This document shows, piece after piece, positions 1 to 32,208 of a DNA stretch of 32,208 bases. The stretch covers positions 1 to 32,208 of the forward strand of contig JAJEGS010000010.1 of the NCBI GenBank assembly GCA_022819745.1, read 5' to 3'. Below the pieces are notes generated by a model. The model saw only the letters and a list, made by a program, of their open reading frames with translations, searched no databases and was not told where the DNA came from. This stretch comes from Candidatus Latescibacterota bacterium (GTDB taxonomy: Bacteria; Latescibacterota; UBA2968; UBA8231). Within the stretch, counting starts at the first letter, position 1, and each line of letters begins with the position of its first letter. The position numbers and the translations under genes were made by a program.

Positions 1-132
1 CAGATACACCACATCAGGGATCGGCTCAATCATCGACCGCGAAAGGGATTGGCATTTCAAACGCCGCATGAAATCTTAGCCCAAGAAACAAGAGGGCAAC
101 CTAAACATGGCGAAATTGCACTTACGAGTTGA
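1..132 (+). CDS. IS30-family transposase, C-terminal end (partial)
   Basis: An open frame runs from the first base to a TGA at 130-132 and encodes 43 residues. It contains RLNHRPRKGLAFQTPHEIL, which matches the conserved C-terminal end of the IS30 transposase integrase-core domain (an RPRK stretch followed by a TP-E motif). The rest of the gene lies outside the window. The bases from about 110 to 147 (TTGCACTTACGAGTTGAATC) resemble the terminal inverted repeat of IS30 elements and overlap the end of the coding frame, which is usual for this family. The element therefore ends just upstream of the SelA-like gene. The family call rests on motif recall; the exact end cannot be fixed without the other terminus. 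Confidence 0.8.
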   Translation, partial: QIHHIRDRLNHRPRKGLAFQTPHEILAQETRGQPKHGEIALTS

Positions 133-206
133 ATCCGCGAACTATTAAAGGCAACCAAGAGCATAGATAGGTCAATCGGCTGGCGTTTCTATAGAAAGGA
201 CTCCTA

Positions 207-1313
207 ATGAGTGGTGCCCTAGCATATCCAACCTACGAAAGCCTCGGCGTCCGTCCCCTGATCAACTGTCAGGGGACCTATACCATCATCAGCGGTTCGT
301 TGATTTTGCCCGAAGTGCGGCAGGCTATGGTCGATGCCTCTAAGCAATACGTCCACCTCGACGAGCTGATGGAGGCCGTCGGGACGCGCATCGGTGAGTT
401 GATGCAGTGCGAGTGGGGGCTTGTTACTAATGGTTGTGCTGCGGCGTTGTGCCAAGTTACGGCCGCTTGTGTGGCCGGTACGGACCCCGAGAAAATGGCG
501 CGGTTGCCCGATGCTACGGGCATGAAAAACCAAGTCCTCGTCCAGCCGAGCCACCGCCACGTGTACGATCACGCCGTACGCATGGTCGGCGTCGAAATAG
601 TCGAGGTCGAAACGCTCGCCGATCTAGAGGCGGCGTTGTCGGACCGCACGGCCATGCTGTTGGTGTTTGGCGATGCGGCCGAGCGGGGCCAGATCTCGGT
701 GGCAGATATGGCGGCGGTTGGGCAGCGGCACGGCGTGCCGACGTTTGTCGATGCCGCGGCCGAGCGACCGGATGTGCCCAACTGGTATCTGGAGCAGGGA
801 GCCGATGCAGTGGCTTATTCGGGGGGCAAATGCTTGCGCGGGCCGCAGGCGTCGGGTTTGGTTTTGGGGCGCAAGGAACTGTTGCAGGCCGCTTTCCTCA
901 ACGGGGCACCGCACCACGCGCTAGGAAGGCCAATGAAGGCGGGCAAGGAAGAAATCATGGGGCTGCTGGCCGCGGTGGAGCAGTGGGTGGTGCGCGACCA
1001 CGCGGCTGAGTGGCGGGAGTGGGAGCGGCGGCTCGCGGTCATAGCCGACGCAGTGGAAAAGTTTCCCTCGGTGGCGACGCAGGTCAACCAGCCCGGGCGC
1101 TCGAATGTTGCGCCGAATTTGGCGGTGCGCTGGGATCGAGAAAAGCTAGCCATCAGCGGTCACGAACTGGCGCGCCAGCTATCGGCTAATCAACCGCGCA
1201 TTGAAATCGCCGCCCACGAAAGCGGCTTTGGTATCAATCCCTATATGATGGAGCCGGGCGAGGAAGACATTGTGGCGCGGCGGGTGCGCGAGATTTTGGC
1301 CGCAGTTGAATAG
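207..1313 (+). CDS. SelA/DgaE-like PLP-dependent transferase
   Basis: This 368-residue protein has the fold-type I PLP enzyme layout of the SelA-like (L-seryl-tRNA(Sec) selenium transferase-related) family. Visible features are the N-terminal LGVRPLINCQGTYT segment, the cofactor Asp in FVDAAAE (D182) and the Schiff-base Lys in YSGGKCLRGPQASG (K208). Members outside selenocysteine synthesis act on amino acids or sugar-acid derivatives (for example the DgaE type). No selB, selD or tRNA-Sec is seen here, so a catabolic lyase or transferase role is more likely than selenocysteine synthesis. The ATG at 207 is preceded by AAAGGA at a good distance. It stands alone, with an IS30 end upstream and the convergent PBP gene ending 3 bases downstream. 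The substrate cannot be inferred. Confidence 0.82.
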   Translation: MSGALAYPTYESLGVRPLINCQGTYTIISGSLILPEVRQAMVDASKQYVHLDELMEAVGTRIGELMQCEWGLVTNGCAAALCQVTAACVAGTDPEKMARLPDATGMKNQVLVQPSHRHVYDHAVRMVGVEIVEVETLADLEAALSDRTAMLLVFGDAAERGQISVADMAAVGQRHGVPTFVDAAAERPDVPNWYLEQGADAVAYSGGKCLRGPQASGLVLGRKELLQAAFLNGAPHHALGRPMKAGKEEIMGLLAAVEQWVVRDHAAEWREWERRLAVIADAVEKFPSVATQVNQPGRSNVAPNLAVRWDREKLAISGHELARQLSANQPRIEIAAHESGFGINPYMMEPGEEDIVARRVREILAAVE

Positions 1314-1316
1314 TGG

Positions 1317-3359
1317 TTAGTTGGGCCGCTCGCCCCGGCGCAAGGCCACGGACAGCGGCTCAACCCCGTCTTTGTTGGGCTTTGAGCTCACCTTGCCAGT
1401 GCGGGGATTCACGCTGTGGATCATCACGTCCTCGGGCACGTCAAAATCCTTTTCAGGCCGCCCCTCGTTTATGGCGATCATAAAATCCGTCCAGATGGGC
1501 ACGGCACCGCTGCCGCCGGTGATTTGCACCCCGCGCGTATCGACCAGCTTATGGGATCGGCGGTCGTCGAATCCCACCCAGACGCTGGCTACTAAGTCTG
1601 GTGTGAAGCCGGTGAACCAAGCGTCGGTATTGTCGTTGGTCGTGCCGGTCTTGCCGGCGGCTGGCCGCGCAAAGCCGAGCTTGCGCACTTGGTGGCCGGT
1701 GCCGCGGTCCACAGTCTGGCGCAAGAGATGGACCATCTGCGCGGCGAGGTCGGGTGCGATGGCTTGGCGGATCTGCGGCTGGTGGGTAAAGATCGGCTGG
1801 CCGTCGGCATCGACGATCCGCTCTATCAAGACCGGCGTCACCTGCAAGCCGTAGTTGGCGAAAGCCCCGTACGCCGCGGCCATTTCCAACACGGTAACTT
1901 CGGCGACGCCCAAGGCAATGCTTCTGTAAGCTCCTATTGGCCCGGCAAAACCCAAGCGGTGGGCTATATCGACGACGCGCTCTGGCCCGACGAGTTCGGA
2001 GATTTGTATGGCCGTGGAGTTGGCCGAGCGAACTAAAGCCCACGCTGCGATCGTCTGTCCCAAGTAGCGGTTGTTGTAGTTGCGCGGTTGCCACTTTCGC
2101 CCATTGACGATATAGGTGCGCCGCTGGTCGTTAAAGATAGTAACCGGACTGATCTCGCCCGCTGCCAAAGCTGCTAGGTAAGCTATGGGCTTAAAGCCGG
2201 AGCCGGGCTGGCGGCGGGCGGTGAGCGCACGGTTGTAGTAGCTGACGAAAATGTCCCGCCCCCCGACCATGGCCAGCACTTTCCCGGTCGGCGACAGGCA
2301 CACCAACGCGCCTTGGACGTAGGCCGGGCGCTCGGCCATCGACGCTTCCGCATAGGGCTTAAACCCCAGCCGCTTATCTAACTCGACCATCCCCTTGGCG
2401 ACCGCTTCTTCAGCCGCTTCTTGCATTGTAATGTCCAAGGTGGTATAGACCTTCAGGCTCCCATAATGCAGGGCCGACGGTCCCCACTGCCGGACGATTT
2501 CTGCGTTGATGGCTTCGACCCAATAGGGTACTGGGTTGCGGGGCGGGTAGCCTGGGTTGATGAGGTCCTCGGCTCGGAGGGCGGCGTATTCCCCGCGCGT
2601 CGCCGGGTCGAGGAAGCCGCTGGCGACCATGCGGTCGAGCACGTGTTGCAGCCGGGAGGTAGCCCGTTGGGGGTGCCGCAGGGGATTGTACTTGGTCGGG
2701 GCGTTGACCTGGCCGATGAGCATGGCGGCGCGGGGCAGGCTCAGCGAGTCTGGGGTGGTGTCGAAGAAGGTGATCGCGGCGTCGTGAATGCCGTAGGCGT
2801 TGGTGCCGTAGAAGACTTCGTTGAGGTACAGCTCTAGGAGGCGATTTTTGTAAGCGGGTTGCCCAGCGGCGTTGGTGTCTGGATATGAGGCGGCAAAGAA
2901 CGCCTCTAGTTGCAAGGCGAGGAGTGCTTCCGAGAGCTTGCGCGCAAAGGTTTTTTCTGGCGAAAAGAACAGGCGCTTGACGAGCTGTTGGGTCAAGGTG
3001 CTGCCGCCGCGCGTAATGCTGCCCTTGCGCAGGTTGTCGCGCACCGCGCCGCCGATGGCCAGCAGGTCGATGCCTCGGTGGTGGTAAAAGTGCGCGTCTT
3101 CCGTGGCGATGAGCGCTTGTACGACGTGGGGGCTGATGTCTTCGAGGCGCACCCATTGGCGGCTCTGATTGAAGGTGTAGATGCGCTCGCCAGAAGCCGC
3201 GTACATCTCCGTGCCAGGGCGAATGCCCAACTCGTGCGGATCGGTGGGCAGGCTGGGCAAGTTAGGGGCCATGCGCCAGATGGCGTACCCCACTCCCGCC
3301 CCACCCGCCAAGATGAAGAACACAGCCAAGACCACGCCGATGAGTAGCGCACGTCTCAT
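1317..3359 (-). CDS. Penicillin-binding protein 1A-type transglycosylase/transpeptidase
   Basis: Bifunctional class A PBP (680 residues) that polymerises lipid II glycans and cross-links their peptides in the periplasm. A short cytoplasmic tail and one membrane segment (about residues 5-28) precede a GT51 domain with ATEDAHFYHHRG (catalytic Glu87), RGGSTLTQQ and KNRLLELYLNEVFYG. The transpeptidase domain carries the Ser-x-x-Lys box SGFK (Ser387), the SAN triad (445-447) and KTGTTNDNTDAWF (KTG at 570-572). All expected catalytic residues are present and the length is typical. The start codon overlaps the stop of the upstream membrane-anchored protein gene by 4 bases (ATGA), so the two are probably translationally coupled. 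Alternative: a PbpC or PBP1B-type member; the domain order fits PBP1A best. Confidence 0.93.
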   Translation of the reverse strand: MRRALLIGVVLAVFFILAGGAGVGYAIWRMAPNLPSLPTDPHELGIRPGTEMYAASGERIYTFNQSRQWVRLEDISPHVVQALIATEDAHFYHHRGIDLLAIGGAVRDNLRKGSITRGGSTLTQQLVKRLFFSPEKTFARKLSEALLALQLEAFFAASYPDTNAAGQPAYKNRLLELYLNEVFYGTNAYGIHDAAITFFDTTPDSLSLPRAAMLIGQVNAPTKYNPLRHPQRATSRLQHVLDRMVASGFLDPATRGEYAALRAEDLINPGYPPRNPVPYWVEAINAEIVRQWGPSALHYGSLKVYTTLDITMQEAAEEAVAKGMVELDKRLGFKPYAEASMAERPAYVQGALVCLSPTGKVLAMVGGRDIFVSYYNRALTARRQPGSGFKPIAYLAALAAGEISPVTIFNDQRRTYIVNGRKWQPRNYNNRYLGQTIAAWALVRSANSTAIQISELVGPERVVDIAHRLGFAGPIGAYRSIALGVAEVTVLEMAAAYGAFANYGLQVTPVLIERIVDADGQPIFTHQPQIRQAIAPDLAAQMVHLLRQTVDRGTGHQVRKLGFARPAAGKTGTTNDNTDAWFTGFTPDLVASVWVGFDDRRSHKLVDTRGVQITGGSGAVPIWTDFMIAINEGRPEKDFDVPEDVMIHSVNPRTGKVSSKPNKDGVEPLSVALRRGERPN

Positions 3360-4249
3360 TGTTCTTCCAATCCGAGGTGTTGTTGCACGGACTGGGCCGG
3401 AAGCACGAGCGCTGTGGCCTCTTGGCCTGGCAAGAGTGCGTACGCGGCGAATTGGTCTTCGTCTCCAGTGCGGGTCAGACGCAGTTCAAAGCCGTCTGCG
3501 CTGTCCCAGGCTGTGAGTAGATGCTTGTTCTCGCCCTGGCGCAGCGAATCGGCCCGCGTTTGCACGACCTCCGCTAGGGCGGCTGTGATGACCGGCCCGG
3601 CATCGCTTTGCGCACGCTCAGGGTCAGGACCCAAAAGCGGCGCTAAATGCTGACGCCAGTAGGCCATGTCTTCCTCTTTCATCCTCAGAAAAGTCCAAGC
3701 CTCGGGCTCGTCTTTTGCCAGCAGGGACTTGTGAAGCTGGTAGAAGAGCGAACCGTCTTCTAGGGCCATTTGCGCGCCGACGAGGGCGCGGAGATACGAA
3801 CCGTGGTCGGGTACGATAGCTTGGGTTAGCAACAAGCGGCCCTGCTCGTAGATCTGCAGGGAATAGGCGAGTTCGCGTAGGTTTTCCGGGCTGAGGAGAT
3901 CGGGCTGAAGGGCGGAGTCGCGCCGTGCGACCGCAAAGAACGCCGCGTGGGTGCCGTGGTACTGAAGTTGGTAGTGGTTTTGCAAGACCGGCAGCGGGGT
4001 TTGGCGCGGCTCTAGCGGCACCTCGGCCAGCGAGTCGGATAGGGCCATGCGAGTCTGCCGGCTGGCGAGAATGCCCTGCCAGAGCGCACCTCCTGGCTGG
4101 CGTTTGGAGTTTTGCTGCATCAGGTATTGACCGATGTAGCGGGCCACGTATTGGGTTCGGTACTCAAGCAAAAAAAGTACGCCAGCAGCCCCCAAAGGCA
4201 CCAGCGCACACAGGGCTATGCGGACGAGGCCGTAGAGCAAGGATAACAT
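3356..4249 (-). CDS. Hypothetical membrane-anchored protein, PBP partner
   Basis: A 297-residue protein I do not recognise. Residues about 7-28 form one hydrophobic helix and the remainder is soluble and rich in Leu, Gln and charged residues, consistent with a single-pass anchor and a periplasmic domain. There is no lipobox and no catalytic motif I can name. It is the first gene of a two-gene unit with the class A PBP and overlaps it by 4 bases (ATGA). Coupling to a peptidoglycan synthase suggests a regulator or scaffold of that enzyme, by context only. The opposite-strand lipoprotein gene starts 112 bases away, so the gap at 4250-4361 should hold divergent promoters; I could not identify clear -35/-10 pairs there. 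Confidence 0.7.
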   Translation of the reverse strand: MLSLLYGLVRIALCALVPLGAAGVLFLLEYRTQYVARYIGQYLMQQNSKRQPGGALWQGILASRQTRMALSDSLAEVPLEPRQTPLPVLQNHYQLQYHGTHAAFFAVARRDSALQPDLLSPENLRELAYSLQIYEQGRLLLTQAIVPDHGSYLRALVGAQMALEDGSLFYQLHKSLLAKDEPEAWTFLRMKEEDMAYWRQHLAPLLGPDPERAQSDAGPVITAALAEVVQTRADSLRQGENKHLLTAWDSADGFELRLTRTGDEDQFAAYALLPGQEATALVLPAQSVQQHLGLEEQ

Positions 4250-4361
4250 AGCGACACAATAAGTTCAGGACAGCTACTTGTCAAAAGTGCTTGCCCATTT
4301 TGGGCGGCTAATGGTACTTTTGGCTGAGAGGCGATTAATCTATCTGGGGAGGTAGAAAAAT

Positions 4362-5348
4362 ATGAAACGCCTAAAATTTGCATGGATTGCCGTCGTCGTT
4401 GGGTTGTGGCACTGCGGCGACGAGGGCGAAAAGGGCACCAGTCCCGTCGCGCCCATTGATTCTCCGCAGACACCGCGCGCGCTAAGTGTGGAGCGCATCG
4501 GCGATGGCGAGGTATGGCTCAATTGGCAGGCTGTCGAGGGCGATGGCGAGGTGCTCTACGTCGTTTATCGCTCGGTCGGAGACGACGCGACCGTGGCCAT
4601 TGACTCCACGTTTGAGACCCGATACAAGGATCAGGGGCTACGATACGAGCTGGAGTACACCTATCGAGTAACCGCGATAAACGGCGGCGGCGAGAGCAGC
4701 CCCTCGAATGCCGTCAGCGGCCAGCCCCTCAACAGCTTGACGCCGCAGCGGCCGATCGCGGTGCGCGCCGTTGCGCATCACCTCGAAGTACTCGGCCAGC
4801 TCGACATCGCACTCGATTGGGCTGACAACGCGGAGACCGATCTCGCAGGTTACCGGGTCTATCGCTCGACTGAGCAGGGTTTCGCGCCGACCCTTGGGCA
4901 TTTGCTCATGCAGGTGTCGGGGCCGAGCTTCATCGACGCGGAGATCGCGGTGGGCACGGTGTACTACTACCGAATTACGGCGATAGATCTCGGCGGCAAG
5001 GAAAGCAAGGCCTCCGAGGAAGTAAGCGACGTCGCACTACCCTCGCCGGTGCCGTTGGTCCCGGTCGCCGGAGAAGAAGCCGCGGCACCGTTGACCTTTA
5101 CTTGGAATCGCTTGCCCGAGGCGCGCGCATTCCGGGTGATCGTCACTACCTCACTGACCAGTGGCGAAGTGTCAGACATACCGCTGACTAGCGATACCAC
5201 GGCCGTATTTACCGGTCGCATTAAGGATGGGGGCTTGGTCGCGCTCGAACCCGGACAAGTGTACTACTGGAAGGTTGTGGCCAGTACGCACGCCGAGGGG
5301 ATTGAGAATTCGGTGAGTCGGGTCGAGAGTTTTAAAGTGGCTGAGTAG
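4362..5348 (+). CDS. Fibronectin type III domain lipoprotein (putative)
   Basis: 328 residues. The N-terminus has Lys/Arg, a hydrophobic core and a Cys at position 18 followed by an acidic, Ser/Pro linker, as in lipoproteins, but the residues before the Cys (L-W-H) are a poor lipobox because His at -1 is unusual. Two fibronectin-III repeats are visible at about residues 36-122 and 127-222, each with W-x-A near the start, a Y-x-V-Y-R strand (YVVYRS, YRVYRS) and a Y-x-Y-R-[VI]-T-A-I strand. A third beta-sandwich-like region with YYWKVVAS fills 225-328. It is probably a surface or periplasmic binding protein; no enzyme motif is seen. GGGGAGG upstream of the ATG is a strong ribosome site. The stop lies one base before the next gene, so co-transcription is likely. 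Confidence 0.75.
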   Translation: MKRLKFAWIAVVVGLWHCGDEGEKGTSPVAPIDSPQTPRALSVERIGDGEVWLNWQAVEGDGEVLYVVYRSVGDDATVAIDSTFETRYKDQGLRYELEYTYRVTAINGGGESSPSNAVSGQPLNSLTPQRPIAVRAVAHHLEVLGQLDIALDWADNAETDLAGYRVYRSTEQGFAPTLGHLLMQVSGPSFIDAEIAVGTVYYYRITAIDLGGKESKASEEVSDVALPSPVPLVPVAGEEAAAPLTFTWNRLPEARAFRVIVTTSLTSGEVSDIPLTSDTTAVFTGRIKDGGLVALEPGQVYYWKVVASTHAEGIENSVSRVESFKVAE

Positions 5349-5349
5349 G

Positions 5350-6672
5350 ATGGACGCGGATATAGACGCTGGGGCACTGCGCGTTGTCGAGACCTTGCGC
5401 CGGGCTGGCTTCCAAGCGCTGCTAGCCGGTGGTTGCGTGCGCGACTTGGCATTGGGACGCGTGCCTAAGGACTGGGATGTAGCTACGGATGCGGGGCCAG
5501 AAGAGGTGGCTGCACTCTTTGAGCACACGGTGCCGGTGGGCGCGCAGTTTGGTATCTCATTGGTGGTGCTCGACGAGGGCGACTACGAGGTAGCGCGCTT
5601 TCGTCGCGACGGCCCGTACCGCGATAGCCGCCGTCCCGCATCCATCGAGCCAGCCGACGCCCGCGCCGATGCCGCGCGCCGCGACTTTACCATCAACGGT
5701 TTGTTCTACGACCCGGAGAGCGGTGAACTGCTCGATTACGTCGGCGGACAGCGCGACCTCGACGCCAAGGTCATCCGCGCCATCGGCGACCCGGCCGCGC
5801 GCTTTGCTGAAGACCATCTGCGCCTGTTGCGGGCCGTGCGCTTTGCCGCTCGGCTCGACTTTACCATCGAACCCGCGACGTGGGATGTGCTCTGTGCTCA
5901 GGTCGAGTCCATTGCCAGCGTCAGTGCCGAGCGCATCCGCGACGAGCTAACCCTGCTGTTGACCGAGGGGGGGGCCAAGTGCGGCTTGCGCCTTTTGGAT
6001 CAGTCGGGCCTGCTGCAAGCCGTGCTGCCGGAAGTCGCGGCCATGCGAGGCGTGCCGCAAGACGCTGAATTCCATCCCGAAGGCGATGTGTGGACCCATG
6101 TCCAGCTTCTCTTTGATCATCTCGACGAGCCGTCGGCTGAGCTGGCTTGGAGTGCGTTGCTGCACGACATTGGCAAACCATCTACTATGGTGCGAGCCGA
6201 GCGCATCCGCTTCCACGGCCACGACGCGATTGGGGCCAAAATGGCGGCGGCGATCTGCGGGCGGCTGCGGATGTCCAACGAAGCGCGGCGGGTCATCGGC
6301 ACGCTCGTGGCCGACCACATGCGGATAAGCCATGTGCGCCAGATGCGCTCGAGTACGCTTGTGCGCCTGTTGCGCGAGCCGCACTTTCCCGAGTTGCTCG
6401 AATTGCACCGCGCCGATTGCTTGGCCAGCCACGGCAAGCTCGACCTGTACGAGTTTTGCCAAGAGCAGTTGGCCGCCTTAAAAAAGGAACATCTGCGCCC
6501 ACCGGCTTTGCTCACCGGAGACGATCTAATCGCCTTGGGCTTTGCGCCTGGGCCTCTGTTTAGGGAAATTCTCGCCGCGGTCGAGGATGCTCAGTTGGAA
6601 GGGCGACTCGACAACTACCAATCTGCGCTGCGTTTCGTACAGCGCAAATTCTGCGCTGAGCCTGCTGCCTAA
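5350..6672 (+). CDS. CCA-adding-type tRNA nucleotidyltransferase with HD domain
   Basis: 440 residues of the class II nucleotidyltransferase / poly(A) polymerase family. The head domain has LLAGGCVRDLALGR and the metal-binding pair in KDWDVATD (Asp41, Asp43), then RRDFTINGLFYD (110-120) and the RNA-binding region with LRLLRAVRFAARLDF. A C-terminal HD domain follows, with LLHDIGKP (His272-Asp273) and later His/Asp residues. Enzymes of this build add or repair the 3' CCA end of tRNA; some relatives add only A or CC, or are poly(A) polymerases, and the sequence alone does not decide between these. The ATG is one base after the lipoprotein stop. The length fits the HD-bearing bacterial CCA enzymes. 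Confidence 0.88.
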   Translation: MDADIDAGALRVVETLRRAGFQALLAGGCVRDLALGRVPKDWDVATDAGPEEVAALFEHTVPVGAQFGISLVVLDEGDYEVARFRRDGPYRDSRRPASIEPADARADAARRDFTINGLFYDPESGELLDYVGGQRDLDAKVIRAIGDPAARFAEDHLRLLRAVRFAARLDFTIEPATWDVLCAQVESIASVSAERIRDELTLLLTEGGAKCGLRLLDQSGLLQAVLPEVAAMRGVPQDAEFHPEGDVWTHVQLLFDHLDEPSAELAWSALLHDIGKPSTMVRAERIRFHGHDAIGAKMAAAICGRLRMSNEARRVIGTLVADHMRISHVRQMRSSTLVRLLREPHFPELLELHRADCLASHGKLDLYEFCQEQLAALKKEHLRPPALLTGDDLIALGFAPGPLFREILAAVEDAQLEGRLDNYQSALRFVQRKFCAEPAA

Positions 6673-6716
6673 TTCACAAGATGATCCGCAGATGGACGCA
6701 GATAATCGCAGAATTT

Positions 6717-6742
6717 TAGGGGCGACCGGCCGGTCGCCCCTA
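6717..6742. repeat. 26-bp perfect palindrome between convergent genes
   Basis: The bases from TAGGGGCGACCGG to its exact reverse complement form an uninterrupted 26-bp palindrome in the gap between two convergent genes. It is preceded by a purine-rich GCAGATGGACGCAGAT stretch. No T-run follows on either strand, so a classical intrinsic terminator is not supported, although the hairpin would be very stable. It looks like a dispersed intergenic element (REP-like). Confidence 0.6.
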
Positions 6743-6773
6743 CATGCTGCCGGGCGGTTTGTGCAACGTGCGT

Positions 6774-8675
6774 TCAGTTTAGACCCCGCTTGAGTACCTC
6801 TAGTACCGGCTGGTGCCCTGCTGGCGACATCAGGTACAGTCCACTCCAACCTTCAGCGCGGACTTGACGCACTTGCTCGGCAGCCAATTCGACGCCCGCT
6901 TTGGCTTGGTCGGCTGGGTCTGCATACGCGGATAGCTCGGCAAAAATCGCTTCCGGCACAACCACTCCGGGCACCTCGGCAATGCGCCGGGCGTGTTCCA
7001 ACCCCCGCAGCACCATGACCCCCACAATGATCGGCACCTGAGCGCGATAAGTGGTCAGGGCCGCTAGAGCCTTGCGGTCAAAGGTCGGCTGGGTCATTAC
7101 GTAATCGGCTCCCGCGTCGATTTTGTGCGCCAGCCGCTCCCACTCGCGCTGGAGATCGAGGGCTTCTGGCTCGCAGCCTGTGCCAATGGTAAAGTGGGTG
7201 CGGGGGTCGCGGTGCGAGCCGAGCGATTGGCCGCCAAAGTCCAGTCCGGCATTGAGAAAGGCGTGGGTATAGCGAATGAGAGCGGTGGAGTCGAGGTCGA
7301 AAACAGCGGTCGAGCGCGGATAGGTCGGGGCCATTTTCGGGGGATCGCCGGTGATGAAGAGGACGTTGTGGATGCGGTTGGCCCAGTAGCCGATGAGCCG
7401 GCTTTGCAACCCCATGACGTTGAGGTCGCGGCTGGTACAGTGGGGAATTAGCTCAAGGAGGTCGCGCTCCCAGCGCAGGCGGCGGCGGATGAGGTGGATG
7501 AAGTCGCCCGGCGGCATTAGAGGGATACCGCGCGAGCCATCGGTTATGTCGAGGGCATCGGCCAAGCCCGAGGCGGCCAACTCGGCGACAAAAGCGAGCC
7601 GGGCTTTTAGTCCGCCGGTGCCGCGCGGGGGCAGCAGCTCGACGCTGACGGCGAATTGGCCGTCGAAGAGCTTGCGCGAGAATGGGCCATTGCGGCGCTT
7701 GGCGGCTGCGGCGGTTGGTTGCTGGTCCGGCGTCCTTGCCAACGGGACGATGCGCTTCCCAGCCGCAAGGCCGTGGAGGTAGTTGTGCATCTCGTGGATG
7801 TGGGGGGGATGGACCTCGCAACAGCCGCCGATGAGGCGTGCGCCCTTGTGCGCCATTTCGCGGGCAAAGCGCCCCATGCACTCGGGGTTGACGCCCGTCA
7901 GATAGCGATGGCCTACGCGCCGGAACTCACCGCCGTTGGGCATGACCGCGAGTTGGACTTGGCCGTCGCGCACGGATGCACATTCTTGCGCTGCGACGAG
8001 GAAAGCCCGCGCTTCCGCGAGCGCACAGCAGTTGATGCCAACGACATCTGCGCCCAAGGCCGCGGCGGTTTGGATGTATGTTTGGGGGGCTTGCTCCCAC
8101 GTGCCGTCGCGCTGGTGCAAGGCCATCTGGACTATGACTGGCACGGGGTTGTCGAGATCCTGTAGGAGCTCTAAGAGGGCGGCGACCTGATCGAGGCAGG
8201 TAAAAGTTTCCAAGAGCAGGGCATCGACACCGCTGCCGACGAGGGCCTCGATTTGGGCGCGGTACAGGTCGCTGGCCGTGCGCGGGGATTGGGCCGCTGG
8301 CAGGGGTGGGCCTAGGGAGCCGAGGACGAACAAAGGATCGCTGCACTGGACCTGTTGGCAGTATTGATCAATGGCCTCGCGTGCCAAGCGCACGGCTGTC
8401 GCGTTGAGCTCGGCGATGGACGCAGCGGAAGGATAGGTCGCGTTGGCGGCAAAGGAATTGCTGGTCAGGCATTGGGCACCGGCTTGCAGATATTCGAGGT
8501 GGAGTTGGCGGACGAGTGCTGGGCGGGTGAGGTTGAAGGCTTCGTAGAGGTGATTTTGCTCGGAGACGCGGCCGGTAAGCGCGAATAGGTAAGAGCCCAA
8601 GGCACCATCGGCTAGCAAGGGGCGGTGGTGGAGGGCGGCGAGGAATGGGTGCATGGGGACAGTGGGGTTGTCCAC
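6774..8675 (-). CDS. Bifunctional homocysteine S-methyltransferase / 5,10-methylenetetrahydrofolate reductase
   Basis: 633 residues with two enzymes fused, as in YitJ-type proteins. The N-terminal half is a Pfam homocysteine S-methyltransferase barrel: LLADGALGSYL at the start and zinc-ligand cysteines in GINC (Cys216) and GGCC (Cys285, Cys286). The C-terminal half, from about residue 330, is a methylene-THF reductase barrel with the early Glu in SVELLPPRG, LDITDG, HCTSRDLN and ITGDPP. It would make methyl-THF and methylate homocysteine to methionine in the cytoplasm. The start chosen is a GTG that overlaps the TAG of the nitrile hydratase accessory gene (TAGTG); an ATG seven codons in (8654) is an alternative. 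The linkage to nitrile hydratase may reflect only co-transcription. Confidence 0.92.
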   Translation of the reverse strand: MDNPTVPMHPFLAALHHRPLLADGALGSYLFALTGRVSEQNHLYEAFNLTRPALVRQLHLEYLQAGAQCLTSNSFAANATYPSAASIAELNATAVRLAREAIDQYCQQVQCSDPLFVLGSLGPPLPAAQSPRTASDLYRAQIEALVGSGVDALLLETFTCLDQVAALLELLQDLDNPVPVIVQMALHQRDGTWEQAPQTYIQTAAALGADVVGINCCALAEARAFLVAAQECASVRDGQVQLAVMPNGGEFRRVGHRYLTGVNPECMGRFAREMAHKGARLIGGCCEVHPPHIHEMHNYLHGLAAGKRIVPLARTPDQQPTAAAAKRRNGPFSRKLFDGQFAVSVELLPPRGTGGLKARLAFVAELAASGLADALDITDGSRGIPLMPPGDFIHLIRRRLRWERDLLELIPHCTSRDLNVMGLQSRLIGYWANRIHNVLFITGDPPKMAPTYPRSTAVFDLDSTALIRYTHAFLNAGLDFGGQSLGSHRDPRTHFTIGTGCEPEALDLQREWERLAHKIDAGADYVMTQPTFDRKALAALTTYRAQVPIIVGVMVLRGLEHARRIAEVPGVVVPEAIFAELSAYADPADQAKAGVELAAEQVRQVRAEGWSGLYLMSPAGHQPVLEVLKRGLN

Positions 8676-9013
8676 TAATGCTCGTGCTCGTTGTCAATGC
8701 CAGCGGCGTATTCCGCAGTTTTGGCGTCTAGTTGTTCTCGGCTGAGCAAGCCCTTCGTAATGATCAACTCTTCGAGCGAAGCGATCCAGCGGGTGTAATA
8801 GTTAGCGGGGTCGTTGTTTTGGTCGGCCGTCGCGATTGTCGCTGCTAATTCCGCACTGAACTCGCGCCATTCGTAGAGGTCTTGCTGGTTAAGTGCAACG
8901 GCAAGACCAAAGGCGCGTGCTTCCCAAGGGGCCTGAAAAATTAGTTCGCCATTTTCTCGCGGCAGGGCGATTTGTGCTTCCATTGTGGCAATTTGTCGGT
9001 CGGCTTGTTGCAT
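8675..9013 (-). CDS. Nitrile hydratase accessory protein (activator, cobalt type)
   Basis: 112 residues resembling the N-terminal helical part of nitrile hydratase beta: PRENGELIFQAPWEARAFGLAVAL near the start, then WREFSAELAA, YYTRWIASLEELI and a C-terminal stretch with His/Glu. Proteins of this type (P14K/NhlE class) follow the alpha gene in cobalt-type operons and chaperone cobalt insertion into alpha and cysteine oxidation. The acidic, His-containing tail (DNEHEH) could bind metal. It starts 10 bases after the alpha stop and its stop overlaps the downstream methyltransferase start. Identification rests on the beta-like motif plus position. Confidence 0.85.
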   Translation of the reverse strand: MQQADRQIATMEAQIALPRENGELIFQAPWEARAFGLAVALNQQDLYEWREFSAELAATIATADQNNDPANYYTRWIASLEELIITKGLLSREQLDAKTAEYAAGIDNEHEH

Positions 9014-9023
9014 TACCCCAGCC

Positions 9024-9632
9024 TCACTTTGCCGGTGCTTCGATCTTCGCTACGCCGATCATCGAGTCGCGCGTGACAAGCGAAACGAGTTGTTTTTCGC
9101 TATGGTCTTCCGTGTTGGCGGGGCGTTCGGGCAGCACCATGTAGCGGAGGTCCGAGTTGCTGTCCCAGACGCGGATTTCGACTGAATCGGATAACTCGAG
9201 GTCAAATTCCCGCAAGACCACTCTCGGTTCCCGCACCACCCGAGAGCGATACGCGTAGGATTTGTACCAACTCGGCGGCAGGCCGAGTACGGACCAGGGA
9301 TAACAGGAGCAAAGGGTGCAAACGACAACGTGGTGGACGCTTGCTGTGTTTTCCAGCACGACGATTTTGCTGCCGTGGGCGTCGCCAAAACCTAGTTCGG
9401 CAATCGCTGCGGTGCCGTTTGCCAGCAGGCGGCGCTTGTAGTTCGGGTCGCTCCAAGCGCGGGCAACTACTTTGGCTCCATTGAGCGGGCCTACGTCTTG
9501 TTCGTATTTCTGCACGACTTCGTCTATGATATCCGTTGTAAGCAAGCCCTTTTCGACTAGGAGCGATTCGAGCGCTCTGGTGCGCAGGGCGGCATCTGTC
9601 TCGGTGTGGACGGATTCGCGAGAATTATTCAT
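9024..9632 (-). CDS. Nitrile hydratase alpha subunit, cobalt type
   Basis: 202 residues. The metal site is the claw VCTLCSC, with cysteines at 105, 108 and 110; Thr between the first two cysteines is the signature of cobalt enzymes (iron enzymes have Ser). Following [15 protein letters not shown] and [10 protein letters not shown] carry the arginines that hold the oxidised cysteines. The enzyme hydrates nitriles to amides. The related thiocyanate hydrolase gamma subunit shares this claw, but here the adjacent beta is a single full-length chain as in nitrile hydratase. Gene order beta-alpha-activator on the minus strand is typical of cobalt-type loci. No amidase gene is seen next to it. Confidence 0.95.
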
Positions 9633-9662
9633 AACAAAATCCTTTTGCGATTGGGGATTGGT

Positions 9663-10334
9663 TTACGCCAGCTCTAGGTAGCTTTCCCACATATCCAAAT
9701 AGACGGCACTTTTTGCTTCAGCGGCGCTACCCCACAGTTCTGCAGCGTCAAAGCGCACGGCATATAGGGGTTGTTGGCGCGTTGCACACCCTGCGGGCAG
9801 TTCGGCGTCTTGGAAGTTGTAGATGCCGTAGAAATCGGTGACTGTGCCGTATTTGTCGCGTACGTAGCGGGGAAGCCTGGTGTGGCCTGTGGGGTGGATA
9901 TTGCGCGATCGCACGCGGTCGCCAGAGGAAAATTGCGGCTGGATATCCATTTTCTGCGAGAGTGGAGCCACAGGACGCGAGCGCTTGAATTCGGCTCGGA
10001 CGGCATCGGGATCGGGATGCTCCGGGGTTTTGGCATTGGGATGGTCCCGTAAAAGTGCCATTCGCGTCTCCAACTCTTCTTGTGTTAGCACGCCGGCGTC
10101 AATCAGCCCTTTGATGCGGGAGTGCAGCCATTTTTCGTAATAGCTGGACGACAGGTAGTGAGCTGGCTCCATGTTTTCGATGTTGTTGCGGGAGCCGCCG
10201 GGGATCGGTACAGGTGTCGCTACAGTCATGGCAAGTACCCGGCCCTCCCAAGGGTCGTGGAATAAAGGTTCGTTTTCCTCGCGTATAACGGGGCCAAATC
10301 CGTGCATCCCGCCCATGTCGTGAATGCCGTCCAT
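9663..10334 (-). CDS. Nitrile hydratase beta subunit
   Basis: 223 residues beginning MDGIHDMGGMHGFGPV, the conserved beta-subunit N-terminus, followed by FHDPWEGRVLAMTVA. The C-terminal half is the SH3-like barrel with GDRVRSRNIHPTGHTRLPRYVR and YAVRFDAAELWG. It forms the heterodimer core with alpha and helps shape the substrate pocket. It is the first structural gene of the beta-alpha-accessory set and lies 30 bases upstream of alpha. The DUF790 gene ends about 55 bases upstream in the same direction, so a promoter may sit at 10335-10388, but none is clear by eye. Confidence 0.95.
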   Translation of the reverse strand: MDGIHDMGGMHGFGPVIREENEPLFHDPWEGRVLAMTVATPVPIPGGSRNNIENMEPAHYLSSSYYEKWLHSRIKGLIDAGVLTQEELETRMALLRDHPNAKTPEHPDPDAVRAEFKRSRPVAPLSQKMDIQPQFSSGDRVRSRNIHPTGHTRLPRYVRDKYGTVTDFYGIYNFQDAELPAGCATRQQPLYAVRFDAAELWGSAAEAKSAVYLDMWESYLELA

Positions 10335-10388
10335 GGTTGCTCCTGAGGGTTTAGCTATCGTGGATGGTTGGGTTTCCGAATGTAAGGT

Positions 10389-11627
10389 TCACTTGATCGT
10401 TTGCCCAGTCGCGGGCGGTTCAATCTGGTCTAATAAATGTATGACGTCTTTGGGCTGAACTTTGTTGCGAAAAAAGAAGACTCCGCCGGGTACGTTTTTA
10501 AAATCGTCCTCGCTGACATTGAGGTTGGAAGAGACGGCCACGAGCAAGTCCTTGCGCTGGGCTTGGCGCAGCTTTTCCAGCTTACGGCGCAGATACTCGG
10601 GCCGCCAATAGCCCATGATTTCCAAAAGCGCTATGCGGCCGTCGGGATGGCGGAAGGTGAAGTCCGGGATCATCACGGTCTCTTTGAGGTTGACCACTTC
10701 GCTTTCCCGCTCTAGCTGCCATTGGGTTTTGGCCTTGACGAAGCGCGCGGCAAACGTCTCCTCCAACAGCGAATCGTACAAAGTCTGATCCTTGTAATGC
10801 GACACTAGGCCCGATTGATCGTCGAGGACGAACTGCTGGCGGCGGCCGTCCTTGCGCAAAATGTCGGCCTGCATTGACCAGCGGGTACACAGCAACAGGG
10901 CCGGGAGAAAAATTGCCATTTGCAGGCCGTATTTCTGCGAGTGGCGGAACATGCTCACTGGGCCGTCGAGTCCGATCTCATAGCCGGCATCGACATCGCC
11001 TTCGATGGTGTGGATCAGCCGGTAGAACTTGATGAATTTGAAAAGCTGCTTGTAGCGTACCGGCAGGTTGCGATACACGCTCAGGCGCAGGATTTCGCAG
11101 CGATAGAGCATGGCTTGGGCCAGTGCCACGTTGTAGCGCAGCAGCAACTCGTTGGGCGAGGGCGCGGCAAAGGTGGCAAGCTGGTGATTTTCAGGCAGGT
11201 CGGCGTACAGCCCTGTGAGCACGTCTTCGCTGCTGATCTGGTGTTTGAGAGCGACCTGCTCCAGCAAATCTTCGCGTTTGACTGGATAGATGAGGCTGGT
11301 CTCGCGGACGACCGGATGGTGGGCGCGGGCCAGCGTAAAAACGGCGTGGCGCAATTCTTCGGGAGGTTGGGGACTATCGACGTGGAATTCGCAGTAGTGG
11401 TCGCAAAGTAGCTTGGCTAGGCCGCGCTGGACGCGGTAGTCGGTGCGGTCCCCGGCGAGCAGGTCGAGGGCGCGTTGTAGCTCTCGTCGGGTTTTGCCTT
11501 GGTGTTCGATGTGGATCTCGATGAGCGCTTGGGCTAGGTCGATGAGGACTGGGTCCTCGACATCGACATAGCGCGGTTCAATGTAGGGGCCACGCGAGCG
11601 GGTCAGCAGGAGGTCTGAGGTCAGCAC
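10389..11627 (-). CDS. DUF790 family nuclease, Bax1-like
   Basis: 412 residues opening with MLTSDLLLTRSRGPYIEPRYVD, the start typical of DUF790. The C-terminal part has a restriction-endonuclease-like core: PDFTFRHPDGRIALLEIMGYW, where the Asp after Pro and the Glu of LEIMG are the likely metal ligands, followed by YLRRKLEKL. In archaea the homologue Bax1 is a structure-specific nuclease partner of XPB helicase in a nucleotide-excision-type repair step. Here it follows the XPB gene with a 5-base gap, reproducing that pairing. Its reaction in bacteria is inferred from the archaeal pair. Confidence 0.85.
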   Translation of the reverse strand: MLTSDLLLTRSRGPYIEPRYVDVEDPVLIDLAQALIEIHIEHQGKTRRELQRALDLLAGDRTDYRVQRGLAKLLCDHYCEFHVDSPQPPEELRHAVFTLARAHHPVVRETSLIYPVKREDLLEQVALKHQISSEDVLTGLYADLPENHQLATFAAPSPNELLLRYNVALAQAMLYRCEILRLSVYRNLPVRYKQLFKFIKFYRLIHTIEGDVDAGYEIGLDGPVSMFRHSQKYGLQMAIFLPALLLCTRWSMQADILRKDGRRQQFVLDDQSGLVSHYKDQTLYDSLLEETFAARFVKAKTQWQLERESEVVNLKETVMIPDFTFRHPDGRIALLEIMGYWRPEYLRRKLEKLRQAQRKDLLVAVSSNLNVSEDDFKNVPGGVFFFRNKVQPKDVIHLLDQIEPPATGQTIK

Positions 11628-11632
11628 GGTGC

Positions 11633-12988
11633 TTACTCGTAGGCTTCGTGGCGGCGGCGGCGGTCGCTGATGCGGTCTTCGACCGTGTTCTTGGAGACCA
11701 CTTCGTAGAGCACGGCTTCCTTGCCTTGGCGACGGCGGAGGATGCGCCCGAGGCGCTGGACGTGCTCGCGGATGGTCCCCGAGCCGGAGAGGACCACCGC
11801 GACGTTGGCTTCGGGGATGTTGACGCCCTCGTTGAGCACTTTTGAGGCGACGAGGGCGAGGTACTCCCCTTTGTTGAAGGCTTCGAGGATGGCCTTGCGC
11901 TCTCGCGTGCGAGTGCGGTGGGTAATGGCCGGGACCAAGAAGGTGCGGGAGATCTGATGGACGGTCTCGTTGTCGTTGGTAAAAATCAATACGCGGTCGC
12001 GCGGGTGGGCCTTGAGGATGTCTTCGAGGACGCGGATTTTTGCTGTCGCGCCGAGGGCGATCTGACGGTGGCGGCGGTAGGCGTGCATGGCGCGCCGGCC
12101 GCTGGTGCTTTTGGCCGAGAGCATGACGAAGTGCCGCCAGCCATCTTTGGTGCCGAGGCGGATGTTCTTGTCGGCGAGGAAGGCTTGGTACTCATCGCGG
12201 GCGGCCTCGTATTGGGCGCGCTCTTCAGCGACCATATCCACTTGGCGGCGCTCGACGCGATAGTCGGCCAAGTACTCGCCGGACAAGGCGCGGATGCCAC
12301 GCTCGTAGGCTATGGGACCGACGAGGGTGTCGAGGAGTACGTGGCGGCCATCGGCGCGCTCTGGTGTGGCGGTCAGCCCGAGGCGGTAAGGTGCTAGGCA
12401 CATTTCGGCCGCGTGGCTGTACATTTCGCCGGGCAGGTGGTGGACCTCGTCGAAGACGATGAGGCCGAAGCGATTGCCGTAGCGGTCCATCTGCATGTAG
12501 GCGCTGTCGTAGGTGGCGACGGTCAGATCGGCTAGTTCGTGATAGCCGCCACCGAGCAGGCCGACCTCGACGGCAAACGAGCGGGTGAGCAGGTCGTACC
12601 ACTGGTTCATCAGGTCGATGGTCGGCGCGACGACGAGAGTGCTGCGCTGGACTTCTACCATAGCCATGAGCGCGACTTGTGACTTGCCCGATCCCGTGGG
12701 CAAGACGACCACGCCGCGACAGCCGTGCTGTTGCCAAGCGGCGATGCTTTCGGCTTGGTGAGGGTGCGGTTCAGGCGCGGTGTGCAGTTGCAGGGAAAGG
12801 GTATTGTAGCGCGGGGCTGTATTCTTGAATTCGACTTCGTGCCGTTTGAGGTGCTCTACGCTTTCGCGGTAGAAGTGGGCTTGGGCACGCCAGTGATCGA
12901 CGCGCGGGTCCCAGACAAAGGCCGGGGGCGCGTCTGGGCCGACGTAGTCGCGCAGGAGTAGGGTGCCTTCTTCAAAAGTCAGACGCAT
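11633..12988 (-). CDS. XPB/Rad25-like superfamily 2 DNA helicase
   Basis: I chose the ATG at 12988 (MRLTFEEG, 451 residues). A longer frame from 13123 adds 45 residues that look non-coding and would overlap the divergent DUF362 gene. An N-terminal domain (about 1-70) is followed by HPHQAESIAAW and Walker A LPTGSGKSQ (about 99-103), the DEVHH box (180-184), TATPERADG, and helicase motifs V-VI including NEGVNIPEA and QRLGRILRRRQGK. This is the arrangement of XPB-type DNA-unwinding enzymes of archaea and some bacteria. Together with the DUF790 nuclease it probably forms a DNA-repair unit. No clear Shine-Dalgarno site precedes either start, so the start is moderately certain. Confidence 0.88.
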   Translation of the reverse strand: MRLTFEEGTLLLRDYVGPDAPPAFVWDPRVDHWRAQAHFYRESVEHLKRHEVEFKNTAPRYNTLSLQLHTAPEPHPHQAESIAAWQQHGCRGVVVLPTGSGKSQVALMAMVEVQRSTLVVAPTIDLMNQWYDLLTRSFAVEVGLLGGGYHELADLTVATYDSAYMQMDRYGNRFGLIVFDEVHHLPGEMYSHAAEMCLAPYRLGLTATPERADGRHVLLDTLVGPIAYERGIRALSGEYLADYRVERRQVDMVAEERAQYEAARDEYQAFLADKNIRLGTKDGWRHFVMLSAKSTSGRRAMHAYRRHRQIALGATAKIRVLEDILKAHPRDRVLIFTNDNETVHQISRTFLVPAITHRTRTRERKAILEAFNKGEYLALVASKVLNEGVNIPEANVAVVLSGSGTIREHVQRLGRILRRRQGKEAVLYEVVSKNTVEDRISDRRRRHEAYE

Positions 12989-13073
12989 AGACGCAGATTG
13001 ATTAGAGGAAAGAGAAATGATAAATTGGGGCCAGAGAGCGGGCAAGGCATTATCAACCAAGGAGACATGCGAT

Positions 13074-14021
13074 ATGGACACAGCCCGAGTGGGTTTGGCC
13101 CGCGCTGGTGCGCGGCAAGCCAACGTATATCAAGCGCTAAATTTGGTGCGCGAGGACGTCGAGCCGAAGCTAGCCGCCCAAGTGATGCTCAAGCCGAACT
13201 TCCTGTCTAGCGAAAATCCCCTCGCTTCAACGCACGCCGATGCCATGCGCGGTGCCATTGACTTTTTGCTGAGCACGCCGCAGCCGCCCGAGGAGATCGT
13301 CATTGCCGAAGGCGGCAACGAGAAGTATTCGGGCGAGGCGTTTGCCAACTTCGGCTATGATGCGCTAGTCGAAGAATACTCAGTGCCGATTCGCTTGGTC
13401 GATCTGCATCAGGAGACGCGGTGGGAAGAGACCACAATTCACATGGCCGGCGGCGTCGAGGCGACTGTGCGGATGCCGAGCGTGGTGCTCGAATGTCCCT
13501 GCACCATCTCGGTGGCCGTGGCCAAGACTCATGACGTGTGCGTGGTGACGTTGGCGCAGAAGAACATGATCATGGGGACGCTGCACAAAGAGGATCGCAT
13601 CAAGATGCACGGCTATCCCTCGCACGCCGAGCGCGTGTTGCCTAGCGAGGCCGAGGTGCTCAACGTGAACTTGATCCGCTTGGCCCAGTATCTCAAGCCG
13701 GATATCGGGATCGTCGATGGCACGGTGGGCTTGCAGGGCAATGGCCCTGGAGGAACGGATGCGGTGCCTATGGGTGCGGCCGCGGCATCGGCTGATGTGT
13801 TTTCCGTGGATGCGGTCATGGCCAAGGCTATGGGCTTTGAGCCGATGGAACTGGGCCTTTTGCACTATGCCGACACCTTGGGCTACGGCGTGGCCGACTT
13901 GGAGCGGATCGAGATGCGGGGCGTGCCTATTGCCGAGGTCGCCTGCGTCTTCAAGCCGCACGAGACAACTGCGCAACAGATGCAGTGGAGGAATGCGGCG
14001 GTGGCGGAGTTTTTGCCGTAG
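13074..14021 (+). CDS. DUF362 domain-containing protein
   Basis: 315 residues from the ATG at 13074, chosen because AAGGAG lies 9 bases upstream and the protein then opens with MDTARVGLARAG; an in-frame ATG at 13017 gives 19 extra residues of little protein character. The DUF362 pattern is visible: VMLKPNFLS near residue 40, IVIAEGG, a central VAVAKTHDVCVVTLAQKNMIMG, GIVDGTVGLQGNGPGG and SVDAVMAKAMGFEP. DUF362 proteins are often linked to iron-sulfur or redox functions, but this one has no ferredoxin-type cysteine cluster. The reaction is unknown. It is divergent from the XPB gene with 85 bases between starts. Confidence 0.8.
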   Translation: MDTARVGLARAGARQANVYQALNLVREDVEPKLAAQVMLKPNFLSSENPLASTHADAMRGAIDFLLSTPQPPEEIVIAEGGNEKYSGEAFANFGYDALVEEYSVPIRLVDLHQETRWEETTIHMAGGVEATVRMPSVVLECPCTISVAVAKTHDVCVVTLAQKNMIMGTLHKEDRIKMHGYPSHAERVLPSEAEVLNVNLIRLAQYLKPDIGIVDGTVGLQGNGPGGTDAVPMGAAAASADVFSVDAVMAKAMGFEPMELGLLHYADTLGYGVADLERIEMRGVPIAEVACVFKPHETTAQQMQWRNAAVAEFLP

Positions 14022-14076
14022 GGGATGCTGGGATGAGAATAGCTATTCTGTTGGAATTGATGCTGGAGACCAAGAT

Positions 14077-14325
14077 ATGAAAACCGTACAAATGACCTTC
14101 GATGAGGAACTAATTGAGGAAGTTGATAAGGTTGTAAAGAAAATAGGCACGACGAGATCGGCGTTTGCGCGGGAGGCTTTATACGCTGCTCTCAGGCGGA
14201 CAAAAATACAAGAAAAGGTGCAAAAACACCGCGAGGGGTATGCCCGCAAGCCGGTTCAAGCGGGCGAATTTAGCCAGTGGGAAGACGACACTTCTGACGA
14301 CCCAAACCTGCGTTTGTCATGGTAG
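14077..14325 (+). CDS. Ribbon-helix-helix antitoxin-like protein (orphan)
   Basis: 82 residues. The N-terminal beta strand and two helices (KTVQMTFDEELIEEVDKVVKKIGTTRSAFAREALYAALRR) form a CopG/MazE-type ribbon-helix-helix DNA-binding domain. The acidic, Trp-containing tail (FSQWEDD...RLSW) is the sort that wraps a toxin. I set the start at 14077; a longer frame running back into the DUF362 gene is a shadow. In MazEF-type pairs the toxin normally starts across the antitoxin stop. Here ATGGTAG does overlap the stop, but the frame that begins there closes after 34 residues with no MazF resemblance. It is therefore an orphan or has lost its toxin. Confidence 0.72.
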   Translation: MKTVQMTFDEELIEEVDKVVKKIGTTRSAFAREALYAALRRTKIQEKVQKHREGYARKPVQAGEFSQWEDDTSDDPNLRLSW

Positions 14326-14419
14326 TAGCAATGGCCGCTAGCCGCTCCTTGTGTCCTGTTGCTCTGCGTCATAACTTAGCAAAAACAAGAGACTTACCCC
14401 AACAAAGGATACTTCTACC

Positions 14420-15844
14420 ATGACGCCTCCCAACATTCTCTGGATTTGCACGGATCAGCAGCGCTACGACACGATTGGCGCGCTTGGTTATTCGCACGTC
14501 GATACGCCGCACGTCGATCGGCTGGTCGCCGAGGGTGTGGCTTTTACGCATGCCTATTGCCAAAGCCCGATCTGCACGCCGAGCCGTGCGAGTTTTCTCA
14601 CCGGCCAGTACGCCAGCGCGGTCCATATCAACGGCAATGGCCTCGACAGTTTTCCCGACCATCCGCCGCTGGTTACGCGGCAGTTGGCCGAGGCTGGGTA
14701 CGACTGCGGGCTGATTGGCAAGCTGCACTTGGCCAGCGCCTATCGCCGCATTGAGCCGCGCGTCAATGACGGGTATCGCTACTGGGAGTACAGCCACGCG
14801 CCCCGCGATGACTGGCCGCAGGGGCACGGCTATGCCGACTGGGTGCGGGAAAAGGGAGAAGTTTTAGGCGAGTTGATGAAGCAATACCCCCACGGGCTGC
14901 CGGCCGAGTTCCACCAGACGACGTGGTGCGCCGAGAAAACCATTGAGTTTATGAGCGAAAAACGCGACGGCCCTTGGCTGGCGAGTGTCAACATTTACGA
15001 CCCACACCCGCCGTTCAATCCGCCGCAGAGCTACCGTGACCGCTTTGACCCCGAGGCTATGCCCGGACCGCTGTTTGCCGACAGCGATTTGGCGCAGCAG
15101 GAAAAACTGGCGGCGATTGATTTTCAATCCAAGGGACGGCGGCCCGACCAACTCGATATCCGCGACCCCTTGCACCAAGACCGCCCGACGCCCGGGGCTG
15201 ACGCGCGCGTGTTGCAGGCCGCGTACTGCGCGATGATCAAGCAGATCGACGACCAAGTAGGGAGGATGCTGGCCGCGCTTGAAGACACGGGCCAGCGCGA
15301 TAATACCGTGGTGATTTTTACGTCCGACCACGGCGAAATGCTCGGCGACCACGGGCTGATTCAGAAGGGGTGCCGCTTCTACGAGGGTTTGGTGCGGGTG
15401 CCGCTGATTTTTTCTTGGCCGGGACATTTTGAGGAAGGTTTAGTGCGCGACGATCTGGTCGAGCTGACCGACAAAGCGCCGACGCTTCTGGAGCTAGCCG
15501 GACTGGAGGTGCCGGAGCGAATGACCGGCCGCTCGCTTGCGCCGATCTTGCGCGGCGAGAGCGAGCAACTGCACCGCGATTTCGTCCGCTGCGAGTACTA
15601 CGACGCCTTGGATGCGCCCGATGGCACCTTTGCCACTATGTACCGCGACGAGCGCTATAAGTTGGTGTTCTACCACGGTCACGATTTGGGCGAGCTGTAC
15701 GACTTGGATGAGGACCCCGGTGAGTTTGAAAACATGTGGGATGAGCCGGAAGCGCAGCCGCTCAAGTTGGCGCTGATGCAAAAGAGTTTTGACGCTTCGA
15801 TGCTGGCGATGGACCGGGGGCCTCGGCGCGTGGGGCCGATGTGA
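14420..15844 (+). CDS. Sulfatase, arylsulfatase A-like (type I)
   Basis: 474 residues of the type I sulfatase family. The metal-binding start NILWICTDQQRYD (Asp12 and neighbours) is followed by the active-site sequence CTPSR (Cys52, the residue converted to formylglycine, with Arg56) inside SPICTPSRASFLTGQ. Later come GLIGKLHL, DPHPPF and TSDHGEMLGDHG with the distal metal ligands. It hydrolyses sulfate esters; the substrate is not evident, though a polysaccharide or small organosulfate is likely. There is no obvious signal peptide, so cytoplasmic action is possible. An FGE-type maturase is not in the window. The TGA overlaps the start of fdhD by one base (TGATG). Confidence 0.92.
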   Translation: MTPPNILWICTDQQRYDTIGALGYSHVDTPHVDRLVAEGVAFTHAYCQSPICTPSRASFLTGQYASAVHINGNGLDSFPDHPPLVTRQLAEAGYDCGLIGKLHLASAYRRIEPRVNDGYRYWEYSHAPRDDWPQGHGYADWVREKGEVLGELMKQYPHGLPAEFHQTTWCAEKTIEFMSEKRDGPWLASVNIYDPHPPFNPPQSYRDRFDPEAMPGPLFADSDLAQQEKLAAIDFQSKGRRPDQLDIRDPLHQDRPTPGADARVLQAAYCAMIKQIDDQVGRMLAALEDTGQRDNTVVIFTSDHGEMLGDHGLIQKGCRFYEGLVRVPLIFSWPGHFEEGLVRDDLVELTDKAPTLLELAGLEVPERMTGRSLAPILRGESEQLHRDFVRCEYYDALDAPDGTFATMYRDERYKLVFYHGHDLGELYDLDEDPGEFENMWDEPEAQPLKLALMQKSFDASMLAMDRGPRRVGPM

Positions 15845-16662
15845 TGGAGCGGCAGCAGCGGGTGACGCAGCGGCCGATTTGGCGATTCCGCGAGGAGGAC
15901 AAAGCGGCCGAAGACGACCAAGTAACGGTCGAGGAGCCGTTGGAGATCCGCGTGGAGGAGACGCCGATCGCAGTGGTCATGCGCACCCCGCGCCACGACT
16001 TTGAGCTGGCGGCTGGATTCTTGTGTACTGAGGGCCTGATCCAATCGCCGCAGGAGTTGGGCGCGATCTCGTACTGCACGGCTGCGGAGCCGCCCAACGA
16101 GGAGAATATCGTCGAGGTCAAGCTGGCCGCTGGCGTGGCCTTTGATCGGCAGCGGCTCCAGCGCAACTTCTACGCCTCGTCGAGTTGCGGGGTCTGTGGC
16201 AAGGCCAGCATTGAGGCTATCACCTGCGAGGCCCCTGCCCTGACGGGAGATTTTACTGTGCCGCTAGCCATGCTCTACGACCTTAGTGAACGCATGCGTC
16301 AGGCACAGGATGTATTCGAACAAACCGGCTCGCTACACGCGGCGGCCCTGTTTGATCCGGCGGGCGACTTGCTCGTCCTGCGCGAGGACGTGGGCCGGCA
16401 CAACGCAGTGGACAAGCTCATTGGCCACTACGCGCTGCGCAACGAGCCGGTGCCAGCCAAGAGCGTGCTGATGGTCAGCGGGCGCACCAGCTTTGAGATC
16501 GTGCAGAAGGCGCGGATGGCGGGGATTGCGGTGGTTGCCGCTGTATCGGCACCGTCGAGCTTGGCGGTGGATCTGGCGCGGGAATCGGGGATGACGCTGC
16601 TGGGATTTTTGCGTGGGCGGGGATTCAATGTATATACCGGAGAAAAGCGAATTGTCGTTTAG
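15844..16662 (+). CDS. fdhD: Formate dehydrogenase accessory sulfurtransferase FdhD
   Basis: 272 residues. FdhD passes sulfur from IscS to the molybdenum bis-MGD cofactor of formate dehydrogenase. Recognised segments are DFELAAGFLCTEGLI, the cysteine loop SSSCGVCGKAS (Cys115 and Cys118, the sulfur-carrying CxxC), REDVGRHNAVDKLIG, MVSGRTSFEIVQKA and GMTLLGFLRGRGFNVYTGE, in the expected order and at full length. The ATG at 15844 overlaps the sulfatase TGA; the GTG one codon earlier is equally possible. No formate dehydrogenase gene lies in the window, so the link with the sulfatase looks positional. Confidence 0.95.
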   Translation: MERQQRVTQRPIWRFREEDKAAEDDQVTVEEPLEIRVEETPIAVVMRTPRHDFELAAGFLCTEGLIQSPQELGAISYCTAAEPPNEENIVEVKLAAGVAFDRQRLQRNFYASSSCGVCGKASIEAITCEAPALTGDFTVPLAMLYDLSERMRQAQDVFEQTGSLHAAALFDPAGDLLVLREDVGRHNAVDKLIGHYALRNEPVPAKSVLMVSGRTSFEIVQKARMAGIAVVAAVSAPSSLAVDLARESGMTLLGFLRGRGFNVYTGEKRIVV

Positions 16663-16741
16663 GAGCGGGGAGTTCCTCTCGTCCTTCCCGTGCGAGATTG
16701 GCACTCCGTAGGAAGAAACTCAACGAGGATATAACGCTATC

Positions 16742-16978
16742 ATGCCAGTACAAATCACCATAAGAGATGTCCCGGAAGAGGTGCGCGACGCGTTGGCCGT
16801 TCGCGCCGCCCGGCAAAGCCAGTCCATGCAGGCATTCCTCCGCGACGCGTTGGAACGAATCGCGTCGCGTCCCTCGGTCGGCGAGTGGCTGCACCAAGTT
16901 CGCGAGCGCAAGAAAGCGGCCGGAATCCGCGTCCGTCCGTCCAGTATTCTACAAGCCCGGGATGCCGATAGAACGTGA
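16742..16978 (+). CDS. FitA/VapB-like ribbon-helix-helix antitoxin, partner lost
   Basis: 78 residues: MPVQITIRDVPEEVRDALAVRAARQSQSMQAFLRDALERIA is a standard Arc-type ribbon-helix-helix domain of FitA/VapB antitoxins, followed by a flexible tail that would bind a PIN toxin. The stop (TGA, 16976-16978) overlaps a GTG in the GTGA arrangement typical of vapBC pairs. The frame from that GTG reads 15 residues (beginning VTVIS) and ends, so no PIN toxin follows. A PIN-toxin fragment beginning VVVDSSVLVSALVD survives 2.7 kb downstream (19,656-19,718) and might once have been its partner, which is speculative. Confidence 0.75.
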   Translation: MPVQITIRDVPEEVRDALAVRAARQSQSMQAFLRDALERIASRPSVGEWLHQVRERKKAAGIRVRPSSILQARDADRT

Positions 16979-17026
16979 CCGTTATCTCGACAACACAACT
17001 CAAGGAATTGGCGAAAGGATAATAGC

Positions 17027-17302
17027 ATGGAAATGCGGCAGCCGCGTTATAGTAAAGAAGAATTCGCCCGACGTGGTCAGGCACTCTACGAGCGACAAGT
17101 GAGGCCGCAGGTGGAAGCGAGTAATCTTGGCCGGATCGTGGCGATTGACATTGAGACGGGCGAGTTTGAGATCGGGGACGACGCGCTTGCCGCTTCGGAC
17201 CGGCTCTTTGCGCGTTGTCCCGAAGCGCAGCCGTGGTTGGTGCGGATTGGACATCGTGCGGTACATCGCTTCGGGCACTCTCACGCCGGTAGTGTGCCAT
17301 GA
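17027..17302 (+). CDS. Small hypothetical protein coupled to an aspartic protease
   Basis: 91 residues, not recognised to a named family. The N-terminal half is a charged helix (RYSKEEFARRGQALYERQVRPQVE), then a short beta region NLGRIVAIDIETGEFEIGDD and a C-terminal helix with LFARCPEAQPWLVRIGHRAVHRFG. The stop overlaps the start of the retropepsin-like gene by 4 bases (ATGA), so the two proteins are probably made together. The size ratio and coupling resemble a toxin-antitoxin layout, and small genes of this kind often precede clan AA proteases, but its role as inhibitor or substrate is inference. Confidence 0.65.
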   Translation: MEMRQPRYSKEEFARRGQALYERQVRPQVEASNLGRIVAIDIETGEFEIGDDALAASDRLFARCPEAQPWLVRIGHRAVHRFGHSHAGSVP

Positions 17303-17670
17303 TTGAGGGTACGGTGAATGGGAACTATGAGGCGGCTATACGCCTTACCCTTCGCGGCGTTGCTGGGGAGGAGTATGCCATTGAAGCCATAATCGATACT
17401 GGCTTCACCGGCTGCCTGACGCTCCCGACGACCCTGATTAACCGGCTGAACCTGTCTTGGCAAGGTAGCGCTCAAGCGTTATTGGCCGACGGCAGCTTGC
17501 ACGTATTCGACGCGTACTTGGGAACCGTGGTGTGGAACGGACAGGACTGCACAGTAGAAGTGGATGCAGCAGAGACTGATCCTCTTGTGGGAATGGGGTT
17601 ACTCAGAGGGCACAGCTTGAAAATAGATGTGGTGGAGAATGGCGCAGTGAAGATTGAGGCTCTGACTTGA
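17299..17670 (+). CDS. Retropepsin-like clan AA aspartic protease
   Basis: 123 residues. The hallmark is IEAIIDTGFTGCLTLP, where hydrophobic-hydrophobic-Asp-Thr-Gly (D33-T34-G35) is the catalytic motif of retroviral-type aspartic proteases that work as dimers. A second conserved part, DPLVGMGLLRGHSLKIDV, matches the LLG-x-x-LL region of this family. Such bacterial proteins are usually about 110-130 residues, as here. Its substrate is unknown. It forms a coupled pair with the preceding 91-residue protein. Confidence 0.82.
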   Translation: MIEGTVNGNYEAAIRLTLRGVAGEEYAIEAIIDTGFTGCLTLPTTLINRLNLSWQGSAQALLADGSLHVFDAYLGTVVWNGQDCTVEVDAAETDPLVGMGLLRGHSLKIDVVENGAVKIEALT

Positions 17671-17705
17671 TTGGGCAGGGTCTTGAGAGAATTCAGTCAA
17701 GTGAA

Positions 17706-17753
17706 TTTCAGTCGCCAGACCACCGAGAGGTTCGGTACACGGGGCGGCTAAAC
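17706..17753 (+). pseudogene. Decayed fragment of a YgiT-type gene
   Basis: TTTCAGTCGCCAGACCACC and its flank match the intact YgiT-type gene at 19,919-19,940 with two changes, and after a short divergent part GGGGCGGCTAAAC matches GGGGAGGCCAAAC there. In frame the fragment reads F-S-R-Q-T-T-E, identical to the intact protein, then loses similarity and ends at TAA. The zinc-binding part is absent. It is a relic of a second copy. Confidence 0.65.
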
Positions 17754-17815
17754 TAGGGCTTTTGAAATGCACCTGCGGAAAATATTTAAGATTTTCAAAT
17801 TGTGATTAAAAAGCC

Positions 17816-17844
17816 TTGACAGAAACATAATGGATCTGTATAAT
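17816..17844 (+). promoter_or_regulatory. Consensus sigma70 promoter
   Basis: TTGACA (17816-17821) and TATAAT (17839-17844) are separated by exactly 17 bases, a perfect match to the housekeeping promoter consensus. Predicted transcription start is near 17851. It lies at the left edge of the AT-rich insert and points towards the structured region and the unknown 277-residue gene 500 bases downstream. Confidence 0.75.
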
Positions 17845-17877
17845 TTTAAATTAAAAGTAAGTAAGAAAATGTTAATT

Positions 17878-17907
17878 TGTAATAATTAATTGATGTTAAT
17901 TATTACA
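17878..17907. repeat. 12-bp perfect inverted repeat after the promoter
   Basis: TGTAATAATTAA and TTAATTATTACA flank a 6-base spacer (TTGATG). The repeat begins about 27 bases downstream of the predicted start of the consensus promoter, so it can be an operator or a leader hairpin. Confidence 0.6.
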
Positions 17908-18002
17908 CTCTTCTAAAGTGAAGTTGTTAGCGTTGGTGTTTGACACATTTATCTTGTAATTCATTAGAAGACTTGCCCTGATCTCATTACTGCCATGTAC
18001 CT

Positions 18003-18024
18003 GACCTTCTTGGTCTTTTTTTTT
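18003..18024 (+). terminator. Possible weak intrinsic terminator
   Basis: GACC-TTCTT-GGTC is followed by nine T residues. The stem is only 4 bp, so termination may be partial. If active it would give an RNA of about 170 bases from the promoter at 17816-17844. Confidence 0.35.
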
Positions 18025-18033
18025 ATGTTTCTA

Positions 18034-18054
18034 TTGTGTTAGAACATAACACAA
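18034..18054. repeat. 8-bp inverted repeat
   Basis: TTGTGTTA and TAACACAA with a 5-base loop, just after the T-run. It may be an operator or a hairpin of the leader. Confidence 0.45.
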
Positions 18055-18090
18055 CAACAGCATTTGCACATGTAGGTTAGAGTTTAACCA

Positions 18091-18248
18091 CGAGAATCCT
18101 AAGAAGCGTTCTTAACTAGGATTTCGGTCTCTCACTTGGCTCACAAGCATCTGGGATTGAGGGCGTTCCGCCCTTGAAAAATGCTTGACGCCAAGGCTAC
18201 TCGACAGTCCCGCAAGATCGCTCGACAGGAGTTTTTGAGAACGCTTCT
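18091..18248 (+). ncRNA. Candidate structured RNA with alternative pairings
   Basis: Several base-pairing segments are visible. (1) A local hairpin at 18091-18126 has arms CGA(G)AATCCTA and TAGGATTTCG and an inner stem AAGAA/TTCTT. (2) A three-tier stem-loop at 18135-18195 pairs CTTGGC with GCCAAG, CAAGCAT with ATGCTTG, and AGGGCG with CGCCCT around a 3-base loop. (3) AGAAGCGTTCT (18102-18112) is exactly complementary to AGAACGCTTCT (18238-18248), extendable to 14 pairs with one wobble, and closes the whole domain. Pairings 1 and 3 exclude each other, as in regulatory RNA switches. CTCGACAG also occurs twice (18200, 18221). The domain ends 114 bases before the start codon of the unknown gene. 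I recognise no known RNA family. It could be a cis-acting leader or an independent RNA. Confidence 0.5.
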
Positions 18249-18288
18249 AATCAAAACCCAAAGGCATAATTCTTGGGAATGCAGCCGA

Positions 18289-18315
18289 ATCTAACACGGC
18301 TTTATAATGTTAGAT
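18289..18315. repeat. 8-bp inverted repeat spanning a TATAAT
   Basis: ATCTAACA and TGTTAGAT flank an 11-base spacer, and a TATAAT hexamer (18303-18308) overlaps its right part. No good -35 is seen 16-18 bases upstream of that hexamer, so a promoter here is uncertain. Confidence 0.4.
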
Positions 18316-18322
18316 AATAACT

Positions 18323-18340
18323 TGTTGTCTATTGACAACA
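18323..18340. promoter_or_regulatory. 7-bp inverted repeat next to the ribosome site (operator or hairpin)
   Basis: TGTTGTC-TATT-GACAACA is a perfect inverted repeat ending 10 bases before the strong ribosome site AAGGAGG (18350-18356), which is 6 bases from the ATG at 18363. It could be a repressor site, or a hairpin affecting translation. Confidence 0.5.
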
Positions 18341-18362
18341 TTAAACAAAAAGGAGGCCCATC

Positions 18363-19196
18363 ATGGCCCAATATCTTCGTGGCATCAACCAAATTCGCAA
18401 CGCTATCGATAAAGGATCCCTCTCAGACGCTGAGGTTTCTGCTATAATCAAGAACGGGGCACCTGACCTGTTTCGTAGCATATGGGAACTGCTTTCTCAT
18501 TCGGAAACGGTGAAAGAGTTTCAATCTAATTATCGTGAAGTTGTCAGCATTTTCTCGCACATTTTTGGGGCCAATTTTCCTGCTGTTGTTCACGAAAAGG
18601 AGGATTTAGAATTTTGGACCGAAGATGAAAAGTGGAAGGAACTGACCCGGCTGGCCCGTCGTAGTAGGCGTCGCGTTACTCAGTCCCAACAAATCGGACT
18701 TTTCCACAAATTCGGCTTGCGTAGAAAATATCCTGATTCTGCAGATACTCATCGTATTATCGGAGTTGGCGGCTCTACTCTGAGACAATTCGATAGTGCT
18801 AAAAAGAAATTCGATCGTAATGGACAGTCCGTATCGACAGCTCTTAGTTATCTCTGCGATGGAACTTGGGACATTACCAAGTTCAGGAACGCTTCTGAGG
18901 CACTGGAAAAGGCGAAAAGCCTTCAGCGCGAGTTAAAAAAGGTGGGTGTTGACGTTACTTTGAACGAAAACATTCCATTGTTGGCTGCGGTCAATTGCGA
19001 AGCGTATCTTCCTGACCTTGAGGAAGCGATTAAGGACTTAGACGAAGCAGCAATTAACAGACTCAGGGAAATTGAAAATTTTCCCGAATCGTTGCTGCCA
19101 GAGCGCAAGTTGGAGGAACCGATAACAAAATACTTTTCCGTGGATCAATGCTATAAGGCCAAAGTGCCTTTGACTGCGCGCATTGTATTCGTATAA
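18363..19196 (+). CDS. Unrecognised 277-residue protein
   Basis: I cannot assign a family. The protein is soluble, with no signal peptide or membrane segment. Residues 1-75 look helical. Residues about 88-110 are basic (WKELTRLARRSRRRVTQSQQ), possibly nucleic-acid binding. About 180-245 is an alternating helical part rich in Lys and Glu (EALEKAKSLQRELKKVGVDV, DLEEAIKDLDEAAINRLREI), with possible coiled-coil character. The C-terminus ends in hydrophobic TARIVFV. The start is supported by AAGGAGG 6 bases upstream. Its base composition is clearly more AT-rich than the chromosomal genes to the left, suggesting transfer. The long, structured leader suggests regulation at the RNA level or an RNA partner. 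Confidence 0.7.
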   Translation: MAQYLRGINQIRNAIDKGSLSDAEVSAIIKNGAPDLFRSIWELLSHSETVKEFQSNYREVVSIFSHIFGANFPAVVHEKEDLEFWTEDEKWKELTRLARRSRRRVTQSQQIGLFHKFGLRRKYPDSADTHRIIGVGGSTLRQFDSAKKKFDRNGQSVSTALSYLCDGTWDITKFRNASEALEKAKSLQRELKKVGVDVTLNENIPLLAAVNCEAYLPDLEEAIKDLDEAAINRLREIENFPESLLPERKLEEPITKYFSVDQCYKAKVPLTARIVFV

Positions 19197-19211
19197 GTGC
19201 TATGTAGGGCA

Positions 19212-19653
19212 CTAACTACACGACACCAACAATCGTGTAATGTTGTATAGTATTGATGATGAAGATGAACGGAGACGGCCTTGGAGCCTTCATACAACTG
19301 CACTTGTTGATAGACCTGCGTGATGGCCTCGGGCTTGGCTGCGGGTGCTCCACTCCCTGAGAAACCGTTGCAGACGACGGTAGGGGCTGGCTATCTGTGC
19401 CGAACCGGCAAGCACCGCCGTCCACCATTGCAGGTTGACCGAACGGGTTTGTAGTAAAGTACATAGCATACGAAGTAACAACTCCGCTTGGTAACGCGGC
19501 ATCAAACAGGCCACTTGACGCCGGGCCTTTTTTAAGCTATTCATGCAGTTCACCGTGTAGCTCCTATCGGCTAGGGGAAGGATCGTTTGGTCAAACAACC
19601 GATAAACCTAACGCGGGCTACACGGCAAAGGAAAACAGGTGTCGTGTAGTTAG
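19212..19653. mobile_element. IS4-like element remnant with 16-bp terminal inverted repeats
   Basis: CTAACTACACGACACC (19212-19227) is exactly inverted at 19638-19653. Between them, on the minus strand, lies the start of a transposase gene whose middle has been deleted, so the element is only 442 bp long. The IS end at 32,070 begins CTAAGTACACGACA, 13 of 14 bases identical, so both are of one IS group. I see no clear target duplication in the flanks. Its transposase would be needed in trans, if it moves at all. Confidence 0.75.
19229..19553 (-). pseudogene. Truncated IS4-like transposase
   Basis: From a GTG at 19553, with AGGAG just upstream on the minus strand, the frame reads through NSLKKARRQVACLMPRYQAE, LLLRMLCTLLQTRSVNLQ and GSAQIASPYRRLQRFLRE. 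This resembles the N-terminal region of IS4-family transposases, which have the pattern S/A-x-I-x-S-x-YRRLQRF. Similarity stops there; the DDE catalytic core is gone. The remaining bases up to the left inverted repeat read HLHHQYYTTLHDC in another frame and look like the joined tail. The GTG start and AGGAG spacing are the same as in the IS that begins at 32,070. Confidence 0.65.
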
Positions 19654-19655
19654 CC

Positions 19656-19718
19656 GTTGTTGTTGATTCGTCCGTGCTCGTCTCGGCACTTGTGGACTTG
19701 GGCCGCGTAGGCCAGTGA
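19656..19718 (+). pseudogene. PIN-domain (VapC-type) toxin fragment
   Basis: Directly after the right end of the IS remnant the frame reads VVVDSSVLVSALVDLGRVGQ and then TGA. This is the first beta strand and catalytic Asp of a PIN toxin (VVVDSSVLV). The start codon is missing, apparently replaced by the IS end. Family members often continue G-x-W-A; here TGA stands where TGG would give Trp, so a nonsense change is likely. The rest is lost in the tandem repeats that follow. Confidence 0.6.
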
Positions 19719-19751
19719 GCGAATGACGTGAGCGAATGACGTGAGCGAATG
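19715..19751. repeat. 13-bp tandem repeat, about 2.8 copies
   Basis: GTGAGCGAATGAC occurs at 19715-19727 and 19728-19740, then GTGAGCGAATG at 19741-19751. It sits between the PIN fragment and the YgiT-type gene and may come from slippage within the decaying toxin gene. Confidence 0.8.
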
Positions 19752-19784
19752 GATTGATTTCTCTCGACGGAGGTTAAGATCATC

Positions 19785-20015
19785 GTGTTCCATTGCCATG
19801 TATGTGGATCGAACAGCGCCCAACAGAAAAGGGTGAGTGAAGTATTTGTGGTGCAAGGGAGGCGGATTTTAGTCGAGGACATTCCGGCTAGCGTGTGCTT
19901 GCGCTGTGGGGAACCGACTTTCAGCCGCCAGACCACTGAGCAGGTACGTCGCATGTTGAACGGGGAGGCCAAACCGGTGCGCTCTGAAGAAGTCGATGTG
20001 TTTGAATACGCTTGA
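19785..20015 (+). CDS. YgiT-type zinc finger protein (MqsA N-terminal-like)
   Basis: 76 residues: FHCHVCGS and VCLRCGEPTFS give two CxxC pairs that bind zinc, as in the N-terminal domain of MqsA. VEDIPASVCLRCGEPTFSRQTTE is the standard family sequence. Such small proteins usually pair with a DUF4258 toxin-like protein encoded just upstream; none is present, only the IS remnant and PIN fragment. The GTG start at 19785 has GGAGG 11 bases upstream, slightly far. A relic of another copy lies at 17,706-17,753. Confidence 0.8.
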   Translation: MFHCHVCGSNSAQQKRVSEVFVVQGRRILVEDIPASVCLRCGEPTFSRQTTEQVRRMLNGEAKPVRSEEVDVFEYA

Positions 20016-20066
20016 GGGGGCGCATCAACATCGCCGTTTAATTTTTCCATCTAAAGGAGAGGGATA

Positions 20067-20939
20067 ATGGCTAAGAAAAAGCAAGATAGAAGACCGCAGC
20101 TCAAACTCTGTGCCGCGGCGTGGACGTTGACCAATTATCCGTCCGAAGCCAAGCAGTGGTCGATGGATCGCAAAGTCCGTGCGGCCAAGGACGCTGGCTT
20201 TGATGGCTTCAGCGCTGGGGCTGATCCCGAGATCGCCGAGGCTTGCGCCAAGCACGGACTACAACTCGTCGGCGGGGTCGATATAGCCACGGTAGAAGAA
20301 GCCGAGCCGAAACTGGCGGCTTTTAAGGAAGCTGGTGCCGAGCACATCAACGTCCAGCTTTGTGACCACGATACCGAGATCCGCAAGGCGGTGACCGTGG
20401 CGCGGGCGGTGATGAAGGCGGGCAAGAAGCTCAAGCTCAAACCGGCGATTGAATGGCATCGCGACACGTGTACTGAGACCCCGGAGAAGGGGCTGGCCCT
20501 AGCGGAACAGTACGAAAAGCGCTACAAAGAGAAGCTGCGCACCAATTTCGATCACTCGCACCCGGCGATCATCAAACAGCTCCGGCCTACCAACTTCTGG
20601 GAGCGCATCGCCGAGTACCGCCCCGACCTGCTCAAGATGAGCGAGTTGATTCACTTCCGCACCTTTACGGGCAGCCATTGCCAGACGCCGGTCACCAATG
20701 GGCGCGGGGTGCTGGACGCGGATTTTATCACTTGGCGCGACAACTTCCTCAAACACTTGCTCTACAACTGGGTCAAAGGACAGCGCGGCGCTACCGAGCT
20801 ATGGGCGGTCGTCGAACTGGGGCCAAAGGGTTCGGGTTATGCGCTCGATTGTTTTCCCGATGTGTGGAAGGATGCGATCGTCGCGCGCGGCGAGATCGAG
20901 AAGGCGTTTAAGGGGGCGCTGAGGAAAGCGAACAAGTAG
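20067..20939 (+). CDS. Xylose isomerase-like TIM-barrel protein
   Basis: 290 residues of the AP endonuclease 2 / sugar phosphate isomerase-epimerase superfamily. Visible pieces are LKLCAAAWTLTNYP (strand 1), KAAKDAGFDGF-like RAAKDAGFDGFSAG, LQLVGGVDI, AGAEHINVQLCDHD, LKPAIEWHRDTCTETPEKG with a probable metal-ligand Glu/His, and TNFDHSHPAI with further His ligands. The C-terminus carries WAVVELGPKGSGY. These enzymes isomerise sugars in the cytoplasm; the substrate is unknown. AAGGAG precedes the ATG at the right distance. The stop codon (TAG) is where similarity to the GNAT relic begins. Confidence 0.82.
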   Translation: MAKKKQDRRPQLKLCAAAWTLTNYPSEAKQWSMDRKVRAAKDAGFDGFSAGADPEIAEACAKHGLQLVGGVDIATVEEAEPKLAAFKEAGAEHINVQLCDHDTEIRKAVTVARAVMKAGKKLKLKPAIEWHRDTCTETPEKGLALAEQYEKRYKEKLRTNFDHSHPAIIKQLRPTNFWERIAEYRPDLLKMSELIHFRTFTGSHCQTPVTNGRGVLDADFITWRDNFLKHLLYNWVKGQRGATELWAVVELGPKGSGYALDCFPDVWKDAIVARGEIEKAFKGALRKANK

Positions 20940-21064
20940 GGACATGTTACCGAGCACATGGTCGGAGGGGAAGGTTCACCGAAATTGTCTCCCATCGTGG
21001 TGACTACATCGGCCACGATCTGGGGAAGGCCTGTATCGTCCTGCGGGCATCGCTCGGCGGGTAG
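20940..21064 (+). pseudogene. Internally deleted copy of the GNAT gene
   Basis: GGGACATGTTACCGAGCAC at the start matches 21,838 onward in the intact acetyltransferase gene. After about 30 bases similarity jumps to the gene's 3' end: the frame reading FTEIVSHRGDYIGHDLGKAC is nearly the same as the intact C-terminus and ends at TAG (21062-21064). About 430 bases are missing and the two parts are out of frame, so nothing functional is made. Confidence 0.85.
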
Positions 21065-21077
21065 TCGATCCTAGCGA

Positions 21078-21503
21078 TCATGTGGCCCAGGGGTTGATTA
21101 TCTCAATACCACAGCGCTCGAAATGCCCGACATTTCTGGTCGCGATGGCCGCGCCGCGACAACGGGCAATGGCCGCCATCTGACAATCCGCGTGGCTGAT
21201 CGGCCGGCCAGCGGCTCGTCGGCTAGCCCCGATCTCGGCATAGATGCGTGCGGCCTCGCTATCAAAGGGCAGAATGCGTCGGGCGAAATCTTTTTGGAGC
21301 ATATCCTCGACTGCGGCAGCGATTCGATCACGGCGCTGGCCCGCTGGCAGGATGGCGACGCCGTAGCGCAGCTCGGCCTCCGTGATTACCGAGAGGAAGA
21401 CATTTACGGTGGGTTGGCCGGCCAGCCAAGCCGCTACACTGGGATCAGGTTTAGGGCACATCAACTCCGAGACGACATTGGTGTCGAGCAGGATCATCCC
21501 CAA
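21078..21503 (-). CDS. PIN-domain ribonuclease toxin (VapC/FitB-like)
   Basis: 141 residues with a complete PIN layout: ILLDTNVVSELM (first catalytic Asp), EAELRYGVA (Glu), HADCQMAAIAR (Asp) and ATRNVGHFERCGIEIINPW at the end, the usual TRN-x-x-HF motif of the FitB branch. VapC toxins cleave tRNA or rRNA. It follows its antitoxin with a 3-base gap, forming a pair. All acidic residues are present, so it should be active. Confidence 0.93.
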   Translation of the reverse strand: MGMILLDTNVVSELMCPKPDPSVAAWLAGQPTVNVFLSVITEAELRYGVAILPAGQRRDRIAAAVEDMLQKDFARRILPFDSEAARIYAEIGASRRAAGRPISHADCQMAAIARCRGAAIATRNVGHFERCGIEIINPWAT

Positions 21504-21506
21504 ACC

Positions 21507-21749
21507 TTAACCAAACTGAGGTGGATCGCGCATCGGTTCGCGCGGCGGTATGTCCAGTTCCACACCGCCTAAGGGCGCGAATCGAGCGCGTATAGCGCGT
21601 GTCAGATTTATGGGGGATGCAGGCTCGGTGAGCGCCGCACGCAAGATCGCCCGCGCTTCCTCCTCCATCGAGTGACCGTGCTTGGCCGCTTGGACGCGCA
21701 GACGCTGCTTTATTTTATCGTCGAGGTTGCGGATTGTCATGCTAGCCAT
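21507..21749 (-). CDS. FitA/VapB-like antitoxin
   Basis: 80 residues from the ATG at 21749, chosen because GGAGG lies 8 bases upstream and MASMTIRNLDD is the usual start; a frame from 21809 would add 20 residues across the operator. MTIRNLDDKIKQRLRVQAAKHGHSMEEEARAILRAAL is the ribbon-helix-helix domain and the C-terminal stretch with FAPLGGVELDIPPREP binds the PIN toxin. It neutralises the toxin and probably represses the pair through the palindrome just upstream. Confidence 0.92.
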   Translation of the reverse strand: MASMTIRNLDDKIKQRLRVQAAKHGHSMEEEARAILRAALTEPASPINLTRAIRARFAPLGGVELDIPPREPMRDPPQFG

Positions 21750-21782
21750 TTTCTTCACCTCCAAGTCTAAGAAAATACGCAA

Positions 21783-21808
21783 TGATGTCATTGCATGCAA
21801 TGATATCA
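21783..21808. promoter_or_regulatory. Likely VapBC operator palindrome
   Basis: TCATTGCATGCAATGA (21788-21803) is a perfect 16-bp palindrome; with one mismatched pair it extends to TGAT...ATCA, 26 bp in all. It lies 34 bases upstream of the antitoxin start and just upstream of the divergent GNAT gene, so the antitoxin complex could control both. Confidence 0.65.
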
Positions 21809-21815
21809 AGGTTCC

Positions 21816-22388
21816 ATGACGAGTTCAGAAAGTGATAGGGACATGTTACCGAGCACGTGGTCGGCCGGGCAGATCGTCGTACGGGCGGTCGAGGTAGCGC
21901 AGACGTCGGCGCTGCATGCTGCGGTTACGGAATGCGTGGATGTCGTCGCGCTCGATCCTACTTTTGCCGAGGTGCCCGAAAGCACGGTCGGTGAGTTGGT
22001 GGAGCAGTCGGTAACGGACGAATCGCAGGAACGCGGCTTCCGCATGAGGAGCATTCACGTCGGACCGGCTGAAGAGCTGGCTGGATACTTTCACTTAATG
22101 GAGGATGTGCCCAACGTAGGGGACGCTTGGCTCTCGATCCTGGCGATCCGGCCGCGATTCCGGCGCAGCGGCGTCGGCACGACACTCATCAAAAGCCTCA
22201 AGAGGGTGCTGGCCGCCGAGGATTTCCGTTTCGCCTTGGCGCGCGTCTATCTGGCCAATGTTCCGGCCTTGCAGTTCTGGACTCGACTGGGTTTTACCGA
22301 AATCGTTCCTCATCGCGGTGACTACATCGGTCACGATCTAGGGAGATCCTGTATCGTCCTGCGGGCGTCGCTTGGTAGAGTGCTGTGA
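21816..22388 (+). CDS. GNAT family N-acetyltransferase
   Basis: 190 residues. The acetyl-CoA binding motif A is AWLSILAIRPRFRRSGVGTTLIKSL, with the R-x-x-G-x-G loop (RRSGVG), and motif B is FRFALARVYLANVPALQFWTRLGFTEI. The substrate is unknown. The ATG at 21816 has AAGG 6 bases upstream; an in-frame ATG at 21843 is the point where similarity to the relic copy becomes clear and is an alternative start. The relic at 20,940-21,064 and this gene flank the VapBC-type pair. TacT-like GNAT toxins are about this size, but there is no adjacent DUF1778 antitoxin, so an ordinary acetyltransferase is more likely. Confidence 0.85.
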   Translation: MTSSESDRDMLPSTWSAGQIVVRAVEVAQTSALHAAVTECVDVVALDPTFAEVPESTVGELVEQSVTDESQERGFRMRSIHVGPAEELAGYFHLMEDVPNVGDAWLSILAIRPRFRRSGVGTTLIKSLKRVLAAEDFRFALARVYLANVPALQFWTRLGFTEIVPHRGDYIGHDLGRSCIVLRASLGRVL

Positions 22389-22413
22389 GGCGCATGACTG
22401 CATCATCAGAAAA

Positions 22414-23835
22414 TCAACGTGTCACCGGAATGCCCAGCAAGTGGTCGGCACGCTCTTTCAGGTACTCTGAATACCGCAATTGATTGGCTAGGTCATCGCC
22501 CTCAAGGCCACTAGCTATGAGGGTTTTTATTTCTCGGTGCGCCACTGGAATTGAACGCCAAGGCACAACGGCGTTGAGTGGTGACAGGAGCCGTTTGCGG
22601 ACCTCTTCGCTAGCAGCGCACCGGTACCTAGTGTCAAGCAAATTAGGCTGCTCAAGATAGATGAGTCGAAACGCTAGGCGACGATACCTCGCGTCACGGA
22701 GTTGAAGGGCTAGCTCCGGCCGTTCCTCCCAAGGGACTGTGTGAAAACGCTGCATGAGAACTTCATCTTGAGACAGCGGAAATCCGTGCTCGTAGATCTG
22801 CTCCTCGACGTGCGGTGACGGTGGATAAGTTGGCTCTGCGGCCTGTGCTGCTTTTCGGAGTCGTTCCAAGAAAAGTCTGTCCTCTTGGAGTTGAGCGACT
22901 CGCTCCAAGACTTCGGCTTCGTTTTCGAAAGGGGCAAGATGTTCTTGAGTAGCATCATAAAGCGCCCATAGCATCGGTGCCGCGTTCGTGCGAACTGTCA
23001 CGATCGGTCGCGTGGTTTCTTGGCAGAGAGAGATCAGGGCATCGTCCGACATTTCCCGAAGCGTGTCGAGGTCCTCACTTACATCAAGGCAGTAGTACCG
23101 TATCGCGAGTTCACTGTTCTTGCCGATTGGGGTCACAATGCGCACGCGAGGGTTATTGCCGAAAGTCTCCCATATCAAGAAGGCGTCTTCTTCAGTGATG
23201 AAAGATTCAACGCTTGCCTTCTTGCTAAATCTCAGACATTGGGACCAGACTTCAGGTGCGCGATGTCTGATGAGCTTGCAGAGCGCGAGCGTTGTCGAGA
23301 CATCGGCCATGGCGTTATGCGACGATGGTACCGTAATACCGTTCGCTTCGGCGAGCGCCTTGAGTTTAAAGATGGTGCGACCATTCTCGTCGATTGCTGG
23401 CTTTAACACATCGGGCCTCAAAGTTGCCGTTATGCGACAAAGATTTAGAACGTCAGCTCGTGCGCTCCCCTGCGTGTTCGTTAGAAAGGGGTTGTAAAGG
23501 CATTGGTAGAATGCTTGGCGCAGGAATTCCTCGTCGAATGACAAGGAGTTAAAACCGAGAAATAAGGTTGGGCACCAGGACTCTAGGATACGGCGAGCCT
23601 CTGTGACCATCTCGTAATGCGAGGGCAACGAGTTATCTATGAGCTTCTCTATTCGATTCCCCGTCACATGGATCGCCTTTGGCGAAGGGATAACATGAGG
23701 CATCAGGCGGCACTGGGTCTGAAACTTTTCTTCAACCTTCAGTTCCGAGTCCGTACGGATGGCGGCGAATTGAACGACTTGATCAAAACCCTTCGTCAGT
23801 CCTGTAGTCTCGATGTCGTAGATGACAAAGCTCAT
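22414..23835 (-). CDS. ExoI-like DEDDh 3'-5' exonuclease
   Basis: 473 residues. The exonuclease core is at the N-terminus: IYDIETTG (Asp7, Glu9), FLGFNSLSFDEEFLRQAFY (Asp101) and SSHNAMADVSTTLALCKLI (His173, Asp178), a full DEDDh set. The flanking sequences (GFNSLSFDEE, KLKALAEANGI-x-x-x-x-HNAMADV) match exonuclease I (SbcB) better than DnaQ or oligoribonuclease. The C-terminal 280 residues correspond roughly to the ExoI SH3-like and helical domains. It should degrade single-stranded DNA 3' to 5'. It is the third gene of a coupled minus-strand operon and overlaps the ImmA/IrrE gene by 4 bases, which is an unusual setting for a housekeeping ExoI and suggests a defence or DNA-damage role. Confidence 0.85.
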   Translation of the reverse strand: MSFVIYDIETTGLTKGFDQVVQFAAIRTDSELKVEEKFQTQCRLMPHVIPSPKAIHVTGNRIEKLIDNSLPSHYEMVTEARRILESWCPTLFLGFNSLSFDEEFLRQAFYQCLYNPFLTNTQGSARADVLNLCRITATLRPDVLKPAIDENGRTIFKLKALAEANGITVPSSHNAMADVSTTLALCKLIRHRAPEVWSQCLRFSKKASVESFITEEDAFLIWETFGNNPRVRIVTPIGKNSELAIRYYCLDVSEDLDTLREMSDDALISLCQETTRPIVTVRTNAAPMLWALYDATQEHLAPFENEAEVLERVAQLQEDRLFLERLRKAAQAAEPTYPPSPHVEEQIYEHGFPLSQDEVLMQRFHTVPWEERPELALQLRDARYRRLAFRLIYLEQPNLLDTRYRCAASEEVRKRLLSPLNAVVPWRSIPVAHREIKTLIASGLEGDDLANQLRYSEYLKERADHLLGIPVTR

Positions 23836-24362
23836 ACGTACTCTCCAAGTGAGCTCAATCGATAACGCATGGCAGCATCGCTCACCTTAAAGCGCTTGGC
23901 CAGCGCCATCACAGCTTTGTCATCCTCAAGGTCAACAGAACGACCTTCGAGCGCTGATATCAAAAACTCGGTCGGCACGAGCAGTTCGGCTGCAAAAGTA
24001 TTCGCTTCGATTTCAATGGGATCAACGCCCTCAGCAGCAAGCGCATCACGTCGTAGAGAACCGAGATCAACGTGTACGGCATACTCAAGCTCACGGCGGT
24101 GGAGCTCAACGTGTGCCAGTTCGTGGGCGAGTGTGAAGCGCTGTCGAGTCGGCGCGTGCAGCGTGTTGACGCCTATAATCGGTACGCCGTCCCGAATATG
24201 TGCGAGTCCAGAGAGTTCACTATCGAGTGGGGCATACTCCACGCGTACCCCGCGGATCTTGGCGATGCGTTCGATAGGAACAGGCGCGGCCTTGACGCTG
24301 TGCTGGATGAGCAGTGCCTGCGCCGCATCTTGAGCTTTTTGCTTTCGGGGGGGGCGACTCAT
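23832..24362 (-). CDS. ImmA/IrrE-family metallopeptidase
   Basis: 176 residues with the zinc motif HELAHVELHRRE (His80, Glu81, His84) and a downstream Glu in EIEANTFAAELLVP (Glu119), the usual arrangement of ImmA/IrrE (COG2856) peptidases. These cleave XRE-family repressors in response to DNA damage or single-stranded DNA, as known for ImmA/ImmR, IrrE/DdrO and CapP/CapH. It overlaps the upstream XRE gene by 4 bases and the downstream exonuclease by 4 bases. Its natural target is therefore probably the XRE protein made from the same message. Confidence 0.92.
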   Translation of the reverse strand: MSRPPRKQKAQDAAQALLIQHSVKAAPVPIERIAKIRGVRVEYAPLDSELSGLAHIRDGVPIIGVNTLHAPTRQRFTLAHELAHVELHRRELEYAVHVDLGSLRRDALAAEGVDPIEIEANTFAAELLVPTEFLISALEGRSVDLEDDKAVMALAKRFKVSDAAMRYRLSSLGEYV

Positions 24363-24709
24363 GACGAACTCCTTCTTAGACGATCTTCTGCGAGGACTGA
24401 GGCAATCACATTTTCGACATCCGTTTGCTGCTGCGGATTCAAGGTCGAACCGCTGACCTTGATCTCAGGCAGGGGCTCCGGAGGCACCCAAGTTTCAGGC
24501 ACGAGATCCAGAATCGATTTGAGCTTGAGCGCGTTCACGAGCGCGAAGAGCTGATGCACCATGATGCGCTGACGGCCGTTTTCGAGATTGGCGAGTGAAG
24601 CTCTAGAAAGCCCCAGCTTTTCCGCGACATAGCTTTGGGTAAGGTCAAGCTCTCCACGGCGCTTCGCAACCTCCCGACCGAGGCGACGATAAAGTTCCAT
24701 ATCCGACAT
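24359..24709 (-). CDS. XRE-family transcriptional regulator
   Basis: 116 residues. An N-terminal helix-turn-helix (LGREVAKRRGELDLTQSYVAEKLGLSRASLANLENGRQRI, HTH about 22-45) is joined to a C-terminal part (LVPETWVPPEPLPEIKVSGSTLNPQQQTDVENVIASVLAED) that may hold the dimer region or the peptidase cleavage site. It is the first gene of the coupled XRE-ImmA/IrrE-exonuclease unit and is divergent from the ubiquitin-like operon, with 181 bases between its start and the TTGACA of that operon. It probably represses its own unit, and possibly the divergent one. Confidence 0.9.
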   Translation of the reverse strand: MSDMELYRRLGREVAKRRGELDLTQSYVAEKLGLSRASLANLENGRQRIMVHQLFALVNALKLKSILDLVPETWVPPEPLPEIKVSGSTLNPQQQTDVENVIASVLAEDRLRRSSS

Positions 24710-24847
24710 TACTATAAACTGATTCTTTTCCCGATGTGCGTCAAGCTGACGCCATATGTCCCTACATCTGGCCGTACCTGCTGCCCTCTAGACCGAAGAA
24801 CCTGCCGCAATATTCTGACCAAAATCACCGACTATCATATCAAATAT

Positions 24848-24864
24848 AATGTGTATGACACAAT
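24848..24864. promoter_or_regulatory. Possible XRE operator
   Basis: TGTGT-ATG-ACACA (24850-24862) is an inverted repeat, with one further complementary pair beyond a mismatch. It lies 28 bases upstream of the -35 of the Ubl operon, in the divergent intergenic region, where a regulator encoded next door might bind. Confidence 0.35.
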
Positions 24865-24890
24865 CATTTAAAAAATTATAGTGTTTTTCA

Positions 24891-24919
24891 TTGACATTTG
24901 ATGTCGCCGACTCTATACT
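24891..24919 (+). promoter_or_regulatory. Sigma70 promoter of the ubiquitin-like operon
   Basis: TTGACA (24891-24896), 17 bases, then TATACT (24914-24919), one base off consensus. Predicted start of transcription is near 24926, giving a leader of about 65 bases before the ATG at 24990. The region upstream is very AT-rich, which would favour strong transcription. Confidence 0.75.
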
Positions 24920-24989
24920 TAGAGCGATGTCGATGGGGATGGGCCTCATTGCACAACTGGCGCAGAGGACGCCGATGGAGGTCATTAAA

Positions 24990-25538
24990 ATGACAGATAG
25001 CATTTCCAAAAGAGATTCTGGTGTCTGTGGGAGTTCGCCGCAGGCCCACGGCAAGGTCTCGGTCCCGGTGAAATTGGATTACGCCAAGGAGCGGATCGTC
25101 GAGTTGGAGTTGGGCAGCCGCGTGACTGCGGTGCTCGAAATCGTCTCTGCCGAGCGCGGTTGCCGTGTAGAGGATCTGGTTCTGCTCCGCGAAGGTGAGG
25201 GTGAACTGTTGACGTCCGACCTCGTGGTCGACGCGAACTATCCAGACAAGTGCCGCCACCATGTTCATTACTTGGGTGAGGTGACAGTGACAGTCTATTA
25301 TCAGGCGGGTCAGCAGAGTCACATGTTCAAGCGATTTGAGTCCGTCAAGGATGTGCTGGCCTGGGGGATTGAGGCATTTGGCATCGACGGGAGCCTGGCA
25401 ACCGAGCTCGTGTTGGTGCGACATGGTCATAAGGACGAACTGCCCGAACGCGAGCATATCGGCCATCTGACGGGGAAGGACTGTGAGCTTGCGCTCGATC
25501 TGGTGCGTGGCGATATAGCCAACGGGAGTTCGTCGTGA
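24990..25538 (+). CDS. Tandem ubiquitin-like (beta-grasp) protein, Bil/Bub-type
   Basis: 182 residues from the ATG at 24990, chosen because GGAGG lies 8 bases upstream; a longer frame from a TTG at 24891 would begin inside the promoter. After a short tail, two domains of similar layout follow: about 22-95 (KVSVPVKLDYAKERIVELEL, then a helix SRVTAVLEIVSAERG and EDLVLLREGEGELL) and about 97-175 (EVTVTVYYQAGQQSHMFKRF, helix SVKDVLAWGIEAFG, TELVLVRHGHKDELPE). The second ends in CELALDLVRG, which resembles the last strand of ubiquitin (LVLRLRGG), followed by DIANGSSS. The call rests on this pattern plus the following E2, JAB and E1 genes. It would be the modifier attached to targets. There is no terminal Gly-Gly, so the tail may need trimming. 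Its stop overlaps the GTG of the E2 gene (GTGA). Confidence 0.75.
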   Translation: MTDSISKRDSGVCGSSPQAHGKVSVPVKLDYAKERIVELELGSRVTAVLEIVSAERGCRVEDLVLLREGEGELLTSDLVVDANYPDKCRHHVHYLGEVTVTVYYQAGQQSHMFKRFESVKDVLAWGIEAFGIDGSLATELVLVRHGHKDELPEREHIGHLTGKDCELALDLVRGDIANGSSS

Positions 25539-26011
25539 TTGCAGATCCCAGCATTGCCCGCGTCGCAGCCGACCTAGAGCAAGGCGACTTTCTCAGCGGT
25601 TGCGAAGCGGGTCGTTGGCGTATCATTGCCAACGAGTTCCCGATCCTAGACTTTACGATCTCCGCGACTGAGCCGGACGGTACTGCCAGTGAGTACGGAT
25701 TTCGGGCCGACTTATCGAATTACCCCGCTCAGGCTCCGAAGGTTCAGATTTGGGACCACAAACAGAACACCCCCCTTGCGGGTGATCGGCGGCCAAAGGG
25801 AGGCGCGCGAGTCCAGAAAACCTTCCAGTGTTGGGGATCAGACACTGTCTACCGCCCATGGGACCGGATGACCGGTCCCCATGGCAACAACGCCGCCACT
25901 TTTCCGCACCTTGCATGGAACTCCGAGCGGCGTCTTGTCTTCATTTTCGAGGATCTCCATGGTATCCTTAATAGCAACGCTCGCGCGCAGAATCTTCGGG
26001 TCTCCGCCTGA
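25535..26011 (+). CDS. E2-like ubiquitin-conjugating protein
   Basis: 158 residues. FRADLSNYPAQAPKVQIWD resembles the E2 strand and YP-x-x-PP motif of ubiquitin-conjugating enzymes, and QCWGSDTVYRPWDRM (Cys99, followed by a Trp in a P-W-D stretch) resembles the catalytic-Cys region of E2 folds. The final helix is short. The GTG start overlaps the Ubl stop by 4 bases, preceded by GGGAG. It would accept the Ubl from the E1-like protein and pass it to targets. The identity of the Cys is inferred from pattern. The sequence is too diverged for a firm subfamily. Confidence 0.75.
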   Translation: MIADPSIARVAADLEQGDFLSGCEAGRWRIIANEFPILDFTISATEPDGTASEYGFRADLSNYPAQAPKVQIWDHKQNTPLAGDRRPKGGARVQKTFQCWGSDTVYRPWDRMTGPHGNNAATFPHLAWNSERRLVFIFEDLHGILNSNARAQNLRVSA

Positions 26012-26480
26012 GGTTCTGTGTAGCGCAGGAGTTTGGCGTGCCGGTGTCGAGGAACTGAGGCGACGTGCTGGCGGTCGGCGTGAGAGTGGCGCTTTTCTGC
26101 TGGGCACTAAAGACGGAGCGCGGAGGATCGAGGAGTTCGTCTTCTACGATGACATAGATCCGAACGCACTGAAGAGCGGTATTGTTTTAATCGATGGCCG
26201 TCGACTTGGCGATCTCTGGACGCATTGTCGGAAGACCGAGCGTGTTGTTGTCGCCGATGTCCATGTTCACCCTGGTGGTTTCGGGCAGAGCTCTTCCGAC
26301 CGCGCCAATCCAATCATGGCTGAAGTCGGTCATATCGCCATTATCCTTCCGCACTTCGCAGCACGGAAAACCGGCCCCAGAGGTATCGGTGTATACGAGT
26401 ACCTTGGCTCCCGGCAATGGCAGGATCGTAGTTTCGACCGACCATCGCCGCTGCACGTAGGATGGTGGCCATGGCGCTAG
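25959..26480 (+). CDS. JAB/JAMM metallopeptidase (deubiquitinase-like)
   Basis: 173 residues from the ATG at 25959, chosen because GAGG lies 6 bases upstream; a longer frame starts at 25881 inside the E2 gene. JAMM ligands: Glu42 in RESGAFLLGT, His102 and His104 in VADVHVHPGG, and Ser111 and Asp114 in QSSSDRANP, with one residue fewer between the His and Ser than the canonical spacing. The rest (VGHIAIILPHF, GIGVYEYLG) follows the bacterial MPN pattern. It would trim the Ubl precursor or remove Ubl from targets. Its gene overlaps the E2 end by 53 bases and the E1 start by 19. Confidence 0.88.
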   Translation: MVSLIATLARRIFGSPPEVLCSAGVWRAGVEELRRRAGGRRESGAFLLGTKDGARRIEEFVFYDDIDPNALKSGIVLIDGRRLGDLWTHCRKTERVVVADVHVHPGGFGQSSSDRANPIMAEVGHIAIILPHFAARKTGPRGIGVYEYLGSRQWQDRSFDRPSPLHVGWWPWR

Positions 26481-27862
26481 ATCGTCAGATTGCCCGACTC
26501 GCGAAGATACTCGTCGACAGCGAGAACATTTCTTTTGATGAAGCCCAAGCTAGGCTGCGGACGCTTACTCTTGAAGTCGTTGTCGCGCCTGAGGCGGCGT
26601 CACCTGCTGCTCACGCCGCCACCCTCACGGCTGTGTCAGTAGCGAGTAGAACCTTCGTCGGCGGTGTAAGGGTCACGGGGGCAATAGACCAGCCTCTAAA
26701 TTCAGCCCTTCCATTGAGAGCGAAGAGTCTCGCTGAGGCCGCCATCCTAGCGGGTGCCTCCGGCTTCGACGGTTGCCCCTCGCGCAAGATCTTTGTCGGT
26801 ACGAACGAAGTACCGGCCGAGGCTTGGGCCGTCTCACCGTGGTGGAGCGGCTGGAGCGCGGGCATCGTCAAGCCGGGTGAAGCGCGTTGGGATGCAGGGG
26901 ACAATCCCCTGCCGGGCATTGCCGCCGGTGCCTTGGCTGTCGGTGCGGCCTTCGATGCTCAGCGGGGACGCTGCGGCGACATCGGGGTTGAGGTTGACCT
27001 TTGGCCTGTCAGGTCAGGCGAGATAGCCCCGCGGTTTGAGGAGGTGTTCTTGCCTGGAGCGCTTCGGCTCATTGGGTTGGGCAACTTGGGACAGGCCTTT
27101 CTCTGGACGCTTGCGGCGTTACCCTACGCGACTCCCGCCGATGTCTCGCTCGTCCTTCAGGATCGCGACAAAATTACCGAGGAGAATTGGGCTACCTCAG
27201 TATTGGTCAAGAGCGAGGTCTATGGGGTGCTGAAGACAAAAGTTGCGGAGCAATGGGCGTTGGACAAGGGCTTCGACGTCAGGAGGATTGACTGCCGTCT
27301 TCTCGCGACCGACCGGGTCGATGTCGATAATAATGATCCACGTCTCGCGCTCTCGGGGGTCGACAAGATCGAGGCACGCAAACTTATGGCCGAGGTCGGC
27401 TTCGACTGCATTGTCGATGCGGGGCTTGGGCGCACCTCGTCCGATTTCGACAAGTACCGCGTTACCGTGTTCGATCACGTTTACCCAATCGATAAGCACT
27501 TCGATAGGCAAGATGACACGCCTGTAGGAGGGGACTTTCCAAGAGGCGAAGCCTACCTGCGCCTTGAAGCGGAGATAGGACCGTGCGGGACAGCGGAGAT
27601 CGGCGGAGCCAGCGTTGCAGCCCCCTATGTCAGTGCCCTTGCAGCAGCGGTCGCAGTCTCCCGCGTTATCGCCGTCACTTCCGGTTGCGAATGTCCCATC
27701 AATGAAGTTGGAAGACTCTCACTTATAGCGGACCGCAAGCTTGCGGAGTTGACCGTGGTAGAGGGTCGCGGCATTCGTCACGCTGGGCACCCCGTCATCA
27801 GAAAAGCGGCACTTGCTGGTTGCAGTAGAACGGCTCTATCGGCGACGGGAAGGTCGTGGTAA
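26462..27862 (+). CDS. ThiF/E1-like Ubl-activating protein
   Basis: 466 residues. An N-terminal part (1-195) without a clear family is followed by an adenylating Rossmann domain: LRLIGLGNLGQAF (205-210), VLQDRDKITEENWATS (Asp234, Asp236, Asn242), KTKVAEQWA and a later loop EIGPCGTAEIGGASVAAPYV, where Cys375 is the candidate thioester Cys of E1-like enzymes. The N-terminal extension is not an E2 domain, unlike CBASS Cap2, as the E2 is a separate gene here. It would adenylate the Ubl C-terminus and transfer it to the E2. The ATG at 26462 overlaps the JAB gene end; a second ATG lies three codons in. Past about residue 445 the tail looks low-complexity, so a late frameshift is possible. Confidence 0.85.
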   Translation: MVAMALDRQIARLAKILVDSENISFDEAQARLRTLTLEVVVAPEAASPAAHAATLTAVSVASRTFVGGVRVTGAIDQPLNSALPLRAKSLAEAAILAGASGFDGCPSRKIFVGTNEVPAEAWAVSPWWSGWSAGIVKPGEARWDAGDNPLPGIAAGALAVGAAFDAQRGRCGDIGVEVDLWPVRSGEIAPRFEEVFLPGALRLIGLGNLGQAFLWTLAALPYATPADVSLVLQDRDKITEENWATSVLVKSEVYGVLKTKVAEQWALDKGFDVRRIDCRLLATDRVDVDNNDPRLALSGVDKIEARKLMAEVGFDCIVDAGLGRTSSDFDKYRVTVFDHVYPIDKHFDRQDDTPVGGDFPRGEAYLRLEAEIGPCGTAEIGGASVAAPYVSALAAAVAVSRVIAVTSGCECPINEVGRLSLIADRKLAELTVVEGRGIRHAGHPVIRKAALAGCSRTALSATGRSW

Positions 27863-27977
27863 CGGCCTTGGTGCTCAGGTCCACATGTGCCTCCACCAGC
27901 GGTATCTTGTTGACGACATTCCAAAGAATATCGCTACCTGCGGTAACAGGCCCTGTGTGATAGCTTGACGATGATCA

Positions 27978-27998
27978 GGAGTTCGGTATGCCGACTCC
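27978..27998. terminator. Possible hairpin between convergent operons
   Basis: GGAGT-T-CGG-TATG-CCG-ACTCC forms an 8-bp stem with one bulge in the gap between the E1-like gene and the convergent res gene. No T-run follows, so its role as a terminator is uncertain. Confidence 0.3.
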
Positions 27999-28025
27999 CG
28001 GTCGGAAGCGGATTCCATGGATGCG

Positions 28026-30638
28026 CTAGCAGGCGTCGCTACTCAGGAAATGCTCTGGTAGTTTCTTCCTCCACTCGCTCATTAGGATGAGCGAGCATTG
28101 AACGGTGGTGCCGTTATTCATGACAAGCTCCATCTCGCCAGCGGGAGTACAGTCATCCCATGTGAAGTTGTCGGACAGGAAGGACAGGAGTTCGCGCTTG
28201 TAGTAGGTATCGAGGTTATCGAGTTGATCGCCTTTGGTCTCAAGAACGGTGAGGCGATTTTCACTGCTGTTCGTTTGCGCGGCGAAGATGAAATCGGGAT
28301 AGATTTTGCTCTTCTTCCAGCCTTGGATGCCGTACTGTGCGCGGGCGACATTGCGGTGCCACCAAGTCAGTGCCTCCTCGCCATCGAGATACACGGCGAC
28401 TTCGCGCTCGTCTCGGTTTAGGTCGTTCTCGTAGACCGGCGCGAACAGACTTTTCTCTAAGGAACCTCCCGTCTTGCTAACAAGCTGGCGAGCGGTGTCG
28501 GCCTCCGTCGTTTCGATCTGAAAGGGCATTCGCCAGTTACGGCCGTCCAGACGTAAGCAGAACTGGATACGCCCTGCGGTGACCTCATCTTTGAAGAGGG
28601 CTTCAGCACGTGTGTCACGCTCCGCATCTAACCCCCTGCGCATCTCTTCAACGATAAGGCCGGCAAGCTGGCCCAGCTTTCTGTCGTCAAAACCGCGACA
28701 TCGAAGCGCGGCAACGAATCGCCCTACGATTTCACGTCCCACAAAGGGGTTCAAGACGATATCCAGCATCATGTGTACTGCATAGGTCGAATCGAAGGCG
28801 AGGATTTCGCTGCTCTCTGCGACCGTCTCTCCGACGAAGACTTCGTCCCCGTCTTCCGCCAGTCTGATCCGCTGCAACTGGCTATCGGCCGTCTGTGCGT
28901 TCTCGGGAATGCTGGCTGCGATGTCCTTCGGGTCGAAGCCCCGCCAATCAATGCGGGATAGGATGTCGGTCTCGTAATCCAGTTCACGGACCTCGGTGCC
29001 GTCCGTAATCATCACCTTTGGTAGGTAGATTTCAGTTGATGTGAAGCTAGGACGGCGGTCGATCTTGCGTGTCCCGGGTCCCGATTCGCCCGTATCTTCT
29101 TGGGAGACCTCCAGAACCAGATCGCTGAGACCGTCCTGCTCGAGCCCCTCCTTGATCGCTTCGACTACTGAGCGCGTTGCTGCATGATGAGTGATAATGT
29201 AGCATTCGTCGAGCGCCTCGACGCCAGTCTTCATGGCGCCCGGCTGGCGAAGGATACGGCCTACAAGCTGCGTTAACGCCTGTTTGTTCGTGCTGGCCGC
29301 TAGGGCACAAAGGATATAGGCGAACGAGCAATCCCAGCCCTCCTGAAGAGCCTGCTTGGTAATGATTGCCCGTACTTGATTTATCGGCGACAGCAGGTTC
29401 TGGTTTTCCGGCTGGTTCAGATCGTTCCGTTCGGCTGTCTTGATAGCGATCTCTGCCTCATCGAAACCAGCAGTCAGAAGCCACTCCTTGACATCCTCGG
29501 CGTGAATGCGGCCGCTTTCGCGCTGATCCGCACCGGTACGCTCAACCTGGATCAGCATGATTGGGCGAATATAGCGATCAGTATTGGCCCGGAGCTTGGC
29601 GGCTTCCGTGTCGAGCGTGTGCAATTTCTTGAGCGCGGCATCGAGCGTGGTTCGCCAATCGCTGCTCTGCCGGGGGTCGAGGTTCAAAGGCATCTTGATC
29701 ATGCCCTCGCGGTCTAGCTCCCGACCTGTAACCTCGACCAGTACATTGGCATAGCGACCCGGCTTCGGATTTTTGCCACGGCTCGGTTTCACGTCCTTGG
29801 GCGTCGCCGTCAATTCCAGCACGAAGCACGGATTGAAGCCGTAAAGCGTCTTGAAGGCGAGATCGGAAATTGCCCGATGCCCCTCGTCTAACACCACGAC
29901 CGGGCGGATGATCCGAAGGACATTGCCAAGTGAATCCTTCACCATCGGGAACATGTCGTTATAGGCGGCAAGGTTTGGCGTCCGATCCAGTACTTCCCTG
30001 TGCGCCTGCTGCTCGCCCTCGGGCGGGAAGAAACCGTGAACGTCTCCCCGATCTTGGAACATCTTCAGCGACTCTTGGGTCTCCCGGTTCGCCGATTGCA
30101 GCATCAGGAGCATGACGCAAAGGTTCGTTTCGACATCCCGTGCATCGAGCCGGTCGGTTTTCTCCATAATCCGCACGCGCCCGGCGGCGGCACGGTCGAG
30201 CGCCTGCCGGTAGGGATGCTGGCGGTCCTTTAGACGCCTGAGCGTCTGGCTGTAGATCGCCTCGTTAGGCACGATCCATAGGACGAAGCCCGTGTTCCGG
30301 TCGAGATACCGCCCCATAATGCGTGAGACGCCGGAGATGGCAAGCCAAGTTTTGCCGCCTCCGGTCGGCACCTTGAGTACCGCGTTAGGCACAGGACGGT
30401 CGCACCCATCTTTGCGTGGTGAAAATGGGCAATCGATGCGTGACGAGGGCAGCTTGCCTTCTGCCTTCATTGCCTTCCACGCTTCCTCTACAAAGTCGGG
30501 GATAGGCACGTCAAGGTCCGGTTCCTGCTCCGCGAGCGCAGCGAGCCTGTCTGTCCTCGTCTTCTTCTCCTTTACGATGTCTATGAAGGCGTCGAGTGCG
30601 GCGAGCACCCGGTCCTGATAGTCGAGTCGCCGTAACAT
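28026..30638 (-). CDS. Type III restriction enzyme Res subunit
   Basis: 870 residues, the length of type III Res. An SF2 helicase N-terminal half has Walker A in KVPTGGGKTW (Lys96), DEGH box VVVLDEGHRAI (251-254), LELTATP and QLVGRILRQPG (motif VI). A PD-(D/E)xK nuclease lies near the C-terminus: YPDFIF (Asp782) with LETKGDQ (Glu800, Lys802). Res translocates on DNA together with Mod and cuts near unmodified sites. It follows mod with a 3-base gap. All motifs look intact, yet mod is broken at its 5' end, so the pair is probably inactive unless Mod is supplied elsewhere; type III Res normally needs Mod for activity. Confidence 0.93.
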   Translation of the reverse strand: MLRRLDYQDRVLAALDAFIDIVKEKKTRTDRLAALAEQEPDLDVPIPDFVEEAWKAMKAEGKLPSSRIDCPFSPRKDGCDRPVPNAVLKVPTGGGKTWLAISGVSRIMGRYLDRNTGFVLWIVPNEAIYSQTLRRLKDRQHPYRQALDRAAAGRVRIMEKTDRLDARDVETNLCVMLLMLQSANRETQESLKMFQDRGDVHGFFPPEGEQQAHREVLDRTPNLAAYNDMFPMVKDSLGNVLRIIRPVVVLDEGHRAISDLAFKTLYGFNPCFVLELTATPKDVKPSRGKNPKPGRYANVLVEVTGRELDREGMIKMPLNLDPRQSSDWRTTLDAALKKLHTLDTEAAKLRANTDRYIRPIMLIQVERTGADQRESGRIHAEDVKEWLLTAGFDEAEIAIKTAERNDLNQPENQNLLSPINQVRAIITKQALQEGWDCSFAYILCALAASTNKQALTQLVGRILRQPGAMKTGVEALDECYIITHHAATRSVVEAIKEGLEQDGLSDLVLEVSQEDTGESGPGTRKIDRRPSFTSTEIYLPKVMITDGTEVRELDYETDILSRIDWRGFDPKDIAASIPENAQTADSQLQRIRLAEDGDEVFVGETVAESSEILAFDSTYAVHMMLDIVLNPFVGREIVGRFVAALRCRGFDDRKLGQLAGLIVEEMRRGLDAERDTRAEALFKDEVTAGRIQFCLRLDGRNWRMPFQIETTEADTARQLVSKTGGSLEKSLFAPVYENDLNRDEREVAVYLDGEEALTWWHRNVARAQYGIQGWKKSKIYPDFIFAAQTNSSENRLTVLETKGDQLDNLDTYYKRELLSFLSDNFTWDDCTPAGEMELVMNNGTTVQCSLILMSEWRKKLPEHFLSSDAC

Positions 30639-30641
30639 GAG

Positions 30642-32069
30642 TCAACTGCGGTCGATGCGATAGAGCGCGAAGGGCAGAGGCACGAACTCGACTGGGACAT
30701 TTTGATCGGCCAGCATCTTCTGACTGACATAGCGGGCTGCAGCAAACACCAAATGACGGTCTTCTGGCACTGTTACCGCAAACTCCTTCGCGCGGGTCAG
30801 TGTAAGAGCAGCATCGGGCGATTTCAGCCAGTCCAGATCAGCCTTGTAGATCAGCCAGACATGCTGTCCGTCAGCCTCTCCGAGATAAAAATCTGCCTCG
30901 CGTAGTTTCGCGGAATCAAGGGCGCGGTTGGTCGCCATATTGAAAAGTATTGCGCCAAGCTGTTCCCAAGGCGGCAGATTCTCGCCGCTGAGGAGTTGGT
31001 CAAGCTCCACCGGCTTGCCTAGGGTGCAATAGGTAAACGAACCGCCAAGACCCTCGGCCCATTTGTCAACCGACTTCTCACCAGTGACAATCAACTCGCC
31101 GTTCTTGACCTGCTTTTTGACTCGGTCGTACTCGTGGCCGTACAGGTTCTCGATCTGCCCAATTTTTTCAATCAGATTTCCCGCCTTTCGTAGCTTATAC
31201 CAAGTGATCTTCTCTCGCATCAGTTCCGTTCGTTGCGTGCCTGTGAAAGCATAACCATTGATGACACGGCGAACCCGCTCGGCTGTCAGTTGATCGGCAT
31301 AGTCTTCCATCTCGACGAGAATGAAACGGCGGTTGCCGCCGTCGCGCCTGTTGGTTTCAAGAACGGCTTCAGCGGTCGTCCCGGATCCCGCGAAAGAGTC
31401 AAGAACTATGGCGTTTTTACTAGGGTGTTGCTCTATTACAAACTGAACAATTTCGGGAGGTTTTGGAAAATCGAGGTCTCGGCTACCGTCTCGGTTGCCC
31501 ATGATCCTCTCAAGGGCATCTGTGCCATTCCGTGTAAAGATCGGCCGATCTACAACGCTGGACACGTTCGTACGACTCCCCATTTCAGACAAAAACACCT
31601 TCTCCCTTGGTCTACCGGATACATCTGCTGGCCAAAGAATTTTCCCTTCCGTAATCAATTGCGACATTGTCTCTGGCCTATATCTCCAGCCGCGGTTAGG
31701 GCATCCGTAGTTTATTCCTGTTTCGGGATTTATTAAATCAAAGTGAAGGTTTGGGCGTCCCTCCTTTGATGCTAGCCCCACCATATTGCCGCTTGACCAC
31801 GGTCCTCGCTCATCTTGGTCGGGATTCGAGTAGTTCGTTTCGAGCCGCCCTTCGCCGGAGATTTTTTTACCGAAAACTGAAATATACTCGTGATCGTTAG
31901 ACATCCCGCTTGTATTTCTGTTGTCTTTATTCTGCCTTGATTTCCAAATAAATTGGCCAATGAAATTTTCTTCTCCGAAAATATCTCTCAGCATCTCCAT
32001 AAGTCTCGAATTTTCAATATCGTTATTCGAGACAAATATCAGGCCATCGTCCGCCAATAAGTCATGCAG
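30642..32069 (-). pseudogene. Type III DNA methyltransferase Mod, 5' end removed by an IS
   Basis: About 476 residues remain of a beta-class adenine methyltransferase of type III systems. The frame is open to the IS boundary, reading LHDLLADDGLIFVSNND, and meets an in-frame TAG exactly where the IS terminus CTAAGTACACGACA begins (32,070); a TTG at 32057 would be the first usable start. Present are the region after motif IV and motif I in VLDSFAGSGTTAEAVLE (about 222-228 from the TTG). In this class motif IV (DPPY) lies N-terminal of what is left, so the catalytic motif has been cut off. The intact protein would be some 100-200 residues longer. Confidence 0.85.
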
Positions 32070-32208
32070 CTAAGTACACGACAGTAATGTAAGTTGTGGT
32101 ACGGCCCTGCTTTAGGTTTTATTTGCAATCGCCCAAGATTGCATTTAAATCCTAAATACAGGAGCCGCACCGTGCTTATTCATATGCTAAAGAAAGCCCT
32201 CATGCAAG
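32070..32208 (+). mobile_element. 5' end of an IS4-like element (partial)
   Basis: The terminus CTAAGTACACGACA matches the inverted ends of the remnant at 19,212-19,653 at 13 of 14 bases. Inside lies a hairpin with arms TTTAGG/CCTAAA and GCAATC/GATTGC, then AGGAG (32160-32164) and a GTG at 32172 opening a transposase frame (MLIHMLKKALMQ) cut by the window edge. The layout (AGGAG, 7 bases, GTG, then an M-LKKA-type start) parallels the remnant transposase. The element disrupts the mod gene. Confidence 0.75.
32172..32208 (+). CDS. IS4-like transposase, N-terminal start (partial)
   Basis: Twelve residues are visible (MLIHMLKKALMQ), beginning with GTG after AGGAG at 7 bases. The similarity to the start of the remnant transposase (VNCMNSLKKA) supports the call; nothing else of the protein is in the window. 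Confidence 0.5.
   Translation, partial: MLIHMLKKALMQ

Follow-up and report, generated by a model that had tools for sequence, protein, structure and literature searches.

A Bil operon from a Latescibacterota contig with tryptophan at the conserved cysteine position of its E2-like protein

Introduction

In the textbook pathway of ubiquitin-like protein (Ubl) conjugation, the modifier is handed over as a thioester from an E1 to an E2 and from there to its target. Bil (bacterial ISG15-like) systems protect against phages by tagging tail proteins, and Bub pathways use oxyester chemistry. Bil operons have four components in a standard order, bilABCD, including a tandem Ubl, an E2, a JAMM peptidase, and a two-part E1 with a conserved cysteine; Bub operons likewise have Ubl, E2-like, JAB, and E1 genes. 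Immune operons can also adjoin divergent genes for CapH and CapP, an HTH repressor and an M78 protease that are triggered by single-stranded DNA (ssDNA). PMC13373217 treats these regulators, and PMC12483538 was also drawn on here. To judge from its sequence, what is new at the locus that we describe is BilB, its E2, which carries Trp where related E2s keep Cys.

Results

The window, a 32,208-nucleotide stretch of a Candidatus Latescibacterota genome (contig JAJEGS010000010.1), had been examined in a sequence-only reading that recognized four genes as a Bil-type ubiquitin-like operon. That call was borne out. The four genes are genuine, their open frames are all intact, and their products match the PADLOC models for every Bil component within one operon, in the gene order A-B-C-D (BilA, 3e-35; BilB, 2e-46; BilC, 9e-61; BilD, 6e-116). 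There is very little doubt that bilABCD in the window is a Bil anti-phage system. Since it matches Bil gene for gene in the standard order, neither the gene order nor the N-terminal extension of the E1 is new; a succession Ubl-E2-JAB-E1 in which E1 and E2 are kept separate, previously taken as a sign of divergence, is the standard Bil layout. The same reading had also missed Trp109 of BilB and had drawn the boundary of the feature so as to leave out the neighboring capH, capP, and sbcB genes, which seem to be part of the same unit.

Searched against Pfam, BilA gave no match up to an E value of 1, and in PADLOC the window proteins match Bil models. A search of 60 relatives for BilD returned only weak ThiF-type matches, in 7 of them. 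No match to BilB was found in 47 genomes, where the control gave no signal either, and viral contigs searched with the BilB alignment yielded no relative.

The first gene, bilA (24990..25538, forward strand), encodes a tandem Ubl of 182 amino acids with the C terminus RGDIANG-SSS. A predicted model and a fold search both show two beta-grasp domains, as had been proposed. The C-terminal Gly (..NG) is kept and is followed by a short tail at 19 of the 22 loci of the Trp type defined below, whereas at Cys-type loci BilA terminates exactly at Gly in 9 of the 10 read, 7 of these ending in RVEG.

The peptidase gene, bilC (25959..26480, forward strand), encodes a JAMM/JAB protein of 173 amino acids from a start common to its relatives; its PADLOC score was obtained with a longer frame starting at 25881. 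It matched the solved BilC chain 8tyx_B weakly (E value, 1e-3). Of the JAMM ligands named earlier, E42, H102, and H104 are present in 43 of 43 rows, and the Q-S-xx-D part is visible by eye in the alignment.

The E1-like protein is encoded by bilD (26468..27862, forward strand; 466 amino acids from the ATG at 26462) and comprises an N-terminal domain and a ThiF-type adenylation domain. Its candidate Cys375 (codon 27584..27586, forward strand), presumably the thioester cysteine, is kept in all 50 aligned E1 rows together with the adenylation residues G205-x-G207, D234, K258, and D301. This statement relies on the aligned counts and not on a stricter text pattern for the cysteine motif, which fits 106 of 120 listed E1 homologues. 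The 195-residue N-terminal extension, once regarded as a divergent feature, lies inside the BilD family model, positions 3-429 of 453 aligning to window residues 4-423, and is thereby ruled out as a new domain. According to the review PMC11354881, the N-terminal part of BilD is an adenylation domain that has no activity.

The E2-like protein is encoded by bilB (25535..26011, forward strand; 158 amino acids; DUF7665, Pfam PF24702, 5e-23). Its expected UBC fold is supported by a match of the predicted model to the solved BilB chain 8tz0_C in a fold search; Foldseek with the BilB model gave no match below 1e-3, and at the active site the model itself is weak, residues 113-117 being below pLDDT 50. 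No catalytic cysteine of the kind found in Cys-type Bil E2s was identified. A family alignment instead places Trp109 (codon 25859..25861, forward strand) at the conserved position, the local motif being YRPWDR in the window versus YLPCDR in Cys-type Bil E2s. Trp109 is Trp in 122 of 122 close BilB rows (the window, L001, and 120 listed homologues with 70-96% identity to the window), and Y106, R107, R111, and H116 are likewise invariant. Across 48 Bil loci, the window included, the site holds Cys at 23, Trp at 22, and Val, Ser, and Tyr at one each; because this set and the listed homologues were both sampled outward from the window, 22 of 48 loci and all 120 homologues do not amount to a census. 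The Cys that window BilB lacks is present at this position in 23 of 23 Cys-type loci and is the sole Cys common to all of them. A two-type profile search added 71 further BilB proteins, 61 with Cys and 10 with Trp (two rows adjusted by eye).

In an E1 tree, one of the two sides of a supported branch (97/88) consists of the 22 Trp-type loci. This tree omits L033, whose E1 is broken off and for which no BilB was found, and L045, whose piece of contig carries no BilB. The branching of the Trp type from the others was recovered here from a gene other than bilB.

Of 122 aligned rows, only 31 have Cys at position 99, the E2 active site proposed previously, and 81 have it at position 23; elsewhere these cysteines give way to His, Gln, Arg, Val, and other residues, and R. 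anhuiense BilB has His at position 99. Conservation rules out both as the E2 active site. The earlier reading had said that its call would fall if Cys99 and Cys375 were not conserved, and of these the E1 residue held while the E2 residue did not.

A review gives Cys138, Glu144, and His146 as E2 active-site residues. The spacing of C109, E115, and H117 in L029 matches these three residues of the known E2, and that of the fourth, His151, does not. Sequence searches did not reach the solved chain 8tz0_C, including those that used a profile combining the two types, and neither phmmer nor profiles gave a relevant match to bacterial E1, E2, or Ubl chains of solved structure, BilC alone producing one. 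There is thus no residue-level map onto 8tz0, and it is the family alignment, together with the C/E/H spacing, that equates Trp109 with the catalytic Cys138. BilB of the Trp-type lineage is very probably a non-catalytic E2, or pseudoenzyme, which would leave thioester formation, as far as can be seen, to the E1 alone. With all Bil components present and the E2 Cys replaced, the locus is classified from its sequence as Bil by components and as outside the catalytic-E2 type. A literature search found no Cys-less E2 in Bil, although one may still be in print.

Upstream of bilA and divergent from it, on the reverse strand, lie genes for a CapH-like HTH repressor (24359..24709; Pfam HTH_3, 4e-11; PADLOC capH, 9e-6), a CapP-like ImmA/IrrE (M78) metallopeptidase with HELAH at residue 80 (23832..24362; Pfam PF06114, 6e-27; PADLOC capP, 4e-31), and an SbcB/exonuclease I-like DEDDh exonuclease with D-x-E, SFDEE, and H-x4-D motifs all in place (22414..23835; Pfam RNase_T, 4e-14, and Exonuc_X-T_C, 1e-13; PADLOC RTasSbcB, 2e-97). 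A repressor and an M78 protease thus adjoin an immune operon as in the CapH and CapP regulators, but the window adds the exonuclease as a third gene. A literature search found no such third gene with CapH/CapP, although it too may still be in print.

The triad adjoins Bil, Bub-like, and CBASS-like operons, the Bub-like ones being L052 and L053. The exonuclease gene was found at only 9 of the 22 Trp-type loci, counting the window (eight whole, and L012 truncated where its contig ends). All nine belong to the ten closest loci; L011, also within those ten, is without the triad, which is therefore not obligatory. Upstream of Cys-type Bil loci, tblastn found no divergent M78-type match, and no triad was seen at L055 (28% identity) or L056 (broken). 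A plasmid search with the exonuclease matched 46 records, and six plasmid records and L001 were examined among the matches listed.

Between the two operons lies a candidate CapH operator, the inverted repeat GCGTCAAGCTGACGC (24738..24752, unstranded). Its core, GTCAAGYTGAC, recurs in 9 of 9 triad-plus-Bil intergenic regions, with 29-39 bases between it and the edge of the capH frame, and is absent from four regions of more distant triads. The motif was defined on these sequences and then scored on them, so that the shuffle control is biased in its favor; its real support is its spread over nine loci, two of which have identical E1s. A sigma-70-like promoter, TTGACA-17-TATACT, stands ahead of bilA (24891..24919, forward strand), one of 4 sites in 451 bases versus 0.7 ± 0.9 in shuffles. 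The CapH/CapP-like pair probably controls bilABCD.

The seven genes capH-capP-sbcB and bilABCD form a block-like insertion. An 11-bp direct repeat, TCATCAGAAAA, flanks them (22403..22413 and 27795..27805, both forward strand), with two copies in the window and 0.00 expected; the right copy begins some 20 codons before bilD ends. Among five congener regions checked, two, G003 (L069) and G005 (L068), are empty sites that lack the whole block and have a single copy of the repeat; L070 to L072 have the left flank but, as they lack both the right flank and the repeat, are uninformative. No exact direct repeat of at least 10 bases was found in the 400-base stretches at both ends of seven related triad-plus-Bil loci, so the 11-bp repeat has so far been seen only at the window insertion.

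Discussion

Set beside described Bil systems, the window operon shares their components, order, and two-part E1 and differs in Trp109, the divergent triad, and the short BilA tail past Gly. Cys-type loci (23; e.g., L028 to L037 and L057) share its Pfam and PADLOC families where tested and its gene order, but have YLPC(D) in place of YRPW(D). Bub operons differ in the multi-ubiquitin Ubl annotated in L052 and L053.

We propose, with a probability of roughly 0.6, that the window holds a Trp-type Bil anti-phage operon with a pseudoenzyme BilB, controlled by CapH/CapP. DNA damage or infection would increase ssDNA and so activate the CapP-like protease, which would cut the CapH-like repressor on the inverted repeat and turn bilABCD on. 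The SbcB-like exonuclease, by degrading ssDNA, might set the induction threshold, a suggestion that we make tentatively. BilC would remove the short tail beyond the C-terminal Gly of BilA, and BilD would adenylate BilA and load it on Cys375. With no Cys at the BilB site, BilA would move directly from the E1 to a target amine; for this discharge we put the chances at slightly under even, and we know of no Bil precedent for direct E1-to-lysine transfer. BilB may serve as a non-catalytic cofactor that binds E1~Ubl or chooses the target, as do UEV proteins, which are non-catalytic cofactors of such a kind, and BilC could reverse the tag. The sequence data establish the genes themselves, the absence of the E2 Cys, an invariant Trp109, the E1 and JAMM residues that are kept, a conserved triad of regulatory genes with a candidate operator, and the block-like insertion; all biochemical steps of this scheme are inferences.

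Other readings would keep BilB catalytic. Ordinary Bil conjugation through Cys99 or Cys23 has in its favor that both residues occur in window BilB, but their lack of conservation, with His at 99 in one homologue, makes it highly improbable as a family mechanism. A non-cysteine nucleophile acting by an oxyester route, such as Tyr106 or Thr113, seems quite unlikely. Ser, Tyr, or Val does occupy the Cys site at other loci, and Thr113 is invariant across the 35 rows of one alignment, but in the wider Trp type it gives way to S, A, G, A, and A in L023, L025, L026, L027, and L061, respectively. Every Trp-type locus and every Cys-type locus has Tyr106, which, being kept equally where Cys exists, is probably structural.

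The retention of E1 and JAMM residues although the E2 Cys is gone could also mean that the Trp type no longer tags other proteins, E1-bound or E1-conjugated BilA being the active signal and BilB a regulatory subunit. The kept BilA Gly and the conserved peptidase residues are, however, consistent with processing and deconjugation, and we consider this alternative rather unlikely. Decay is often marked by the loss of a catalytic Cys through change of a single residue, but an operon losing its E2 function is scarcely credible here, given that Trp109 is invariant among homologues as little as 70% identical to the window, that Trp is retained throughout the branch of 22 E1 rows, and that all four bil frames are open.

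If the pseudoenzyme reading is true, the Trp-type lineage would show what roles a non-catalytic E2 can play and whether an E1 alone can ligate. What is constrained is a whole operon with an invariant Trp for the E2 Cys, at 22 of 48 Bil loci and in all 120 listed nearest BilB homologues as sampled outward from the window. The triad beside several kinds of operon suggests that they share a control module which senses ssDNA and brings along its own eraser of that signal. Somewhat doubtful, in our view, is the fuller picture of a sizeable bacterial Ubl branch that conjugates by E1 alone, with an obligate Trp pseudo-E2, in a seven-gene mobile cassette whose exonuclease I tunes the derepressing ssDNA signal. 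Caution is also due in the use of defense-system models, which give the one label Bil to Trp and Cys types alike; six Trp-type proteins had PADLOC BilB scores of 109-156 bits, and five proteins with Cys or Ser had scores of 198-213 bits.

A Bil operon of canonical order

Four overlapping open reading frames on the forward strand, as the sequence-only reading had placed them, were borne out: bilA (24990 to 25538), bilB (25535 to 26011), bilC (25959 to 26480), and bilD (26468, or 26462, to 27862). In gene order, they matched the PADLOC models BilA (3e-35), BilB (2e-46), BilC (9e-61), and BilD (6e-116), and because all four matched in that order, the operon is Bil by both components and arrangement. 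Pfam gave DUF7665 for BilB, Prok-JAB for BilC and ThiF for BilD (the last two below the curated cutoffs), and no match for BilA. The gene order, Ubl-E2-JAB-E1, had been read as divergence but is simply the standard Bil layout, and the BilD profile covers the E1 extension, which had been supposed to be of unknown function. According to one review (PMC11354881), BilD carries an inactive adenylation domain at its N terminus.

Tryptophan replaces the BilB cysteine

We aligned 122 BilB rows, comprising the window, locus L001, and 120 listed of 310 homologues. Cys99, proposed earlier as the E2 active site, did not hold up in that role: its column contained C in only 31 rows, with H in 30, Q in 21, and others. 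Cys23 was ruled out as the active site, being C in 81 of the 122. Trp109 was W in every row.

Searching genome contigs with the E1 alignment yielded 42 Bil loci, and further loci came from plasmids. Across 48 loci, window included, the bracketed position of Y-x-P-[x]-[D]-R was C in 23, W in 22, and V, S, or Y in one each. This cysteine was the sole Cys common to all 23 Cys-type loci. In L029 and similar proteins, the motif CLYLPCDRxxIEGH has its Glu six and its His eight residues after the Cys, the spacing of BilB Cys138, Glu144, and His146 given in a review; that of His151, also given there, was unmatched. The window's type has VYRPWDRxTGPH, in which Trp replaces Cys, Glu is missing, and His is retained. 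A later search, using a profile built from the two types together, listed at least 71 more BilB proteins, 61 with C (59 scored by script, plus two rows that its pattern misread and that are YxPC by eye) and 10 with W; both BilB samples were drawn outward from the window and are no census of types. Outside the Trp type, the residues other than Cys were Ser (L046), Val (L038), and Tyr (L051).

Conservation of at least 95% across the 22 Trp-type loci was reached by none of the remaining Cys, Ser, and Thr residues of BilB; Tyr106 did reach it, and it is equally kept in the Cys type. Judging from these alignments, BilB of the window's type is without a conserved cysteine. The literature searched, outside the primary Bil papers, yielded no mention of a Cys-less Bil type.

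A pseudoenzyme that has retained a role, as opposed to an enzyme in decay, is marked by a single invariant residue standing in for the catalytic one in an otherwise constrained operon. Because the catalytic residue has here become an invariant Trp in a constrained operon, we read Trp-type BilB, from its sequence, as such a pseudoenzyme rather than as a decaying one.

The remaining conjugation machinery

The candidate E1 Cys375 proved to be conserved in 50/50 aligned E1 rows, as were G-x-G, D234, K258, and D301, and the proposed JAMM ligands of BilC (E42, H102, and H104) were kept in 43/43 rows. Since Cys375 would be the only visible thioester site if conjugation persists, we favor a scheme in which BilA would be discharged directly from the E1, with BilB acting as a UEV-like partner. 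At each of the 22 Trp-type loci BilA has the terminal ..NG, followed by a tail in 19; among 10 Cys-type BilA proteins read, nine stop exactly at the Gly and one (L058) has a tail. BilA has a single ubiquitin-like domain in the Trp-type operons L017, L018, L019, L021, L022, and L024. At 11507 to 11872 of L001, the public record has an antisense ORF where bilC belongs, and bilC is unannotated. In L027, a second, weak BilA-like match lies downstream of bilD (4221 to 4514).

The E1 is encoded by a different gene from bilB, and its tree serves as a separate comparison of the types. The 22 Trp-type E1s fell on one side of a branch with support of 97/88, and the Trp/Cys labels needed one change versus about 16 when shuffled; one long-branch row, L061, is less surely placed. 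Pseudomonadota supplied most of the Trp-type rows; the set also included MAGs labelled Acidobacteriota (L025) and Verrucomicrobiota (L012). The E1 proteins of L012 and L013, from MAGs labelled Verrucomicrobiota and Methylocystaceae, are identical, which suggests recent transfer or mis-binning.

A divergent cassette with a probable control role

Divergent from bilA, which has a good sigma-70 match ahead of it, are genes with overlapping ends for an HTH protein (CapH-like), an M78 protease (PADLOC capP, 4e-31), and an SbcB-like DEDDh exonuclease (RTasSbcB, 2e-97). This triad accompanies 9 of the 10 closest E1 rows (the window, L001, and L009 to L016, with L011 lacking it and L012 cut within the exonuclease by a contig end). 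At the other 12 Trp-type loci the exonuclease was not found; seven (L017, L019, L020, L022, L023, L025, and L061) have an M78-like match upstream on the opposite strand. The triad also adjoins a Bil operon with Tyr-type BilB (L051) and two Bub-like operons (L052 and L053), and it diverges from an operon annotated nucleotidyltransferase-SLATT-DUF2235 on a Pseudosulfitobacter plasmid (L054). An inverted repeat, GTCAAGYTGAC, lies 29 to 39 bases from the capH frame at 9/9 loci with triad and Bil and is absent from the four more distant triads (L051 to L054).

CapH plus CapP beside Bub operons is already known; one paper reports CapW or CapH plus CapP at 219/544 Bub operons and activation of CapP by ssDNA, and the word "exonuclease" occurs 0 times in its main text (PMC13373217). 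Because host ExoI neutralizes a toxic ssDNA product in DRT9 defence, according to another paper (PMC12483538), the exonuclease here may, by analogy, set a threshold, with DRT9/ExoI as the lead.

Insertion as a block

DNA to the left of the island was matched in all 11 nearest-genus genomes compared (best row per genome, 75 to 94% identical), and positions 22414 to 27789 had no reported match in them, with up to 27 candidates scored per genome. The GNAT flank reaches window position 22375 in G003 and 22374 in G005; 31 and 33 bases later, respectively, the DNA resumes matching the window, from 27790 or 27791 on. The sequence TCATCAGAAAA occurs at 22403 and 27795 and nowhere else in the window (0.00 expected), and once at each of these two empty sites. 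Because the island is missing there and TCATCAGAAAA stands at both its ends, the most likely history of capH-capP-sbcB-bilABCD is entry as a single block of about 5.4 kb, which would make the final ~20 codons of bilD target DNA. This block-like insertion is our best reason for treating the seven genes as one unit. Family matches identified no recombinase among them.

To the right, on the reverse strand, are type III restriction-modification genes at 28026 to 30638 (PADLOC REase_III, 2e-176) and 30642 to 32057 (PADLOC MTase_III, 1e-144). The N-terminal part of mod seems to be missing, because the first residues of its frame align to positions 125 to 202 of several MTase_III models. The adjoining 32069 to 32208 is a repeat with many copies in two nearest-genus genomes (up to 96% in G011 and 91% in G008) and is probably a mobile element's terminus abutting the shortened mod gene.
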